64,000 bases of DNA, from assembly GCF_035934735.1 (NCBI RefSeq), contig NZ_CP142396.1:1922001-1986000 (forward strand), read 5' to 3'. Of this stretch, positions 1-64,000 are shown piece by piece. The translations under genes were made by a program, and so were the position numbers. Positions within the stretch are counted from its first letter, which is position 1; each line of letters opens with the position of its first letter. Under the pieces are notes generated by a model. It had not been told where the DNA came from and made no database searches. It saw only the letters and a list, made by a program, of their open reading frames with translations. This stretch comes from Sedimentibacter sp. MB31-C6 (GTDB taxonomy: Bacteria > Bacillota > Clostridia > Tissierellales > Sedimentibacteraceae).

Positions 1-2061
1 CTTGAAAAAAAGAACTCAGACAAAGCATTCCTTTTTTTTGAAAAATATGCTTCATATCCTACCACATCAAATATAAAGGGAGGGTATCTTTACGTAAATA
101 ACCTTATAGAAAGTTTTTCTAAGTATACAATCTTTTTTAATGGATGGGGTGGAGGAGAAGATACAAGTCCTGAAAATATTACAAAAGCTAAAAGTTTACT
201 TGAAGATGTTATGAAGGAAAACCCTGATAATGAAAGCGAAAAAGAATATTATATAGATTCCTATAAAATGCTTCTTGACTTGGCAATTGCTACAGGTGAT
301 GTTGATTTGCTTCAAAAGTGGATTTCATTTGGACAAAAATCAAAAGAAGAAAAAATAATTTATACAGCTGATATTTATAATGCATTCTTATTTCATGTAA
401 ATGGAGATAGAGAAAGTGCTGAGAAAATAATTGAGATATATGATAATCAATACCCAACTGATACAATGTTTGATATATTAAAAGCTGAAATAGCCACTTT
501 TGATGGAAATTATGAAGAAGCCGAAGGATTATATGATAACGTAAATAAAACACATTGGCAATTAAGGGAAAAAAATCCTTTTGGTTCAGGAAGATATTAT
601 GATAGAAGCTTTTGGTTTGAAAGAGTAATGAATGATTTCAAAGGTGATAATAAAATAAGAGGTACGGTAACCTATGAGGGAAAACCAATGGCTTTTGTTC
701 AAATATATGTGCAAGAAGCAGACGGAGGATTCAGTAGCGGTGGAGAAAATTATATTGGAATTACAGATGAAAGCGGGAAATTTGAAACCTTAGGTCTTAA
801 AGATGGAGTTTATAATATTGGAATTGGTGTAGATGGTTCACTTCTTACTAATAGGGTGCTTCAGCGTTCAAATTATAAACAATTTGAACTTAATGGAGAG
901 GACGGAGAAATTCATTTTGTATTTAATAATACTCTAAAAGTAAAAACACCTGTCCATGGTGATAAAATTTCAGGAGATGAATTCACAGTTTCTTGGGACG
1001 AAGTAGAAGGAGCAAAATATTATACAGTTGAACCGGTTATATTTTCAGAACCATATGGAAAAAGTGGCAGTAGTTTTCGCTCACCTGTTATGGATAAGAA
1101 TGGCGAAACTCAATTTACAGATACTTCAGCTACATTTAGTATAGAATCCTTAAAGGAACAGCCAAGCGGACTAACTTTTGAGGGAGAAGAAATGCTGCTT
1201 GGTCCTCATGCCATACTTGGATTGTTTTTGCCTGGTGTTGAGTACCCCATAGTTGTAAATGCATATGATGAGAATTACAGCCTTATAACCAGCTCATTGC
1301 CATTAAGAACCTATTATGATGAGGTTCCAAGTATCACAGTGGAAGGTAAACTTACTGAAGGTGAAAATTTAATCCTTCAAAAAAAATATCCTGAAGCAAT
1401 AGAGTTTTATGAAAATAAACTTAAAGATAATCCTAAAGATTTAGAAAGCTTAAGATACCTTACAAAAATATACGGAATTGGTTGGAAAAAGGGAGAAAAA
1501 AATCTTGAAAGAGCAATAGAATTAGGATTAAGATATACTGACATTACTAAAAGTAATAAGTTATTCTATGAAATTCTTAAGGATATGGAATTAGGAGAAA
1601 TAAGGGAAAACAAAGATTTAGTGTATGCAACTTTAATGGAAGAAATGGAAAATATGGACGAATCAGGATACCGACTTTTAAGCAGATATTATATTGCCAT
1701 AGAAAACTGGGAAGGTGCAAGAGAAGCACTACAAAAATTCGAAAGCTATGTTCCGGATAATCTTTTTTATCTTAATATGTATTTTGGCAACTATATGGAG
1801 GCAATTGGAAATATCCAATCACAAACATTCTATAATGCAAAAATGTCAACTATTAAAATCAAAGATGCGCTAACAGCTCTTGAAAATAGCCCTCCTCAAT
1901 TTAGTGATAAACAGATATTTAATGATTTTTTATTAAAACTTACAAATGGTATACATCATGAAGAGGGCAAGAAACTTTATGACGAAACTGTGAAACAAAT
2001 TAAGGATATTAATATTAAAACAATACTTAATGAGATATATCTTGAAAGAAATTGGGACTAA
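1..2061 (+). CDS. TPR-type protein with internal beta-sandwich domains, 5' end outside window
   Basis: The frame is open from base 1, 70 codons before the first Met at 211, so the gene begins upstream of the window and 686 codons are visible. The first about 215 visible residues and the C-terminal about 240 are helical, with spacing typical of tetratricopeptide-like repeats (for example LIQKKYPEAIEFYENKLK style helices near bases 1375-1430). Between them lies a carboxypeptidase-regulatory-like domain (IRGTVTYEGKP followed by GITDESGKFETLGL, bases about 655-850), then an FN3-like segment (DEFTVSWDEVEGAKYYTVE, bases about 975-1035). No catalytic motif is visible. TPR plus beta domains suggests a binding or scaffold role at the cell surface, but any signal peptide would lie outside the window. 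The gene ends at a terminator shared with the converging next gene. Confidence 0.6.
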   Translation, partial: LEKKNSDKAFLFFEKYASYPTTSNIKGGYLYVNNLIESFSKYTIFFNGWGGGEDTSPENITKAKSLLEDVMKENPDNESEKEYYIDSYKMLLDLAIATGDVDLLQKWISFGQKSKEEKIIYTADIYNAFLFHVNGDRESAEKIIEIYDNQYPTDTMFDILKAEIATFDGNYEEAEGLYDNVNKTHWQLREKNPFGSGRYYDRSFWFERVMNDFKGDNKIRGTVTYEGKPMAFVQIYVQEADGGFSSGGENYIGITDESGKFETLGLKDGVYNIGIGVDGSLLTNRVLQRSNYKQFELNGEDGEIHFVFNNTLKVKTPVHGDKISGDEFTVSWDEVEGAKYYTVEPVIFSEPYGKSGSSFRSPVMDKNGETQFTDTSATFSIESLKEQPSGLTFEGEEMLLGPHAILGLFLPGVEYPIVVNAYDENYSLITSSLPLRTYYDEVPSITVEGKLTEGENLILQKKYPEAIEFYENKLKDNPKDLESLRYLTKIYGIGWKKGEKNLERAIELGLRYTDITKSNKLFYEILKDMELGEIRENKDLVYATLMEEMENMDESGYRLLSRYYIAIENWEGAREALQKFESYVPDNLFYLNMYFGNYMEAIGNIQSQTFYNAKMSTIKIKDALTALENSPPQFSDKQIFNDFLLKLTNGIHHEEGKKLYDETVKQIKDINIKTILNEIYLERNWD

Positions 2062-2153
2062 ACAATCTTGTAGATTGGCAACAAGTAAAAACCGGGTAAA
2101 ACTTTATGAAGTAAAATAAAGAAACGGACCATTTTAATTTTATCAGAGTAATG

Positions 2154-2180
2154 ACAAACCCGCTAAAAAGGCGGGTTTGT
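2154..2180. terminator. bidirectional intrinsic terminator
   Basis: A perfect 10-bp stem, ACAAACCCGC (2154-2163) and GCGGGTTTGT (2171-2180), with a 7-nt loop. It lies between two converging genes, two bases from the stop codon of the minus-strand gene. The T-richness on both sides is modest. Confidence 0.8.
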
Positions 2181-2181
2181 A

Positions 2182-2868
2182 TTACTTATAACACCTTGGA
2201 TACCATCCAATGGTATTATATGGAACAGTGAATTCAACTATTCCTGTAGAGTAAGGAGCTATTTCATATTGTTGATAATAAATAGTTAATCCTTGTCTTG
2301 TTAAGTAAAAACTATGTGGATTAAAATTCCTGATTATCAAACCTTTGTAATCTTCAAAATATATGCCTGGATTCTGTTGAATATTATAATTTGCTTGCCT
2401 AATTAACTCATCTGTAAGCAAAAGCCTATAGTCTGTTTCTAGTTTGAAAATATCGTTGAAAAATATCTGTTTCCCGCTGCATAAATCCCAGGTATAAGAG
2501 CTTCTGTCTGTGCTTCCGTGAGCACCACCTGTAAATTCGTATTTGTCAACATAACTACTTAAAAAACAATTTTCATTGTAGGTTATAGTATATTCCATGT
2601 AAGCACTAAAGCTGTTAAATGGAAAATTATTTTCCTGTGATTCATAATAAAATCTTATTGCTTGATAGTACAAATAATAAACATATCTCATATAATCATT
2701 CACTATCATGGCTATTTGATTGTTAATGAGCCATTCTGACATTTTGTTGTTTTTTATGGTTATTATCGGATATTTTATTGAAAGTACTAGTACATCAATA
2801 TCATTATATTTATATGTTCTTTCGTATTGTTGTATGTATATGTTTGAATTGTAGCAGTTTTTCTTCAT
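2182..2868 (-). CDS. DUF4163/DUF3298 (RsiV-like) domain protein
   Basis: 228 residues. The middle holds the signature of this family, YEFTGGAHGS (about residues 110-119), followed by a segment resembling the DUF3298 end, YYQQYEIAPYSTGIVEFTVP (about 197-216). The family occurs as the extracytoplasmic part of anti-sigma factors of the RsiV type and as stand-alone proteins. This copy has no visible membrane segment or signal peptide; its N-terminus is polar (MKKNCYNSNIYIQQYERTYK). The start is supported by AGGAGGT at about 7 nt upstream. It stands alone, converging on the TPR gene. A lysozyme-binding role as in RsiV would be a guess; molecular function is unknown. Confidence 0.75.
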   Translation of the reverse strand: MKKNCYNSNIYIQQYERTYKYNDIDVLVLSIKYPIITIKNNKMSEWLINNQIAMIVNDYMRYVYYLYYQAIRFYYESQENNFPFNSFSAYMEYTITYNENCFLSSYVDKYEFTGGAHGSTDRSSYTWDLCSGKQIFFNDIFKLETDYRLLLTDELIRQANYNIQQNPGIYFEDYKGLIIRNFNPHSFYLTRQGLTIYYQQYEIAPYSTGIVEFTVPYNTIGWYPRCYK

Positions 2869-2991
2869 AAATATACCTCCTATATTATAATATGATTTAT
2901 ATAAATAAAGGTACTTAATTTGTTTTGAAGTATTATGAAGGTTTCAATTAACTTGTATTAAATATTAGTTTGTGATATTATTTTTGTAAAA

Positions 2992-4056
2992 ATGAAATTG
3001 GAGCAAAGATTATTTTCTAAAAATAGAATTTTGATATTGTTGAATACTCCTTCAGAAATTTTGCAACCATCAATAGAATATTTATCAATCATTTTTTTAG
3101 GTTTTCCTTTTTTAGTTCTTTATAATTTTTATAGCTCAATGTTGAGAGGAATAGGAGACAGTAAAACTCCCCTTTATTCAATAATAATATCTTCTATTAT
3201 TAACATAATTTTAGATATAGTATTGATAAAGGTTTTTAATTGGGGCATTAAAGGTGCGGCAATTGCTACAGTTACGGCGCAAATAATTTCGTGTGTTTAT
3301 TTAATTAATTTTATTAATAAAAACCATTCAATATTTAAAATATTATTAAAACAAAATTATATAGATAAATTACTATTATTAGAGTGCTTAAGATTAAGCT
3401 TACCTAGGGTTATTCAATCAACAATTGGTACCTTTGGATCATTATTATTACAAAATATTATGAACTCATTTGGAGTTTACGTCGTTACAGCAATTACAAC
3501 TGCTTATAAAATAGATACTTTGACTATTCTGCCGATTATTAATATATCTATCGCAATTTCAATTTTTGTTGGGCAGAATGTTGGAGCTAATCAAATGGAA
3601 AGGGCAAAGGAAGGATTAAAAAATGGGATGATTATTATTCTTATTTTATCTGTAATTGTTACATCCTTTGTTGTTTTTGCAGGCTGGCATTTTATGAAGG
3701 CATTTGGAGTATCTGATGAAGTTGCTAATATAGGTCAGCGTTTCTTCTACATTTGTGCATTTTTTTATCCTGTATTTGGATTGCAAAATGCATATTCCTC
3801 ATTTTTGCAAGGCAATAAAGATGTGGTGTATACTTCAGTAGGTAATATAATGATGCTTGCTTTGAGAATATTTTTATCATATTCTTTAGCAAAAAAACTA
3901 GGTAGTGATGTTATAGCTGTTAGCGAATCAAGTTCTTGGGTTTTAGGTGTAATTATTTTCTACCTAAGATACAAAAGCAATCGGTGGATGATTATAAATA
4001 GCAAGTATAACAGTAGTAATTGTGCCTGTCCTAAGCTAAGTAAACACGAGGGATAA
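2992..4056 (+). pseudogene. MATE-family efflux transporter, N-terminally truncated
   Basis: 354 residues clearly of the MATE (multi-antimicrobial extrusion) fold: MLRGIGDSKTPLYS and GIKGAAIATVTAQ are typical first-half motifs, and IATAYKIDTL-type plus FVGQNVGANQMERAK are second-half motifs. Family members are about 450 residues (the second MATE protein of this window has 451). By comparison, the first about 100 residues, including the first two or three membrane helices, are missing here. The frame has a stop at 2959 and only about 120 bp separate it from the preceding gene, so the missing part is not nearby in another frame. No ribosome binding site precedes the ATG at 2992. It is probably a decaying gene; internal re-initiation cannot be excluded. 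An IS3-like relic follows it. Confidence 0.75.
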
Positions 4057-4418
4057 AAATTATTCTCAGGATATAAATAATACAGAGACTGAGAAGCTAT
4101 TCAAGTGATTTCATTAAAGGTTAATGAAAATGCAATAATTGAAAAAGAAGATGTTTTAAATGACATAATGAAGAAACATAAAATAACAAAACCACTAATT
4201 AAGAATATGTACTGACCCCCATATGTTAGACCTAGAATTCTAACATATGGGAGGTCAGTTTTTTATGGCAAAATATAGTTCCAAAGTGTCTAAGCCAAAG
4301 GAAAGCAAACTTACAAATATTGAAAGCAATAATTTAGAGTATTTAAAACAACTTGAAGATGAAAATTTATGGTATAATATAAGTATATAAATCGATAGAA
4401 TTTAAAAGGAGTGAATAA
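4057..4418 (+). other. gene-poor stretch with fragmentary sequences
   Basis: This 362-bp gap contains a 36-codon frame from GTG 4105 to TGA 4215 (ISLKVNENAIIEKEDVLND...), which I do not recognise and which may be the tail of a lost gene. The IS3-like relic described separately overlaps its end. The last 30 bases carry the AAAGGAG ribosome binding site of the next gene. Nothing else is recognisable. Confidence 0.5.
4211..4390 (+). mobile_element. relic of an IS3-family element (left end plus collapsed orfA)
   Basis: A near-perfect inverted repeat (4211-4230 against 4239-4259, one bulged base, 8-nt loop, then six T) begins with ACTGACCCCCATATGTTAGA, which resembles the TGACCCCC...GTTAGAC ends of many IS3-family elements. 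Immediately downstream a 41-codon frame (ATG 4265, stop 4388-4390) starts MAKYSSKVS, like an IS3 orfA, then jumps to the helix that ends orfA proteins (NNLEYLKQLEDENLW). The middle of orfA and all of orfB are absent. The family assignment rests on remembered patterns, not on a search. Confidence 0.5.
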
Positions 4419-5804
4419 ATGCCAATTACAAATACCTTTATAGTTCCTCATCCACCATTAATAATTCCTAAAATTGGAAGAGGCCAAGAGAGTAAAATAG
4501 AAAAAACAGTAAGGGCCTATGATTTAATTGCTAAAAAAATCGAGGAATTAAAACCTGATACAATAGTTATTACTACACCTCATTCAATAATGTATTCTGA
4601 TTATATTCATATATCACCTGGGAAAAGTGCAAAAGGAGATTTTAGAGAATTTGGAGAACCTGATGTTAAATTTGAAATTGAATATGATGTTGATTTTGTA
4701 AGTAAACTATGTAATTTTGCAGATAAGGAAGAAATTCCTGCCGGAATACTAGGGGAAAAAAGGAAATCATTAGACCATGGCACTATGATACCATTATATT
4801 TTATCAATAAATATTATAAGGATTATAAAATTGTTCGCATTTCTATTTCGGGTCTATCATTAATTGAACATTATAATTTTGGAAAATGCATAGCAAAAAC
4901 AGCTGACGAAATAAATAAAAAAGTAGTTATGATAGCAAGTGGTGACTTATCACATTCTTTGAAGGATGAAGGACCTTATGGTTACACAGAAGAAGGACCA
5001 ACCTTTGATAGAGAGGTTACTTCAGTTATGTCTAATGGTGATTTTTCTAAATTTCTAGAATTTAATGAAGATTTCTGCGAAGCTGCTGGTGAATGCGGAT
5101 TACGTTCCTTTATTATTATGACTGGAGCTTTAGATGGTATGTCTATAAAGCCAAAACTTCTTTCGTACGAAGGACCATTTGGTGTTGGTTATGCAATAGC
5201 TTCATTTGAAACTTTAGGAAAAGATAAAAGTAGATTTTTTGGTGAAATTTACAAGAAAAATGAAGAGGCAAGATTAAAGGATATTATGTCAAATGAAGAT
5301 GAGTATGTAAGTTTAGCAAGAAAATCACTGGAAAATTATATAATTAATGAAAAAATGATTAATAAATCTAATGACCTGCCTGGAGAGATGACTCGGAAAA
5401 AAGCTGGTGTTTTTGTATCATTAAAAATGAATGGACAACTTAGAGGATGTGTTGGTACAATAATGCCTACTACAAATAGTATTGCTGAAGAAATAATTCA
5501 GAATGCAATTAGTTCCGGCTTAGAGGATCCTCGGTTTAATCCTGTTACTAAGAATGAGTTGAGTAAAATAGAATACTCGGTGGATGTATTGGGAGAAAAG
5601 GAGCCTGTTGATTCAATAGAAGAATTAAATCCAAAACGATATGGTGTCATTGTAACTAAAGGAAGAAAAAGCGGCTTGCTTTTGCCTAATTTAGAAGGTA
5701 TAAATACTCCAGAAGAACAAGTTAGCATTGCCCTTAAAAAAGCAGGAATTGAGCATTATGAAGAATATGAAATGGAAAGATTTGAGGTGGTTAGACATAA
5801 ATGA
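4419..5804 (+). CDS. AmmeMemoRadiSam protein: LigB-like dioxygenase-fold domain fused to AMMECR1
   Basis: 461 residues in two parts. Residues 1-268 are a class III extradiol dioxygenase-like (LigB/Memo) domain, with conserved His in IVPHPP (about residue 10), TPHS (about 54), DHGT (about 119) and GDLSHS (about 176), consistent with a metal pocket. Residues about 290-461 are AMMECR1 (KKAGVFVSLKMNGQLRGCVGTI and LEDPRFNPVT). The two-domain protein and the radical SAM protein that overlaps its stop by four bases form the conserved AmmeMemoRadiSam set. Its reaction is not established; chemical modification of a small molecule or protein with a radical SAM partner has been proposed from gene linkage. 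The start is well placed after AAAGGAG. There is no membrane segment, so it is cytosolic. Confidence 0.9.
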   Translation: MPITNTFIVPHPPLIIPKIGRGQESKIEKTVRAYDLIAKKIEELKPDTIVITTPHSIMYSDYIHISPGKSAKGDFREFGEPDVKFEIEYDVDFVSKLCNFADKEEIPAGILGEKRKSLDHGTMIPLYFINKYYKDYKIVRISISGLSLIEHYNFGKCIAKTADEINKKVVMIASGDLSHSLKDEGPYGYTEEGPTFDREVTSVMSNGDFSKFLEFNEDFCEAAGECGLRSFIIMTGALDGMSIKPKLLSYEGPFGVGYAIASFETLGKDKSRFFGEIYKKNEEARLKDIMSNEDEYVSLARKSLENYIINEKMINKSNDLPGEMTRKKAGVFVSLKMNGQLRGCVGTIMPTTNSIAEEIIQNAISSGLEDPRFNPVTKNELSKIEYSVDVLGEKEPVDSIEELNPKRYGVIVTKGRKSGLLLPNLEGINTPEEQVSIALKKAGIEHYEEYEMERFEVVRHK

Positions 5805-6631
5805 GCAAAATAGAATGTAAAATATGTCCCCATAACTGTAAACTTAATGAAAATCAAATAGGAATATGTAAGGCAAGAAGTAACATAAATGGTGAGATAA
5901 TTGCGATAAATTATGGAATGGTTACAGGTATATCCCTAGATCCTATTGAAAAGAAACCACTGAGGAAATTTTGTCCAGGCAGCAAAATTTTATCTGTAGG
6001 TAGCTTCGGTTGTAACTTAAAATGTTCATTTTGTCAAAATCATCGAATTTCTATGGTTGGAAAGGATGAATCAAGTTACCAATACATAAAGCCAGAAGAT
6101 TTGGTCAAAGCTGCCATAGATTTAATACCAGAAGGTAATATTGGCATTGCTTATACATACAATGAACCTCTTGTAGGATATGAGTATGTTAGAGATTGTT
6201 CGATTATAGCAAATAAAAATAATCTTAAAAATGTTGTAGTAACAAATGGTTGCTTTTGTGAAGAACCAATGAAAGAGATATTGCCCTATATAGATGCTCT
6301 TAATATAGACCTTAAAGGATTCACTGATGAATTTTATAATAATATTGGAGGGAATTTTGAGGCAGTTAAGAATTTTATTAAACTTGGAGCAAAAACCAGT
6401 CATATAGAAATTACTACACTTATAATACCTGGTGAGAATGATAGTGAAGGTGAAATAAGAAATTTATCTAATTTTATTGCTTCCATAGATAATAATATAC
6501 CGTTACATATATCTAGATTCTTTCCAAACTATAAAATGAATGATAAAAGTGCAACTAATATATCTTCTGTATACAGTCTTTCTAATATTGCACGAGAAAA
6601 GCTTAATTTTGTTTATGAAGGGAATTGCTAA
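5801..6631 (+). CDS. amrS: AmmeMemoRadiSam system radical SAM enzyme
   Basis: 276 residues. The radical SAM CX3CX2C motif is CNLKCSFC at C71, C75 and C78, binding the [4Fe-4S] cluster that cleaves S-adenosylmethionine. An N-terminal Cys-rich segment (CKICPHNCKLNENQIGICKA, C6-C23) is typical of this branch, which is related to pyruvate formate-lyase activating enzymes. The ATG overlaps the preceding stop (ATGA), indicating translational coupling with the Memo/AMMECR1 fusion. The family is usually a little over 300 residues, so this copy is somewhat short at the C-terminus. The natural substrate is unknown. The gene symbol follows common usage for the family. Confidence 0.9.
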   Translation: MSKIECKICPHNCKLNENQIGICKARSNINGEIIAINYGMVTGISLDPIEKKPLRKFCPGSKILSVGSFGCNLKCSFCQNHRISMVGKDESSYQYIKPEDLVKAAIDLIPEGNIGIAYTYNEPLVGYEYVRDCSIIANKNNLKNVVVTNGCFCEEPMKEILPYIDALNIDLKGFTDEFYNNIGGNFEAVKNFIKLGAKTSHIEITTLIIPGENDSEGEIRNLSNFIASIDNNIPLHISRFFPNYKMNDKSATNISSVYSLSNIAREKLNFVYEGNC

Positions 6632-6668
6632 TAAAATTTATTTATGGATATAAACAGTTTCTTTTTTA

Positions 6669-6728
6669 TTGACAGAATTGTTTTCATATGATACTCTATG
6701 ACTGTAAAAACAATTACAGTCATAGAGT
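6669..6728 (+). promoter_or_regulatory. promoter with TetR-type operator
   Basis: A consensus -35 TTGACA (6669-6674) is followed by weak -10 candidates (GATACT 6690-6695, spacing 15; or TACTCT 6692-6697, spacing 17). Overlapping the start-site region is a perfect 15-bp inverted repeat, ACTCTATGACTGTAA (6693-6707) and TTACAGTCATAGAGT (6714-6728), 6 bp apart. It lies 13 bp before the regulator's ATG, as expected for an autoregulatory TetR operator. It also rules out the upstream in-frame ATG at 6688 as the start. Confidence 0.85.
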
Positions 6729-6741
6729 TTGGAGGAGAATT

Positions 6742-7347
6742 ATGGCAACTGCATTTAGTGATAATGAAAAAGAATTGATAATAAAAAAATTAGATGAGAT
6801 ATCACAGGAATGTTTGTTAAAATACGGGGTTAAGAAAACTACTGTTGATCAAATTGTTAAAATGGCAGGAATATCAAAGGGATCTTTCTATAATTTTTAT
6901 TCCAGTAAGGAGATTTTATTTTTTAAAGTACTAGAAGAATACCAAAAATCAATTATTAGTGAATTAGTAAGTAAATTAAAGACAGAGGACAATATAGGAG
7001 TTGATAAATTCACAGAAATGATTTATGAATTATATCAAAATGTAAGGCAATCATTTATTATGAATATAATTCAAAATCAAGAGTTTGAATATCTTATAAG
7101 GAAGTTACCTAAGGAACTTCTCATCAATCACCATTCACTAGACGACTTATTCTCAAATAAGATTTTTTCTAATATAAAGAGTAAAGATGATATAAATATG
7201 AATGTTGTTACTGCTTCATTAAGGGCAATTTTCTTAAGTATGATTCATGTTGAAGAAGTTGGTGAAAAGGATTTTGATGAAGTACTAAAGTTTTTGATAA
7301 AAGGTGTTGCTAAGCAGATAATCATGGAGGATTTTACTAATGATTGA
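6742..7347 (+). CDS. TetR/AcrR-family transcriptional regulator
   Basis: 201 residues. The N-terminal helix-turn-helix is canonical (TTVDQIVKMAGISKGSFYNFYSSKEILF, about residues 33-60); the C-terminal ligand-binding part is all-helical and divergent. The start at 6742 is chosen because GGAGGAG lies 5 nt upstream; an in-frame ATG at 6688 falls in the promoter/operator. The gene is first in an operon with an ABC ATPase (8-bp overlap) and its permease. It most likely represses its own operon through the inverted repeat at 6693-6728 and releases it when the exported compound binds. The ligand is unknown. Confidence 0.9.
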   Translation: MATAFSDNEKELIIKKLDEISQECLLKYGVKKTTVDQIVKMAGISKGSFYNFYSSKEILFFKVLEEYQKSIISELVSKLKTEDNIGVDKFTEMIYELYQNVRQSFIMNIIQNQEFEYLIRKLPKELLINHHSLDDLFSNKIFSNIKSKDDINMNVVTASLRAIFLSMIHVEEVGEKDFDEVLKFLIKGVAKQIIMEDFTND

Positions 7348-8278
7348 AATTATTAATACTACCAATTTGACAAAAATTTATGGGAAAGTTCATGCTGTTG
7401 ACAGTGTGAATTTATCTGTCAAACAAGGAGAAATATTTGGGTTTATTGGCCTAAATGGTGCAGGTAAAACTACTACAATTAGAATGCTATTAGGTATGAT
7501 ATCTCCAACATCAGGTCAATGCTATCTTCAAGGGAAAAGGGTTAGTGCAGGTAATATAAACACATGGCGTGATGTAGGATATATTGTAGAAACACCGTAT
7601 TCATATCCTGAATTAACAGTAAGAGAAAATCTAGAAATTGTTCGAAAGTTAAGAGGAATTGATGATAAAAGCTGTGTTAATTGGATAATAAATAAGCTAA
7701 AGTTAGAAGAATATGAATCAAAAAAAGCTAAATATCTTTCACTTGGAAACGCACAACGGTTAGGTATAGCAAAAGCAATTATTCATAAACCTAAAATTTT
7801 AATACTTGATGAGCCCACAAATGGATTAGATCCTGCCGGTATTGTTGAAGTGCGTCAGTTGTTACTAGATTTAGCAAAAAATTCGAGTGTAACAGTATTA
7901 GTTTCAAGTCACAAATTAGATGAAATTTCAAAAATTGCTTCTAATATAGCTATTATACATGAAGGAAAATTAGTTAAAGAAATAGATGTAAAACAACTTG
8001 AGAATCAGTTAAAGAAATCACTAATATTGGATGGAAAAAATAGAATAGCGATGAAAACAATTCTTTCTAAAGCTGGATACAAAGCTAATGTTCAAGGTGA
8101 AAGTTCAGTTAACGGATTTTTCTCTATACAAAATGATGATGCTGTACGTAACCCCGAGAAAATTGCTACTTTACTTGTAAATGAAGGTTATCCTCCAACA
8201 TTATTAAAAGTTGAGAAAGAAGATTTAGAAATGTATTTTTTAAGAACTATTAAAGAGATTGGGGGAGAGTTAAAATGA
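7340..8278 (+). CDS. ABC transporter ATP-binding protein (ABC-2 export type)
   Basis: 312 residues. Walker A is GLNGAGKTT (about residues 37-45), the signature is the variant LSLGNAQR (about 134-141) seen in the BcrA/CcmA-like group in place of LSGGQ, Walker B is ILILDEPTNGLDP, and the H-loop is VSSHKLDE. The C-terminal about 90 residues are the usual extension of antibiotic-export ATPases. It pairs with the next gene, a six-helix ABC-2 permease, whose start codon overlaps its stop (ATGA). The operon is headed by a TetR regulator, so drug or peptide export is the likely job. The substrate cannot be read from sequence. Confidence 0.92.
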   Translation: MIEIINTTNLTKIYGKVHAVDSVNLSVKQGEIFGFIGLNGAGKTTTIRMLLGMISPTSGQCYLQGKRVSAGNINTWRDVGYIVETPYSYPELTVRENLEIVRKLRGIDDKSCVNWIINKLKLEEYESKKAKYLSLGNAQRLGIAKAIIHKPKILILDEPTNGLDPAGIVEVRQLLLDLAKNSSVTVLVSSHKLDEISKIASNIAIIHEGKLVKEIDVKQLENQLKKSLILDGKNRIAMKTILSKAGYKANVQGESSVNGFFSIQNDDAVRNPEKIATLLVNEGYPPTLLKVEKEDLEMYFLRTIKEIGGELK

Positions 8279-9057
8279 ATAAGATATTAATCGGTATTTC
8301 AGTGGAAAGTAAAAAAATTTTTCGTTCTAGAATACCTTTGTTAACTACGCTTGCGCTTACAATGGTTCCATTCGTAGGAGGATTTTTTATGTTTATATTA
8401 AAAGATCCTAGCGTAGCACAAAAATTGGGTTTTATTTCTGCAAAGGCACAAATTATAGGAACTGCTGATTGGCCTTCATATTTAAGTCTCCTAGCTCAAG
8501 CAATTGCTATTGGTGGATTATTAGTATTTGGATTTATTATAAGTTGGATTTTTGGAAGAGAATATTCGGATAGAACGATAAAAGACTTACTAGCATTGCC
8601 AATATCAAGAAATATTATTGTATTTTCTAAATTTATTGTGGCAGTTATATGGTGTTTATTTCTTTCCTTGTATGTATTAGTTTTAGGCTTAGTTGTTGGT
8701 AAAATGGTTGATATACCTGGTTGGTCATCAGATATATTAATACAAGGTACTTTTGTTTTTATTTTTTGTTCCATGCTCACCATATTACTATCTACACCAG
8801 TGGCTTTTTTTGCAAGTATTGGGCATGGGTATCTATCTCCTCTTGGATTTATGGTATTTACTCTTGTGCTAGCGCAAATTGTTGCAGCAACAGGTTATGG
8901 ACAATTTTTCCCATGGTCTATTCCAGCACTTGCAAGTGGTATTATAGGAAGTGATAGCGTTATGATTGAAGATGTCAGTATAATTATTGTACTTTTAACT
9001 AGTTTATTTGGGTTATTAGGTACTATATTTTGGTGGAGATATGCGGACCAAGGCTGA
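8275..9057 (+). CDS. ABC-2 type permease
   Basis: 260 residues with about six hydrophobic segments (near residues 20-40, 66-92, 110-135, 150-172, 180-205 and 232-255) and the typical FGREYSDRTIKDLLALP loop after the second helix. It forms the membrane part of the exporter whose ATPase precedes it with a 4-bp overlap. It resembles the permeases of bacitracin/lantibiotic immunity transporters in size and topology. It ends the TetR-ABC operon; a separate regulator gene follows after 41 bp. Confidence 0.9.
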   Translation: MNKILIGISVESKKIFRSRIPLLTTLALTMVPFVGGFFMFILKDPSVAQKLGFISAKAQIIGTADWPSYLSLLAQAIAIGGLLVFGFIISWIFGREYSDRTIKDLLALPISRNIIVFSKFIVAVIWCLFLSLYVLVLGLVVGKMVDIPGWSSDILIQGTFVFIFCSMLTILLSTPVAFFASIGHGYLSPLGFMVFTLVLAQIVAATGYGQFFPWSIPALASGIIGSDSVMIEDVSIIIVLLTSLFGLLGTIFWWRYADQG

Positions 9058-9098
9058 AAATATAAAAGTAAAGTTAAGAAGGGTGGTGTTAGTGTATA

Positions 9099-9995
9099 AT
9101 GCAAATTAATAGATTGTTTGAAATTATATATCTACTACTTCAAAAAGAAACTATTACAGCTAAAGAACTTGCCGATAAATTCGAAGTGTCAACAAGGACA
9201 ATTTATAGAGATGTAGAAACACTGTCTTCAGCAGGCATTCCAATATATATGAGTAAAGGCAAAGGCGGAGGTATTTCCTTATTGTCTGATTTTGTATTAG
9301 ATAAAACTGTTCTGACAAATGAAGAAAAAGAAAATATACTTTCCTCGCTAAGAGCAGTTGGGGAAGTAAATTTAAGTGAACAAAATCTAGCATTGCAAAA
9401 GTTTAGCAGTCTATTTGGTGAGTCTTATGTTGATTGGATAGAAGTGGATTTTTCTTCTTGGTATAATTTTGGTGATGAAACTATAATTTTTCAAACTTTA
9501 AAAAAAGCAATATGTAAGCGAAAAACAGTTTCATTTCAATATTCTAATGTAAAGGGTGAGCAAAGTTCTCGACAGGTAGAACCTTTGAAATTATGTTTTA
9601 AAGGTGGAGCATGGTATTTGTATGGATATTGTAAAGCAAAGTTAGATTATCGATTTTTCAAATTAAGACGTATGAAAAATTTAGAGATGACTAATGATAT
9701 GGTGGAGCATAAAGCTCCTAAACGCATATTAAAATCTGACAATCATTTTAAGGAAGAATATTTGCATTTAAAGCTACATCTATCTTCGAAAATGGCATAT
9801 AGAGTTTATGAAGAATTTGAACATTATGATAAACAACCAGATGGCAGTTTTATTGTAGAAATAGACTATCCCAAAAACAAGTGGCTATTTTATTATATTT
9901 TATCTTTTGGTAGCCATTGTGAAGTTTTGGAGCCAATTAGAATTCGGGATGAAGTTAAATTACAACTGCAACAAATATTAAAACATTATGAATAA
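9099..9995 (+). CDS. YafY-type HTH/WYL-domain transcriptional regulator
   Basis: 298 residues. The N-terminal HTH_11 winged helix contains TAKELADKFEVSTRTIYRDVETLSSAG (about residues 21-46). The central WYL-type domain (about 140-235) carries the typical VEPLKLCFKGGAWYLYGYCKAKLDYRFFKLRRM segment, and a WCX C-terminal part follows. WYL domains bind ligands or nucleic acid and switch the regulator. It is followed by a GyrI-like protein and an SPL-type radical SAM protein in the same direction, an arrangement I recognise from other Clostridia, suggesting co-regulation. GGGTGG upstream is a weak ribosome binding site about 15 nt before the ATG. Confidence 0.9.
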   Translation: MQINRLFEIIYLLLQKETITAKELADKFEVSTRTIYRDVETLSSAGIPIYMSKGKGGGISLLSDFVLDKTVLTNEEKENILSSLRAVGEVNLSEQNLALQKFSSLFGESYVDWIEVDFSSWYNFGDETIIFQTLKKAICKRKTVSFQYSNVKGEQSSRQVEPLKLCFKGGAWYLYGYCKAKLDYRFFKLRRMKNLEMTNDMVEHKAPKRILKSDNHFKEEYLHLKLHLSSKMAYRVYEEFEHYDKQPDGSFIVEIDYPKNKWLFYYILSFGSHCEVLEPIRIRDEVKLQLQQILKHYE

Positions 9996-10060
9996 TATGA
10001 CATGCTGTTGTCATATATAGACTGATATAATTACCTTAAAAAATATTAGGAGGTAGTTAT

Positions 10061-10501
10061 ATGAAGTATGAAATTGTAAATTTAAAAGAAAAAATTATAG
10101 TAGGTGTTAGTGCTATAACATCAAATAATTCATCTGAAATGGGTGCAATTATTGGTGAACTTTGGGAGAAGCTTTATCAAGGTGGAGTAAATCAAAGCAT
10201 CAAAAATAAGGTAAATCAGTATGCAATCGGATTATATTCAGATTATTCAGGTGACCAATATACTGTTACAGCCGGCAATGAAGTTTCTGTAGCAGAAAAT
10301 AAAGAACTTACAGTGAAAATCATTCCTGCAGGAAAATATGCAAAGTTCTCTGTTCAAGGAAATATGGTTACTGCAGTAGCAGAGGCTTGGAATGAAATTT
10401 GGAAAATGAATTTAGATAGAAGTTTTACAGGAGACTTTGAAGAATACCTTAACAGTGATTGGGAAAATGCAAATATTGATATTTATATTGCGCTAAAATA
10501 A
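10061..10501 (+). CDS. GyrI-like / AraC effector-binding domain protein
   Basis: 146 residues matching the stand-alone effector-binding (SRPBCC-like GyrI/Rob C-terminal) domain, with the features AIGLYSDYSGDQYTVTAGNEV, IIPAGKYAKFSVQGN and WNEIWKMNLDRSFTGDFEEY. Such domains bind amphipathic small molecules in multidrug regulators, and some stand-alone members act as hydrolases or drug sequesters. It has no DNA-binding part. AGGAGG sits 7 nt before the ATG. It lies between the WYL regulator and the SPL-like radical SAM gene. Confidence 0.85.
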   Translation: MKYEIVNLKEKIIVGVSAITSNNSSEMGAIIGELWEKLYQGGVNQSIKNKVNQYAIGLYSDYSGDQYTVTAGNEVSVAENKELTVKIIPAGKYAKFSVQGNMVTAVAEAWNEIWKMNLDRSFTGDFEEYLNSDWENANIDIYIALK

Positions 10502-10526
10502 TTTATGGAAAAATAGGAGTATTTTC

Positions 10527-11396
10527 ATGCATTACAAAGAGTATAAATCTATTCTTTCAGCTAAAAACGGAATTAATATATACAGGGGTTGTAGTCATGG
10601 TTGTATTTATTGTGATAGCAGAAGTAGTTGTTATCAAATGAGCCATGATTTTACCGATATCGAGATAAAGAAGGATGCACCTATAATGCTTGAAAATGCA
10701 TTGAAACGCAAACGTAAAAAATGTATGATTGGTACAGGCTCAATGTGCGACCCATATATTCATATTGAAGAAGAAATTATGTATACCAGAAAATGTTTGA
10801 AAGTTATAAATAAATACAGTTTTGGGTTATCGATATTAACGAAATCAAATAGAATTTTACGTGATTTGAATTTGCTTAAAAGTATCAATGAAAAGTCAAA
10901 ATGCGTTGTGCAAATGACGCTTACTACTTATGACGAAGATTTATGTCGTATTTTAGAGCCTAATGTTTCCACTACAAAAGAGCGTTTTGAAACATTGAAG
11001 ATACTCCATGAAAATGGAATACCAACAGTTGTTTGGTTATCTCCTTTTTTACCGTTTATTAATGACACTGAAGAAAATTTTAGAAATCTCCTTAATTGCT
11101 GCATTGAGGCTAAAGTTTATGGAATTATGTGTTTCGGCATTGGAGTAACATTGCGTGAAGGTAATAGAGAATATTTTTATCAAAAACTAGATGAACATTT
11201 TCCTGGTATGAAACAAAAATATATTAATTCATTTGGAAATTCTTATGAATGTCTAAGTGATAATAATGATAGACTTATGAAGATGCTTTATTTGGAATGT
11301 AAAAAGCATAATATCTTATTAGGAATAGATAAAGTCTTTAATTATTTAAAGTTATATGAATACAAAAATGCTTATGAACAGATTAGTTTATTTTGA
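10527..11396 (+). CDS. SPL-family radical SAM protein
   Basis: 289 residues. The radical SAM motif is CSHGCIYC (C22, C26, C29), preceded by NIYRG, the hallmark of the spore-photoproduct-lyase-like group sometimes annotated as Rv2578c/SPL family. The remainder fits a partial TIM barrel (MIGTGSMCDPYIHIEEE, SILTKSNRILRD, VVWLSPFLPFINDTEENF). It is shorter than true spore photoproduct lyase (about 340 residues), so DNA repair should not be assumed. It follows the GyrI-like gene by 25 bp. The substrate is unknown. Confidence 0.85.
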   Translation: MHYKEYKSILSAKNGINIYRGCSHGCIYCDSRSSCYQMSHDFTDIEIKKDAPIMLENALKRKRKKCMIGTGSMCDPYIHIEEEIMYTRKCLKVINKYSFGLSILTKSNRILRDLNLLKSINEKSKCVVQMTLTTYDEDLCRILEPNVSTTKERFETLKILHENGIPTVVWLSPFLPFINDTEENFRNLLNCCIEAKVYGIMCFGIGVTLREGNREYFYQKLDEHFPGMKQKYINSFGNSYECLSDNNDRLMKMLYLECKKHNILLGIDKVFNYLKLYEYKNAYEQISLF

Positions 11397-11410
11397 GAAA
11401 CGTTAATAAT

Positions 11411-11443
11411 GACCGTGTAAAGTTTTTATAATTATACACGGTC
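11411..11443 (+). terminator. probable terminator hairpin
   Basis: A 9-bp perfect stem, GACCGTGTA (11411-11419) and TACACGGTC (11435-11443), 15 bp after the radical SAM stop. There is no strong T-run afterwards, so it may be a weak terminator or an mRNA-stabilising hairpin between convergent genes. Confidence 0.55.
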
Positions 11444-11510
11444 ACTTATTGGTAATTGAAATTTATAATGTTATTATAATAAAATTATTTACATTTTAAG
11501 ATATAAGATT

Positions 11511-11744
11511 TCAATCAGTATTATTTGACACTTCTATTGGAATTACATAACATATATTATCACAACATGTTACGCTTATTCCCCCATAAATATATTCTAG
11601 TATTACAAGATTATCTCTAATGTCTAAAATTCTACCTGCAGTACCAAAATACGTAGGGCATATAAATTTTATAAATACATATCTTCCTTCATAATCACGC
11701 AAAAGTCTATCACAAATGTTACAATAGTTATCATGTTTACTCAT
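11511..11744 (-). CDS. small Cys-rich protein, paralogue of its neighbour
   Basis: 77 residues, not assigned to a named family. It begins with CNICDRLLRDYEGRYVFIKF and contains a CXXC pair (C8, C11), a central Cys (IC), and a CC pair near residue 60. It aligns by eye with the upstream neighbour over LLRDYEGRYV / FLKDYIGQYV, an IC or VC pair position, a short beta stretch, GG, then a CC-D/N-DI segment. The gene start overlaps the neighbour's stop by 8 bp, and its GAGGAGGAG ribosome binding site lies inside the neighbour's coding end, so the two are translated together. A small beta-barrel that binds metal or is cross-linked through cysteines (as in spore coats) is possible but unproven. Confidence 0.6.
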   Translation of the reverse strand: MSKHDNYCNICDRLLRDYEGRYVFIKFICPTYFGTAGRILDIRDNLVILEYIYGGISVTCCDNICYVIPIEVSNNTD

Positions 11745-12084
11745 GTGACATCTCCTCCTCTTGTAAAATACCTTGTACAGAATTAAACAAACTTTGTCTT
11801 TGTTTAACCATAGTTTCTATATTAATAACTTTATCTGTATCAGTAGCACCAGCTACTCCGCAGTCAAATATATATATCTCAAAAATATCATCACAACAAC
11901 CAGTAAAAATTACATTTCCGCCTCTTATAGAATCAAACAATCTTATAGTGTTATCATTAAATGATCTTTTGTTGATATATCCATCTATATAGATATGATC
12001 ATTAGTATCACAGTTGCAGACTACACCAATTCTTACATATTGTCCTATATAATCTTTTAAAAAACAACAAAATGGACATTCCAT
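11737..12084 (-). CDS. small Cys-rich protein, first gene of a two-gene unit
   Basis: 115 residues beginning MECPFCCFLKDYIGQYVRIGVVC with a CXXCC cluster, further Cys at VCNC and TGCCDDI, and an acidic C-terminal tail of about 35 residues that the downstream paralogue lacks. The shared core (about residues 8-70) is the same length and pattern as in that paralogue. GGGTGA precedes the ATG. No signal peptide or membrane segment is visible. I do not recognise the family. Confidence 0.6.
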   Translation of the reverse strand: MECPFCCFLKDYIGQYVRIGVVCNCDTNDHIYIDGYINKRSFNDNTIRLFDSIRGGNVIFTGCCDDIFEIYIFDCGVAGATDTDKVINIETMVKQRQSLFNSVQGILQEEEMSHE

Positions 12085-12291
12085 AAGTCGTTATCACCCT
12101 TTCAATAAATATCAAGAATAAACAGTATACTCTAGAAAGCACATAGAAAAATTGAATTACATACTATCTATCTTCAATTCATAATATGTCCAAATTTATT
12201 TTTTGTTAATCTTTTCTAAAATTTAGTTATTGTTCTGAAATCTCCTCATACCTGTTTAGACATACAATTATTGAATAACAATAAATTAATA

Positions 12292-12319
12292 TTGACATTC
12301 GAGATGTACTTGGTATAAT
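12292..12319 (+). promoter_or_regulatory. sigma-A type promoter
   Basis: Perfect -35 TTGACA (12292-12297) and -10 TATAAT (12314-12319), 16 bp apart, 27 bp before the DUF2975 gene. It drives the DUF2975/HTH pair and possibly the phosphoesterase behind it. Confidence 0.85.
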
Positions 12320-12346
12320 TAAGATATATAGTCAGGGAGGGTTTAA

Positions 12347-12799
12347 ATGTATAGAAATAGTTTTGTTCATTATGTAACAAAAATTTGTGTAGATATTCTT
12401 TTCATTGTGGGAATAATTTGTTGCGCAATTGTATTATTTTCAAAATCATGGTTAATAAAGTATTTTAACTTAACTAGTGAAATGATTGTACCTATGATTT
12501 TAGTTTTGATAACTTCAGGTTTAGCTTGTGTATACATTTTATGGCAGTTAAAAATTGTTTTTAAAACACTAATAGGCGGTAACCCATTTGTTTTAGAAAA
12601 TGTTACATGTTTGCGGAAAATGGCAGTAGCAAGTTCTATAATAGCAATAATTTATTTAATAAAGTGTTTATTTTGGTTTACGATATCAACTGTTGTAATT
12701 GTAATAATTTTTGTTATAGCTTGTTTATTTTGTTTAACTCTCAAAGATTTGTTTAAACAAGCAGTATATTACAAAGATGAAAATGATTTAACAGTGTAG
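12347..12799 (+). CDS. DUF2975 membrane protein
   Basis: 150 residues with four hydrophobic segments (about 12-34, 43-65, 88-108 and 112-130) and the family motif GGNPFVLENVTCLRKMAVASS after the second helix. DUF2975 proteins are almost always paired with a small Cro/CI-type regulator similar to YozG, as here, where the HTH gene follows after 9 bp. The pair is thought to act as a membrane-linked regulatory unit, but its signal is unknown. The start follows a GGGAGGG ribosome binding site. Confidence 0.9.
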   Translation: MYRNSFVHYVTKICVDILFIVGIICCAIVLFSKSWLIKYFNLTSEMIVPMILVLITSGLACVYILWQLKIVFKTLIGGNPFVLENVTCLRKMAVASSIIAIIYLIKCLFWFTISTVVIVIIFVIACLFCLTLKDLFKQAVYYKDENDLTV

Positions 12800-12808
12800 G
12801 AGGTAATT

Positions 12809-13015
12809 ATGGCTATTGTAGTTCAGTTAGATGTAATGATGGCAAAGAGAAAAATAGGTCTTATGGAACTTGCTGAGAAAGTAAATATTACACCTGCAAA
12901 TTTATCTATATTAAAAAATAATAAAGCTAAAGCTATAAGGTTTTCAACATTAGAAGAAATATGTAAAGTATTAGAATGTCAACCTGGAGATATATTAGAA
13001 TATGTAAATAAATAA
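12809..13015 (+). CDS. YozG-like Cro/CI-type HTH regulator
   Basis: 68 residues consisting of one XRE helix-turn-helix (LMELAEKVNITPANLSILKNN, then ALRFSTLEEICKVLECQPGDIL-like helices). The ending QPGDILEY is typical of the YozG family that accompanies DUF2975. It has AGGAGG 6 nt before its ATG and is coupled to the upstream membrane protein. It probably regulates its own operon. Confidence 0.9.
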   Translation: MAIVVQLDVMMAKRKIGLMELAEKVNITPANLSILKNNKAKAIRFSTLEEICKVLECQPGDILEYVNK

Positions 13016-13065
13016 AATAGCGTAATTTAGAATTTAAATAGTTTCGATTGAGAGGTATAAGTTAT

Positions 13066-13821
13066 ATGTGTAACAATAATATTGAATTAGAACATATAGA
13101 TATTAAAATAGTCGATTTGCCAAAGGAATTATTTGGATTTACTATTGCTCATATATCAGATGTACATATACCTAATAATATTTTAAATATTAATACTATA
13201 TCTACTTTAATTGAAAATGAGAAACCAGATGTAATTGCAATGACTGGTGATTTAATATACAAGTATAAGGAAGTTGAAGAAGATAAATTAAGTAATTTTT
13301 GCTTCAATATATCTAAAATAGCTAAAACATATGCAGTAACAGGAAATCATGAATCTTGGAGTGATATAGAAAAGTGTTGTGAAATTATGAATTCAAATGG
13401 TGTTACAATAATAGATAATAAATTTGATTTTTATAAGAGAAATGATACATCCGTTCTATTTATGGGACTTAAAGAAGGAAGTAAATATTCTGATTTGAAT
13501 TTTGATTTTGTAATTGAAAAAAAAGTACCTAAAATATTATTATCTCACCGCCCGGAATTACTCTGGGATTATAGTTCAGATTTAAATTGTATTAAACCAG
13601 ATTTAGTTTTTTGTGGTCACGCTCATGGAGGACAATTTAGAGTACCTTTTATAAATAAAGGGATTTATTCTCCTGATCAAGGAATTTTTCCGAAGTATTC
13701 ATCAGGATTATATTTTTCTAGTAATAAAACACAAATGGTAGTAAGTAGGGGGTTAGGGAATAGTACTTTTCCAATAAGAATAAACAATATGCCTCATATA
13801 CCTATTATTAGGTTGAAATAA
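13066..13821 (+). CDS. metallophosphoesterase
   Basis: 251 residues. Calcineurin-like motifs are in order: DVHIPNN (metal I, D-X-H), TGDLIY (GD), GNHESW (GNHE), a His in LLSHRPEL and GHAHGGQFR (GHXH). The protein resembles YkuE/YaeI-type phosphodiesterases but lacks an N-terminal membrane anchor, so it is probably cytosolic. An in-frame TTG at 13048 would add six residues, but its codon overlaps the GAGAGG ribosome binding site, so ATG 13066 is preferred. The substrate is unknown. It is the last gene before a large minus-strand terminator. Confidence 0.88.
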   Translation: MCNNNIELEHIDIKIVDLPKELFGFTIAHISDVHIPNNILNINTISTLIENEKPDVIAMTGDLIYKYKEVEEDKLSNFCFNISKIAKTYAVTGNHESWSDIEKCCEIMNSNGVTIIDNKFDFYKRNDTSVLFMGLKEGSKYSDLNFDFVIEKKVPKILLSHRPELLWDYSSDLNCIKPDLVFCGHAHGGQFRVPFINKGIYSPDQGIFPKYSSGLYFSSNKTQMVVSRGLGNSTFPIRINNMPHIPIIRLK

Positions 13822-13852
13822 AAATATTTTATTGATAAAATTTTTAATAAAA

Positions 13853-13915
13853 AGAAGAGGGGTATATCGATATCTCGTTTAGAAGTTTCATTATTACAAC
13901 GAGAAGCCCCTTCTT
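13853..13915 (-). terminator. long two-tier terminator hairpin
   Basis: The outer stem AAGAAGAGGGG (about 13852-13862) pairs with CCCCTTCTT (13907-13915), with a small bulge. An inner stem, TCTCGTT (13873-13879) and AACGAGA (13898-13904), extends it. On the minus strand it is followed by a long T-run, so it mainly terminates the cupin transcript, 36 bp after its stop. Confidence 0.75.
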
Positions 13916-13950
13916 AAATTAATGGTAGAATTTTATGTTTTCCTATATAA

Positions 13951-14598
13951 CTAATAACGGTGATTTCTTTCAGTAGCTTCCGCTTCCTCTTTGGTTTTAT
14001 GAACTGTACTGTGTGGATGCTCAGGTGGTGCATAAATGGAGTATAATTTAATTGGTGTATTGCCTGTGTTAATCAGATTATGCCATTTCCCTGCAGGTAT
14101 AATGAATGCAAAGTCATCATATACATTTTCTTCGAAATCTAACCTATCTTCTCTATCACCCATTCTTACAAGTCCTTGACCTTCTTCTATGCGTATGAAT
14201 TGATCAACATCAGGATGCATTTCCAAACCTATATCATCACCAACATCGATGCTCATTAAGGTGAGTTGTAGATAATCTCCTGTCCATAAAGCAATTCGAT
14301 AAGTATTGTTTTGTTTAGTAGCTTCCTCGATATTAATAACAAAGGATTCTGGTCCATAATCCATAAATTCAACTAATCCATTATTGTTCATTGGGTATTG
14401 CCAATTATTATATCTCCAATCATAACTTGGTTCATTTGTATAATACTGATTATTAAATTGATTTGAATATTTATGATTATACATTGGACCATTCATGTAA
14501 TATTCATATGCTTTATAGGCATCATACATCATATTTTGGTTAAACCACGGCGGGTTATTGTAATATTGACATGGATATTTATTATAAGGGTTATACAT
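13951..14598 (-). CDS. cupin protein with Tyr/Asn-rich N-terminus (coat-like)
   Basis: 215 residues. Residues 1-75 are strongly enriched in Tyr, Asn, Pro and Met (MYNPYNKYPCQYYNN), a composition common in spore coat proteins. Residues about 95-200 form a cupin: HPDVDQFIRIEEGQG (motif 1) and FIIPAGKWHNLINTGNTP (motif 2), with the usual metal-binding His positions. The family includes mannose-6-phosphate isomerase-like cupins; no catalysis is implied. The ATG at 14598 is preferred over 14616 because the codons between them form its AAAGGAGAG ribosome binding site. An insertion sequence sits 16 bp upstream, separating the gene from a sigma-K-like promoter now at 16362-16389. Confidence 0.82.
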   Translation of the reverse strand: MYNPYNKYPCQYYNNPPWFNQNMMYDAYKAYEYYMNGPMYNHKYSNQFNNQYYTNEPSYDWRYNNWQYPMNNNGLVEFMDYGPESFVINIEEATKQNNTYRIALWTGDYLQLTLMSIDVGDDIGLEMHPDVDQFIRIEEGQGLVRMGDREDRLDFEENVYDDFAFIIPAGKWHNLINTGNTPIKLYSIYAPPEHPHSTVHKTKEEAEATERNHRY

Positions 14599-14614
14599 AT
14601 ATTTCTCTCCTTTC

Positions 14615-14626
14615 ATAAACTTATAA
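14615..14626. repeat. left copy of a 12-bp direct repeat flanking the insertion sequence
   Basis: ATAAACTTATAA here is repeated exactly at 16347-16358, directly outside the two imperfect inverted ends of the element. This is consistent with a target-site duplication, although a chance match in AT-rich DNA is not excluded. Confidence 0.6.
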
Positions 14627-14627
14627 T

Positions 14628-16346
14628 AGGCATTTGTTAAATGCCCAAACCCATTGATTTAGATGGGTTTAGTGTTAATCTTATATATAAATTTCTCTCC
14701 TGTTATGGTATAATGTAAGTACCAACAAACAAAAACTACAACAGGAGGAAACTTATGTCTATTAAATACTCTCAGCTAACACTTGCTGAAAATTTCAGTG
14801 AATGTCAAGATTTACTAACATCTGACACATCTACATTCTTCTCACTATTAGAAGAACATATTAATTTATGTGATTTCATACCAGTGGAATTTTACTGTGC
14901 TTTCCACTTATCAATAGGCAGAAAAAGGGATTATCCTTTAAAAGGATTTTTATCTGCTTTAATATTGCAGAAGATATTAACCATTCCTACTGATGCTTTA
15001 CTTATCAATTTACTTTCTTTATGTCGCGAATTGCGTGATTTCTGTGGTTTTACAAAAGTGCCTGACGCCCCTATGTTTACACGTTTTAAACAGACCTTTA
15101 TACCTCAATTAGAGCTTATGTTCTCTAAAATGGTTGACTATACTGAACCTATCTGTCAAGCTATCGATTCTACCCTTGCTTCAATTATTACACTTGATAC
15201 TTCCGGAATTGAATTATATGTTAAAGAAAACAATCCTAAGTATTTGAATACTCTCATTAGACAGCTTAAAACTTACTATAAGAATAATCTTAACGTTGAT
15301 CCATACAAAATGGCTTATGGTCTAATGCCTTCTCAAGCTACATCTTCTCCTGATGCTAAACAGATGTACATTAATGGTCATTTCTGTTATGCCGACAAAT
15401 TTGCTATTATCACCAATGGTTTAGGACTTGTGCGTAATATTGCTTTCTTGGATGATGACTTCAAACAAAAGCATCAAGATATTGAAATTGACAAGAAATC
15501 CGATTCCCCTGACGAGGATAAATCAATCGGTGATTCTTCTGCATTAAAACCGGTTTTACAAGACTTCTTTGAACTTCATCCTGATTTTCACCCATCGACT
15601 TTTCTTGGAGATTCCGCCTTTGATACTATTGAAACCTATACTTTTTTAAAAGATGAATTTAATTTTAAAAAAGCAATTATCCCTTACAATACAAGGAATG
15701 AAAGTACTCTTAAAAAAGTTGGTTACAATGAATATGGTTATCCATTATGTCCAAATGACTCCTCTTTGGTTATGAAATATTGTGGGCCTTGCCGTGAAAA
15801 GGGTCGTGCCGACCGTATAAAATGGATATGCCCTAAAGTTCATATGGAAAGAGGTCAATTTGTTTGTAATTGTGACAATCCGTGCAGCACTGCCAAAAAA
15901 GGTAGAACTACTTACACTTATGAAAATATGAGTTTTCGTATGTTTCCAGGCTTACAACGTGATTCTGATGAATGGAATGAGTTGTATAAAATACGTACTG
16001 TTGTAGAAAGAGCCATTAACCATTTTAAAATGAACATGTGCATAGCCGGAAGAAAATCTCGTGACCATCTTACTACTAAAGCTGATGTGCTTATTGCAGG
16101 AATTGCTAGTCAATTCACAGCAATTATCGCACACAGATTAAGTTGTCCACAGTATCTTAGAAGTCTTAAACCACTAATTGCATAATTTCTTAATGCTTAA
16201 AGTTATTGATATTTCAATGTTCGTAGGTGTATTAAGGTTGCCCTTAAATCCAATTATTTCACTTGCTTTAACTTGTTTTTCTTTTTTTTTGCTATTTTTT
16301 ATTAGATTCTATCAACAGTTATCAAAAAATCATTTTACAATTTCCT
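14628..16346 (+). mobile_element. complete insertion sequence, about 1.72 kb, DDE type
   Basis: The boundaries are inferred from imperfect terminal inverted repeats, AGGCATTTGTTAAATGC (14628-14644) and the complement of 16330-16346 (AGGAAATTGTAAAATGA), 13 of 17 matching, abutting a 12-bp direct repeat (one extra T on the left). Inside are a hairpin AAACCCAT/ATGGGTTT (14647-14670) that could block incoming transcription, a TATAAT-like element (GGTATAAT near 14711), and one intact transposase gene. About 160 bp of non-coding DNA follow the transposase inside the right end. The intact gene and clean ends suggest recent insertion. Confidence 0.65.
14755..16185 (+). CDS. DDE transposase (IS5/IS1182-like)
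   Basis: 476 residues. An N-terminal DUF772/InsH-like domain (GRKRDYPLKGFLSALILQK, about residues 55-73) precedes a DDE nuclease with D148 in ITLDTSGIEL, D in FLGDSAFDT (about 283) and E in RTVVERAINHFK (about 418). A Cys-rich insertion between the second D and the E (CGPCREKGRADRIKWIC...CNCDNPC, about 342-382) is like that of IS1182-type enzymes. AGGAGG lies 6 nt before the ATG. The frame is uninterrupted, so the element may be active. The exact IS family is uncertain without a search. Confidence 0.85.
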   Translation: MSIKYSQLTLAENFSECQDLLTSDTSTFFSLLEEHINLCDFIPVEFYCAFHLSIGRKRDYPLKGFLSALILQKILTIPTDALLINLLSLCRELRDFCGFTKVPDAPMFTRFKQTFIPQLELMFSKMVDYTEPICQAIDSTLASIITLDTSGIELYVKENNPKYLNTLIRQLKTYYKNNLNVDPYKMAYGLMPSQATSSPDAKQMYINGHFCYADKFAIITNGLGLVRNIAFLDDDFKQKHQDIEIDKKSDSPDEDKSIGDSSALKPVLQDFFELHPDFHPSTFLGDSAFDTIETYTFLKDEFNFKKAIIPYNTRNESTLKKVGYNEYGYPLCPNDSSLVMKYCGPCREKGRADRIKWICPKVHMERGQFVCNCDNPCSTAKKGRTTYTYENMSFRMFPGLQRDSDEWNELYKIRTVVERAINHFKMNMCIAGRKSRDHLTTKADVLIAGIASQFTAIIAHRLSCPQYLRSLKPLIA

Positions 16347-16358
16347 ATAAACTTATAA
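16347..16358. repeat. right copy of the 12-bp direct repeat
   Basis: Identical to 14615-14626 (ATAAACTTATAA); probable target duplication outside the right end of the insertion sequence. Confidence 0.6.
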
Positions 16359-16361
16359 CAT

Positions 16362-16389
16362 TATCTTATGCTTTTATTAAAGGAGTGTG
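16362..16389 (-). promoter_or_regulatory. sigma-K-like promoter, displaced from the cupin gene
   Basis: Read on the minus strand, CACA (16389-16386) precedes CATAAGATA (16370-16362) by the spacing expected for sigma-K (mACm, about 16 bp, CATAnnnTA). If the insertion sequence and one direct repeat are removed, this -10 would lie about 13 bp before the cupin's AAAGGAG site. The assignment is by consensus only. Confidence 0.5.
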
Positions 16390-16639
16390 CTTTGTCATAA
16401 AGCAAAAGGTAATATGAAATTTGGTAATTAACAAGAATGAGTTTTAATATTATTGTCAATTTTATTGAAATAAATGAAAAATAAGGTATAATATAATATG
16501 AAAACGAAAAAGTTGTGAATTATTAACTAGAGCTTTAGATTAGTTACTAGTTTATAATGGAATAAATTTTAAGAAACTAAAAAAACACCTAATTTATCTA
16601 AGATATAGCAAAGGATAAATACGGGGAAAGGAGGTACAA
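16390..16639 (+). other. intergenic region with ClC promoter
   Basis: Within this AT-rich stretch a plus-strand promoter, TTGAAA (16465-16470) and TATAAT (16487-16492), 16 bp apart, precedes the ClC gene, leaving a leader of about 140 nt. I see no fluoride-riboswitch consensus or other known riboswitch in it. A 79-codon frame overlapping the insertion sequence end (16178-16417) is not credible as a gene. Confidence 0.65.
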
Positions 16640-18211
16640 ATGGAAAATGATAATGATATAGTCAGTAATTTTTTTCAAAAAAACATTAAGCTAAAATTAT
16701 TGATTCAGGGAACAATTGTAGGAGCCCTTTCTGGTCTATTAATTGTATTTTATAGAATAACATTAGATAAAGCTGAATTGTTAAGACAAAATATTCTTAA
16801 TTTTAACATTGAAAAAGTGTTACTTGTATTATTATGGTTTATTATTTTAATATCATTATCATATATAGTGGGGCGATTAGTAAAATCAGATCCATTAATT
16901 AGTGGTAGTGGAATTCCACAGGTTGAGGGAATTCTTTTGAAAAAAATAAAAATAAATTGGTTTCCTTTAATTGTTAGAAAATTTATAGGTGGAGTTATTT
17001 CTATAGGAGCAGGTTTATCTTTAGGAAGAGAAGGACCGTCTATTCAACTTGGTGCTGCTGTTGGACAAGGAGTTAGCAGAACTACAAAAAACAAAGCTGG
17101 AGAAAAGTATTTAATTACTTGTGGTGCAGCTGCCGGTCTAGCTGCAGCATTTAATGCACCTTTAGCAGGAATAATGTTTGTTTTAGAGGAAGTACATAAA
17201 CATTTTTCCCCATTAATATTACTTCCCACTATGTCTGCAGCATTAACAGCAGATTTTATATCAAAGCAATTTTTCGGGTTAAAACCAGTCTTTAATTTTA
17301 CTGGAATAAGTCTTTTAGGACTCGAAAATTATTTATTTATTATAGGTCTTGGTATTATTGTTGGTATTTTTGGTGCAATATATAATTTTTCATTAATAAA
17401 AACTCAAAATATTTATAAGAAGCAAAAGTGGCTTCCTATGAAATATAAAATAATGATACCTTTTTTAATTTCAGGAGTTTTGGTTTTTATTATGCCAGAA
17501 GTACTTGGTGGTGGACATCATTTAATAGAATCACTTATTCAAGGAAAATATACAGTTAAAGTTTTGTTTGTAATATTAGTAGTTAAATTTGTGTTTTCAA
17601 TGATAAGCTATGGCTCAGGTGCACCAGGAGGGATATTTTTTCCTCTTTTAGTTTTAGGAGCACTTACAGGATCATTATATGGTATTGGACTTGTAAACTT
17701 GTTTAATCTTAATCCTGAGTATATTAATAACTTTATGATTTTAGCAATGGCAGGTTTGTTTTCAGCTATAGTTAGGGCGCCAATTACTGGCAGCATATTA
17801 ATTACAGAAATGACTGGTTCTTTTTCTCATTTTCTTTCTATTAGTATTATATCACTTGTTGCATATATTACTGCAAATTTGCTTAAATCAGCTCCTATTT
17901 ATGAATCTCTACTTGAAAATTTATTGAAGGATAATAGTAATAAAGAAAATGCTAATGATAGCAAAGAGAAGGTTTTATTAGAATTTTCAGTTTATTTAGA
18001 TTCAGCGTTTGATGGTAAAGTAATAAAGGATATGAAACTACCTTCTAATTGTTTAATTGTTTCAATTAAAAGAGGAGAAGAAGAAATAATTCCCAAAGGC
18101 AACACTATAGTTAATTCAGGTGATTATTTGTATATTTTAGTTAATGAAAATGAAGCAGCATCAATTAAAGAAAGATTATCTATAATGAGTTGTCAATCTG
18201 TTATAGTTTAA
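16640..18211 (+). CDS. ClC-family chloride channel or antiporter with TrkA-C domain
   Basis: 523 residues. The ion-pathway motifs are GSGIP (89-93), GREGP (129-133, with the gating glutamate E131) and the GxFxP-type GGIFFPLL (about 330). About eleven hydrophobic segments follow ClC topology. Residues about 445-523 form a cytosolic TrkA-C (RCK-C) domain. The gating glutamate fits either a voltage-dependent channel or a 2Cl-/H+ exchanger, roles known in acid resistance and ion balance. It is not the fluoride-specific branch, which has GREGT and GxxxP variants. GGAGGT is 5 nt before the ATG. It stands alone, converging with a MATE gene. Confidence 0.9.
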   Translation: MENDNDIVSNFFQKNIKLKLLIQGTIVGALSGLLIVFYRITLDKAELLRQNILNFNIEKVLLVLLWFIILISLSYIVGRLVKSDPLISGSGIPQVEGILLKKIKINWFPLIVRKFIGGVISIGAGLSLGREGPSIQLGAAVGQGVSRTTKNKAGEKYLITCGAAAGLAAAFNAPLAGIMFVLEEVHKHFSPLILLPTMSAALTADFISKQFFGLKPVFNFTGISLLGLENYLFIIGLGIIVGIFGAIYNFSLIKTQNIYKKQKWLPMKYKIMIPFLISGVLVFIMPEVLGGGHHLIESLIQGKYTVKVLFVILVVKFVFSMISYGSGAPGGIFFPLLVLGALTGSLYGIGLVNLFNLNPEYINNFMILAMAGLFSAIVRAPITGSILITEMTGSFSHFLSISIISLVAYITANLLKSAPIYESLLENLLKDNSNKENANDSKEKVLLEFSVYLDSAFDGKVIKDMKLPSNCLIVSIKRGEEEIIPKGNTIVNSGDYLYILVNENEAASIKERLSIMSCQSVIV

Positions 18212-18239
18212 TTATAATATTACTTACTTTAAATTAAAT

Positions 18240-18275
18240 TAACATACTCTCTCCTAATATGGAGAGAGTATGTTA
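18240..18275. terminator. bidirectional terminator
   Basis: A perfect 15-bp stem, TAACATACTCTCTCC (18240-18254) and GGAGAGAGTATGTTA (18261-18275), with a 6-nt loop, between converging genes. The stop codon of the minus-strand MATE gene lies inside the right arm. Confidence 0.9.
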
Positions 18276-19628
18276 TATTTGTTTTGGAAGATGAAATTTA
18301 AGTACAAAATTAAACCAACTAAACAATATTATTCCCTTTAATATAGATGAAATACTAATACTCCACCATACTCCAGATAATCCTAATAATGTAGAACTAA
18401 GAATAATTGCCATTGGAATTCTTAATAAATTTAATATAATTCCGTTTATTGTTGGTGGTAGTGTTTTGCCTATTCCATTAAATGCTCCAGCAGTTCCAAT
18501 TTCAATACTCATGAAAAATTGAGATAGACCTAAAATTCTTAAATAATTTATACCTTCTTTAATTGCTATAGGGTCATTAGGTACAAACAAGGAAATTAAT
18601 AATTCAGCAGCAAATATTAATAACAATGTTGCAAACATCCCTATTCCACCTACGATTTGCATTCCCTGAAAATAACCATCCTTAATTCTATTAAATTTCT
18701 TAGCACCATAGTTTTGTCCTACAAAGGCTGATATGGCTGAAGAAAATCCTTCTGAAGTCATCCAAGAAATGGATTCAATTTGAGAGCCTATGCTTTGTAC
18801 TGCAACTGCTACTGGTCCAAAGCCTGCAATTATTTTAGTAATTATCATGCTGATAACTGCATGTAATCCTGTTTGAAGAAATGGTGGTACACCAAGTTTC
18901 ATTATACTTTTCATAATTTTTGCGTCAGGTTTTTTTAATAAATTAGTATGTGAGTATATGGTGTTATTAGCTTTACCTATTATAATAAATATTATTGTTA
19001 CTATAAATTGTGATGTGATTGTTGCAATAGCTGCACCATTTACTCCTAATTGAGGTATTGGTCCCAGTCCAAAGATAAATAGTGGGTCAATTACAATATT
19101 GGTAATTAGTCCTATTGTATTTATTTTAAATGGAGTAATACTGTTTCCGGTACTGTTTAAAATTACTGAGAAAATTGGATTTAAAAAATGAAAAGTTATA
19201 CCTATAGAAATAATAGATAAATATTCTACAGCCATTTTAATAACATCTATATCATTTAAGTTAAAAAACCTTATTATATTTTGTCTAAATACAAATAAAA
19301 ATAAGGAATATAAAATAGCTATAAATAAATCTAATTGAAAACCATTAGATATATATTTTTTAGCACTATCTAAATCATTTCGTCCATTGCAATGAGCCAC
19401 ATTAACTCCTACTCCTACTTGAGTAATCATAACTAAAGCTGCTCCGAACCACAAAAAAAAGCCTGCTGTACCAGCTGCTACTACGGCTTCAGTACTTAGT
19501 CTGCCAAGCCACATTATATCTGTTAAACTATATGCCATTTGTATAAATGAAGTTCCCATAATTGGCAAAGCTAGTTTTACTAAAGTACTACGTATATTAC
19601 CTTCAATTAAATTTAAATTGTTGTTCAT
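18273..19628 (-). CDS. MATE-family efflux transporter (full length)
   Basis: 451 residues with twelve hydrophobic segments in two halves. Motifs include LALPIMGTSFIQMAYSLTDIMWLGRLS near the start, INTIGLITNIVIDPLFIFGLG in the first half, and SAFVGQNYGAKKFNRIKDGY in the second. It exports cationic drugs or metabolites using a sodium or proton gradient. A short ribosome binding site (AAAGG) precedes the ATG. It is complete, in contrast to the truncated copy near the window start. The upstream region carries the inverted repeat CAGTTA/TAACTG around 19643-19674, which may be an operator. Confidence 0.92.
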   Translation of the reverse strand: MNNNLNLIEGNIRSTLVKLALPIMGTSFIQMAYSLTDIMWLGRLSTEAVVAAGTAGFFLWFGAALVMITQVGVGVNVAHCNGRNDLDSAKKYISNGFQLDLFIAILYSLFLFVFRQNIIRFFNLNDIDVIKMAVEYLSIISIGITFHFLNPIFSVILNSTGNSITPFKINTIGLITNIVIDPLFIFGLGPIPQLGVNGAAIATITSQFIVTIIFIIIGKANNTIYSHTNLLKKPDAKIMKSIMKLGVPPFLQTGLHAVISMIITKIIAGFGPVAVAVQSIGSQIESISWMTSEGFSSAISAFVGQNYGAKKFNRIKDGYFQGMQIVGGIGMFATLLLIFAAELLISLFVPNDPIAIKEGINYLRILGLSQFFMSIEIGTAGAFNGIGKTLPPTINGIILNLLRIPMAIILSSTLLGLSGVWWSISISSILKGIILFSWFNFVLKFHLPKQI

Positions 19629-19841
19629 ATATTTTACCTTTCAGTTAGTATATTATTACTAGTAAGTTTAACTGAAAATAATATTTTGTACAAGCATAAT
19701 TTTTCTTATGAATTCGTAAGTGTCATATTTATTTGCAATCATGTACCAAAAATAGATGAAAGTGTTAATGTAGATTTGGAACTATATTTAAGTAGTGTCG
19801 TCTAACTTAGTGTAACAAAATTATATACGAGGAGATTTATA

Positions 19842-20360
19842 ATGAAAAAAATACTTTTATTATTTTTAGCGCTAATTCTAGTTTTTAGCATAACTGCATG
19901 TCAATCAGAAAGCGCTGATACAAATCCAGATGAAAATATCGAAGAAAATACTAATCTTGAGGGTAGTCTTGAGAGTATTTTAGATAAGATATATGATAAT
20001 GCTAATGTTAGCGATTCATTCAAAGAATATATTGATTCTGGGTTACAAACAGTTGAGATTACATCTGAGGAGAGTGGATACTTCCTTGGAAAAGATAGTA
20101 TTGAGTTTGAATCTGCAATTGCTTCTGAACCTATTATGTCAGCATCTGCATATTCATTATGTTTGTTACGTGTCAAAGAAGATGCTGATATTGAAAAAAT
20201 TAAATCTGATATTAAAGAAAATGTTGATCCACAAAAATGGGTATGTGTAGGAGTTGATCCAGATAAGGTAATAGTAGATAATATAGATGACGTTATAATT
20301 CTTATCATGAGTGATGATGAAGGAAAAGCGCTACATGATTCATTTCTTGAATTAAAGTAA
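19842..20360 (+). CDS. DUF4358-type lipoprotein
   Basis: 172 residues. An N-terminal lipoprotein signal (MKKILLLFLALILVFSITAC) ends in a lipobox with the lipidated Cys at position 20. The mature part has the DUF4358 pattern (YSLCLLRVKEDADIEKIKSDIKENVDPQKWVCVGVDPDKVI). It begins an operon with an MBOAT O-acyltransferase (4-bp gap) and a DHHW protein, a linkage seen in other Clostridia. A role in acylation of a cell-surface polymer, or in stabilising that complex, is inferred from context only. GAGGAG precedes the ATG. Confidence 0.85.
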   Translation: MKKILLLFLALILVFSITACQSESADTNPDENIEENTNLEGSLESILDKIYDNANVSDSFKEYIDSGLQTVEITSEESGYFLGKDSIEFESAIASEPIMSASAYSLCLLRVKEDADIEKIKSDIKENVDPQKWVCVGVDPDKVIVDNIDDVIILIMSDDEGKALHDSFLELK

Positions 20361-20364
20361 TATT

Positions 20365-21768
20365 ATGCTGTTTTCAAGTATTAGTTTTTTATATTACTTT
20401 TTACCAGTAGTTTTAATACTGTACTTTGTAGTTCCCTGGAAATTGAAAAATTCTATTTTGTTATTGGCTAGTTTGTTTTTCTATTTTTATGGCGAACCGA
20501 TGTATTCGATATTAATGATATTTTCATCTGTTTCAGGGTATTTACACGGGTTATTGATTTATAAAATGAGGAGGAGCCGGTATGCAAAAATACCGGTTAT
20601 CTCCTCTATTATTGTAAGTATTGGTTTGTTGCTTTTTTTTAAGTATATAGACTTCTTTATTGAAAATATAAACTGGGCTTTAAATGAAAAAATTGCTATG
20701 TTAAATTTAGTTTTGCCAATTGGGATTAGCTTTTATACATTTCAGATTTTATCATATACAATTGATGTATATAAAGGAAAAGCTAATGTCCAAAGAAACT
20801 TTTTGAATTTTGCAACATATGTTTCGCTTTTTCCTCAACTTATAGCAGGGCCAATAGTACGTTATACTACTATTGAAGCTGAAATAGCAAGTCGTAAACA
20901 TTCTGTAGCAAACATTGCCTATGGAATTAACCGTTTTATTTTGGGGTTATCAAAAAAGGTTATTTTAGCAAATACACTAGGTGAATTGGTAAACATTTTT
21001 ACTAATATAGGAGAAAGGACAGTTTTATTTTATTGGATTTCTGCCATAGCATTTATGTTACAGATATACTTTGATTTTTCTGGTTATAGTGACATGGCAA
21101 TTGGTTTAGGTAGAATATTTGGATTTCATTTTCTTGAGAATTTTGATTACCCATACATTTCGAAAAGTATATCAGAGTTTTGGAGAAGATGGCATATATC
21201 CCTTGGTACATGGTTTAGAGACTATGTTTATATTCCAATGGGAGGTAATCGTGTAAGTAAATTGAAATGGATTCGTAATATTATCGTTGTATGGTTTTTG
21301 ACAGGCTTTTGGCATGGAGCTCAATGGAATTTTATTATCTGGGGATTATACTTTGCAATACTATTAGTTCTAGAAAAATATTTTATAATAAATCTTTTGA
21401 ATAGATTACCGTCCATTGTTGGTCACATTTATTTATTGTTTTTTATAACTATTAGTTTCGTAATATTTAATGCTAATGGTATGCTAGAAGGAATAGAAAG
21501 CATTAAAGGAATGTTTGGTTTACTCAATATACCATTATCTAGTGCGGAGACCATTTATTATTTGAAAAGTTATGGATTTATTTTAATTATTGCAGCATTT
21601 GGATCTGTACCTCTGATGAAAAAAATTATTAAAAAGATAAAAAGCTATAGTTATGGAAACCTAACCTTAAATGTTATTGAGCCGATAGTTCAGATATTAT
21701 TACTTTTACTTGTTACAGGGTATTTAGTTGATGGTTCTTTCAATCCATTTTTATATTTTCGTTTTTAG
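20365..21768 (+). CDS. MBOAT-family O-acyltransferase (AlgI/DltB/PatA-like)
   Basis: 467 residues with about eleven membrane segments. The catalytic region shows RRWHISLGTWFRDYVYIPMGGNR and FWHGAQWNFIIWG, where the His of WHG is the conserved MBOAT residue. The family transfers acyl (often acetyl) groups across the membrane to exopolysaccharide, peptidoglycan or teichoic acid. The start is 4 bp after the preceding stop and has no clear ribosome binding site, so it probably depends on translational coupling. The next gene is the expected extracytoplasmic partner (AlgJ/AlgX-like DHHW). Confidence 0.92.
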   Translation: MLFSSISFLYYFLPVVLILYFVVPWKLKNSILLLASLFFYFYGEPMYSILMIFSSVSGYLHGLLIYKMRRSRYAKIPVISSIIVSIGLLLFFKYIDFFIENINWALNEKIAMLNLVLPIGISFYTFQILSYTIDVYKGKANVQRNFLNFATYVSLFPQLIAGPIVRYTTIEAEIASRKHSVANIAYGINRFILGLSKKVILANTLGELVNIFTNIGERTVLFYWISAIAFMLQIYFDFSGYSDMAIGLGRIFGFHFLENFDYPYISKSISEFWRRWHISLGTWFRDYVYIPMGGNRVSKLKWIRNIIVVWFLTGFWHGAQWNFIIWGLYFAILLVLEKYFIINLLNRLPSIVGHIYLLFFITISFVIFNANGMLEGIESIKGMFGLLNIPLSSAETIYYLKSYGFILIIAAFGSVPLMKKIIKKIKSYSYGNLTLNVIEPIVQILLLLLVTGYLVDGSFNPFLYFRF

Positions 21769-21788
21769 CAGAGAGAGAGTTTAAAAGT

Positions 21789-22892
21789 ATGAAAAATAAT
21801 ATAAAAAATATAATAGTAATTGTTTGTTTTATTACGATTATCACAGGTTTTATGTTGATTAATATTATAATCCCTGATGATGAAGTTTCGTATTATGAAC
21901 GACGCAGACTAGCAGTAGTACCATTATATTCAAAAGAAAAACTATTTAATGGAAAATTGTTCGAAGAATTTGATAAGTATACTCTTGACCAATTTGTATT
22001 TCGCGATGTATTTAGAGGATTTAAAGCATTTAGTAAATATTATATATTAAATCAAAAGGATAATAATGATATTTATCTTATAGATGGAAATATCTATAAG
22101 ATGGAATATCCCTTAGATGAAAATTCAATAATTAGTGCTGCTGAAAAGTTAAATTATATTTATAGCAAATACCTACAAGGCATGAATGTATTTTATGCTG
22201 TAATTCCTGATAAAAATTATTTTGTTGCCGCTCAGAATGGATATCTTTCAATGGATTATAATAGAATGAAGGAAATTATGAGTCAAAATGTTAATAATAT
22301 GAGTTATATAGATTTGTTTGATTCTTTGAATATAGAAGATTATTATCATACAGATATTCATTGGAGTCAAGATAAAATAATAGATATTGCCGACAAAATT
22401 TTAATGAAAATGGGAAATGATGCTAGGGCTTCTAATAATATTTATAGAAAGAATGAGCTTTATCCTTTTTACGGTTCGTATTATGGTCAAGCTGCATTGA
22501 ATGTGGAACCAGATACCTTGGTATACTTAACAAATGATATGATAGAAAATTCCATTGTATACGATTATCAATATAAAACCTACAGTAATGTATATATGTT
22601 AGATAAGTTTGGAGAAATGGATTCGTATGATGTTTTTCTTTCTGGAGCAACACCGTTAATTTCAATTGAGAATTCTGAAAGTACGACAAATAAAGAATTA
22701 ATAATATTTCGCGATTCTTTTGGAAGTAGTATTGCACCTTTATTACTTGAAGGGTACTCTAAAATAACGATGATTGATATTCGATATATTACGACTGACT
22801 TATTAGGAGACTTTATTGACTTTTCACAAAAACAAGATGTGTTATTTCTTTACAACACTCAGATTCTAAATAATAGCTCAATGCTTAAGTAA
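21789..22892 (+). CDS. DHHW-family protein (AlgX/AlgJ-like acyl transfer partner)
   Basis: 367 residues with one N-terminal membrane anchor (about 6-28), the rest extracytoplasmic. YYHTDIHWSQDKI (about residues 180-192) is the DHHW-type His motif, and IIFRDSFGSSIAPLL (about 315-329) supplies the SGNH-like serine block. In related systems this protein takes the acyl group from the MBOAT partner and places it on the polymer. It is the last gene of the lipoprotein-MBOAT-DHHW unit. GAGAGAG upstream is a fair ribosome binding site. The acceptor polymer is unknown. Confidence 0.85.
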   Translation: MKNNIKNIIVIVCFITIITGFMLINIIIPDDEVSYYERRRLAVVPLYSKEKLFNGKLFEEFDKYTLDQFVFRDVFRGFKAFSKYYILNQKDNNDIYLIDGNIYKMEYPLDENSIISAAEKLNYIYSKYLQGMNVFYAVIPDKNYFVAAQNGYLSMDYNRMKEIMSQNVNNMSYIDLFDSLNIEDYYHTDIHWSQDKIIDIADKILMKMGNDARASNNIYRKNELYPFYGSYYGQAALNVEPDTLVYLTNDMIENSIVYDYQYKTYSNVYMLDKFGEMDSYDVFLSGATPLISIENSESTTNKELIIFRDSFGSSIAPLLLEGYSKITMIDIRYITTDLLGDFIDFSQKQDVLFLYNTQILNNSSMLK

Positions 22893-22923
22893 TGTAAGTA
22901 AAATAGACAAAATTTTACAAAAC

Positions 22924-22952
22924 TTGACAAAACTTTCACTATCACTTATAAT
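22924..22952 (+). promoter_or_regulatory. consensus promoter of the chemoreceptor gene
   Basis: Perfect TTGACA (22924-22929) and TATAAT (22947-22952), 17 bp apart. The next gene starts 190 bp further on, beyond a terminator-like hairpin. Confidence 0.85.
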
Positions 22953-22959
22953 AAATTGA

Positions 22960-23140
22960 AAATGTTTCCTAAATTTTTAATTAAATTAGTGACTGCTTTA
23001 TTTGTGATAATATTGTAATAATTTTAAAACAATATTATATAGCAAATCTAAACCAGCTAAAAGACCTTTATAAGGTTTTATTTTAGTTGGTTTTTCTTTT
23101 TAGTTTTTTAAAAATTTTTAAAAGAGAGGTATTAGGCATA
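22960..23140 (+). promoter_or_regulatory. structured leader with terminator (attenuator candidate)
   Basis: Downstream of the promoter the RNA can form a long hairpin (ATAATATTGT 23007-23016 with ACAATATTAT 23029-23038, extended by an ATTTG/CAAAT pair). It can then form the terminator AACCAGCTAAAA (23051-23062) with TTTTAGTTGGTT (23081-23092, one G-U pair), enclosing an inner CCTT/AAGG stem and followed by a T-rich run. Because it lies between promoter and gene, it would control read-through into the chemoreceptor gene. It may also end the upstream operon. I do not recognise a known riboswitch class. Confidence 0.65.
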
Positions 23141-25186
23141 GTGAAAATTAGAAGAAAAGGTAAAGAAGCTACAAAGATTAAGGGAAAAAAAGTTACGACA
23201 ATAAGAGGCAAACTAGTAAGGGTTATATTTATAGCTTGTTTAGTGCTGTTGACTGGAGCAGGTATTTTAATAACAAATAATGTTCGTAAAGAATATGATA
23301 ACACTAAAAAAGAGTTATTACTAGAGAAAGCAATGAGAGTGAGTGGTGAAGCAGATGCATATCTTAAACGGTACACAACAGTTGCGGAAGTAGTAGCATC
23401 TAATGCAACAATTAAAGATTATTTGGTTACTACTCAAAATGGTACAAGTGTTAAAACCAATAAAAACTTTGATGCAGTCCTTAAAATATTAAGAGACACT
23501 CAAAAAGAATTTGGTGATGTTATTAGTTCTGTTTATGTTGTAGAGGATAATCCTTCAAGTTATATAACATCATCTCACACAGTCGTAAATGAGGATGTAG
23601 ATGTAACTCAAAAAGTATATTATAAAACAATAATAGATGGATTAATACATATATCTGAGCCTTATGTTGCTGCTAACACTGGCAATATGACAGTTGCAAT
23701 ATCAGTTCCTGTAATTGTAAACAATCAAGTGGTTGGTGAAGTATGTGCTGATATTGAAATAGTAGACCTTGAGAAAATAACTGGTGACAATAAATTTGGT
23801 GATAGTGGTTATTTCACACTTTTGACAAGTGATAACAATATTGCATATAGTAAAAATGAAGATATAATTCTAAAGAATATTACTGAAGCTGATTTAGATG
23901 ATAAATTGATAAATGCTATTAATGAAAGTTATACTGAAATAATTGAATATGAGGATAATGGCATAGAAAGTGTAGGTATAATAAATAATATAGGGGATAC
24001 AGGTTGGAAACTAGTAGCATCAATGAGCAGTGATGAATTTTCAGAAGCCACAGTAAAATTATCAAATACTATAGTTGGTGAATTTATAATTGTAGGACTA
24101 ATACTGCTAATACTAATCTTTGTTATGATAACTAAGATGACAAGACCAATTAAAGAGGTTCAAATTGTTGCTGATAAGCTGGCTAATGGAGATCTTGATG
24201 TTGATATAAATGTATCATCAAATGATGAAGTAGGAAAGTTAGCAGATTCAATAAGTAGTTTAACAGATAGATTGAAGAAATATATTGATTATATTGATGA
24301 AAGTTCACAAGTGTTGAATCAATTTGCAGCTGGAGATTTAAGATTAAATTTAAAATATGATTATACAGGTGAATTTGAAAAACTCAAAAAAGCATTAGTA
24401 AATGTTAGTGAGATGCAAAAGCAAGTAATAAGTGAAATAAAAGAATCTTCTGATTCTATTAATAGTAGTGCTGGACAAATAGCATCAGGGTCAACAGTAA
24501 CTTCACAAGGAGCAACAGAACAAGCAAGTGCTATCGAAGAGTTATCAGCAGAAATAAATGAAATGTTTACTGCAGTTAATAATACTGCTGGCAAAGCAAT
24601 GCAAGCGGGAGATAAATCAGAAAGAGCATCAAATGAAGTAAGCAATGGAAATGATAAAATGAAAGAACTATTAACCGCTATGAATGAAATAAGCAATTCA
24701 TCAAGTGAAATAGGAAAGATAATTAAAGTTATTGATGATATAGCTTTTCAAACAAATATATTAGCACTTAACGCTGCAGTAGAAGCAGCACGTGCTGGTT
24801 CAGCAGGAAAGGGATTTGCTGTAGTGGCAGATGAAGTTAGGAATTTGGCTGGAAAATCTGCAGAGGCTGCTAAGCAAACTACAGATTTAATTGAGAATTC
24901 AATAACTGCTATTAATAAAGGAACAATTTTAGCAGATGAAACAGGAAATTCTTTAATGGAAATAGTAAGTTCAACAAATGATGCAAGCCGATTAATATCT
25001 GAAATAGCACAAATGTCAGAGGAACAAACAGTAGCAATTAATCAAATAAAGACAGGTGTGGAACAAGTGTCTTCTGTTGTTCAAGAAAACGCAGCTTCTG
25101 CAGAAGCCTCAGCAGCTAATAGTGAGGAATTAGCAGCTCAAGTTGAAAGATTAAATGAGATGATAAGTAAATTTAAATTGAATTAA
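23141..25186 (+). CDS. methyl-accepting chemotaxis protein (dCache type)
   Basis: 681 residues from GTG 23141. An upstream TTG at 23087 lies inside the terminator and is rejected. Order: a basic N-terminus, membrane helix (about 25-47), extracytoplasmic dCache sensor (about 50-320, with [16 protein letters not shown] and [21 protein letters not shown]), second helix (about 324-345), HAMP (about 346-400), and cytosolic signalling domain with the hairpin tip [20 protein letters not shown]. The ligand is unknown; dCache domains often bind amino acids, carboxylates or quaternary amines. No other chemotaxis gene is in the window. Transcription passes through a leader with a terminator. Confidence 0.93.
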
Positions 25187-25226
25187 TATGAAAGTTTTAA
25201 GTATATAAAATTATTTTAATTCACTT

Positions 25227-25266
25227 CAGCATTCGACAAATTGAATAGTCGAATGCTGATTTTTTG
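25227..25266 (+). terminator. intrinsic terminator
   Basis: CAGCATTCGAC (25227-25237) and GTCGAATGCTG (25248-25258) form a perfect 11-bp stem followed by ATTTTTTG. It ends the chemoreceptor transcript. Confidence 0.9.
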
Positions 25267-25419
25267 TTTTTGTGAAGTTGCAAATTAAATTATTGCGTTA
25301 TTAACTATTTAATACTATTTAGGGAATAAGAACTAGTTAATAAGGAAATAATGAATTTTAATAAGTATTAGTTTTAAAAATATGTTAAAAACCATTATTT
25401 ACTAGTTAGGAGACAAGTT

Positions 25420-26934
25420 ATGAATAGTCAAAAGAAAAAATTTCAATTTCCATCTGCATTTACGGTTTTGTTTATCATATTGATATTGGCTGGGGTATTA
25501 ACTTATATAGTTCCAGCAGGTCTTTATTCAAGACTATCATATGATACAGATGAGAATATTTTCATAGTCGAAAATCAAAATGGGGAAAATGATACGCTTC
25601 CAGCTACTCAAGAAACACTGGATAGTTTAAATATAAGGATGAATGTTAGTAAGTTTTTGGATGGTAGCATAAAAAAACCTATCGCAATACCAGATACTTA
25701 TCAAAAAATCGAGCAATCACCTCAAGGGCTATTATCCCTTATTATTTCGCCAGTTGAAGGAGTAATGGATACTGTAGACATAATGGTATTTGTATTGATT
25801 TTAGGAGGCATTATTGGATTAATTAATAAAACTGGTACCTTTGATGCAGGTATAGCAGCATTATCTAAGAAAACTAAAGGAAAAGAATTTTTGTTAGTAG
25901 TATTTGTTTCTTTGATAATAGCTTTAGGAGGTACAACTTTTGGATTAGCTGAAGAAACCATTGCATTATATCCCATACTTATGCCGATATTTTTAGCAAG
26001 TGGCTATGATGCAATAGTATGTATTGCAGCTATATATATGGGATCTTCGGTTGGAACAATGTTTTCTACTGTAAATCCTTTCTCCGTAGTTATTGCATCT
26101 GATGCTGCTGGAATTTCTTTTAGTGAGGGACTTACATTTAGAGGAATAAGTTTAGTGCTAGCTATGTTTATAACTCTTATATATATTTATCGCTATGCTA
26201 AGAAAATAAAAAGCAATCCAAAAAATTCACTGATTTATGAAGATAAAGAAAAGATAGAAGAGAGATTTTTGAAAAATTATGATCCAAATAACGTCATAGA
26301 ATTTAACTGGAGAAGGATTTTAATATTAGTTGTATTTTTGGCTGCTTTTCCAATTATGATTTGGGGTGTATCTAGTGGTGTTTGGTGGTTTTCAGAAATG
26401 TCAGCTTTATTTTTAGCAGTAGCTTTTATAATTGCATTCTTAACAGGATTTTCTGAAAGAGAAGCAGTAAATACATTTTTAGAAGGTGCTGCAGATTTAG
26501 TTGGTGTCGTTTTAATAATTGGTGTTGCAAGAGCAATTAACATTGTAATGGATAATGGAATGATTTCTGATACTTTATTAAATTATACATCGTCAATCAT
26601 CGAAAACATGAATAGAGGTGTTTTTGCGGCGGTTCAAATGATTCTATTTAGCTTTTTAGGATTCTTTATACCATCTTCATCAGGTTTGGCTACATTATCA
26701 ATGCCAATAATGGCTCCATTAGCAGATACTGTAGAAGTTTCAAGAGCTGTTGTTGTAACAGCATATAACTGGGGTCAAGGTTGGATGTCGTTTATAACTC
26801 CTACAGGATTAATCCTAGCAACTCTAGAAATGGTTGATGTAACATATAATAAGTGGCTAAAGTTTATATTACCGCTGATGGGTATAATAGGTATTTTTGC
26901 TATATTAATGTTAGCGCTGCAAACAATACTATAA
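25420..26934 (+). CDS. YfcC-family carrier (C4-dicarboxylate/basic amino acid type)
   Basis: 504 residues, about 12 membrane helices, starting FPSAFTVLFIILILAGVLTYIVPAG as in the YfcC/ArcD-like DUF401/DcuC branch. Family motifs include GTTFGLAEETIALYPILMPIFLASGYD and the second-half FIPSSSGLATLSMPIMAPLAD. Members carry arginine/ornithine, dipeptides or dicarboxylates; the substrate cannot be decided here, and no catabolic gene is adjacent. GGAGA lies before the ATG. A terminator shared with the converging hydF follows. Confidence 0.9.
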   Translation: MNSQKKKFQFPSAFTVLFIILILAGVLTYIVPAGLYSRLSYDTDENIFIVENQNGENDTLPATQETLDSLNIRMNVSKFLDGSIKKPIAIPDTYQKIEQSPQGLLSLIISPVEGVMDTVDIMVFVLILGGIIGLINKTGTFDAGIAALSKKTKGKEFLLVVFVSLIIALGGTTFGLAEETIALYPILMPIFLASGYDAIVCIAAIYMGSSVGTMFSTVNPFSVVIASDAAGISFSEGLTFRGISLVLAMFITLIYIYRYAKKIKSNPKNSLIYEDKEKIEERFLKNYDPNNVIEFNWRRILILVVFLAAFPIMIWGVSSGVWWFSEMSALFLAVAFIIAFLTGFSEREAVNTFLEGAADLVGVVLIIGVARAINIVMDNGMISDTLLNYTSSIIENMNRGVFAAVQMILFSFLGFFIPSSSGLATLSMPIMAPLADTVEVSRAVVVTAYNWGQGWMSFITPTGLILATLEMVDVTYNKWLKFILPLMGIIGIFAILMLALQTIL

Positions 26935-26970
26935 AGATATATATATAATTTAGATTACGTAAATGATTTG

Positions 26971-27019
26971 AAAGTGAAGAATCTCGTATTAAACATAATT
27001 AAGAGGGATTCTTCACTTT
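26971..27019. terminator. bidirectional terminator
   Basis: AAAGTGAAGAATC (26971-26983) and GATTCTTCACTTT (27007-27019) form a 13-bp stem between the converging YfcC and hydF genes. Confidence 0.8.
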
Positions 27020-27065
27020 ATTTGTAATGATAGGTATTTCACTGATTTTTATATTAAAACAATAA

Positions 27066-28277
27066 TTATTTTTTGTTTTCCAATAATTCTAAAATATTTG
27101 GAAATATTTCAATACTTCGTCTTAATATTCCATTTATATGAGCAATAATAATACCGTAATTTGTTATGGGAATATTCTGCTTAAGAGCACATTTCATACG
27201 GTATTTCATTTCACGTTCGTTAAGCATGCAACCACCACAATGTATGATAAGTTTGTACTTTGATAAATTTTCTGGATACTCCCTTCCAGAAGTAAATTCA
27301 AAATTAATATGTTTATCAGTATAGTTTTTTATCCATTCAGGTAATTTTACAGTTCCAATATCATTACATTGTCTATGGTGTGTACATCCTTCTGAAATCA
27401 GCACAAAGTCATTATCATTAAGTTTATCAATTGAAGTTACTCCTTTTACCGTCGTTTCAAGTAAACCTTTATATCTTGCCATCAAAATTGAAAAGGAAGT
27501 GAGTGGTATATCTTTTGGAGTATCATTTGAAACTTTAGCAAATACCTGACTATCAGTAATAACAAGTACAGGCTTTTTCCCTATGTTTGAGAGTAATTCA
27601 GATAATTGACATTCTTTGACAACTATTGTAGTGGCATTTGCTTCAAGTATATCACGTATAGTTTGTTGCTGAGGAAGAATCAACCTTCCTTTAGGTGCTG
27701 CTTCATCAATAGGTATAACAAGTACAACAAAATCTGTTGGTTGAATTAAATCAGCGACAATTCTAACGTTAGATACTTCTTGCATCGCTAGAGATGCAAT
27801 TTTTTCTTTAAGATATTCAATTTTTATTTTTTTCTTTGCACTAACTTGAATTTCATTATCATTTATTAAGATTAAGTTTTCGATAAGATCGCATTTATTA
27901 TAAACAATAATATAATTAATATTTTTTTCTTTAAAAAGTTTAATTAATTCACAATCACTTTCAGTTTTACCGATTGTGGCATCTACTATAAGCACTGCAA
28001 CATCAATTTTATTCAATACCTGTTTAGTTTTTTTAATACGAAGTTCTCCTAGTTCTCCTTTATCATCAAAACCAGGAGTGTCAATAATCATAACTGGACC
28101 AATAGGCAATAGTTCCATGGATTTATATACTGGGTCTGTAGTTGTACCTTTTATTTCTGACACTAAAGCCAGTTCCTGTCCTGTAACAGCATTTACTATA
28201 CTTGATTTTCCAACATTACAGTTCCCCAAAAAACCTATATGTATACGGTTTGCAGAAGGTGTATCGTTAAGTCCCAT
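27066..28277 (-). CDS. hydF: [FeFe] hydrogenase H-cluster maturation GTPase HydF
   Basis: 403 residues. An N-terminal Era-like GTPase has Walker A GNCNVGKSS (18-26), the G3 motif DTPGFDD (about 61-67) and NKCD (about 116-119). A dimerisation segment follows, then the C-terminal cluster domain with CTHHRQC and HCGGC, the conserved ligand positions for the [4Fe-4S] scaffold. HydF carries the two-iron precursor and delivers it to apo-hydrogenase. It is last in the operon, 9 bp after hydG. Length and motifs are normal. Confidence 0.96.
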   Translation of the reverse strand: MGLNDTPSANRIHIGFLGNCNVGKSSIVNAVTGQELALVSEIKGTTTDPVYKSMELLPIGPVMIIDTPGFDDKGELGELRIKKTKQVLNKIDVAVLIVDATIGKTESDCELIKLFKEKNINYIIVYNKCDLIENLILINDNEIQVSAKKKIKIEYLKEKIASLAMQEVSNVRIVADLIQPTDFVVLVIPIDEAAPKGRLILPQQQTIRDILEANATTIVVKECQLSELLSNIGKKPVLVITDSQVFAKVSNDTPKDIPLTSFSILMARYKGLLETTVKGVTSIDKLNDNDFVLISEGCTHHRQCNDIGTVKLPEWIKNYTDKHINFEFTSGREYPENLSKYKLIIHCGGCMLNEREMKYRMKCALKQNIPITNYGIIIAHINGILRRSIEIFPNILELLENKK

Positions 28278-28286
28278 ATTTTTCTC

Positions 28287-29705
28287 CTAAAATCTAAAGT
28301 CCCTTTTACCATTTTTAATATTAATAAGATTTTCCTGAACAATTTTTTTTACTTTATTATTAGGAATATTTTTTATTTCGTTTTGTATTATAATTTCTCC
28401 AATTTCCTTTGTGTTTGGAGAAGCATAATCTTCTAAATATTCCTTTAATGTCATAAGTGCATTGGGATGACAACAATTATGAATTTGTCCACTCTTACAA
28501 AGGCTCATAAATCTATCTCCTGTCCTGCCTTCACGATAGCATGCAGTGCAAAAGCTAGGAATATATCCAATTTTCATAAGCCAATTTACAACTTCATCAA
28601 GTGTTCTTTGGTCACTAACATCAAATTGCTCTGATTTTTTGTCATCTGGCTCGGGTTCAGAATAACCTCCTACACTTGTTTTGGAAGCTCCGCTTATTTG
28701 AGAAATACCAAGTCTGATAACCTTCCTTCTAACTTCCTCGCTTTCTCTAGTAGAAATAATCATTCCAGTATAAGGTACTGATACGCGGATGCATGCACAT
28801 AATTTTGCAAAAATGTCATCACTGATGCCATTATCAAATACATCTGGGTCAATATCATCTGCATGTTTAATACGGGGAACGCTTATTGTATGGGGACCAA
28901 CTCCATGTACGGCTTCAAGATGTTCTGCATGCATGAGAAGAGCAGCGAATTCATATTTATATAGTTCAAGTCCAAATAATACTCCTAGACCTACATCATC
29001 GATTCCGCCTTCCATTGCTCTATCCATAGCTTCAGTATGATAAGCATAATCATGTTTAGGACCTGTAGGGTGAAGTGTTTCATAACTTTTTTTATGGTAT
29101 GTTTCTTGAAATAATATATAAGTACCTATACCTGCATTTTTTAATTTTTTGTAATTTTCTACTGTTGTTGCTGCAATATTCACATTTACACGGCGTATCG
29201 CCCCGTTTTTATGTTTGATACTGTAAATTGTATTAATACATTCTAGAATATATTCCATAGGGTTCATAATGGGATCCTCACCTGATTCAATTGCAAGGCG
29301 TTTATGTCCCATATCTTGAAGGGCAGTTACTTCTCTAACGATTTCTTCTTGAGTAAGTTTTTTTCTGACTATATGTTTATTTTTCAAATGATATGGACAA
29401 TAAACACACCCGTTAATGCAATAATTAGAAAGATATAAAGGAGCAAACATTACAATACGATTTCCATAAAAATCCTTTTTAATTTGTTCTGCAAGATTGT
29501 ATACTTCATTGATTTTTTCGGGTATTTGACATGCAAGTAAAACTGAAGCCTCTCTATGAGTAAGTCCTTTATGAAGTTTGGCTTTTTCGATGATTTCATC
29601 AATAAGCTTAATGTTGTTTTTATTTTTTTCTGCATAAGCTAGTGATTCTTGCACTTCTTCATGGTTAATAAACTCTTCTGCTTTTAATGACTTTGGATTA
29701 TACAT
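28287..29705 (-). CDS. hydG: [FeFe] hydrogenase maturase HydG (tyrosine lyase)
   Basis: 472 residues. The radical SAM motif is CINGCVYC (C96, C100, C103). The C-terminal CTACYREGRTGDRFM...CKSGQIHNCC supplies the CX2C..C that holds the auxiliary cluster. HydG splits tyrosine into p-cresol, CO and cyanide, and builds the Fe(CO)2(CN) synthon. It is flanked by hydE upstream and hydF downstream in one minus-strand operon. Length and sequence are normal for the family (distinct from the thiamin enzyme ThiH). Confidence 0.97.
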   Translation of the reverse strand: MYNPKSLKAEEFINHEEVQESLAYAEKNKNNIKLIDEIIEKAKLHKGLTHREASVLLACQIPEKINEVYNLAEQIKKDFYGNRIVMFAPLYLSNYCINGCVYCPYHLKNKHIVRKKLTQEEIVREVTALQDMGHKRLAIESGEDPIMNPMEYILECINTIYSIKHKNGAIRRVNVNIAATTVENYKKLKNAGIGTYILFQETYHKKSYETLHPTGPKHDYAYHTEAMDRAMEGGIDDVGLGVLFGLELYKYEFAALLMHAEHLEAVHGVGPHTISVPRIKHADDIDPDVFDNGISDDIFAKLCACIRVSVPYTGMIISTRESEEVRRKVIRLGISQISGASKTSVGGYSEPEPDDKKSEQFDVSDQRTLDEVVNWLMKIGYIPSFCTACYREGRTGDRFMSLCKSGQIHNCCHPNALMTLKEYLEDYASPNTKEIGEIIIQNEIKNIPNNKVKKIVQENLINIKNGKRDFRF

Positions 29706-29757
29706 AATATTTTCCTTTCTTTTGAGTCAGATAAACTTCCTCATTAGTTAATAAATT

Positions 29758-30798
29758 TTATATATATTTACAGTCGCCTCTTGAGACAACTAATTTGTAT
29801 CCGATATTTTCTATTCTTTTTTGCAAGCATGTTCTACATTCTGCGGCTTCATCTTTAGTACAGATTTTATTATCATAAAGCATATACTTTTTTCTAACAT
29901 CTTTAGGTGAAAGATTTGGCATTACTACATTAGCGCCAGCAAGAATACCAAGTTCTCTACCTTTAGGATGTATTGTACCTAGAGCAGTTGTGGCAGGAAG
30001 TAAAACTTCTGGTAACATAAGTCTTATGATACTCAGGACAATTAGTGTCATTTGAAGTGTACCGGCTTTTTTGTCTGCAAAAGGTGTATCTTTACTAGGT
30101 ATAAAAGGCCCAATGCCTACCATGTGTGGCTTTAATTTTTTTATAAAGATTAAGTCTTCTACAATACATTCTATAGTTTGAAATGGTGATCCTACCATAA
30201 AGCCACATCCTACCTGATAACCTATTTCTTTAAGGTTATAAAGGCATTTCTTTCTGTTTCTTAGTGAAAGAGTTGAAGGGTGAAGCTTTGAATAATGATC
30301 ATTATTAGCAGTTTCATGGCGGAGAAGATACCTGTCAGCACCTGCATTATGTAACATTTTGTAACTATTATAATTTTTTTCTCCTAAAGATAGAGTAATT
30401 GCACAATCTGGATAAGTTGTCCTAATAGTACTAACTATATCTGCCATAATATCATCGTTATAATAAAAGTCTTCTCCACCTTGTAGAACGAAAGTACGAA
30501 ATCCAAGTTTATATCCTGCATTGCAACATTCAAGTATTTGTTCTTTTGTAAGACGGTATCTTTCTGCATTTCTGTTGCTTTTTCTTATTCCACAGTAATA
30601 ACAGTCGTTTTTGCAGTGATTTGTTAATTCTATAAGACCTCGCATATAAATATCATATCCATAACTTTGATTACTAATTAATCTTGCTTTTTCAAACAGA
30701 TAATTTGATGATTCTTTAGTACTATTTTTTACTAGAAAATATAATTCATCATATGATAGATTATGTTTTCTTGATAGTTTGTCAATTAAATTATTCAT
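29758..30798 (-). CDS. hydE: [FeFe] hydrogenase maturase HydE (radical SAM)
   Basis: 346 residues. The radical SAM motif is CKNDCYYC (C62, C66, C69), followed by the glycine-rich SAM-binding stretch FVLQGGEDFYYND. Three C-terminal cysteines (CTKDEAAECRTC) match the optional second cluster site of some HydE proteins. HydE contributes to assembly of the dithiomethylamine-bridged diiron precursor. Its ATG overlaps the stop of the small regulator by 4 bp, and hydG follows after 52 bp. Confidence 0.96.
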   Translation of the reverse strand: MNNLIDKLSRKHNLSYDELYFLVKNSTKESSNYLFEKARLISNQSYGYDIYMRGLIELTNHCKNDCYYCGIRKSNRNAERYRLTKEQILECCNAGYKLGFRTFVLQGGEDFYYNDDIMADIVSTIRTTYPDCAITLSLGEKNYNSYKMLHNAGADRYLLRHETANNDHYSKLHPSTLSLRNRKKCLYNLKEIGYQVGCGFMVGSPFQTIECIVEDLIFIKKLKPHMVGIGPFIPSKDTPFADKKAGTLQMTLIVLSIIRLMLPEVLLPATTALGTIHPKGRELGILAGANVVMPNLSPKDVRKKYMLYDNKICTKDEAAECRTCLQKRIENIGYKLVVSRGDCKYI

Positions 30799-31064
30799 AA
30801 AATTTCTTCCATATTTGTATTAATATTTGAATATGCTGTTTTAGCACTTACGCCATTTAATTTGCCGATTTTACCGGATAATGCACTGATGATATCTTGT
30901 GGAGCATCTATAGCAACACTTATTATATTGATTTTTTTTTCACGATATGGAATACCCATTCTACCAATTATATAATTACCATATTCATGTAGAAGGATAT
31001 TAAGTTTCTCAACAGACTCTATGTTTTCAACGATGATTCCAATTAGTGCTACTCTTGTTTTCAT
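30795..31064 (-). CDS. TM1266-like iron-only hydrogenase system regulator
   Basis: 89 residues with the ferredoxin-like ACT/NikR-C fold pattern of this family: RVALIGIIVENIESVEKLNILLHEY, then IGRMGIPYREKKINIISVAI, and ALSGKIGKLNGVSAKTAYS at the end. The family is found next to hydE/hydG/hydF and annotated as a putative regulator. It has no DNA-binding domain, so it may act on protein or RNA. It is the first gene of the operon, 4-bp overlapped by hydE, behind a structured leader. AGGTGG precedes the ATG. Confidence 0.9.
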   Translation of the reverse strand: MKTRVALIGIIVENIESVEKLNILLHEYGNYIIGRMGIPYREKKINIISVAIDAPQDIISALSGKIGKLNGVSAKTAYSNINTNMEEIL

Positions 31065-31080
31065 AATCCACCTCTTGTGT

Positions 31081-31217
31081 AATAATAAAAAAGCGTCTGT
31101 GAAAGACGCAACTATCCCTTAACGTTTTGGATTGCAGACTTTCACCTCAAAGTAATTTCAGTGTTAGAAACAATAATAAATTCTTACTTTGTTAAAAGAA
31201 ATTCTCTTAACTCAGAT
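31081..31217 (-). promoter_or_regulatory. structured leader with terminator before the hyd maturation operon
   Basis: On the minus strand, about 150 nt separate the promoter from the first gene. In order the RNA can form a GTTAAGAG/CTTTTAAC hairpin (about 31194-31214), a CAAAGTAA/TTACTTTG stem (about 31148-31192), a GCAA..TCC / GGAT..TTGC stem (about 31109-31137), and an intrinsic terminator (31093-31109) with the run TTTTTTATTATT. The upstream GTGAAAG (31145-31139) is perfectly complementary to CTTTCAC in the terminator (31105-31099) and could act as an antiterminator. I do not recognise a known riboswitch or T-box consensus. Confidence 0.7.
31083..31109 (-). terminator. intrinsic terminator in hyd operon leader
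   Basis: On the minus strand GCGTCT (31109-31104) pairs with AGACGC (31098-31093), then T6 ATTATT. It lies ahead of the coding region, so read-through is required for operon expression. Confidence 0.8.
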
Positions 31218-31223
31218 ACATAG

Positions 31224-31252
31224 ATAATAACATAATGTTAAATTATTGTCAA
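31224..31252 (-). promoter_or_regulatory. promoter of the hyd maturation operon
   Basis: On the minus strand TTGACA (31252-31247) and TATTAT (31229-31224) are separated by exactly 17 bp. Confidence 0.85.
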
Positions 31253-31277
31253 TATATTATAAAAGTTTTTGTTTGTG

Positions 31278-31306
31278 TTGACATCTAAAAAGGTAATGTG
31301 TATAAT
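31278..31306 (+). promoter_or_regulatory. promoter of the ABC-F gene leader
   Basis: Perfect TTGACA (31278-31283) and TATAAT (31301-31306), 17 bp apart, about 310 bp before the ABC-F start and divergent from the hyd promoter. Confidence 0.85.
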
Positions 31307-31391
31307 TACAGTGAAAATAATAAGAAAAGAAAGGGCAAGGTATCTGTAGATATGAAGTAATCCATTTATTAAATTGATAAAATAAAACAAA

Positions 31392-31429
31392 AAAACCTTA
31401 TAGAACTATATTACAGAGGTTTTATTATT
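31392..31429 (+). terminator. leader terminator upstream of the ABC-F gene
   Basis: AAAACCTT (31392-31399) pairs with GAGGTTTT (31416-31423, one G-U pair), followed by ATTATT. It lies about 85 nt after the expected transcription start, so it would produce a short leader RNA. The leader contains short frames (for example GTG AAA ATA ATA ... to TAG 31351, and ATG AAG TAA at 31352-31360). Control by a translating ribosome is therefore possible. Confidence 0.6.
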
Positions 31430-31586
31430 GTACATTTTATTTATATTTATGGGTGGATAGTATTTTTGCTATTGATAGCTTGCTTATTTATTTATTTTAA
31501 TTTTAAAGGATTTTTAATTGTTAATATGCAATTTTTTAATTGCTAGTTAAATTTATTATGTTTTAAAGTTATTATAAAGTTATACT

Positions 31587-31614
31587 ATCCTCCTAAAATA
31601 AGGGAGGATTTTTT
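31587..31614 (+). promoter_or_regulatory. Shine-Dalgarno-masking hairpin of the ABC-F gene
   Basis: ATCCTCC (31587-31593) is perfectly complementary to GGAGGAT (31603-31609), which is the ribosome binding site of the ATG at 31615. Six T follow, so the same hairpin also looks like a terminator. Either way it would keep the gene off until opened. Confidence 0.75.
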
Positions 31615-33252
31615 ATGTTATTAATTGAATGTAATAAAATTAAGAAGTATTTTGGAGATAGGTTAATATTAGATATTGAAAAATTGAGAATTTACTCAGA
31701 GGACAGAATAGGAATAGTTGGAATAAATGGAGCTGGAAAAACTACTTTAATTAACATATTAAGTAAAAGGCTAGAGTCAGATGAAGGCTGGGTAAAATCA
31801 TATGGAAAGCATGGTTATATTTCACAGTTAGAATCACCAGACAATAATATTATAAGTGCAGAAATTGCATCAAAATTTGGTATTGAATCAAATTGGAATG
31901 ATAAAATGAGCGGTGGAGAAAAAACAAGATTTAAACTTGCAGGGGCTTTAGATAATAAAAGTGCTATAATATTTGCAGATGAACCTACCAGTAATTTGGA
32001 TATAGAAGGCATTGAGCTTTTAGAGGAAAAATTAAGTGATTATAATGGTGGTTTGATTTTAATTTCTCATGACCGAAATTTTTTAGATAAGTTGTGCAAC
32101 AAAATTATAGAAATTGAAAATGGTAAAATAGAAATTTATAATGGAAATTATAGTTTTTATAGAAATCAAAAAAATCAAGAAAAAGAAAGAGTTCGATTTG
32201 AATATGAAGAATATATAAAAGAGAAAAAGCGACTTGAAGAAGTTATTAAAGAAAAAAAACAGAAATCTAAAAGTATCAAAAGAGCTCCGAAAAGGATGGG
32301 AAACTCAGAAGCAAGACTTCATAAAATGGGAGGTCAAAAGGCAAAAGCTAATCTTGATAGGGCAGTAAAAAATGTAAAAAAAAGAATAGAAAATCTTGAA
32401 ACTAAAGAAAAACCCATAGGGCAATCTGGAATAAAGTTGGATATTATGGATTCCAACAAACTTCATAGCAAAATTATAATAGAAGGTAAAAATATTAACA
32501 AGAAATTTGAAGAAAAAATTATTTTTAAAAATGCTGAATTTAATATATATAATAATGCAAAGATTGCATTAATTGGTCCTAATGGTTGTGGAAAAACCAC
32601 TTTAATTAATATGATATTAAATAATGAAAATAATATTAAAGTAGCTAAAGGTGCAAAGATAGGGTACTTTAGTCAGGACATGAATATATTGAAGAATAAC
32701 TTAAGCATCATTGAAAATGTAATGGAAAGCAGCATTTATCCTGAAAGTTTTGCTAGACTATTGCTTGCTAGGTTATTATTTAAAGGTGAAACAATATATA
32801 AAAAGATTGATGTTTTAAGTGGAGGAGAACGAGTAAAGGTTTCTTTTGCGAAGATATTATTACAAGATATTAATTTGCTTATATTAGATGAACCAACAAA
32901 TTATATTGATATTAATGCTTTAGAAGTTATAGAGGAAACCCTAAAAGAATATGATAGGACATTACTATTTGTTTCTCATGATAGAAAATTTGTAGAAGCT
33001 GTAGCTAATCAAATAATGACAATAGAAGACAAAAAAATAAAAATATTTATGGGTACTTATAAAGAGTATTTGTCTAGAAAGAACAATTTAAATAGAAATA
33101 AAGAGGACCGAGCTACAAAAATTATACTTTTAGAGAATCGACTTTCGGAAGTTATAGGAAAATTGTCAATGCCGGCTAAACAAAATGACTTAGAAATTTT
33201 AAATGAGGAATATAATGAAATAGTAGAAGAACTTAAAAGATTAAAAAATTGA
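31615..33252 (+). CDS. ABC-F ribosomal protection protein (Vga/Lsa/VmlR-like)
   Basis: 545 residues, two fused ATPase domains and no membrane part. Walker A sites are GINGAGKTT (about 38-46) and GPNGCGKTT (about 322-330); signatures are MSGGEKTR (about 98-105) and LSGGERVK (about 402-409); Walker B motifs are IIFADEPTSNLD and LLILDEPTNYID. The interdomain linker (about 200-265) is long and Lys-rich, with GNSEARLHKMGGQKAKANLD, as in antibiotic-resistance ABC-F proteins that push drugs off the ribosome. Which drugs (lincosamide, streptogramin A, pleuromutilin or others) cannot be read. The leader with promoter, early terminator and masking hairpin fits drug-induced expression known for lmo0919 and vmlR. 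Confidence 0.9.
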   Translation: MLLIECNKIKKYFGDRLILDIEKLRIYSEDRIGIVGINGAGKTTLINILSKRLESDEGWVKSYGKHGYISQLESPDNNIISAEIASKFGIESNWNDKMSGGEKTRFKLAGALDNKSAIIFADEPTSNLDIEGIELLEEKLSDYNGGLILISHDRNFLDKLCNKIIEIENGKIEIYNGNYSFYRNQKNQEKERVRFEYEEYIKEKKRLEEVIKEKKQKSKSIKRAPKRMGNSEARLHKMGGQKAKANLDRAVKNVKKRIENLETKEKPIGQSGIKLDIMDSNKLHSKIIIEGKNINKKFEEKIIFKNAEFNIYNNAKIALIGPNGCGKTTLINMILNNENNIKVAKGAKIGYFSQDMNILKNNLSIIENVMESSIYPESFARLLLARLLFKGETIYKKIDVLSGGERVKVSFAKILLQDINLLILDEPTNYIDINALEVIEETLKEYDRTLLFVSHDRKFVEAVANQIMTIEDKKIKIFMGTYKEYLSRKNNLNRNKEDRATKIILLENRLSEVIGKLSMPAKQNDLEILNEEYNEIVEELKRLKN

Positions 33253-33277
33253 TAGAAATTTTTCTATCAATTTTTCT
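33248..33277 (+). terminator. intrinsic terminator
   Basis: ATTGATAGAAA (33248-33258) and TTTCTATCAAT (33261-33271), then TTTTCTTT. The ABC-F stop codon lies in the left arm. Confidence 0.85.
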
Positions 33278-33354
33278 TTAAATCAACTATAATGTTATCA
33301 TATGATAAAGTTTGATATACATGTTTTTTTACTTACTTAGGGAGGTAAATAATT

Positions 33355-34266
33355 ATGTCAAAGCAATTAAAAGCAGATATAATGTTATTGTTTGTAACTT
33401 TCGGTTGGGGCATTTCATATTATCTAATTGATGTTAGTTTAGAAAATATGGGGCCATTTACTTTGAATACATATAGATTTCTAATAGCATTTGCAATTGC
33501 AATAATTTTAGCTTTTCCTAAATTTAAATTTGTATCTAAAGTTACATTGAAATATAGTTTTCTACTAGGAATTGTACTGGTTTTCGTATATGCAGGAGCT
33601 ACATTTGGTGTTGAATATACAACTTTATCTAATTCAGGATTTTTGTGTGGATTATCAGTAATCATTACACCTATATTATCATGTATAATATATAAAAAGG
33701 CTCCTGAGAAGAAGGTAACACTAGCAGCCATAATGTGTTTTGTTGGAATTGGGTTGCTTACTTTAACGGATGGATTTTCTATTAATTATGAGAATTTGAA
33801 GGGCGATCTTCTATGCATAATGGGCGGATTTGCATATGCAGTTGATTTATTATTGACTGAAAGGGCAGTGTTGCATGAAGAAGTAAATCCTTTTCAACTT
33901 AGTGTCTTTCAATTAGGTGTAACAGGTTTATTTAATTTAGTTTTATCTTTTATATTTGAGTCGCCACATTTGCCGACAGAACCTAAGATTTGGGTATCTG
34001 TACTATTTTTATCTATTTTTTGTACAGGGTTAGCATTTATTATACAAGCTATTGCACAGCAATATACTAGCGCTTCTCATGTAGGTGTGATTTTTTCATT
34101 AGAAACTGTTTTTTCTGGTTTTGTTGCATTTGTAATTGCCAAGGAAATTTTAACTAAAAAATCATATCTAGGTGCTATATTAATGATTACCAGCATTTTC
34201 ATTATGGAAATAGATTTTAAAGCAATAAAAGACAATAAAGATAAAAAGAAAATTCAACATACATAA
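33355..34266 (+). CDS. DMT-superfamily transporter (EamA)
   Basis: 303 residues with ten hydrophobic segments in two EamA repeats. Motifs include GWGISYYLIDVSLENMGPFTLNTYRFLIA at the start and FLCGLSVIITPILSCIIYKKAPEK in the first half. EamA proteins export or import amino acids, nucleotides or other metabolites; the substrate is unknown. GGGAGG lies before the ATG. A 14-bp palindrome TTATCATATGATAA (33295-33308) just upstream may be an operator. The gene stands alone between two terminators. Confidence 0.9.
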   Translation: MSKQLKADIMLLFVTFGWGISYYLIDVSLENMGPFTLNTYRFLIAFAIAIILAFPKFKFVSKVTLKYSFLLGIVLVFVYAGATFGVEYTTLSNSGFLCGLSVIITPILSCIIYKKAPEKKVTLAAIMCFVGIGLLTLTDGFSINYENLKGDLLCIMGGFAYAVDLLLTERAVLHEEVNPFQLSVFQLGVTGLFNLVLSFIFESPHLPTEPKIWVSVLFLSIFCTGLAFIIQAIAQQYTSASHVGVIFSLETVFSGFVAFVIAKEILTKKSYLGAILMITSIFIMEIDFKAIKDNKDKKKIQHT

Positions 34267-34299
34267 TTAATATATAGTATTATTATATTTTCTACAAAT

Positions 34300-34336
34300 A
34301 ATAAATCTATCAGATAATTTATCTGATAGATTTATT
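34300..34336 (+). terminator. intrinsic terminator
   Basis: A nearly perfect hairpin with arms AATAAATCTATCAGATAA (34300-34317) and its complement (34319-34336), followed by TTG. It ends the DMT transcript. Confidence 0.8.
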
Positions 34337-34445
34337 TTGTAACATATGTTACTTAATTTAGTGATTGTATTTGATAAAATAAATTAAAAGAATCATTAAG
34401 GTAGAGGTTTAGTAACAAAAGCATAAGTAAAAGGAGCGAAGATAA

Positions 34446-35672
34446 ATGAATAACAAATATTTTGATATAAAAGATACAATATATAATATAACAGAAAAAT
34501 ATAGCGAAGCTATTGAGTTGTTAGTATCTCTAGGGTTTGACAACTTAAAAGATGAAAAAATGAGAAGAGTTTTTGGAAAATCTATAACGTTGGAAGATGC
34601 CCTTAAATTAAAGAAAATTAGTATAGACAATTTTGCAACTCAACTTGTTGATAAAATTGAAAATAATGAAAATAACTTGAATAAATTATCATCGGATAAT
34701 GAAATAGTTAAAATAGCAGGAGTATTACCTTGCCCAGTTAGAGTTCCATTAACTGAATCTTTTGAGAATTGGATTTCTAGTCAGAATTTCGATTTCAAAC
34801 TGGAATATGAATTAAAAGCTGCCTCTATGGGAATTGATTGGTTAGTGGAATCATTAAAGGAACAATCAAGGGATAAATTACCTGATTTATTTATTTCAGC
34901 TGGATTTGATTTATTTTTTGATAAAGAGCTATTTGGTAAATATAAAGCAGAAAATATTTTTGAAGATATAACTGATATTGAACAGTATAATGAAGATTTT
35001 CATAATGATTACATTGAACTGAAGGATCCAAATAAACAATATTCGATAATAGGAGTTGTACCGGCAGTATTTCTAGTGAATAAAGAAGTCTTAGGAAAAA
35101 GAGAAATACCTAGAGGTTGGCAAGATATATTAAAGGATGAATTTGAAAATAGCGTAAGTTTACCTATAGGTGATTTTGATCTTTTTAATGCAATTTTACT
35201 AAATATTTATAAAAGTTATGGAGATGAGGGCATTAAGAGGTTAGGTCGTAGCTTGCAAAAAAGTATGCATCCATCAGAAATGGTCAAATCACATATGAAA
35301 AAATATGAAAAACCAGCAATTACAATAATGCCTTATTTCTTTACGTGGATGGCGAAAGAAGGTAGTCCAATGGTAGCTGTTTGGCCTGAAGATGGTGCTA
35401 TTATAAGTCCAATATTTATGTTGAGCAAAAAGGATAAAAGAGAAAAATTAAAATCAATTGTAGATTTCTTTGCATCAAAAGATGTAGGTGAAATATTGGA
35501 ACATAATGGAAAATTTCCTAGTGTAAATCCTGAAGTTAATAATATGGTGACAAAAGACAATAAATATATGTGGCTTGGTTGGGATTATATTAAAGAAAAT
35601 GATATTTCTAATTTAATAAAGAAATGTGAGGATATATTTAATAATTCTGTTAAAGGAGATGATAAACAATGA
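34446..35672 (+). CDS. cytosolic substrate-binding-like protein with DUF1858-type N-terminus
   Basis: 408 residues. Residues 1-72 resemble the DUF1858/ScdA-N-like helical domain (YSEAIELLVSLGFDNLKDEKMRRVFGKSITLEDALKLKKIS). Residues about 85-400 look like a type II periplasmic binding protein of the iron/ABC class (PDLFISAGFDLFFDKELFG, IIGVVPAVFLVNKE, PRGWQDILKDEFENSVSLP, FFASKDVGEILEHNGKFPSVNPEV). There is no signal peptide or lipobox, so this binding-protein fold is predicted to work inside the cell. A Cys in VLPCPVRVP (C96) sits at the start of the binding domain. It is the first gene of a tight three-gene operon with a HypB-like GTPase (4-bp overlap) and a soluble ABC ATPase. AAGGAG lies 7 nt before the ATG. 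Function is unknown. Confidence 0.75.
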   Translation: MNNKYFDIKDTIYNITEKYSEAIELLVSLGFDNLKDEKMRRVFGKSITLEDALKLKKISIDNFATQLVDKIENNENNLNKLSSDNEIVKIAGVLPCPVRVPLTESFENWISSQNFDFKLEYELKAASMGIDWLVESLKEQSRDKLPDLFISAGFDLFFDKELFGKYKAENIFEDITDIEQYNEDFHNDYIELKDPNKQYSIIGVVPAVFLVNKEVLGKREIPRGWQDILKDEFENSVSLPIGDFDLFNAILLNIYKSYGDEGIKRLGRSLQKSMHPSEMVKSHMKKYEKPAITIMPYFFTWMAKEGSPMVAVWPEDGAIISPIFMLSKKDKREKLKSIVDFFASKDVGEILEHNGKFPSVNPEVNNMVTKDNKYMWLGWDYIKENDISNLIKKCEDIFNNSVKGDDKQ

Positions 35673-36370
35673 ATTTAATAACTATTTCGGGACCTCCTTC
35701 TTCAGGAAAAACTTCTGTAATATTAAAAACAATAGAAGCAATTAAAAAAAGAAAGTTAAAAGTAGGAGTAGTTAAATTTGACTGTCTTTACACAGATGAT
35801 GATATATTATATAAAAAGGCTGATATACCTGTTAAAAAGGGATTGTCTGGTTCCTTATGTCCAGACCATTATTTTGTAAGTAATATAGAAGAAGTAGTAG
35901 TTTGGGGGAAAAAGGAGAATTTAGATATTTTAATAACAGAAAGTGCAGGCTTGTGTAATAGATGTTCTCCTTATATTAAGGGTATTAAAGCAATCTGTGT
36001 AATAGATAATTTAAGTGGTATAAATACTCCTAAAAAAATAGGGCCTATGTTAAAAACTGCTGATATTATTGTTGTTACAAAGGGGGACATTGTATCTCAA
36101 GCAGAACGAGAGGTATTTGCTTCAAGGGTTAATTCTGTAAATCCTCAAGCTGTTATTATGTCTGTTAATGGGTTAACGGGGCAAGGAGCCTTTGAACTTA
36201 GCACTCTTATTTACGACAATGAGTTGAATATTGAAACAGTTAAAGGAAAACAATTAAAATTTTCAATGCCTTCTGCTTTATGTTCATATTGTTTAGGTGA
36301 AACAAGAATTGGAGAAGAATATCAAATGGGAAATGTAAGAAAGATGAAGATAGGAGATATTGATGATTAA
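35669..36370 (+). CDS. HypB/CobW/UreG-like (SIMIBI) GTP-binding protein with Cys motifs
   Basis: 233 residues. The P-loop is GPPSSGKT (8-15). The switch region ESAGLCNRCSPY (91-102) places a CXXC (C96, C99) where metallochaperone GTPases hold their metal, and further Cys are C39, C64 and the C-terminal CSYC (C205, C208). TKGD (137-140) takes the place of the base-specificity NKXD. SIMIBI GTPases of this type insert nickel, cobalt or zinc into enzymes. It lies between the binding-like protein and the ABC ATPase with overlapping ends, suggesting one complex. The metal or cofactor is not known. It is not a typical HypB, which has a His-rich N-terminus and a HypA partner. Confidence 0.8.
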   Translation: MNLITISGPPSSGKTSVILKTIEAIKKRKLKVGVVKFDCLYTDDDILYKKADIPVKKGLSGSLCPDHYFVSNIEEVVVWGKKENLDILITESAGLCNRCSPYIKGIKAICVIDNLSGINTPKKIGPMLKTADIIVVTKGDIVSQAEREVFASRVNSVNPQAVIMSVNGLTGQGAFELSTLIYDNELNIETVKGKQLKFSMPSALCSYCLGETRIGEEYQMGNVRKMKIGDIDD

Positions 36371-37382
36371 TTTAAAAGAACTAAAAACAAAAAAAATTAA
36401 AGAATTAGAAAACATGTATCCTTTTATATTATCTTTCTTTGAAAATAATAAATTAGATGTAAAAGGTTATGAAGAGTATACATTTCAAGAATTTATAAAT
36501 CATTATACTCAAGAAGAAATAGATGAATGGGCAATGGATATACCAAAGATTTTGTCAGATTTAGAAGCTTATATTAATCAAATGATTGAGTTTCTAGGAT
36601 TAGATAAAGATAAGGTAGATTCAATAACTATATTGGCTGGTAAAGATAAGTTTGGCAATAAAGAAAATTTTGACACCTTAACTATTAATAAAGGCGAGAT
36701 AGTTTCCATAGTTGGACCAACAGGTTCAGGTAAGAGTAGATTGCTGGCGGATATTGAATGGGCGGCAAATAATGATACTCCTACTGAAAGAGTAATTATG
36801 ATTAATGGAAAGTTACCTGATCATAGTATTAGGTATTCAACAAGTAACAAATTGGTGGCACAACTATCTCAAAATATGAATTTTGTTATGGACTTAACAG
36901 TAAAAGAGTTTTTAGAATTGCACGCAAGAAGCAGAATGGTCGAAGATGAGCAAAAAGTCATAATAAAAATAATAGAAGCTGCAAATGAATTAGCTGGTGA
37001 AAAATTTAATTTAGACACTCCTATAACAGGTTTAAGCGGTGGACAGTCAAGAGCATTAATGATTGCAGATACAGCAATTTTAAGTAAATCTCCTATAGTA
37101 CTTATAGATGAAATTGAAAATGCAGGAATAGATAGAAAGAGAGCATTAAATCTTCTTGTTAATGAAGAAAAAATTGTATTGATGGCAACACATGATCCTA
37201 GTTTAGCTCTTATGGCAGATAAAAGGATTGTTATTAAAAATGGTGGAATTTATAAAGTAATAGAAACTGGAATTGAAGAAAAAGATATATTAAAAGAGTT
37301 AGAAAAAATGGATCAGGTAATCAATAATATGAGAGTAAAACTTAGAAAAGGCGAAATTATAAATACTTCCTCCGTACAGTGA
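36363..37382 (+). CDS. soluble ABC-type ATPase with helical N-terminal domain
   Basis: 339 residues from ATG 36363, with AGGAG 6 nt upstream; the codon before it is an alternative TTG start. Residues 1-75 are a helical segment rich in acidic and aromatic residues (YTFQEFINHYTQEEIDEWAMDI). The ATPase follows, with Walker A GPTGSGKS (118-125), signature LSGGQSRALM (224-233), Walker B IVLIDEIENAGIDRKR and H-loop MATHDPS. There is no membrane domain in this gene and no permease in the operon, so it is unlikely to be a transporter. It overlaps the GTPase gene by 8 bp. A role as a mechanical or metal-handling ATPase is inferred from context. Confidence 0.8.
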   Translation: MINLKELKTKKIKELENMYPFILSFFENNKLDVKGYEEYTFQEFINHYTQEEIDEWAMDIPKILSDLEAYINQMIEFLGLDKDKVDSITILAGKDKFGNKENFDTLTINKGEIVSIVGPTGSGKSRLLADIEWAANNDTPTERVIMINGKLPDHSIRYSTSNKLVAQLSQNMNFVMDLTVKEFLELHARSRMVEDEQKVIIKIIEAANELAGEKFNLDTPITGLSGGQSRALMIADTAILSKSPIVLIDEIENAGIDRKRALNLLVNEEKIVLMATHDPSLALMADKRIVIKNGGIYKVIETGIEEKDILKELEKMDQVINNMRVKLRKGEIINTSSVQ

Positions 37383-37402
37383 ATGTAGGGGGAGTTTTTA
37401 TT
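37368..37402 (+). terminator. intrinsic terminator
   Basis: ACTTCCTCC near 37367-37375 pairs with GGGGGAGT near 37388-37395 (two G-U pairs and a bulge), followed by TTTTTATTTT. It starts within the last codons of the ABC ATPase gene. Confidence 0.7.
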
Positions 37403-37473
37403 TTAAATGGATAAACTTGGTTAATATTCTTATAATAAGTTGTGGAAAACTTAATAAAAACTAATAAAGGTTG

Positions 37474-37502
37474 TTGACAATATAATAATATTACTTTAAC
37501 AT
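37474..37502 (+). promoter_or_regulatory. probable promoter of the heterodimeric ABC exporter
   Basis: TTGACA (37474-37479) with a weak -10 TAACAT (37497-37502) at 17 bp. The region also has repeated AACATTA/ATTATAA stretches that might hold an operator. Confidence 0.5.
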
Positions 37503-37547
37503 TATAACATTATTCAATATTAAATCATAAAAGAAGGAGGGGGTATT

Positions 37548-39269
37548 TTGAGGAAATTGTTAACGTATATGAAAAAGTATAGAATTTATGCAATTCTTAG
37601 TCCAATACTTATGATATTAGAAGTTTTAGCAGATATAATTATCCCTTATCTAATGTCCCTTATAGTGGATATTGGTATAGTAAATCAGGATATTGAATAT
37701 ATAGTGAAAATAGGACTTATTATGGTAGCTTCAGCTTTGCTAGCTATGACTTTTGGTATTATAAGTGCTCATTGTGGAGCAAGAGCAGGCTTTGGATTTG
37801 CTTCAGAAATTCGAAAGGCAACGTTTAAAAAGGTTCAAGGCTTTTCCTTTGCAAATCTTGATGAGTTCACTGTTTCATCACTTATAACAAGGCTTACAAA
37901 TGATTGTAATACAATTGGGCAAGTAACAATGATGAGTCTTCGAATGGCCGTAAGAGCACCATTTTTGATGATATTTGCTCTTATTATGGCATTTAACATA
38001 AATGCATCACTAGCAAAGGTATTTATGGTTGCGATACCGCTTACTGCAATTTTTATAACTATTATTTTATATAAAGCAAGACCTATATTCATAAAACTAC
38101 AAACTCGTGTGGATAGGGTAAATGCTATTATTCAAGAGAACTTAACAGGTATAAGAGTTGTAAAGTCTTTTAATAGACAAAATTATGAAGAGAAAAGATT
38201 TAAGGAAAGAAATGATTTATTGAAGGATACCGCACTTAAAGCAATTTCCCTAGTTATATTCTTAATGCCTATATTAAATATTATAGTATATTCTACGATA
38301 ATTGCAGTATTATGGTTTGGTGGACAGCAAATTTTAGTAGGTAACATGGGTGGCGGTGAACTTATATCTTTTATAACATATATAACTCAAGTATTAATGG
38401 CACTTATTATGGTTTCTATGTTTTTTATGCAATTACTACGAGGATCAGCATCTGTTAACAGAATTATAGAAGTAATGAATAAGGAATCAGAAATTAAGGA
38501 AATTAAGAATCCTATAAAAGAAATAAATGATGGATCTATTAGTTTTAATCATGTTGGTTTCTGTTATCCTGGAAGTTCAGAGAAAACATTAAAGGATATA
38601 AACATAAGTATAAAATCAGGTGAAGTTATAGGAATTATTGGCTCAACAGGCTCATCAAAATCAACATTGGTACAATTAATACCAAGACTTTATGATGTAA
38701 CAGAAGGTTTTATAACTGTTGGAAATGTAGATGTTAGGGAATATGATATACAGATATTACGTGATCAGGTAGCATTTGTATTACAACAGAATACATTATT
38801 TTCAGGTACAATACGTGATAATATGCAATGGGGTAAAGACAAGGCTACAGATGAACAAATTATTAATGCACTTAAGCAAGCTCAGGCTTGGGAGTTTGTT
38901 TCAAAATATGAAGATAAATTAGAGCATAAAGTTGAACAAAACGGTGATAATTTTTCAGGAGGGCAAAAACAAAGACTTAGCATTGCAAGGTCATTAATGA
39001 AATCTCCTAAGATTATAATATTAGACGACTCAACAAGTGCTGTAGATATGACTACTGATGCAAAGATACAAAAATCATTTAAAGAAGAACTAGGACATAT
39101 TACAACAATTATTATTGCTCAAAGGATATCATCAATCCAAAATGCTGATAGAATTATTGTTATGCATGAGGGACAGATAGAGTCCTTTGGAAATCATGAA
39201 ACATTAATGGATAAATCGCCAATTTACAAAGAAATATATGAATCACAACAGAAAGGGGTGGTTGGATAA
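37548..39269 (+). CDS. heterodimeric ABC exporter, subunit with degenerate ATP site
   Basis: 573 residues: six membrane helices (about 1-310), then the ATPase with Walker A GSTGSSKST (about 360-368) and signature FSGGQKQR. Walker B reads IIILDDSTSAVD, with Asp in place of the catalytic Glu, and the H-loop is IIIAQRIS, with Gln in place of His. This is the usual pattern for the non-catalytic half of heterodimers such as TM287/288 or BmrC/BmrD. TTG 37548 is taken as start because AAGGAGG lies about 8-10 nt upstream; ATG 37569 is an alternative. The stop overlaps the next ATG by 1 bp. Export of drugs is likely. Confidence 0.92.
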   Translation: MRKLLTYMKKYRIYAILSPILMILEVLADIIIPYLMSLIVDIGIVNQDIEYIVKIGLIMVASALLAMTFGIISAHCGARAGFGFASEIRKATFKKVQGFSFANLDEFTVSSLITRLTNDCNTIGQVTMMSLRMAVRAPFLMIFALIMAFNINASLAKVFMVAIPLTAIFITIILYKARPIFIKLQTRVDRVNAIIQENLTGIRVVKSFNRQNYEEKRFKERNDLLKDTALKAISLVIFLMPILNIIVYSTIIAVLWFGGQQILVGNMGGGELISFITYITQVLMALIMVSMFFMQLLRGSASVNRIIEVMNKESEIKEIKNPIKEINDGSISFNHVGFCYPGSSEKTLKDINISIKSGEVIGIIGSTGSSKSTLVQLIPRLYDVTEGFITVGNVDVREYDIQILRDQVAFVLQQNTLFSGTIRDNMQWGKDKATDEQIINALKQAQAWEFVSKYEDKLEHKVEQNGDNFSGGQKQRLSIARSLMKSPKIIILDDSTSAVDMTTDAKIQKSFKEELGHITTIIIAQRISSIQNADRIIVMHEGQIESFGNHETLMDKSPIYKEIYESQQKGVVG

Positions 39270-41101
39270 TGAAAAATCAAAATAAACATCGTCAACTACG
39301 CCCTAATAATCCCCGAAAAACGTTGATGAGGCTATTTAGCTATTTTAAATTTAATAAGGTTTTATTTTTTGGTGGAATTTTCTTTACTATAGTTGGTTCG
39401 ATTGCACAAATTGCGGCTAATGGTATGTTGAGTCCTATAATTGATACATTAGTGGGAGATTACGATACAGGACAGTTTATTAAGTATCTTACTATTATGG
39501 GTGTATTTGTAATATTTATAGCTGTAGGTCAATATTTAGGAAATTTATTTATGGCTAGACTAGCACAGAATACTGTTCATAAAATTCGTGAAGATTTGTT
39601 TTCGCATATGGAAAAGTTATCTATTTCTTACTTTGACAGTCATTCACATGGTGACTTGATGTCAACATTTACAAATGATGTAGATATGCTTAACCAATCC
39701 TTAGAGCAAAGTGTATCTCAAGTTACAATATCTATTGTAACAGTAGTTGGAACTTTCGCTATGATGTTATTTTTAAGTCCAATACTTACTTTGGTAGTTA
39801 TAGCAATGCTTATAATAATGTTTATTGTAATAAAAAACGTTGGGAAAAAATCTTCTGTAAACTTTCGTAATCAACAATCTACATTAGCTGATATGAATAG
39901 TTATGTTGAAGAAATGATGTCAGGTCAAAAAGTCGTTAAGGTATTTAACTACGAAGAACGAACGATTAATAGTTTTAACAAGAAAAATGAAGAACTTCGC
40001 AAGGCTAGTACACAAGCATCTACTTATGGAGTTATGCTCATGCCTATTATGGGTAATTTATCATTTGTTTTATACGCACTTGTTTCTATGTTCGGCGCTT
40101 TCTTAGTTATGAAGAATAGAATGAGTGTAGGTAATATAGGATCATTCTTACAATATACGAGGAGCATTTCAAGACCTATTACTATGGTATCAAATCAGCT
40201 TAATACATTGTTTGCAGCCTTAGCAGGTGCAGAAAGAATATTTAATGTACTTGATGAGAAAGGAGAAATAGACAGAGGTGACGTTGAGCTCGTTGAAGAT
40301 TGCGAAGGAAAGAAGAACCTTTGTTGGAATGTTCCTAATGAAGATGGTGAACATGAAGAAATACCTCTTAAGGGTTTTATCAAATTTGAAGATGTAGATT
40401 TTGGTTATATACCAGGTAAGAAGATACTTAAAAATGTCAACCTTTATGCAAAACCTGGTCAAAAAATAGCATTTGTAGGGTCCACTGGTGCAGGAAAAAC
40501 TACTATTACTAATTTAATAAATAGGTTTTATGAAATAAATGATGGTACTATTCTTTATGATGGAATAGATATAAAACGTATAAAAAAACATGATTTAAGA
40601 AGTACTATGAGCATTGTACTTCAGGATGTTCATTTATTCGAAGGTACAATTGCAGATAATATTAGATATGGTAGACTTAACGCTACCGATGAAGAAGTAA
40701 AGGAAGCGGCGAAACTTGCTAATGCACATTATTTTATTAAACATCTACCACAAGGTTATGATACGATTCTTACAACTGATGGACAAAATTTATCACAAGG
40801 AGAACGTCAGTTGCTTTCTATCGCTAGAGCAGCAGTAGCAGACCCAGCCATACTCATTCTCGATGAGGCAACATCATCTGTAGATACAAGAACAGAGAAA
40901 CTTATTGCAGAAGGAATGGATAAACTAATGGAAGGTAGAACAACCTTTGTTATCGCTCATAGATTGTCTACAGTTCGTGATGCTAAAGCTATAATAGTAT
41001 TAGAACAAGGCGAAATTATAGAACGTGGTGACCATGAAGAGTTAATGAAACAAAAAGGGCGTTATTATGCATTAAATACTGGAGCAATAGAATTAGATTA
41101 A
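39269..41101 (+). CDS. heterodimeric ABC exporter, catalytic subunit
   Basis: 610 residues: six membrane helices (about 35-330), then the ATPase with Walker A GSTGAGKTT (about 408-416), signature LSQGERQLLS, Walker B AILILDEATSSVD (catalytic Glu present) and the H-loop VIAHRLS (His present). It has a short acidic insertion (VEDCEGKKNLCWNVPNEDGE) between the membrane and ATPase parts, as is common in this subfamily. It completes the exporter with the preceding subunit. A terminator follows at 41108. Confidence 0.93.
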   Translation: MKNQNKHRQLRPNNPRKTLMRLFSYFKFNKVLFFGGIFFTIVGSIAQIAANGMLSPIIDTLVGDYDTGQFIKYLTIMGVFVIFIAVGQYLGNLFMARLAQNTVHKIREDLFSHMEKLSISYFDSHSHGDLMSTFTNDVDMLNQSLEQSVSQVTISIVTVVGTFAMMLFLSPILTLVVIAMLIIMFIVIKNVGKKSSVNFRNQQSTLADMNSYVEEMMSGQKVVKVFNYEERTINSFNKKNEELRKASTQASTYGVMLMPIMGNLSFVLYALVSMFGAFLVMKNRMSVGNIGSFLQYTRSISRPITMVSNQLNTLFAALAGAERIFNVLDEKGEIDRGDVELVEDCEGKKNLCWNVPNEDGEHEEIPLKGFIKFEDVDFGYIPGKKILKNVNLYAKPGQKIAFVGSTGAGKTTITNLINRFYEINDGTILYDGIDIKRIKKHDLRSTMSIVLQDVHLFEGTIADNIRYGRLNATDEEVKEAAKLANAHYFIKHLPQGYDTILTTDGQNLSQGERQLLSIARAAVADPAILILDEATSSVDTRTEKLIAEGMDKLMEGRTTFVIAHRLSTVRDAKAIIVLEQGEIIERGDHEELMKQKGRYYALNTGAIELD

Positions 41102-41107
41102 AGATGA

Positions 41108-41146
41108 AATAGGACAGTGTAAATGTATTTCTGTCCTATTTTTATT
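41108..41146 (+). terminator. intrinsic terminator
   Basis: AATAGGACAG (41108-41117) and CTGTCCTATT (41131-41140), then TTTATTT. Confidence 0.85.
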
Positions 41147-41233
41147 TGCATAAAGATATCACAAAAGTATTGATTATTTTGTTAAAAAATGGTATCATAT
41201 TATAATTAAAGAAATCTTTTTAGGAGTTTTAAA

Positions 41234-41887
41234 ATGGATAAATTTGAAGTGTTACATTATGTTGATCATACACAATTAAAAGCCATCACTACTTTGCAAA
41301 ATATAAGAGTATTATGTGAAGAATCAATTAAATATAAAACAGCTTCTGTATGTATACCGCCATCTTATGTAAAAAGAATTTATGATTGTTATGGGGCTAA
41401 AGTAAATATTTGTACTGTAATAGGTTTTCCGCTTGGATACAGTACTACAGAAGCTAAAGTAGAAGAGTGTAGGGTTGCATTATCAGAAGGTGCTAATGAA
41501 TTTGATATGGTTATTAATATAACTGATGTTAAAAATGGTAATTATGATAAGGTAGAAAATGAAATATCACTAATAAAAAGAACAATTGGTAAGAAAATTT
41601 TAAAAGTAATAATTGAAACATGTTATTTAACTGAAGAAGAGAAGATTTCTATGTGCAAAATAGTGACAAACTCTGGTGCTGATTTTATAAAAACGTCTAC
41701 AGGATTTGGAAGTAAAGGAGCTACTTTAGAGGATATTAGGTTGTTTAAAAAGCATTTAGGCTCAAATATAAAAATCAAAGCAGCAGGAGGAATAAGAAGT
41801 TTAGAAGATATTGAAAGCTTTATTAGTGAAGGCTGCTCAAGGATAGGTTCTAGTTCAGCTGTTGAATTAGTAAAATCAGCGAAATAA
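41234..41887 (+). CDS. deoC: deoxyribose-phosphate aldolase
   Basis: 217 residues. The class I aldolase active site is intact: D91 (EFDMVINI), Schiff-base lysine K153 (FIKTSTGFG) and K182 (IKAAGG). It converts 2-deoxyribose-5-phosphate to glyceraldehyde-3-phosphate and acetaldehyde, the last step of deoxynucleoside breakdown. It lies about 100 bp before a nucleoside-type ABC importer, so uptake and catabolism appear linked. Length and start (AGGAG upstream) are normal. Confidence 0.95.
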   Translation: MDKFEVLHYVDHTQLKAITTLQNIRVLCEESIKYKTASVCIPPSYVKRIYDCYGAKVNICTVIGFPLGYSTTEAKVEECRVALSEGANEFDMVINITDVKNGNYDKVENEISLIKRTIGKKILKVIIETCYLTEEEKISMCKIVTNSGADFIKTSTGFGSKGATLEDIRLFKKHLGSNIKIKAAGGIRSLEDIESFISEGCSRIGSSSAVELVKSAK

Positions 41888-41986
41888 AACTTAATACAAT
41901 AAAGAGAGGGGGGGATAAAAAGGTTAATATTAGGTTTAAAAAATTTCCACAGGAAAACATTATCATAGTATAAAGGGAGGAAAATG

Positions 41987-43189
41987 ATGAAACATTTTAA
42001 AAAATTACTAAGCATAATATTAATAGCATCTTTAGTACTATCTTTAAGTGCATGTACAACTGAAACCCCTAGTAATACGGAAACAGATACAACTGAAGAA
42101 ACTGATGCACCTGAAACAGAGGGAACAGAGGAAGAAGTTGAGACTGAAACTGATACTGAAGGGTTTGAACTTGCATTAATTACTGACGTTGGAACAATTG
42201 ATGATAAATCTTTCAATCAAGGTGCATGGGAAGGTGTTGAAGCATATGCAAAGGAATTTAATATAACTTATAAATACTATAAACCTACTGAAAAATCAGA
42301 CTCTGCTTATATTAACTCAATTGATTTAGCAGTTAAGGCAGGGGCTAAAGTTGTAGTTTGTCCAGGTTTTTTATTTGAAGTTCCAATTCATACAGTACAG
42401 ACACAATATCCTGATGTAAAGTTTGTTATATTAGATGGTGCACCTCACAGTGGAGATTATAATATTGATATTGCTCCTAATACTTATTCTATCTTCTATG
42501 CAGAAGAAGAAGCTGGTTTCCTTGCGGGATATAGTATTGTTAAAGAAGGTTACACTAAGTTAGGATTTATGGGTGGAATGGCAGTTCCAGCTGTTGTACG
42601 TTTTGGTTATGGATTTGTACAAGGTGCTGATTATGCTGCAAAGGAACTTGGATTAACAGACGATATTCAAGTTAAATATACATATGTTGGTAACTTTGAT
42701 GCATCTCCTGAAAATCAGGCAAAAGCTTCTTCTTGGTACAATGAAGGGACAGAAGTTATATTTGCTTGCGGTGGAGCTGTAGGAAATTCTGTTATGAAGG
42801 CTGCTGAAACAGCTGGTACAAATGTAATAGGTGTTGATGTTGATCAATCGGAAGAATCTGATACAGTTATAACATCTTCTATGAAAAATCTATCAAAATC
42901 TGTATATGATGCTTTAGCAGACTATTATGCTGATTCATTCCCAGGTGGAACATCTGTTACATTAGATGCAACTGTTGAAGGTGTTCAATTGCCAATGAAT
43001 ACATCTAGATTTGAAAAATTTGCTCAAGATGATTATGATTCTATATATGAAAAAGTAGTAGCAAAGGAAATAGAGATATTAAACGATACTGATGTAGCTG
43101 CAATTGCAGAAGCAGAAGATATTCCTGCTGAAGAAGTAACTGCAGCAAATATTCCTACTGAACAAGTTACAGTAGAAGTAATTCAATAA
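41987..43189 (+). CDS. BMP-family nucleoside-binding lipoprotein
   Basis: 400 residues from ATG 41987; a second in-frame ATG three bases earlier is too close to GGGAGG. A lipoprotein signal ends in LSLSAC, followed by a Thr/Glu-rich linker of about 35 residues. The BMP domain begins GFELALITDVGTIDDKSFNQGAWEG and contains PGFLFEVPIHTVQTQYPDVKFVILDG. BMP proteins (PnrA, BmpA) bind purine nucleosides and deliver them to the ABC importer encoded next. It is the most 5' of the importer genes, separated from the ATPase by a stable stem-loop. Confidence 0.93.
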   Translation: MKHFKKLLSIILIASLVLSLSACTTETPSNTETDTTEETDAPETEGTEEEVETETDTEGFELALITDVGTIDDKSFNQGAWEGVEAYAKEFNITYKYYKPTEKSDSAYINSIDLAVKAGAKVVVCPGFLFEVPIHTVQTQYPDVKFVILDGAPHSGDYNIDIAPNTYSIFYAEEEAGFLAGYSIVKEGYTKLGFMGGMAVPAVVRFGYGFVQGADYAAKELGLTDDIQVKYTYVGNFDASPENQAKASSWYNEGTEVIFACGGAVGNSVMKAAETAGTNVIGVDVDQSEESDTVITSSMKNLSKSVYDALADYYADSFPGGTSVTLDATVEGVQLPMNTSRFEKFAQDDYDSIYEKVVAKEIEILNDTDVAAIAEAEDIPAEEVTAANIPTEQVTVEVIQ

Positions 43190-43211
43190 TATAGATAAAA
43201 GCATTAGAATT

Positions 43212-43250
43212 AAGGTTGCTTCTTAAGGCCAAAGCCTTAGGGGCAACCTT
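43212..43250 (+). other. intercistronic stem-loop
   Basis: AAGGTTGC (43212-43219) pairs with GCAACCTT (43243-43250), enclosing TAAGGC (43224-43229) with GCCTTA (43234-43239) and a CAAA loop. No T-run follows, so it probably protects the binding-protein mRNA and lowers expression of the downstream transporter genes, rather than ending transcription. Confidence 0.7.
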
Positions 43251-43282
43251 ATTCATAAATAAATATATTAGGTGGTGCCGAT

Positions 43283-44821
43283 ATGGAGTATGTAATAGAA
43301 ATGAATCATATTACCAAGTTATTCGGAAATTTTAAAGCCCTTGACGATGTTACTTTTAAAGTTAAAAAGGGTGAGGTTCATGCGCTTTTAGGAGAAAACG
43401 GCGCTGGAAAATCTACATTAATGAGTATTTTATTTGGTTTATATCAAGCTGAAAATGGGGAGATTATAATAAACGGAAACACTGTTGATATAAATAACCC
43501 TAATGATGCAAACAATTTAAATATTGGTATGGTTCATCAACATTTTAAATTAGTTCATAATTTTACAGTACTTGAAAGTATTGTATTAGGCAGAGAAACT
43601 GTGAAAGCAGGCTTTTTAAAAAAAGATGATGCAAGAAAAAAGGTAATGGCACTTAGTGACCGGTACAAATTAAAAATAAATCCAGATGCTTATATTTCTG
43701 ATATTACAGTTGGAATGCAACAAAGAGTTGAAATTCTTAAAATGTTATATTGTGATAATGATATTTTAATATTTGATGAACCAACAGCTGTGCTTACACC
43801 TCAAGAAATAGAAGAATTAATGAAGATAATGAAAGAGTTAGTAAGTGAAGGAAAATCAATTATTTTTATTTCTCATAAACTAAATGAAATAAAGGCAGTA
43901 GCTGACAGATGTACAATATTAAGAAAAGGAAAATATATTGGAACAGTAGATGTAAGCTCAACTTCCAAAGAAGAAATGTCAGAAATGATGGTGGGGCGTA
44001 AAATTAATTTTAATATAGAAAAAGATGACATATTAATGGGAGATTCTGTTCTAGATGTTAGAAATCTTACTATTAAAGCTAAAAATTCTTCAAAGAATGT
44101 TGTTAATAATGTGTCTTTTGAAGTAAAAAAGGGTGAAATTGTATGTATAGCAGGCATTGATGGTAATGGGCAATCTGAACTAGTTTATGGGATTACCGGA
44201 CTTATACCAATAAACGAAGGAAATGTAATACTAAAGGGCAAAAATATTACTAAAGAATCTATAAGGAATAAATGTATTAGTGGAATGGCTCATATACCAG
44301 AAGATAGGCATAAACATGGACTAGTTCTTGATTTTAATCTCCAACAAAATGCTGTGCTACAAACTTATTATGAAGGTAGATTTCAAAATCACGGATTTAT
44401 AAAATTTGACTCAGTAGAAGATTATGCTAAAAAATTAATAAAACAATATGACATACGTAGTCCACGAGAAGTAGATTCTATAGTTAGAAATATGTCAGGT
44501 GGAAATCAACAAAAATTAATTGTTGCCCGAGAACTTGATCGAAATCCAGATATAGTTATAGCGGTTCAACCAACAAGAGGACTTGATGTCGGAGCTACCG
44601 AATATATTCATAAACAATTAATTGAACAAAGAGATAAAGGAAAAGCAATTCTTATTATGTCATTGGAACTAGACGAAGTAATGAACATTAGCGACCGTAT
44701 ACTAGTTATTTACGAAGGGCAAATTGTAGCAGATTTAAACCCTAAAGAAATTACTGTAAAAGAACTAGGTCTTTATATGGTAGGCTCAAAAAGGAGTGTA
44801 AATTATGAAAAAGAGGCATAA
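43283..44821 (+). CDS. nucleoside ABC importer, ATP-binding protein
   Basis: 512 residues, two ATPase domains in tandem like RbsA/MglA. First: GENGAGKST, a divergent signature (ISDITVGMQQRVEI) and ILIFDEPTAVLTPQE. Second: GIDGNGQSE, a degenerate Walker A as in the second half of this family, MSGGNQQK, and VIAVQPTRGLDVGA. This is the NupA/YufO-type partner of BMP lipoproteins. Its 3' end overlaps the first permease by 17 bp. Confidence 0.93.
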   Translation: MEYVIEMNHITKLFGNFKALDDVTFKVKKGEVHALLGENGAGKSTLMSILFGLYQAENGEIIINGNTVDINNPNDANNLNIGMVHQHFKLVHNFTVLESIVLGRETVKAGFLKKDDARKKVMALSDRYKLKINPDAYISDITVGMQQRVEILKMLYCDNDILIFDEPTAVLTPQEIEELMKIMKELVSEGKSIIFISHKLNEIKAVADRCTILRKGKYIGTVDVSSTSKEEMSEMMVGRKINFNIEKDDILMGDSVLDVRNLTIKAKNSSKNVVNNVSFEVKKGEIVCIAGIDGNGQSELVYGITGLIPINEGNVILKGKNITKESIRNKCISGMAHIPEDRHKHGLVLDFNLQQNAVLQTYYEGRFQNHGFIKFDSVEDYAKKLIKQYDIRSPREVDSIVRNMSGGNQQKLIVARELDRNPDIVIAVQPTRGLDVGATEYIHKQLIEQRDKGKAILIMSLELDEVMNISDRILVIYEGQIVADLNPKEITVKELGLYMVGSKRSVNYEKEA

Positions 44822-45971
44822 TTTATTAGAAATAAAGGGACTGACAAGTTTTTTTGCTTCTCTAATGGCGATTATAGCAGGACTCCTTTTTGGATTAATA
44901 ATCCTTTTTATAAGCAATAGCGAGCAGGCAATGCCAGCATTTCTTACAATTTTAGTTGGTGGAATTGTAGATGGTACAAAAGGGATAGCGCAAGAACTAT
45001 ATTATGCAACACCAATAATCTTAACTGGTCTTTCTGTCGGGTTTGCTTTTAAAACTGGTCTATTTAACATAGGAGCATCTGGACAGTTTACTTGTGGAGC
45101 ATTTGCTGCAATTTTCATAGGAATTAAATGGACATTTTTACCACCAGGTATTCATTGGCTTATAGCTCTTATTGGCGCTATGATTGCTGGAGCAATATGG
45201 GGAGCCGGTCCAGGACTTTTAAAAGCTTTTTTTAACGTAAATGAAGTTATTACATCAATTATGATGAATTATATAGGCATGTATCTTGTAAACATGGCTA
45301 TAGTAAAGACAGTATATGACTCACTTAAAAATCAAACAAAACCCGTTGCAGCGAGCGCAATCATTCCGAAAGCTGGACTTGATAAGTTGTTTAATGCAAG
45401 CAGTTTAAATATAGGGATTATAATAGCAATATTAATGGTAATAATTGTTTATATTATATTGAACAAAACAACTTTTGGTTATGAATTAAAGGCTTGCGGT
45501 CAAAATAAAGATGCAAGTAAATATGCAGGAATTAATGAAAAGAAAAGTATAATATTATCAATGGTAATTGCAGGTGGATTATCAGGTCTTGGAGGTGGGT
45601 TGTTGTACCTTTCAGGATCAGGGAAGTATCTACAGGTACTTGATATATTAGCACCAGAAGGTTTTAATGGAATTCCTGTTGCACTACTTGGTATGTCTCA
45701 CCCAATTGGAATATTATTTGCTGGATTATTTATTGCGCATATTACAGTTGGAGGATTCAATATTCAGCTTTATTCTTTTGTTCCTGAAGTAATCGATATG
45801 ATTATTGCAGCGATTATATATTGTGGAGCATTTGCATTGTTGTTTAAGAATTTAATTAATAAAATTATAAAGGTAAAATTTAGCGAAAATATGCAAGATA
45901 ATAAAACTAACGATTCTTCAAATGGCGTTTCAACAGAAAAAAGTGAAGAAATCATTAAGGAGGAAAGCTGA
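44805..45971 (+). CDS. nucleoside ABC importer, permease 1
   Basis: 388 residues with about ten hydrophobic segments and the BPD_transp_2 motifs FKTGLFNIGASGQFTCGAF and GINEKKSIILSMVIAGGLSGLGGG. It is the larger of the two permeases (NupB/YufP-like), with a Ser/Glu-rich cytosolic tail. It overlaps the ATPase gene and is followed by permease 2 after 2 bp. Confidence 0.93.
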   Translation: MKKRHNLLEIKGLTSFFASLMAIIAGLLFGLIILFISNSEQAMPAFLTILVGGIVDGTKGIAQELYYATPIILTGLSVGFAFKTGLFNIGASGQFTCGAFAAIFIGIKWTFLPPGIHWLIALIGAMIAGAIWGAGPGLLKAFFNVNEVITSIMMNYIGMYLVNMAIVKTVYDSLKNQTKPVAASAIIPKAGLDKLFNASSLNIGIIIAILMVIIVYIILNKTTFGYELKACGQNKDASKYAGINEKKSIILSMVIAGGLSGLGGGLLYLSGSGKYLQVLDILAPEGFNGIPVALLGMSHPIGILFAGLFIAHITVGGFNIQLYSFVPEVIDMIIAAIIYCGAFALLFKNLINKIIKVKFSENMQDNKTNDSSNGVSTEKSEEIIKEES

Positions 45972-45973
45972 TT

Positions 45974-46927
45974 ATGGAAACATTATATTTTGTTGCACAG
46001 CAAACAATGTATTTTGCAATTCCTCTTTTAATTGTAGCCTTAGGAGGGATGTTTTCAGAGCGTAGTGGAATAGTAAATATTGCATTGGAAGGCATAATGG
46101 TTATGGGAGCGTTTATCAGTATTTCTTTCATAAATATTTTTCAAAGTTCTATGAGTGGACAGCTACTTTTGATTTTAGCAGTTTTAGTAGCCGGATTAAT
46201 GGGAGGATTATTTTCAATTTTACACGCTTTTGCTTCTATCAGATTAAAGGCAGATCAAGTTATAAGCGGTACTGCATTGAATTTATTTGCTCCTGCTTTT
46301 GCTATATTTGTTGCTAGGATGGTTCAAGGTGTTCAACAAGTACAATTTAAAGATACATTTTATATAAGCAAAGTTCCTATTTTAGGGGATATTCCAGTCA
46401 TAGGCTCAATTCTTTTTCGTAATAGTTATATAACTACATACCTTGGTATAGGTATTGCGATTTTATCATGGATAGTGATTAATCATACTCGATTTGGGTT
46501 AAGACTTCGTGCTTGTGGCGAACATCCTCAAGCAGCAGATTCTGTTGGTATTAATGTTTATCGAATTCGTTATGCTGGTGTATTTATTTCTGGGTTTTTA
46601 GCAGGAATTGGAGGACTTGCTTTTGTAATCCCCACATCTACAAATTTTAATGCAACTGTTGCAGGATATGGATTTTTAGCATTAGCAGTTTTAATTTTTG
46701 GTCAATGGAGAACAAAGAGAATTTTTTATGCAGCTTTCTTTTTTGGTATTATGAAGACTTTTGCATCAGCGTATTCAGGTATACCTTTTTTAAAGGGGCT
46801 TCCAATATCAAATGAAGTATACAAAATGATTCCATATATTGCAACTCTAATAGTATTAACATTTTCATCCCAAAATTCTCAAGCACCAAAAGCAGAAGGA
46901 GTTCCTTTTGATAAAGGAAGCAGATAA
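45974..46927 (+). CDS. nucleoside ABC importer, permease 2
   Basis: 317 residues, about nine hydrophobic segments, with the motifs MFSERSGIVNIALEGIMVMGAF and GINVYRIRYAGVFISGFLAGIGG typical of the NupC/YufQ-like permease. It closes the importer operon, which takes up nucleosides bound by the BMP lipoprotein. AAGGAGG sits before the ATG, and a terminator follows. Confidence 0.93.
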   Translation: METLYFVAQQTMYFAIPLLIVALGGMFSERSGIVNIALEGIMVMGAFISISFINIFQSSMSGQLLLILAVLVAGLMGGLFSILHAFASIRLKADQVISGTALNLFAPAFAIFVARMVQGVQQVQFKDTFYISKVPILGDIPVIGSILFRNSYITTYLGIGIAILSWIVINHTRFGLRLRACGEHPQAADSVGINVYRIRYAGVFISGFLAGIGGLAFVIPTSTNFNATVAGYGFLALAVLIFGQWRTKRIFYAAFFFGIMKTFASAYSGIPFLKGLPISNEVYKMIPYIATLIVLTFSSQNSQAPKAEGVPFDKGSR

Positions 46928-46951
46928 TTGAAATAGTAATAACAGAAGATG

Positions 46952-46996
46952 AACAATCCTCATTTATGGTTACATTATTTATGGGGATTGTTTTTA
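46952..46996 (+). terminator. intrinsic terminator
   Basis: AACAATCCTCAT (46952-46963) pairs with ATGGGGATTGTT (46981-46992, one G-U pair), followed by TTTATAT. It ends the nucleoside transport operon. Confidence 0.85.
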
Positions 46997-47080
46997 TATA
47001 TCCATATATATGGTATAATATTTTAAAGATTTTGATAAAACAGTCTTTGAAATTAAAGAATATGATAATAAATTAATTAA

Positions 47081-47109
47081 TTGACGAATTAAATTCAATA
47101 TGGTAGATT
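47081..47109 (+). promoter_or_regulatory. probable promoter of the PAS/EAL gene
   Basis: TTGACG (47081-47086) and TAGATT (47104-47109), 17 bp apart, 74 bp before the start codon. Confidence 0.55.
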
Positions 47110-47183
47110 ATAGTAGATTTAATAATTATGTAAATCATTTAATGTGATAATACAACTGGGTTTTTTGCAGAGGAGTGAAAAGT

Positions 47184-49304
47184 ATGGCTTTTATTTGTGA
47201 TGAAAAATGTAAAGAATTAAATCAGGCTAACAAAAATCTTGCTAAAGCACAAAAGTTAGCCCATATTGGTAGTTGGGAAATGGATATAATTAACAGAAAA
47301 AATTATTGGTCTGATGAAACATATCGAATTTTTGGTATAAATAAAGGGCAATATGATGATTCATATGAAGGATTTTTAAAATTTGTTCATCCAGATGATT
47401 TAGGAGTAATACAAAATGTTTTATCAAATCCTCCTATGTCACAAATTTATGATATGGAATTTCGTATAATTAGATCAGATGGTTCAATACGCAATATATA
47501 TGAATTAATGGAATTTACATTTGATGAGAATAGGAAGCCAATATATATACATGGTACTACTCAAGATATTACAGAAAAAAAAGAAATGGAAAAGTTAATT
47601 GAACAAAAACAGAAAGAAATTGATATAATTCAAAGAAAATTTCAAGTATTAATACAAGAATCTAGTAATGTTTTTGAGATTATTGATTCTGATGGTACAA
47701 TATTATATATAAGTGAGGCAGTTGAAAAAGTTTTTAATTTTAAACCAAAAGAAAGAATCGGTAAAAAAATATACGACTATTATGATGAAATAGAAACAAG
47801 AAAGTTATCCAAGATGATTGAGATAGTTTTAGAGGATTCAAGTAAAAAAGTTAAAGGAGATATAATATATAAAACTAAGACTGGAAAGAAAACATATATT
47901 GAAGTAAATATGAAAAATTTACTACATGAACCATCAATTAAGGGAATAGTTATTGACTTTATGGATATAACACGAAGAGTAGAAATGGAGAAAAAAATGG
48001 CTTATATTTCTACCCATGATGAATTAACTAATTTACCAAATAGAACATACTTTAATAGGAAACTAAGCATTCAATGTCTTCATGCTAAAAATACAAATAC
48101 TAAATTTGCATTAATAATGCTTGATGTGGATGGATTTAAAAATATTAATTATTCGTTGGGATTTGAGCGAGGAAATAAACTTATTAAAGAAATTGTTCTA
48201 AAATTAAGGTCATTTCTAGGAGAGACTATTTTTATTAGTCGCTATTCAGAGGACCATTTTGCTATAATAGTACAAGGATTAAGAAAGCAAGAAGAATATG
48301 AAAGTATAGTTAGAAAATTAATTAAACTATTTTCAAAACCGTTTATAGTTGATAAACTTGAATTAGATGTTACAGTTAATTTAGGCATATGTATATATCC
48401 TGATGAAGCAAAAGATGCAGATTCCCTTAGAAAACAAACTATGAATGCATTAATAAGAGCTAAAAAAGATGGAAAAAATAGATTCAAGTTTTTTTCTATA
48501 GGTTTGGATATTCAAAACTATAAAGAATTTATTATTAGAAATGATTTCCGTCATGCTATTGAAAGGAACGAACTTAGAATATATTATCAACCAATTATAA
48601 ATTTGAAAACAAATGAAATATTAGGCGCTGAAGTTTTAGCTAGATGGGAACATCCTGATTGGGGAATTATAAAACCAGAAGAATTTATTCCATTAGCAGA
48701 AGACACAGGTTTAATTATAGAAGTAGGAAAGTGGATTTTAAGAGAAGTTTGTAGAAACTATAATCAATGGATGATAGAAGGGAAATCAAATATAAAAGTA
48801 GCAGTTAATTATTCTAGCATTCAGTTTTATGAAAAAAAGTTTGTTGAAAATATTTTAAAAACAATAGATGAATTTGATTTAAATCCTAATTTTTTAATTA
48901 TGGAAATTACTGAAAATATATTTTTAGAAAAAGGTGATAATGTAATTTCAAATATAAGCAAATTGCAATCTTATGGGATACAAATAGCACTTGACGATTT
49001 TGGAACTGGTTATTCCTCATTAGCTTATTTAAATTCTTTTAATATAGATATATTAAAACTTGACGGGTCTTTTATAAAGAATATTACTACTGATGAAGCC
49101 AATACTGTTATTACAAAACATGTAATAACTATGGCTCAGGAGCTTAAAATAAAATTAGTCGCTGAAAAAATAGAAAATTTCCAACAATTATCTTACTTGA
49201 AAGAATTAAACTGTTTTGCAGGACAGGGGTACATATATAGTAAACCAGTACCCTTAGGGGATTTTAATGAAATATTGTCTAAAGAAAAATGTATGCCTAT
49301 GTGA
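47184..49304 (+). CDS. PAS-PAS-GGDEF-EAL protein (probable c-di-GMP phosphodiesterase)
   Basis: 706 residues from ATG 47184; an upstream GTG at 47175 overlaps the AGGAG site and is rejected. Order: PAS_3-like fold (about 20-125), second PAS (about 150-260), GGDEF-type domain (about 275-430), EAL domain (about 440-700). The GGDEF active-site loop reads SRYSEDHFAI, so cyclase activity is probably lost. The EAL site is intact: EVLARWEH, NYSSIQF, MEITEN, DDFGTGYSS, KLDGSFI, EKIEN and QGYIYSKP. There are no membrane helices, so it is cytosolic and senses an internal signal through PAS. It stands alone. Confidence 0.9.
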   Translation: MAFICDEKCKELNQANKNLAKAQKLAHIGSWEMDIINRKNYWSDETYRIFGINKGQYDDSYEGFLKFVHPDDLGVIQNVLSNPPMSQIYDMEFRIIRSDGSIRNIYELMEFTFDENRKPIYIHGTTQDITEKKEMEKLIEQKQKEIDIIQRKFQVLIQESSNVFEIIDSDGTILYISEAVEKVFNFKPKERIGKKIYDYYDEIETRKLSKMIEIVLEDSSKKVKGDIIYKTKTGKKTYIEVNMKNLLHEPSIKGIVIDFMDITRRVEMEKKMAYISTHDELTNLPNRTYFNRKLSIQCLHAKNTNTKFALIMLDVDGFKNINYSLGFERGNKLIKEIVLKLRSFLGETIFISRYSEDHFAIIVQGLRKQEEYESIVRKLIKLFSKPFIVDKLELDVTVNLGICIYPDEAKDADSLRKQTMNALIRAKKDGKNRFKFFSIGLDIQNYKEFIIRNDFRHAIERNELRIYYQPIINLKTNEILGAEVLARWEHPDWGIIKPEEFIPLAEDTGLIIEVGKWILREVCRNYNQWMIEGKSNIKVAVNYSSIQFYEKKFVENILKTIDEFDLNPNFLIMEITENIFLEKGDNVISNISKLQSYGIQIALDDFGTGYSSLAYLNSFNIDILKLDGSFIKNITTDEANTVITKHVITMAQELKIKLVAEKIENFQQLSYLKELNCFAGQGYIYSKPVPLGDFNEILSKEKCMPM

Positions 49305-49379
49305 CGATTACAACTTATGATGAAATAAATAAAAGAGGTATAAACAACAACATTAATAATAATTTATAAGGTGATTGAT

Positions 49380-50312
49380 ATGATTATTAATAATTTAAAT
49401 AAGTATATATTAGGAATATTAGATTCAATTAACATTGAACAATATAAAGAAATTAATGTTAGTTTAACCGAAGCATATGATGTTAAAAATATTATTAATA
49501 AGAGGAAAAGAGATTCACATAAAGGAACATATGGCAGAGTAGGTATGATATCAGGTTCAAAGGGTATGGCTGGAGCTGCTGTTTTAAATTTAAATAGTGC
49601 ACTTAGAAGTGGTTCGGGACTTGTTAAAGCTTTTATACCTAATTCCATATATTCAATAGTTGAGTCTATGTCTATTGAAGCATTAACATATGCATTTGAT
49701 GAACAAAATTTATCTTTGAAAGAAGTATATAGTGAAATTATATCCTTTTCAGATGTAATAGCTACCGGCTCTGGTTGTACTAACTTATCTAGTTATAAAG
49801 TTATTTTAGAATATTTGTTAGAAACAGCAACACAACCACTAATAATTGATGCAGAAGGTATAAATGTTTTGAATTTAAACAAGTTAATAAATCATAAACA
49901 GGATATTGTCTTAACTCCCCATTATGGTGAAATGTCTAGACTGTTAAATAAAGATATAAGTAATGTAAGGGAAAACATTATAGATAATGCAAAGGACTTT
50001 ACAAAAAAATATAATGTATATTTAGTTTTAAAAGGAGCTAGAACAGTGCTATCTTGTCCAGATGGGTGTGTATATATTAATACAACTGGAAATCCAGGTA
50101 TGGCTACAGCAGGAAGTGGAGATGTTCTAACGGGTATTATTGCGTCATTTATAGGGCAAAAAATAGAAATATCAAAAGCGATTAGAACTGCTATATATAT
50201 TCATGGATTGTCTGGTGATATTGGAGTAAAACATATAGGAGAATATTCTTTTGTTGCTAGTGATATTATTAAATATTTGCCAGCTGCTTTTAAAGGGATA
50301 AATGCTGATTAA
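49380..50312 (+). CDS. nnrD: ADP-dependent NAD(P)H-hydrate dehydratase (NnrD/YjeF C-terminal domain)
   Basis: 310 residues from ATG 49380 (AAGGTGA 6 nt upstream). The kinase-like fold motifs are HKGTYGRVGMISGSKGMAGAA (about 57-77), LTPHYGEMSRLL and NTTGNPGMATAGSGDVLTGIIAS near the nucleotide site. The enzyme repairs hydrated NADH and NADPH. Many bacteria fuse it to an N-terminal epimerase (NnrE); here only about 45 residues precede the dehydratase, ending in an interdomain-like SLTEAYDVKNIINKRKRDSH. The epimerase must therefore be elsewhere or absent. Confidence 0.92.
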   Translation: MIINNLNKYILGILDSINIEQYKEINVSLTEAYDVKNIINKRKRDSHKGTYGRVGMISGSKGMAGAAVLNLNSALRSGSGLVKAFIPNSIYSIVESMSIEALTYAFDEQNLSLKEVYSEIISFSDVIATGSGCTNLSSYKVILEYLLETATQPLIIDAEGINVLNLNKLINHKQDIVLTPHYGEMSRLLNKDISNVRENIIDNAKDFTKKYNVYLVLKGARTVLSCPDGCVYINTTGNPGMATAGSGDVLTGIIASFIGQKIEISKAIRTAIYIHGLSGDIGVKHIGEYSFVASDIIKYLPAAFKGINAD

Positions 50313-50396
50313 AATTTAGTTATAGAAGATAGTTATGAAGATGATTTAAAATTAATAATATAATTGTTATCAAAATAAGGTTAAAAGGAGTAATAA

Positions 50397-51626
50397 ATGA
50401 GAATTGGTGAATTTGCCAAAAAACATGGTGTTACCCAAGATGCGATTAGACATTATTTAGATATGGGATTACTTGTTGCAGAGAAAAGTGGAGGTCAGTA
50501 TAGATTTAACGAAGCTGACAGTAAAGATCTTGATAGTATTATAGACCTAAAGAAATTAGATTTTACTTTAAATGAAATTCAGAAGATTCTTTCAATTCAA
50601 AGATTAAGTGGCACCAATACAGATGTATATCGTAATCAATACTTGACATTTTTAGAAGAAAAAAAGAAAGAAATAGAAAATGAAATTTCAAGGTATGATA
50701 AAGTTAGTTTATATTTAAAAGATAAAATACATAAAATTAAAAATGAAGAATTAAATGATAGACAAAATTTAGGATTTCCTTTAACTTCATTACATATTTT
50801 GGAATGTCCAATTTGTCATCTCACCATTGATTTGTCAGATGGAATTATAGAAAAAAATATGATTATTGAAGCAAATATTCAGTGCGAATGTGGTTATAAA
50901 GGAATTGTTAGAAATGGAATTTACATAGATGAAACTTGTGTTCGTACAAAAATGTTAAATGGCAATAAGATGCCTTCTAAAGAAGAATATTTAGATAGCT
51001 CTTCTCATAGATATATTAATTTTCTTTATAAGGGAATAGCTTCATTAATTGAATATATTAAAAAATATGGACAAGAACCTAAATATATAATAGAACTTGA
51101 CAATTGTGTTGGCTTTTTTCTATTGCAGTATATAGAAACACTTCCTAAAGATACAGTATATATATTAATTGATTATGATTTAAATAGAATAACACAATTA
51201 AAAAAGAATTTAGAATTATATTATAATCATAATAATTTCATATTTTTATGTTGTGATTATCATAGATTACCTATAAAAAAACAATCTATCGACGTTGCTG
51301 TTGATTTTTGGATGACAAAAACATATGCTATGGGAACTGGTAAATTATTGGTAGATAAAGTATTCCCATTAATGAAGTATAATGGACTTTATACTGCAGC
51401 ATATCCGTACTTTGAAAGAGATACAAAAGATAATATTAAGGTTTCAGAGGAGATGAAGGATTATTTAAATAAGAATATAATTTTGGATAAATTTAAGAAA
51501 TCAGGTATTTCTATAATGGATACAATAGATATTGGTCCTGTTATTGAGGACAATCCATTTAATATTGACACTAAAGGTGCTAGTATTTATCAAGGAATTT
51601 TAGTTGGCAAAAAAACCTCGGGTTAG
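50397..51626 (+). CDS. MerR regulator fused to zinc-ribbon and methyltransferase-like domain
   Basis: 409 residues. The MerR helix-turn-helix is at the start (IGEFAKKHGVTQDAIRHYLDMGLL), followed by a coiled coil (about 80-118). Then CPIC (C137, C140) and CECG (C163, C165) form a likely zinc ribbon. Residues about 225-405 follow the order of a class I methyltransferase: IIELDNCVGFFLLQYIE, ILIDYDLNRITQLKKN, CDYHRLPIKKQSIDVAVDF, then MKYNGLYTAAYPYF. The glycine-rich SAM loop is degenerate (LDNCVGF), so the domain may sense a ligand rather than methylate. The start follows AAAGGAG. It is monocistronic, ending in a strong terminator that overlaps its stop. Confidence 0.8.
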   Translation: MRIGEFAKKHGVTQDAIRHYLDMGLLVAEKSGGQYRFNEADSKDLDSIIDLKKLDFTLNEIQKILSIQRLSGTNTDVYRNQYLTFLEEKKKEIENEISRYDKVSLYLKDKIHKIKNEELNDRQNLGFPLTSLHILECPICHLTIDLSDGIIEKNMIIEANIQCECGYKGIVRNGIYIDETCVRTKMLNGNKMPSKEEYLDSSSHRYINFLYKGIASLIEYIKKYGQEPKYIIELDNCVGFFLLQYIETLPKDTVYILIDYDLNRITQLKKNLELYYNHNNFIFLCCDYHRLPIKKQSIDVAVDFWMTKTYAMGTGKLLVDKVFPLMKYNGLYTAAYPYFERDTKDNIKVSEEMKDYLNKNIILDKFKKSGISIMDTIDIGPVIEDNPFNIDTKGASIYQGILVGKKTSG

Positions 51627-51640
51627 CACGAGGTTTTTAT
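51611..51640 (+). terminator. intrinsic terminator
   Basis: AAAAACCTCG (51611-51620) and CGAGGTTTTT (51629-51638), followed by more T after an A. The MerR-fusion stop codon lies in the loop. Confidence 0.9.
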
Positions 51641-51678
51641 TTTTTTTATAGATAATTTTTAATAATTAGAACTTGACA

Positions 51679-51708
51679 TTGCTTTAGCCCCAAAGATTAA
51701 AATATAAT
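51679..51708 (+). promoter_or_regulatory. probable promoter of the flavin reductase
   Basis: TATAAT (51703-51708) with TTGCTT (51679-51684) 18 bp upstream. A perfect TTGACA at 51673-51678 is 24 bp away, which is too far. Confidence 0.5.
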
Positions 51709-51786
51709 AAAGTGTTAGTGAATTAACAAACAATAGAAATTAATGGTTAAAATGCTGCACTTTAATAATTTAAGGGGAGAGTTAAA

Positions 51787-53592
51787 ATGAAATCTATTAA
51801 GATATTATTAAGTTTATTGTTGTGTTTTGGTTTAATATTCGGGTTAGTCGCATGCACTCAACCAGCTGGAAACGAATCAGAATCAAATGATTCAGATTCT
51901 ATATATAAGGCGGGTACTTATACATCAACAGCTACAGGAAATAATGGTGATATAAGTGTCGAAGTAGTATTTGATAATACTTCAATAAAGTCTGTTAAAG
52001 TTTTAGAACATAGTGAAACTGCAGGACTAAGTGATGCACCTATTGAACGTATACCACAAGAAGTTGTTGAAGGTCAAACTTTAGTAGTAGATGCTGTAAC
52101 TGGAGCTACAAATACTTCTAATGCAATTCTTGTAGCTATAGAAGATTGTGTTAATCAAGCTGGTGGAAATGTAGAGGCTCTTAAAGCAAAAGCAAGTTCT
52201 GACGAAGCGGATAAAACGGTAACTGAATTAAACACTGATGTAGTTATTGTAGGTGCTGGTGGAACTGGTTTAGCTGCTGCCTACTCAGCTCATGAAAATA
52301 ATGCAAATGTTATAGTATTAGAAAAACTTGCATCTATAGGAGGCTCTACGGGATTGTCAGGTGGTGGAATTTCAGCAAACGATACAAGGTTCCAAAGAGA
52401 AGAAGGAATAGAGGATTCAAAAGAGTCATGGATGGATCTTTGGAAAGAGCGCCAAGCAACGAGTAATCCTGACAGTATATATCCAGACTATGATTTCGTA
52501 GATAAGTTTATGGATGAAGCAGTTATAACAACAGAATGGTTAGTAGATAATGTAGGTCACGAATATGGTAGTGTGGAAGGTTTTGGACTTGATCCAGTAA
52601 GAAGAATTCACTTCCCGAAACGTGATGGAGATGTACAGGGTGGTTCACTTTTAATTCAGAATATAGAAAAATCCGTTCTTGGTGAAGGAATAGAAATTTT
52701 AACTGAAACACCAGCAACAGAATTGTTAACTAATGAAGACGGTGATGTAGTAGGTGTTGTAGCAGAAGGAAAAGATGGTAAGTTAATTATAAATGCAGAA
52801 AAAGTAATTTTAGCTGCAGGTGGATATGCTAAAAATGATGAACTTCTAGAAAGATTTATACCAGAGTTGGCAGGTTCAGCTGAATTAAGTGCAGCAACTC
52901 CAGGCTCAACAGGTGATGGGATTTTAATGGCAGAAAAGGTCGGAGCAGCATTATATGAAGACCCTTGGGTTATAGGTTTAGGTGTTGCTAGCAAAATTAA
53001 CGGCACAAGCTCGTTAGGTATGGATTGGACTAAAATGTATGTAAATGGAGATGGTGAGCGTTTCGCAAATGAACAAATGCATTATGCAATTGCAACAAAC
53101 AAAATTGTTGAGCAAGATATTACATGGGCAATTCTGGATTCAAATGATGTAAATGTAAGCCTTATAGAATCTCTAGAAGCAGCTATGCCTACTGAAGAAG
53201 CAGTAAAGGCAGATACATTTGAAGCATTAGCAGAAGCTATGGGCGTTAATGTCGATACATTTGTAGAAAATATGAACTCATATAATGAAGGAACTAAAAC
53301 AGATAATGATGAAATGGGCAAGGAAAAGGAGTATTTAGTAGCTGTAGAAAAAGCTCCATACTATGCAGTTAAACTTTATCCTAAGACTATGGGTACATTT
53401 GCAGGAGTAAAAACTGATGAAAATTTCCAAGTATTGCGTGAAGATAACTCAGTTATAAAGAATTTGTATGCTGGTGGAGAATGCGCAAACAAAGTAATGT
53501 ATAATCAAGTTTATATGTCTGGAAGCGCAGTACAATTTGCACTCACAAGTGGACGTATAGCAGGTGAACATGCTGCACAAAATTTAAAATAA
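51787..53592 (+). CDS. FMN- and FAD-containing lipoprotein reductase (fumarate/urocanate reductase-like)
   Basis: 601 residues. A lipoprotein signal ends LVAC (C23), followed by a short Asn/Ser/Asp linker. The FMN-binding domain (about 38-125) contains DAVTGATNTS, in which T108 is the expected site of covalent FMN attachment by ApbE. The FAD domain starts DVVIVGAGGTGLAAAYSAHE (about 150) with IGGSTGLSGGG and ends NLYAGGECANKVMYNQVYMSGSAVQFALTSGRIAGEHAA. The architecture is that of extracytoplasmic reductases fed by quinone or flavin electron transfer. The HHTMGG-type substrate motif of fumarate reductases is replaced by YPKTMGTFAG, so the acceptor is probably not fumarate. It is monocistronic. 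Confidence 0.88.
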   Translation: MKSIKILLSLLLCFGLIFGLVACTQPAGNESESNDSDSIYKAGTYTSTATGNNGDISVEVVFDNTSIKSVKVLEHSETAGLSDAPIERIPQEVVEGQTLVVDAVTGATNTSNAILVAIEDCVNQAGGNVEALKAKASSDEADKTVTELNTDVVIVGAGGTGLAAAYSAHENNANVIVLEKLASIGGSTGLSGGGISANDTRFQREEGIEDSKESWMDLWKERQATSNPDSIYPDYDFVDKFMDEAVITTEWLVDNVGHEYGSVEGFGLDPVRRIHFPKRDGDVQGGSLLIQNIEKSVLGEGIEILTETPATELLTNEDGDVVGVVAEGKDGKLIINAEKVILAAGGYAKNDELLERFIPELAGSAELSAATPGSTGDGILMAEKVGAALYEDPWVIGLGVASKINGTSSLGMDWTKMYVNGDGERFANEQMHYAIATNKIVEQDITWAILDSNDVNVSLIESLEAAMPTEEAVKADTFEALAEAMGVNVDTFVENMNSYNEGTKTDNDEMGKEKEYLVAVEKAPYYAVKLYPKTMGTFAGVKTDENFQVLREDNSVIKNLYAGGECANKVMYNQVYMSGSAVQFALTSGRIAGEHAAQNLK

Positions 53593-53649
53593 TTAGATTG
53601 TTAGTAATATTATTAAAAATGTAAAATCTATGTATATAAAATAAAGTTG

Positions 53650-53682
53650 AAACGACTGATTTTTTAAAATTGGTCGTTTTTA
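53650..53682 (+). terminator. intrinsic terminator
   Basis: AAACGAC (53650-53656) and GTCGTTT (53673-53679), extended by two G-U pairs, then TTAC. Confidence 0.75.
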
Positions 53683-53748
53683 CATATGTTACGGACAATA
53701 TAGGTTATAACGAATATTATATATTAAAAAATATTTGGAGTGAGTTAT

Positions 53749-54738
53749 ATGTTTTCGTATATTAAAAATATGTTTACTGTATATGAGGAAGGTAATTTTA
53801 TACCCATTACCATAGTAATCTTATGTATCATTGGTGTTTTTCTATATAAATCTTCTTTTTTTCTAAAAATAGTAGATTGGATGAAAAAAAGTAGTAAAAA
53901 GTCTATAAATAGCAATTATTATGATGTAATCGATTATGATTCTCTTAATGAATTGACAGAAACAGCAGGTTATTGTTACGATATAAATCAAGATATTTTC
54001 TATTCGCATATAAATGCTTGGCAAAGAGAAATGGGCTATTGTCGCCTTTATGATGAAGCTACTGCTCCACTTAATATGATTATAGATTGTGAGCCTATTT
54101 ACTTTGAGTACGATAATAAAAGATGGCTCATAGAGTTTTGGAAAGGCCAATATGGAATGACTACAGGCTGTGAAATCGGAGTTTACTCAACAACTGGCCC
54201 TGATTTAGACACAATCTTTTTTAATGGTACTTTCTACGATAGTGTAAGTGATGATGATTTATTAAGAATGGCTTGTATACTAAGAAAGAATGGTAAGCGA
54301 ATGTTTAAACGAAAGGATACTCATTGGTGGTTAACAGGTTTTAAATTAGGTGAATTTTCTCAACCTTGGGAATTGACAATGGACTTGAAAATTACCTTAA
54401 AGAATAAAATAATGCGCAATGAATTTATTAAAGGATTAAAAAATGCAGGTTATTTAGATGAAGAAATATTTGTAATGGGGAATTCAGTTAAATTAAGATT
54501 TGATAAGCCTCGTACAAAGCAACCTTATAGTAGAAATGCTTTTATTGAACATGTTGCTCAAAAACAAAATAAAGAATTGTGCGAAGAATATCAGTATATA
54601 ACGTATGGCTATAATAATGTATTAGACAAAATATATGCTATTCAAAGATATGATCCTAATATGTTGGTAAAACTTTTAATGATTGGTAAAAGCGAATCAA
54701 TATTTGAGGATTATTGGAAAATTAAAAAATATCTATAA
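53749..54738 (+). CDS. DUF4474-domain membrane protein
   Basis: 329 residues from ATG 53749 (TTGGAG site upstream; GTG 53740 overlaps it). One membrane helix near the N-terminus (about 18-40) is followed by a basic linker and the DUF4474 domain (about 68-270): YCYDINQDIFYSHINAWQREM, IDCEPIYFEYDNKRWLIEFW, GQYGMTTGCEIGVYSTTGPD and HWWLTGFKLGEFSQPWELTM. The family is widespread in Clostridia and uncharacterised. The remaining about 60 C-terminal residues are helical. It is monocistronic. Confidence 0.85.
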   Translation: MFSYIKNMFTVYEEGNFIPITIVILCIIGVFLYKSSFFLKIVDWMKKSSKKSINSNYYDVIDYDSLNELTETAGYCYDINQDIFYSHINAWQREMGYCRLYDEATAPLNMIIDCEPIYFEYDNKRWLIEFWKGQYGMTTGCEIGVYSTTGPDLDTIFFNGTFYDSVSDDDLLRMACILRKNGKRMFKRKDTHWWLTGFKLGEFSQPWELTMDLKITLKNKIMRNEFIKGLKNAGYLDEEIFVMGNSVKLRFDKPRTKQPYSRNAFIEHVAQKQNKELCEEYQYITYGYNNVLDKIYAIQRYDPNMLVKLLMIGKSESIFEDYWKIKKYL

Positions 54739-54751
54739 AAAGTATAATAAA

Positions 54752-54777
54752 AAGGGTAGTATAAAAATTCTACCCTT
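54752..54777 (-). terminator. terminator between converging genes
   Basis: AAGGGTAG (54752-54759) and CTACCCTT (54770-54777). On the minus strand TTTTATTAT follows, so it mainly ends the alcohol dehydrogenase transcript. Confidence 0.8.
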
Positions 54778-54790
54778 AAAATTTTGGATA

Positions 54791-55846
54791 TTATATCATA
54801 ACAATAGGTTTAATTAAATCTTTTGGTTTATTTTTCATAAGTAATAATGCTTCTTCCATTTTGTCAAAACCATTAAATTTATGAGTAAGAAGTTTACTGG
54901 TATCAAGTCTTCCTGTTTGCATTAATGTGGCAAGTTTTTCCATACGAAGTCGACCACCTGGCATTAAACCACCTGCTATTATTTTATGACCCATACCGCA
55001 ACCCCATTCAGCTCTTGGTATCTTTATATAATCGCCAGAACCTAAGTAGTTAACATTTCCTATTCTTCCACCTGGTTTTAAAATTGTAATTGCTTGAATA
55101 AACGTATCAACATTTCCACCTGCAACAACTACTTTATCAACACCTTTTCCATGAGTTTTTTCCATGATTTGCTCAACAATGTCACCTTCACGATAGTTAA
55201 TAATATCTGTTGCACCATATTCTTTTGCAATTTCTACACATTTTGGACGAGAACCTACAGCATACAAATTAGATGCACCACGAAGAGCAGCCCCTGCAAC
55301 AGCCATTAAGCCTACAGGTCCAATACCTATTACGCATACGTTATCACCGAATTGTATATCAGCCAATTCAACTCCATGAAAACCTGTTGGAACCATATCA
55401 CTTAACATAACTGCATCTGCTGGATTAATATTATCAGGTAAAATTGCAAGATTACCATCTGCATCATTTACATGAAAATATTCACCGAAAACTCCATCTT
55501 TGAAATTGGAAAATTTCCAACCTGCAAGCATTCCACCTGAATGCATTGAATACCCAGATTGAGATTCAAGTGCGTTCCAATCTGGTGTGATTGCTGGAAC
55601 TATAACCTTATCTCCAACTTTAAAGTCCTTAACAAGGGAACCAACTTCAACAACTTCACCAACACCTTCGTGTCCAAGTATCATGTCACTACGTTCACCG
55701 ATAGCGCCTTCCCATACAGTATGTACATCAGAAGTACATGGAGAAACAGCAATAGGTTTAACGATTGCATCAAGGGGACCGCATTGAGGATAATCCTTAT
55801 CAATCCAACCTGTTTTACCAATTCCTAACATTGCAAAGCCTTTCAT
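54791..55846 (-). CDS. adh: NADP-dependent secondary alcohol dehydrogenase (TbADH-like)
   Basis: 351 residues, closely resembling the Thermoanaerobacter brockii/Clostridium beijerinckii enzyme throughout (MKGFAMLGI, AVSPCTSDVHTVWEGA, GMLAGWKFSNFKDGVFGEYF, KPKDLIKPIVMI). The catalytic zinc ligands match exactly: C37, H59 and D150. The coenzyme loop has G198-S199-R200, the NADP(H)-specific set. It reduces acetone and other ketones or aldehydes, or oxidises secondary alcohols. It has its own promoter and terminator. AGGAGG precedes the ATG. Confidence 0.95.
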   Translation of the reverse strand: MKGFAMLGIGKTGWIDKDYPQCGPLDAIVKPIAVSPCTSDVHTVWEGAIGERSDMILGHEGVGEVVEVGSLVKDFKVGDKVIVPAITPDWNALESQSGYSMHSGGMLAGWKFSNFKDGVFGEYFHVNDADGNLAILPDNINPADAVMLSDMVPTGFHGVELADIQFGDNVCVIGIGPVGLMAVAGAALRGASNLYAVGSRPKCVEIAKEYGATDIINYREGDIVEQIMEKTHGKGVDKVVVAGGNVDTFIQAITILKPGGRIGNVNYLGSGDYIKIPRAEWGCGMGHKIIAGGLMPGGRLRMEKLATLMQTGRLDTSKLLTHKFNGFDKMEEALLLMKNKPKDLIKPIVMI

Positions 55847-56151
55847 ATTTAAACCTCCTATAAAATTTATTATATAAATTTATTAATTAGCGATTGTTAT
55901 AGAAGTCCTTAATGCACTAATTAATATTTATCAATAAAATGATAATTTATTGTCAATTATAGTTTACTTCTTTGCTCGTCCATTGTCAAGAATATGATAA
56001 ATTTCATTTATTTGGTATATTCTACATGTTAAAATTTTGAAATAAACATAATAATTATTATTAATAAACACTTAAATACAAAGTGATAAGATGTTCCCCA
56101 TTTATATTTTCAGAATAATCTATTATAAAGGTTTATATTGGAAGTGTATAT
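55847..56151. other. divergent intergenic region
   Basis: About 305 bp of very AT-rich DNA between divergent genes. The minus-strand promoter TTGACA (55956-55951) and TGATAA (55933-55928), 17 bp apart, serves adh, leaving a leader of about 75 nt. For the plus strand I see no convincing promoter; the phosphoesterase has only a weak GGAAGTG site before its ATG. Confidence 0.6.
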
Positions 56152-57057
56152 ATGGATGTGTTAAATCGAATTAATAATATATTTTTTTCCTCAAAAGAAA
56201 TAGTATTTGACAACTCATCTAAGTTTATTTTGATGAGTGATTGTCATAGAGGTACTGGAGGGTGGGAAGATAATTTTTCAAATAACCAAAACATTTATTT
56301 TGCAGCATTAAATTACTACTATAAAGAAAATTATACTTATATTGAATTAGGTGATGGTGATGAACTATGGGAGAATTCTGATATTACAGATATTATACAA
56401 GAGCATAGTGATATTTTTTGGTTGCTGAGAAAGTTTTACAAAGAAAAAAGATTATACTTTATTTATGGAAATCATGATATGTTAAAGAAAAACACTAAAT
56501 TTATTGAAAAAAAATTAACATATTATTTCTATGAACGTAATAACAAATATTATTTGCTATTTAATGATGTAAAAATTCATGAGGGTATAGTATTAAAACA
56601 TAAAGAAACTGGAAATAAGATTTTATTAATACATGGTCATCAAGTAGATTGTCTTAATTATAAATTATGGAGATTAGCGAGATTATTAGTTAGATATTTT
56701 TGGAAGCCTTTAGAGACATTTGGAGTAAAAGATGTAACTAGAACGGCTAAAAACTACAAGAAAAAATATTTAGTAGCAAAAAAGCTTACAGAATGGGTTA
56801 TAAGAGAGAACCATATGTTAATTGCAGGACACAACCATAGACCATTTTTTCCTGAAATAGGGGAACCTCCATATTTTAATGATGGTAGTTGTGTTCATCC
56901 TAGATGTATTACTGGAATTGAAATATCAGATGGATCGATATGCCTTATTAAATGGAGTATTAAAACTAATAAAAAGAATAACTTAATAATATCAAAAGAT
57001 ATATTAGCAGGACCAAGACGAATAAAGGATTATTTTAATAAATCAGTACAATTTTAA
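56152..57057 (+). CDS. metallophosphoesterase (LpxH-like fold)
   Basis: 301 residues. Motifs in order: MSDCHRGTGG (metal I), ELGDGDELWEN (GDXXE-like), YGNHDMLKK (GNHD), LIHGHQVD and AGHNHRP (GHXH). A basic helical insertion (LWRLARLLVRYFWKPLETFG, about 172-191) between the His motifs resembles the lipid-binding cap of UDP-diacylglucosamine pyrophosphatases. The organism type makes lipid A unlikely, so another lipid or nucleotide phosphodiester is probable. The gene stands alone before cooS. Confidence 0.85.
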   Translation: MDVLNRINNIFFSSKEIVFDNSSKFILMSDCHRGTGGWEDNFSNNQNIYFAALNYYYKENYTYIELGDGDELWENSDITDIIQEHSDIFWLLRKFYKEKRLYFIYGNHDMLKKNTKFIEKKLTYYFYERNNKYYLLFNDVKIHEGIVLKHKETGNKILLIHGHQVDCLNYKLWRLARLLVRYFWKPLETFGVKDVTRTAKNYKKKYLVAKKLTEWVIRENHMLIAGHNHRPFFPEIGEPPYFNDGSCVHPRCITGIEISDGSICLIKWSIKTNKKNNLIISKDILAGPRRIKDYFNKSVQF

Positions 57058-57144
57058 TTACAAAAAAAGGGTTATATTGAATTTAATCTATAAATATGTT
57101 CATACTAAACTATAGATATTTTTAAGAAATAACAGGAGGAATAT

Positions 57145-59058
57145 ATGTCTGGAAATATTTTAGAGAAGCCTGAAGGTCGTGTAAGTTATCATGATTCAGT
57201 TGAAGAAATGTTAATTAGAATTAGAGATGATGGACTTTCAAGCGTTTTTTCAAGATGGAGTGAACAGGAAAAGATACGTTGCAACTTTTGTCTTCAAGGA
57301 GTAAGCTGTCAGTTGTGTACACAAGGTCCCTGTAGATTAAGTGATAAAGCTGGAGCGGAAAAAGGAGTTTGTGGTATTGGAGCTGATGCAATGGCAATGC
57401 GTAATTTTCTAATGAGAAATATTATGGGTGCTGCTACTTATGCTCATCATGCCTTTGAAGCTTTTAGAACATTAAAAGCTACTGGGGAAGGTAATACACC
57501 TTTTAGAATTACAGATACTGAGAAATTGAAATGGATGTGTGAAAAAACCGGTATCAATACTAATCAAGATACAAATAAAATGGCAATACAATTAGCTGAA
57601 CTTTTAGATAATGAAATGAAAATTAATCCTGATCAAAGTAGTATTATGGTTGAGGTTTTTGCTCCAAAAAAAAGAAAACCCCTTTGGAAAGATTTACACA
57701 TTTACCCTTCTGGAGTTCAGCATGAAGTTGAGAATAGTATTGCTAGTTGTTTAACTAATGTAGATGGGGATTATGTATCATTAGCTAAAAAGGCATTGCG
57801 TTTAGGATTATCAACAATTTATACCGCGCAAATTGGATTAGAGATGACACAGGATATTTTATTTGGCACACCTATGCCCCATGAAGTTGATGTTGATTTG
57901 GGAATAATGGATCCTGATTATGTGAACATTGCATTTAATGGTCATCAGCCATGGATAGGTGTTGCTACATTGCAAAAAGCAAAAAAACAAGAGTATCAAG
58001 AAATGGCAAAAAAGGCTGGGGCAAAAGGAATTCATATTGTAGGCTCAATAGAAACTGGTCAGGAAATGCTGCAAAGGTTTGAAGTTGATGATGTTTTTGT
58101 TGGTCTTATGGGAAATTGGTTAGCTATTGAACCATTTCTAGCTACAGGAACAGTAGACGCTCTGGTCATGGAGGAAAATTGTTCTCCACCGGCTATAGAC
58201 CAATATGCAGAAACATATCAAGTTGCCCTTGTTAGTGTAAGTACAATAATAGGCGTGCCAGGCACTGAACATGAAATGCCATATTATCCTGGTAAAGCTG
58301 ATGAAATGGCAGAAAGTTGTATTAACATAGCAATAGAGAACTTTAAAAAAAGACATGGTAAAATAGAATCTATGGTTCCTAAACATAAGAGAAAAGCTAT
58401 AGCAGGCTTTTCTACTGAAGCAGTTTTAAAAGCAATCGGAAACGATTTAAATACATTAGTTGATGTTATTGTGAAAGGACAAATAAAAGGAATTGTTGCT
58501 TTGGCAAATTGTTCAACTCTAAGAAATGGACCTCAGGACTGGAATACAGTAAATATTACAAAAGAATTAATAAAAAGAGATATCCTTGTAGTAGCAGGTG
58601 GATGTGGTAATCATGGTTTAGAAGTTGCTGGACTATGTAATCTCGATGCGATTGAAATGGCAGGAGAAGGACTTAAAGGAGTTTGTAAAGCTTTAGGAAT
58701 ACCTCCGGTTTTAAGTTTTGGCACATGTACTGATACAGGTAGAATATCAATGCTTGTAACAGCTTTAGCGGATCATTTAAATGTGGATATTTCAGATTTA
58801 CCTATTGCAGTTACTGCCCCCGAATGGATGGAGCAAAAAGCAACGATTGATGGTATATTTGCAGTAGCCTATGGAGCATATACTCATTTGTCTCCTACAC
58901 CATTTATAACGGGAGCGCCTAATTTAGTAAAACTTCTTACAGAAGATGTTGAAGGGTTAACTGGAGGAAAGGTAGCACTTGGAGATAATCCAGTTGAAGC
59001 TGCAATAGATATTGAAAGTCATATAATTAAGAAAAGACAAAAAATGGGATTAAATTAA
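57145..59058 (+). CDS. cooS: CooS-type carbon monoxide dehydrogenase homologue with altered active-site cluster ligand
   Basis: 637 residues, colinear with Ni-CO dehydrogenase catalytic subunits. The N-terminal Cys for the D and B clusters are present (C46, C49, C55, C58, C63, C76). Active-site C-cluster ligand positions are H267 (FNGHQPW), C346 (EENCSPP), C456 (LANCSTL), C487 (GGCGNHG) and C528 (FGTCTDTG). The sixth, normally Cys in a GICCTGNE-like loop, is glutamate: GSIETGQE with E303. A lysine equivalent to the catalytic base is kept (WMEQKAT). The His/Glu/Cys pattern is that of hybrid cluster proteins and recalls C. hydrogenoformans CODH-V. No cooC, cooF or acetyl-CoA synthase gene is near. 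AGGAGG precedes the ATG. Confidence 0.9.
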   Translation: MSGNILEKPEGRVSYHDSVEEMLIRIRDDGLSSVFSRWSEQEKIRCNFCLQGVSCQLCTQGPCRLSDKAGAEKGVCGIGADAMAMRNFLMRNIMGAATYAHHAFEAFRTLKATGEGNTPFRITDTEKLKWMCEKTGINTNQDTNKMAIQLAELLDNEMKINPDQSSIMVEVFAPKKRKPLWKDLHIYPSGVQHEVENSIASCLTNVDGDYVSLAKKALRLGLSTIYTAQIGLEMTQDILFGTPMPHEVDVDLGIMDPDYVNIAFNGHQPWIGVATLQKAKKQEYQEMAKKAGAKGIHIVGSIETGQEMLQRFEVDDVFVGLMGNWLAIEPFLATGTVDALVMEENCSPPAIDQYAETYQVALVSVSTIIGVPGTEHEMPYYPGKADEMAESCINIAIENFKKRHGKIESMVPKHKRKAIAGFSTEAVLKAIGNDLNTLVDVIVKGQIKGIVALANCSTLRNGPQDWNTVNITKELIKRDILVVAGGCGNHGLEVAGLCNLDAIEMAGEGLKGVCKALGIPPVLSFGTCTDTGRISMLVTALADHLNVDISDLPIAVTAPEWMEQKATIDGIFAVAYGAYTHLSPTPFITGAPNLVKLLTEDVEGLTGGKVALGDNPVEAAIDIESHIIKKRQKMGLN

Positions 59059-59093
59059 GTAAATTAGCGTATAACGCTATTATCGTGAATAAT

Positions 59094-59117
59094 AAAAAGC
59101 GGCCTAGGCCGCTTTTT
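59094..59117. terminator. perfect palindromic terminator
   Basis: AAAAAGCGGCC (59094-59104) and GGCCGCTTTTT (59107-59117) with a 2-nt centre serve cooS; the minus-strand gene stops inside the right arm. A second small hairpin TAGCGT/ACGCTA lies at 59065-59079. Confidence 0.9.
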
Positions 59118-59637
59118 ATTGTGGTTGATACATTCCTTTACTTTCCATATATTTGAATACTGATTCTCCGTGTTGCTGTTCTTCTTTTTGTATATGATTC
59201 AATATGTTACGTACCTGAGGATCTTTGAATTCAAATATGGCAGTGTCATATGCACCAGACACATATTTTTCTGTCATTAAAATATCAGTACAAAGATCTT
59301 TGTCTGAATTATTATAATTAGTTGAGCTACTAGTTGAGCTACTTTGTGGCTTGAAACTACTCGAACCTTGCATCTGTTGCATTTGAGGCTGTTGTTGCAT
59401 TTGAGATTGTTGTTGCTGACTTCCACCTCCTTGCTGATTCATAGAAGGTACTTGACCATTTAGCAATTGATTAATTGTGTTTAGATGTTCTTGTTCTTTT
59501 TGTCCATTTTGTTTAAATATACTCTTAAGTTCTTGACAATTTGTTAAACTTGCATAATTAGAATATTTTTGAATACATATTTCTTCGTGAGATTTTTGAT
59601 CTTCTAATAGCATTCTTTCTTTATTTGTAAAATTCAT
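59116..59637 (-). CDS. spore coat protein CotF family (ferritin-like) with Gln/Ser-rich linker
   Basis: 173 residues from ATG 59637 (GGAGGTG 6 nt upstream); an in-frame ATG at 59667 lies before that site and is rejected. The N-terminal half (about 1-65) and C-terminal quarter (about 120-170) form the two parts of the CotF/DUF2383-like helical bundle (SHEEICIQKYSNYASLT and DILMTEKYVSGAYDTAIFEF). Between them is a low-complexity stretch of Gln, Met and Ser (about 68-115). CotF-type proteins are coat components or ferritin-like proteins. It supports a sporulating host. Confidence 0.88.
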   Translation of the reverse strand: MNFTNKERMLLEDQKSHEEICIQKYSNYASLTNCQELKSIFKQNGQKEQEHLNTINQLLNGQVPSMNQQGGGSQQQQSQMQQQPQMQQMQGSSSFKPQSSSTSSSTNYNNSDKDLCTDILMTEKYVSGAYDTAIFEFKDPQVRNILNHIQKEEQQHGESVFKYMESKGMYQPQ

Positions 59638-59801
59638 ATTCAACACCTCCGTTACTATTGTTTTCAAAAAAAAAATATATATTCTTAAAATTATTAATTT
59701 TTAAATTGCTTTCATATATTTGTTTAAGTTGATTTATATAAAAAATAGTATTATCATAGTTATAATATAATAGTTTAACATTTAATAAAAGGGGTGACAA
59801 T

Positions 59802-60608
59802 ATGCGTAATATTAATATAATGTATTTCAGTCCAACAGGAACAACTAAGAAAGTTGTTAATGGTTTAGCTAAGATTTTATCAAATGATAAAGAAACGAAT
59901 ATAAAATATATTAATTTTACTATGCCAGATATAAGGGAAAAATCAATAACCTTTGGTAAAAAGGAAATTTTAATAATAGGAATACCTGTTTATGCTGGTA
60001 GGGTTCCAAATATATTGTTGAAATATTTGGATACAATAAAGGGTGATGATACCATAGCAATTCCTATTGTAGTGTATGGAAACAGAAACTATGATGACGC
60101 TTTAATTGAATTAAAAAACATTTTAGTTTCAGGGGGATTTACTGTTATAGCTGCGGCAGCCTTTATAGGAGAACATTCTTTTTCTAAAAATTTAGCTAAA
60201 GGAAGGCCAGATAATAAGGATATGAATAAGGTATACCATTTTGGTCATAAACTTGCTGAGATTTTACATGATGTACCTTCTAAACATGTTAAGGTTCCAG
60301 GGCAGAATCCTATTAGACCGTATTATCAGCCTAAAGATAAAAATGGTCATTCTTTTGATTTTAAGAAAATTACACCGAAAACCAACGAGAATTGTATTGA
60401 TTGTAAGTTATGCGCCGAAATTTGTCCAGTAGGGTCAATTAATTTTGATAATGTATCAAAATTAATTGGCATATGTATAAAATGTTGTGCCTGTGTAAAA
60501 AATTGTCCTACACAAGCAAAGTTCTTCGATGATGAAAATTATATTAAACATAAAATTGAGTTAGAAATAAAATATTCAAATAGAAGAGAGCCTGAATTGT
60601 TCTTTTAG
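59802..60608 (+). CDS. EFR1-family flavodoxin/ferredoxin protein
   Basis: 268 residues. The N-terminal flavodoxin-like domain begins INIMYFSPTGTTKKVVNGLA (phosphate loop SPTGTT) and continues GIPVYAGRVPNILLKYL. The C-terminal part carries two [4Fe-4S] motifs, CIDCKLCAEICP and CIKCCACVKNCP (about residues 200-240). Such EFR1 proteins shuttle electrons between flavin and ferredoxin partners, but their exact role is unknown. There is no partner enzyme directly adjacent; cooS is 0.7 kb upstream across a minus-strand gene. GGGGTG precedes the ATG. Confidence 0.9.
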   Translation: MRNINIMYFSPTGTTKKVVNGLAKILSNDKETNIKYINFTMPDIREKSITFGKKEILIIGIPVYAGRVPNILLKYLDTIKGDDTIAIPIVVYGNRNYDDALIELKNILVSGGFTVIAAAAFIGEHSFSKNLAKGRPDNKDMNKVYHFGHKLAEILHDVPSKHVKVPGQNPIRPYYQPKDKNGHSFDFKKITPKTNENCIDCKLCAEICPVGSINFDNVSKLIGICIKCCACVKNCPTQAKFFDDENYIKHKIELEIKYSNRREPELFF

Positions 60609-60644
60609 AATAAAGTTTAACTATACTTATTGAATTTGGTTAGG

Positions 60645-60673
60645 TTGACATTTGTGGGAAACATAGGTATAAT
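60645..60673 (+). promoter_or_regulatory. consensus promoter of the L25 gene
   Basis: Perfect TTGACA (60645-60650) and TATAAT (60668-60673), 17 bp apart. A 147-nt leader follows, with a TTTGAAA/TTTCAAA hairpin near its start. Confidence 0.88.
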
Positions 60674-60826
60674 TAATATAATGTTTTTGAAATGAATTTT
60701 CAAATCATGTATTTTAATTTATTTTTTAGTATATAGGTAAGTTTGTTGAATAATAAATGTTTTTATAAGCAAATTAATATTAACAAGTAAATTACAAGTA
60801 AATTAATAATATGAGGAGGAATAAAT

Positions 60827-61435
60827 ATGGAAACAGGAACAATTAAAGTAACAAAAAGGGCAATAGTTAACAGTAGAGTTAATAAGAAGTTAAGAAAATC
60901 AGGATTATTACCAGGTAATATATCAGGAAAAGGTATGGAATCTATATCAGTAACTGTGAATGAATCAGAACTTAGAAAAGGTATTACTAGTCATGGAAAA
61001 AATGCAATTTTTAATCTTTCTATAGACGAAGGAAATGATTATACTGTAATGATAAAAGATATTCAAATATCTCCTGTAAAGGGCTCTCCAGTACATGTAG
61101 ATTTTCAACGAGTTTCAATGACTGAAGAAATCAAAGCTGAAATTGGAATTAAATTTAAAGGTATTGAGAGGATTGAGTCAAAAAGATTGTTGTTAGTTAG
61201 ACAAATTGATATAATACCAGTAAAGGGTCTTCCGCAGGATATTCCAGATGAAATTGAAGTAGATGTTACTAATATGAATGCTGGTGAAACTGTTTGTATT
61301 TCTGATATTGTTTTCCCAGAGGGAATAATACCAGAAATAGATCTTGAACAAGTTGTTGTTTCAGTTAATGAGCCAAAGAGAGCTGATATAGAAACTGAAA
61401 CAGACGAGGCAAGTGAAGTAGAAAACGAATTATAA
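60827..61435 (+). CDS. rplY: ribosomal protein bL25 / general stress protein Ctc
   Basis: 202 residues: an N-terminal L25 beta-barrel that binds 5S rRNA (about 1-95, with KLRKSGLLPGNISGKG and VHVDFQRV) and the C-terminal TL5/Ctc domain (about 100-185, with LPQDIPDEIEVDVTNMNAGETVCISDI), ending in an acidic tail. Two-domain L25 is the Ctc form, often stress-induced in Firmicutes. GAGGAGG precedes the ATG; the gene is monocistronic with its own consensus promoter and terminator. Confidence 0.94.
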   Translation: METGTIKVTKRAIVNSRVNKKLRKSGLLPGNISGKGMESISVTVNESELRKGITSHGKNAIFNLSIDEGNDYTVMIKDIQISPVKGSPVHVDFQRVSMTEEIKAEIGIKFKGIERIESKRLLLVRQIDIIPVKGLPQDIPDEIEVDVTNMNAGETVCISDIVFPEGIIPEIDLEQVVVSVNEPKRADIETETDEASEVENEL

Positions 61436-61481
61436 AGAAGCGACAACTTCTACAATGTATGGAAGTGTTATTACATATAAA

Positions 61482-61518
61482 AAGAATTGTTCCTAAAATG
61501 GAACTATTCTTTTTTTTG
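61482..61518 (+). terminator. intrinsic terminator
   Basis: AAGAATTGTTCC (61482-61493) pairs with GGAACTATTCTT (61500-61511, one mismatch), followed by a run of T. Confidence 0.88.
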
Positions 61519-61700
61519 TTGATAACTACCCTGAAAATTATTTTTTAATCTACGAAGTTATATAATGTATAAGTAAAAAATACTAAAATAATTGTTATAT
61601 GGGGGTAGGTGATAATAATAACTTAATTAGCATAATATAGTAAGTATATAAACTTATAAAAAACAAAACGTTAATATTTATTTAATAATGGAGGGAAATA

Positions 61701-63323
61701 ATGAAAAAGAAAAGTATTTTAAAAATAATTGCTTTAGTGATGGCACTAAGCTTGATGTTGACATCTGCTGTATTTGCAATGCCCCCAGGACAATATAAGA
61801 AATTTCTAAGAAACAAACATAATTATAATACAGCTGCTGAATATATGAAGCGATATGAAATAATAAAGGGTTATGGTAACGGTAACTTTGGTTATGTAGA
61901 TTATGTAAAGCGTGGAGATATTACTGTTATGATAGTTAGAGCTTTTAAATTAAGCACTACGATTGAAGACTTTGAAGAAAGTTTTCCAGATGTAGATATT
62001 GACAGTTATTTCTATAATGCAATTTCTGTAGCAAAAAAATTCGGTATTGCAAGAGGAGATGGCAAATTTTTCAACCCTAATAAACATGTTACAGTTGAAG
62101 AAGCTATACTATTAATTGAGCGTTCAGCTGCTGTAGCAAATCGAAATGTTACTATATATGATGTTGACTTAAGGGATCTTTTTGATGATGCTGAATTAGA
62201 TAATTCAGCAACAAGACAGGATATTGCTTTAATGCTATATTATGTTCTTACTGGTGAGGTATATGACGACGAAAATGAAGAAGAAATAAAGTCAGAAGAT
62301 ATAGTTTATGAAGTTGAAGAAAATAACTATATAAATTTTGATTCTGATGATTTTGTTAAAGTGTTTAAAGAAATTAGAAAAGATAAAGGTGAAAGTCTAG
62401 AATATGTTAAGTTTGAGCTTCCATCTGTAAGATATGGTAAATTGTATTATGATTATGATGTTGATGAAGATTACAATTCAATGGTTACAGAAAGCACAAG
62501 ATATTATGCAGATAATAATGATAAAAAGGAAATTTCTGATGTAACATTTGTTCCTAAGTTAAATTACTTTGGTAGTGTAAAAATAGAATATGAAGCGTAT
62601 ACTGATGAAGGTGATTCTTATATTGGGTTAATTATTATTAATGTAGAAGAAGATGAAGATTATTTAAATACTATTAAATACACTACTACAGAAAATACTC
62701 CTGTGACATTTGATGAAGATGACTTCGAGGAAATATTTGAAGAAGTAACGGATGAAGATATGGAGTATGTAAAATTTACACTTCCAAGTTATAAAACAGG
62801 TACTTTATGGTATGACAATGATAATGATGAAGTAAAAGTTGATAAAAATGAAAAATATGAAGTTGATAAAATAGATGAAATAACTTTTGTTCCATATAAA
62901 AATTATTCAGGAACTGTCGTTATAAAATATAAAGCTTATGATGAGGATGATAAAGTATACACTGGTGAGATTAGTATAGAAGTAAAAGACGATTATGTTA
63001 TCGATACTATTGAATTAAAAACAGATGAAGATAAAGAAATTAGTTTTGATTTTGATTATAAATTAGAAAAATCAGTTGAAGAGGATATTTATGATGATTT
63101 TGAATATGTAATATTTGAAATCCCAAAAAGAGAAGATGGTAGAGTATACATTGAATATGATGATGAATATGAATTAGTTGAAGAAGATAAAAAATATAGG
63201 CTATATGATATTGATGAATTGACATTTGTTCCTAAAGATGATGGCGTTGTAAATATAGATTATTTAATATTAGATGATGACAAAGAAGAATATGGGGGTA
63301 CAATTGAAATAACTGTAGAATAA
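61701..63323 (+). CDS. S-layer homology protein with three acidic beta-domain repeats
   Basis: 540 residues. A signal peptide ends TSAVFA (cleavage after about 26). SLH-type sequence follows (about 40-190: IIKGYGNGNFGYVDYVKRGD, FPDVDIDSYFYNAISVAKKF, GDGKFFNPNKHVTVEEAILL), which anchors proteins to cell-wall polymers. Residues 201-540 are three repeats of about 105-115 residues with the pattern YVKFELP...G.LYYDY...ISDVTFVPKLNYFGSVKIEYEAY, the last lacking part of the loop. The repeats are very rich in Asp, Glu and Tyr, consistent with calcium-binding Ig/cadherin-like domains. AGGG precedes the ATG. The ligand is unknown. Confidence 0.88.
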   Translation: MKKKSILKIIALVMALSLMLTSAVFAMPPGQYKKFLRNKHNYNTAAEYMKRYEIIKGYGNGNFGYVDYVKRGDITVMIVRAFKLSTTIEDFEESFPDVDIDSYFYNAISVAKKFGIARGDGKFFNPNKHVTVEEAILLIERSAAVANRNVTIYDVDLRDLFDDAELDNSATRQDIALMLYYVLTGEVYDDENEEEIKSEDIVYEVEENNYINFDSDDFVKVFKEIRKDKGESLEYVKFELPSVRYGKLYYDYDVDEDYNSMVTESTRYYADNNDKKEISDVTFVPKLNYFGSVKIEYEAYTDEGDSYIGLIIINVEEDEDYLNTIKYTTTENTPVTFDEDDFEEIFEEVTDEDMEYVKFTLPSYKTGTLWYDNDNDEVKVDKNEKYEVDKIDEITFVPYKNYSGTVVIKYKAYDEDDKVYTGEISIEVKDDYVIDTIELKTDEDKEISFDFDYKLEKSVEEDIYDDFEYVIFEIPKREDGRVYIEYDDEYELVEEDKKYRLYDIDELTFVPKDDGVVNIDYLILDDDKEEYGGTIEITVE

Positions 63324-63364
63324 TAATTTGATAGTGAAGGATATAACATCTTATCTTTAAAACA

Positions 63365-63389
63365 ACGGGACGCATAAAATGCGTCCCGT
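63365..63389 (-). terminator. terminator between converging genes
   Basis: ACGGGACGCAT (63365-63375) and ATGCGTCCCGT (63379-63389), an 11-bp perfect stem with a 3-nt loop. It is followed by TTGTTTT on the minus strand, 9 bp after the symporter stop. Confidence 0.8.
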
Positions 63390-63398
63390 ACAGTATTA

Positions 63399-64000
63399 TT
63401 ATAATTTAGATTTCTCACTTGAGAAAAATTCTTTTGTTAACTTCAAAACAATTCCACTTAATGCTAACAATCCAATTAAGTTAGGAATTGCCATTAAACC
63501 ATTCAATGTGTCTGCCAAAGCCCATATAGGTTCTAGTCCTCCAATAGCTCCAACTACTATAAAAGGAATCCAAACAATTCTATAGAACATTATTGATTTT
63601 GGTCCTACAAGATATTCAAGACATCTTTCGCCGTAGTATTCCCATCCAATTATAGTTGAAAATGCAAATAATGTTACACCAATAGTTACAATGTATCCAC
63701 CGCCAGGTAGAGATGCACCAAAGGCTGTTGTAGTAAGTTCTGCTCCAGATAAACCTGTTTCCCATATGCCAGAAGTTATGATTACTAGAGCCGTAATAGT
63801 ACAAATACATATAGTATCAGCGAAAACCTCAAATACGCCCCAAAGACCTTGACGTACAGGATGGTCAGTTGTTGCTGCAGCATGGGCAATAGGAGCACTA
63901 CCTAAACCGGCTTCATTAGTGAAAACACCACGAGCTACTCCAAATCTAACAGCATTTGCTATTGTAACTCCAGCAAATCCACCAACTGCTGCTTGACCAG
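63399..64000 (-). CDS. alanine/glycine:sodium symporter (AGCS family), C-terminal part
   Basis: The frame is open from the window's right edge (complement of about 63999) to the stop at 63399, giving about 200 residues of the C-terminal half. The AGCS hallmark ARGVFTNEAGLGSAPIAHAAA is present near the edge, followed by GLWGVFEVFADTICICTITALVI, STIIGWEYYGERCLEYL and three further membrane helices. Members (AlsT, DagA) import alanine or glycine with sodium. The start and first half lie outside the window. A shorter Met-initiated frame inside it is only a fragment. Confidence 0.93.
   Translation of the reverse strand, partial: GQAAVGGFAGVTIANAVRFGVARGVFTNEAGLGSAPIAHAAATTDHPVRQGLWGVFEVFADTICICTITALVIITSGIWETGLSGAELTTTAFGASLPGGGYIVTIGVTLFAFSTIIGWEYYGERCLEYLVGPKSIMFYRIVWIPFIVVGAIGGLEPIWALADTLNGLMAIPNLIGLLALSGIVLKLTKEFFSSEKSKL

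Follow-up and report, generated by a model that had tools for sequence, protein, structure and literature searches.

A CooS-V-type member of the CO dehydrogenase family in Sedimentibacter sp. MB31-C6, with a putative forespore-type promoter conserved among clostridial relatives

The gene at 57145–59058 (+) in a 64,000-nucleotide stretch of the Sedimentibacter sp. MB31-C6 genome (contig NZ_CP142396.1, positions 1,922,001 to 1,986,000; hereafter the window) encodes, as judged by sequence comparison, a CODH-family protein of the CooS-V type, which corresponds to structural group D-1 of Inoue 2019 (PMC6344411). A promoter motif of the forespore type is conserved upstream of D-1 genes, and this is what is new here; no earlier report of it was found in the literature passages searched. 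The original prediction for this gene did not consider the promoter, which holds the new information. Taken as a whole, the reading of the gene as one for a CooS-V-type, Ni-free hybrid-cluster enzyme under a forespore promoter is fairly probable. The coding features are:

57145..59058 (+): CooS-V-type (structural group D-1) CODH-family protein of 637 aa, assigned by ORF, PDB, family-model and residue comparison
57280..57291 (+): codons C46 to C49; C46 and C49 are the predicted type III D-cluster cysteines, matching C38/C41 of CooS-V, where the cluster is [2Fe-2S] (PMC9311411)
57943..57945 (+): codon of H267, which aligns with His259 of CooS-V
58051..58053 (+): codon of E303, aligned in place of C-cluster Cys295 (Glu295 of CooS-V)
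58831..58833 (+): codon of E563, the predicted second Glu ligand, by alignment with CooS-V Glu556 and HCP Glu494 (PMC9311411)

The 637-aa ORF, which has an ATG start, was read directly from the sequence. Its best match in the PDB is CooS-V of C. hydrogenoformans (7b7q; E-value 1.2e-253), and the next chain, a CODH, follows at 3.4e-133. The protein shares 370 of 625 aligned residues with CooS-V (59.2% identity; CooS-V residue numbers follow PMC9311411), and the cluster residues match. It scores above the cut-off of the CO dehydrogenase model TIGR01702 (872.8 vs 478 bits) and far below that of the HCP model TIGR01703 (49.6 vs 360.8 bits). Its nearest loci, Sedimentibacter species among them, share 89–90% identity (among the best 80 of 208 relatives). 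The 3.02 Mb genome, in which the window lies within one contig, contains two matches to the prismane family, namely the CooS of the window and an HCP located ~7.4 kb downstream of it, 2.5 kb past the window end. No second CooS was found in a fuller CooS search of this genome, whereas C. hydrogenoformans carries five cooS genes (PMC9311411).

In the alignment, the loop GSIETGQE places E303 at the canonical Cys295, as originally predicted, and the same Glu is found in the CooS-V structure. The five Cys and one His that characterise cluster C of Ni,Fe-CODHs are therefore incomplete, while the other five ligands (H267, C346, C456, C487 and C528) are retained together with the Lys of the WMEQKAT motif (K565), all of which the prediction had located correctly. 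It had overlooked C49 of the D-cluster and, in the same motif as the Lys, E563, which lies two residues before the catalytic Lys (E563-Q-K565) at the position of HCP Glu494. C49, equivalent to the Cys41 added in type III D-clusters, and Y99, a Tyr at the acid-base His, agree with the definition of D-1 in Table 2 of PMC6344411, where the group is described by Glu for the first C-cluster Cys, a type III D-cluster, Tyr, Lys and an HCP-like Glu. All 14 checked residues are identical in every one of the best 80 of 208 relatives, which excludes chance or a sequencing slip at E303. E303 was aligned in 115 rows (101 unique, including the window's own copy), and among the rows that reach each site E563 is present in 113/113, C49 in 112/112 and Y99 in 112/112. 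The statement that Glu295 is unique to Ch CODH-V, made from that paper's own alignment (PMC10502027), is contradicted by these rows. The Cys-to-Glu trait was thus correctly recognised but is already in print as a group trait (D-1 of Inoue 2019; the CooS-V subclade of Jeoung 2022). As the group has been published and CooS-V solved, the gene is a further member of a published group; the comparison with CODH-V holds, but what had been cited as an outside analogy falls within the same group (D-1 of Inoue 2019) as the window gene.

The likeness to CooS-V covers E295/E303, E556/E563, C41/C49, the B-cluster, the other ligands and the Tyr in place of the acid-base His. By analogy with this 59%-identical protein, the cluster is very probably of the Ni-free [4Fe-3S-nO] type, and the nickel-free oxo-cluster enzyme that had been proposed is well supported by the identity and the complete ligand match (PMC9311411). 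According to the same source, CooS-V contains no Ni, holds a redox-morphing [4Fe-3S-nO] cluster and turns over neither CO nor CO2; its hybrid cluster can receive electrons by way of the bridging [2Fe-2S] and the [4Fe-4S] clusters and has a cavity that is open solely in the reduced state, and the potentials of CooS-V lie ~300 mV below those of E. coli HCP (PMC9311411). The window protein would correspondingly be a homodimer with one bridging [2Fe-2S] cluster and two [4Fe-4S] clusters on a CODH scaffold, in which the place of the Ni C-cluster would be taken by a morphing [4Fe-3S-nO] cluster with H267, E303, C346, C456, C487, C528 and E563 as its ligands. By homology it would not oxidise CO; electrons would enter through the D- and B-clusters, and a small oxidised substrate would be reduced at the reduced hybrid cluster. 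The 637-aa protein is likely a low-potential hybrid-cluster reductase, predicted to be made in the forespore. The suggestion of a hydroxylamine-type reductase is weak as physiology, since NH2OH turnover by CooS-V is very slow (kcat 0.13 s-1, kcat/KM 20 M-1 s-1, vs 450 for R. rubrum CODH; PMC9311411).

With the Ni,Fe-CODHs of clades E/F, such as CODH-II, the protein shares the CODH fold (by homology), the B-cluster cysteines, five of six C-cluster ligands and Lys565, but it carries Glu in place of Cys295, Glu563 where they have Ser/Asn, Tyr99 at the acid-base His and a type III D-cluster. Judging by its homology to CooS-V, it would share a hybrid-type active site with HCPs; Glu563 is the Glu of the HCP motif WYEQKA (Glu494), and the His and four Cys are aligned in five HCP rows. 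It differs from HCPs in its CODH scaffold with an interfacial D-cluster, and column 303 is a gap in all five HCP rows, which leaves the first Glu unaligned. The claim that HCPs have a Glu at the equivalent place is disputed, as Inoue 2019 aligns the active-site residues as identical (PMC6344411), whereas PMC10502027 states that Glu295 does not align with the Glu ligand of HCP; E563 is the residue whose likeness to HCP is firm.

The upstream features are:

57079..57083 (+): putative -35-like element GAATT of a sigma-G-like promoter, the highest-scoring sigma-G match within 150 bp of upstream sequence, separated by 17 nt from the -10-like element
57101..57107 (+): putative -10-like element CATACTA of the same promoter, matching the consensus, 37 nt before the ATG
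57134..57139 (+): ribosome-binding site AGGAGG, read directly from the sequence

The consensus for forespore sigma-G is GHATR-N18-CATWMTA, and that for sigma-F is GYWTA-N15-GGHRARAH. Upstream of the window gene, the sigma-G match has a p of 0.013 against 150 dinucleotide shuffles, a modest value for one of five sigma consensus strings tried, and the other four strings give p >= 0.91. No sigma-70-like site was found on the + strand between 56900 and 57145. Among the relatives, CATACTA occurs in 30 of 98 unique D-1 upstreams (one of which, L205, is no true upstream) vs 11/797 other ORFs of the same loci. D-1 rows were dropped where the upstream was shorter than 100 nt or near-identical to another, or where the alignment fell short of the N-terminus. 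The D-1 genes were divided at 80% identity, a split made after two promoter shapes had been seen in the upstreams, into 56 close and 41 distant relatives. The de novo motif of the close relatives is GACATAcTAac, preceded by an AT-rich -35-like block (LLR 510.9 vs 110–118 in three shuffled sets), and that of the distant relatives is cATA, followed ~15 nt on by G..aAAA (LLR 301.9 vs 87–98 in three shuffled sets). When entire protein clusters were left out of the training set, 42/56 close and 30/41 distant upstreams still scored at p<.05 relative to dinucleotide shuffles, as did, by cluster medians, 25/35 and 10/15 protein clusters. In sequence, the two motif shapes are those of the sigma-G (close) and sigma-F (distant) consensus.

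For the consensus test, the ribosome-binding site was removed and dinucleotide shuffles of each upstream served as the null. At p<.05, sigma-G sites were found in 30/56 close D-1 upstreams (sigma-F in 0) and sigma-F sites in 10/41 distant ones (sigma-G in 1), with the threshold missed by 26/56 close and 31/41 distant upstreams when given the fitting string. Sigma-A sites were found in 1/97 D-1 upstreams, and mother-cell control by sigma-E or sigma-K is not supported (0/97 each). Control upstreams were taken from D-2 (13/14), clade B (6/19), canonical CODH (20), HCP (20 of 179 genomes with a match), SASP (27/30 loci), gpr (28/30 loci), spoVT (30/30) and spoIVA (21/28 loci, seven being without a usable start; two more fragment loci were excluded). 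Among the forespore controls, spoVT gave sigma-G sites in 14/30 and sigma-F sites in 8/30, while SASP (sigma-G 1/27, sigma-F 3/27) and gpr (0/28) were hardly recovered with the same consensus. Neither type was found in spoIVA (0/21), HCP (0/20) or canonical CODH (0/20) upstreams, other ORFs gave 8/200 for each of the two, and clade B carried sigma-A sites in 5/6 upstreams. The AUC for sigma-G against other ORFs, with composition uncontrolled, was 0.97 for spoVT, 0.75 for gpr, 0.68 for SASP, 0.51 for spoIVA and 0.92 for close D-1.

Matrices trained on close and distant D-1 upstreams, respectively, recognised (p<.05) 12/30 and 3/30 spoVT, 4/27 and 0/27 SASP, 1/28 and 5/28 gpr, and 0/21 and 2/21 spoIVA upstreams, and were at chance on HCP upstreams (1/20 and 0/20). 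The reverse matrices, built from forespore genes, did not single out D-1, since what they had learned was largely ribosome-binding sites or other elements. No palindromic regulator site is widespread upstream (best 5/116 upstreams). A consensus promoter of the forespore type is thus conserved in the relatives, as expected of a forespore regulon, when judged with strings that recover the SASP and gpr controls poorly. It was observed for the clostridial relatives of CooS-V that the scan covered.

In a sample of 391 Clostridia genomes drawn evenly across the class, 96 CooS matches (threshold E 1e-60) were found in 73 genomes and analysed as 95 stretches, two pieces in G390 being counted as one. 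D-1 was recognised by residues in 28 genomes, 24 of which have full-length copies with all 14 residues; E303 is present in broken or partial copies in G160, G390 and G056 (the last with internal stops), and only the N-terminus is available in G137, which was assigned to D-1 by 71% identity. D-2 is found in 14 genomes, clade C in 11 and canonical CODH or clade B in 38, with clade names beyond D-1 given by matching residues to Table 2 of PMC6344411. No other CooS was found in 22 of the 28 D-1 genomes, which contradicts the view, cited in PMC9311411, that these genes are always accompanied by a second CODH. An annotation as ‘CODH’ in spore formers need not mean CO metabolism. Decayed D-1 copies were also observed, one in two pieces with internal stops (L206, in G056) and one of which only the last ~88 residues match (L208, in G003, of the window's genus), and the gene seems to have been lost in some lineages.

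In a quick tree rooted on HCP, which carries long-branch warnings and from which CooS-V is absent, the 24 D-1 rows lie on one side of a branch (SH-aLRT 94) and form one clade within CooS. D-1 and D-2 branch off basally, and clade C diverges first within the part of the tree that leads on to the canonical CODHs and clade B (93). HCP shares its Glu with D-1, D-2 and clade C, a pattern that may reflect the loss of an ancestral residue from canonical CODHs, subject to the long-branch warnings. The CooS proteins of D-2, in 14 genomes of the class, resemble D-1 in the type III D-cluster and Glu at 563, but they keep Cys303 with an adjacent Glu at 304 (GHVCEGQQ, in one case GHLCEGQQ), and forespore-type sites are found in 0/13 (sigma-G) and 1/13 (sigma-F) of their upstreams. 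In the 11 clade C proteins, the HCP-like Glu lies in PQWLEEQAL (one AQWLEEQAI) and Gln stands for the catalytic Lys; given the position of this clade on the canonical side, the second Glu could be ancestral.

A sporulation marker is present in all 28 D-1 genomes, SpoIVA in 26 and SASP, SpoVT and Gpr in the other two (G081 and G107), whereas SpoIVA is found in 252/363 other genomes of the class and in 10/20 canonical-CODH genomes without D-1. A one-sided Fisher test of D-1 against the others gives 0.004 as found and 6e-5 with the two rescued genomes, both values ignoring relatedness and the others not having been rescued likewise. In the window's family, SpoIVA occurs in 25/27 genomes and full-length D-1 in 9/27, so that D-1 is dispensable for sporulation; with SpoIVA so general, a contrast between spore formation and D-1 could not be drawn inside this family. 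Forespore expression of the D-1 gene is quite probable from the promoter motif. Transcription of the solitary gene would start at a promoter for a forespore sigma factor, sigma-G-like in this bacterium and sigma-F-like in more distant relatives, and the enzyme is proposed on that account to be made in the developing spore; forespore-type promoters on the gene and on many clostridial relatives suggest a job in the spore. There it would sit beside other sigma-G-controlled protective enzymes, which in the C. difficile sigma-G regulon include catalase, SOD, rubrerythrin and a putative nitrite/sulphite reductase (PMC3789822). The enzyme may be stored so that, within the spore or as it germinates, it can detoxify oxidants, NO or NH2OH-type nitrogen species, and this role is a tentative guess. 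On balance, it is somewhat more likely than not that the D-1 proteins of Clostridia are dedicated spore enzymes: a hybrid-cluster reductase built on the CODH scaffold would have been recruited to the forespore programme, and its sigma factor would have changed between sigma-F and sigma-G across lineages with forespore timing kept. A dedicated spore role would explain the lack of clear metabolic partners in genome-context studies, and a forespore promoter is a possible reason for little effect in vegetative CO experiments. The promoter also provides a testable role for the D-1 group in spore formers.

Methanosarcina acetivorans is not known as a spore former. A reference to D-1 in this species (PMC6344411) was counted against a spore role, and its three CODHs are placed in clade A by PMC13056359. 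The reported expression of all three CODH genes in C. autoethanogenum (PMC4895105, PMC5640608) also counts against a forespore role, as does, if cooS-2 of C. ljungdahlii is D-1, the fall of this gene under syngas at the same time as a rise in many sporulation genes (PMC4895105, PMC5640608). Two C. difficile sporulation studies, which bear on D-1 if C. difficile has one, make no mention of CooS in their main texts, and no CODH–spore link appears in the passages searched of PMC8225356, PMC11460543, PMC5640608, PMC12335938, PMC3738446, PMC7522474, PMC7438776 or PMC3789822.

The same Ni-free enzyme could serve vegetative cells, much as HCP does, in defence against nitrosative or oxidative stress and with no special sporulation link, and the slow NH2OH reduction by CooS-V (PMC9311411), the HCP ~7.4 kb downstream in a stress-like stretch (ORF names by eye) and the presence of HCP in 26/28 D-1 genomes are all in keeping with this. 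HCP is also present in 40/45 other CooS genomes (and in 113/318 genomes without CooS), and its co-occurrence was rejected as a functional link of D-1 because it is unspecific. Vegetative use is considered unlikely in view of the upstream regions, where sigma-A is not enriched for D-1 (1/97) and the D-1 matrices find HCP only at chance, and of NO reduction by CooS-V, which was not above background (PMC9311411).

The very low NH2OH turnover and the redox-gated access of CooS-V (PMC9311411) would also suit a role in redox sensing or structure, in which the morphing cluster reports the redox state with no substrate turnover in the cell, and redox sensing is mentioned for clade D by Bohm and Land 2026 (PMC13056359). 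Such a function is improbable, as the cluster ligands are invariant among those of 115 rows that extend to them, which is expected of a catalyst, and no conserved partner gene was found among 81 loci. It is most improbable that the protein is a functional Ni,Fe-CODH that kept its activity despite Glu for Cys295, even with its TIGR01702 score above the cut-off and a genetic study of M. acetivorans cited as a hint of CO oxidation by D-1 (PMC6344411). CooS-V is without Ni and without CO/CO2 activity, the C295E variant of CODH-II produced in E. coli is Ni-deficient and unable to oxidise CO (both PMC9311411), D-1 has Tyr at the position of the acid-base His (alignment; PMC6344411), and an acsA knockout of C. 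autoethanogenum that kept its two other CODH genes showed no CO oxidation (PMC4895105). The preferred reading remains a Ni-free hybrid-cluster enzyme made in the forespore.

A scan of nine neighbouring proteins (50.4–63.3 kb) found none with a CooC- or ACS-type domain, while the one encoded at 59802–60608 has ferredoxin and flavodoxin domains. Missing cooC and ACS neighbours tell little, since 64% of clade D genes are without an operon neighbour and show no clear pattern (PMC13056359). The commonest neighbour family, by eye an ABC-ATPase, is found in 19/81 loci at scattered positions, smaller sets of 10/81 and 7/81 loci have a neighbour at a similar place, and the window's own neighbours recur in at most 4/80 other loci, a sparse recurrence that argues against a general operon partner for D-1. 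D-1 has been linked only to a zinc-binding dehydrogenase of uncharacterised function and HypA/HypB (PMC6344411); the ADH at 54791–55846 fits the published dehydrogenase link, with weak ADH matches (27–28%) near only two other loci.

The gene at 59116–59667 (-), convergent with CooS, encodes a Coat F domain (PF07875) of a spore-coat family, and that at 59802–60608 encodes a flavodoxin-like and ferredoxin fusion, a conceivable electron donor; neither has a match near D-1 in the 80 other loci. Past the window end, at 11318–17435 of locus L207, the HCP stands among ORFs for a glutathione peroxidase, hemerythrin, cupin and flavodiiron protein (names by eye, HCP excepted), and this stretch, ~7.4 kb from CooS, is likely one for oxidative or nitrosative stress.
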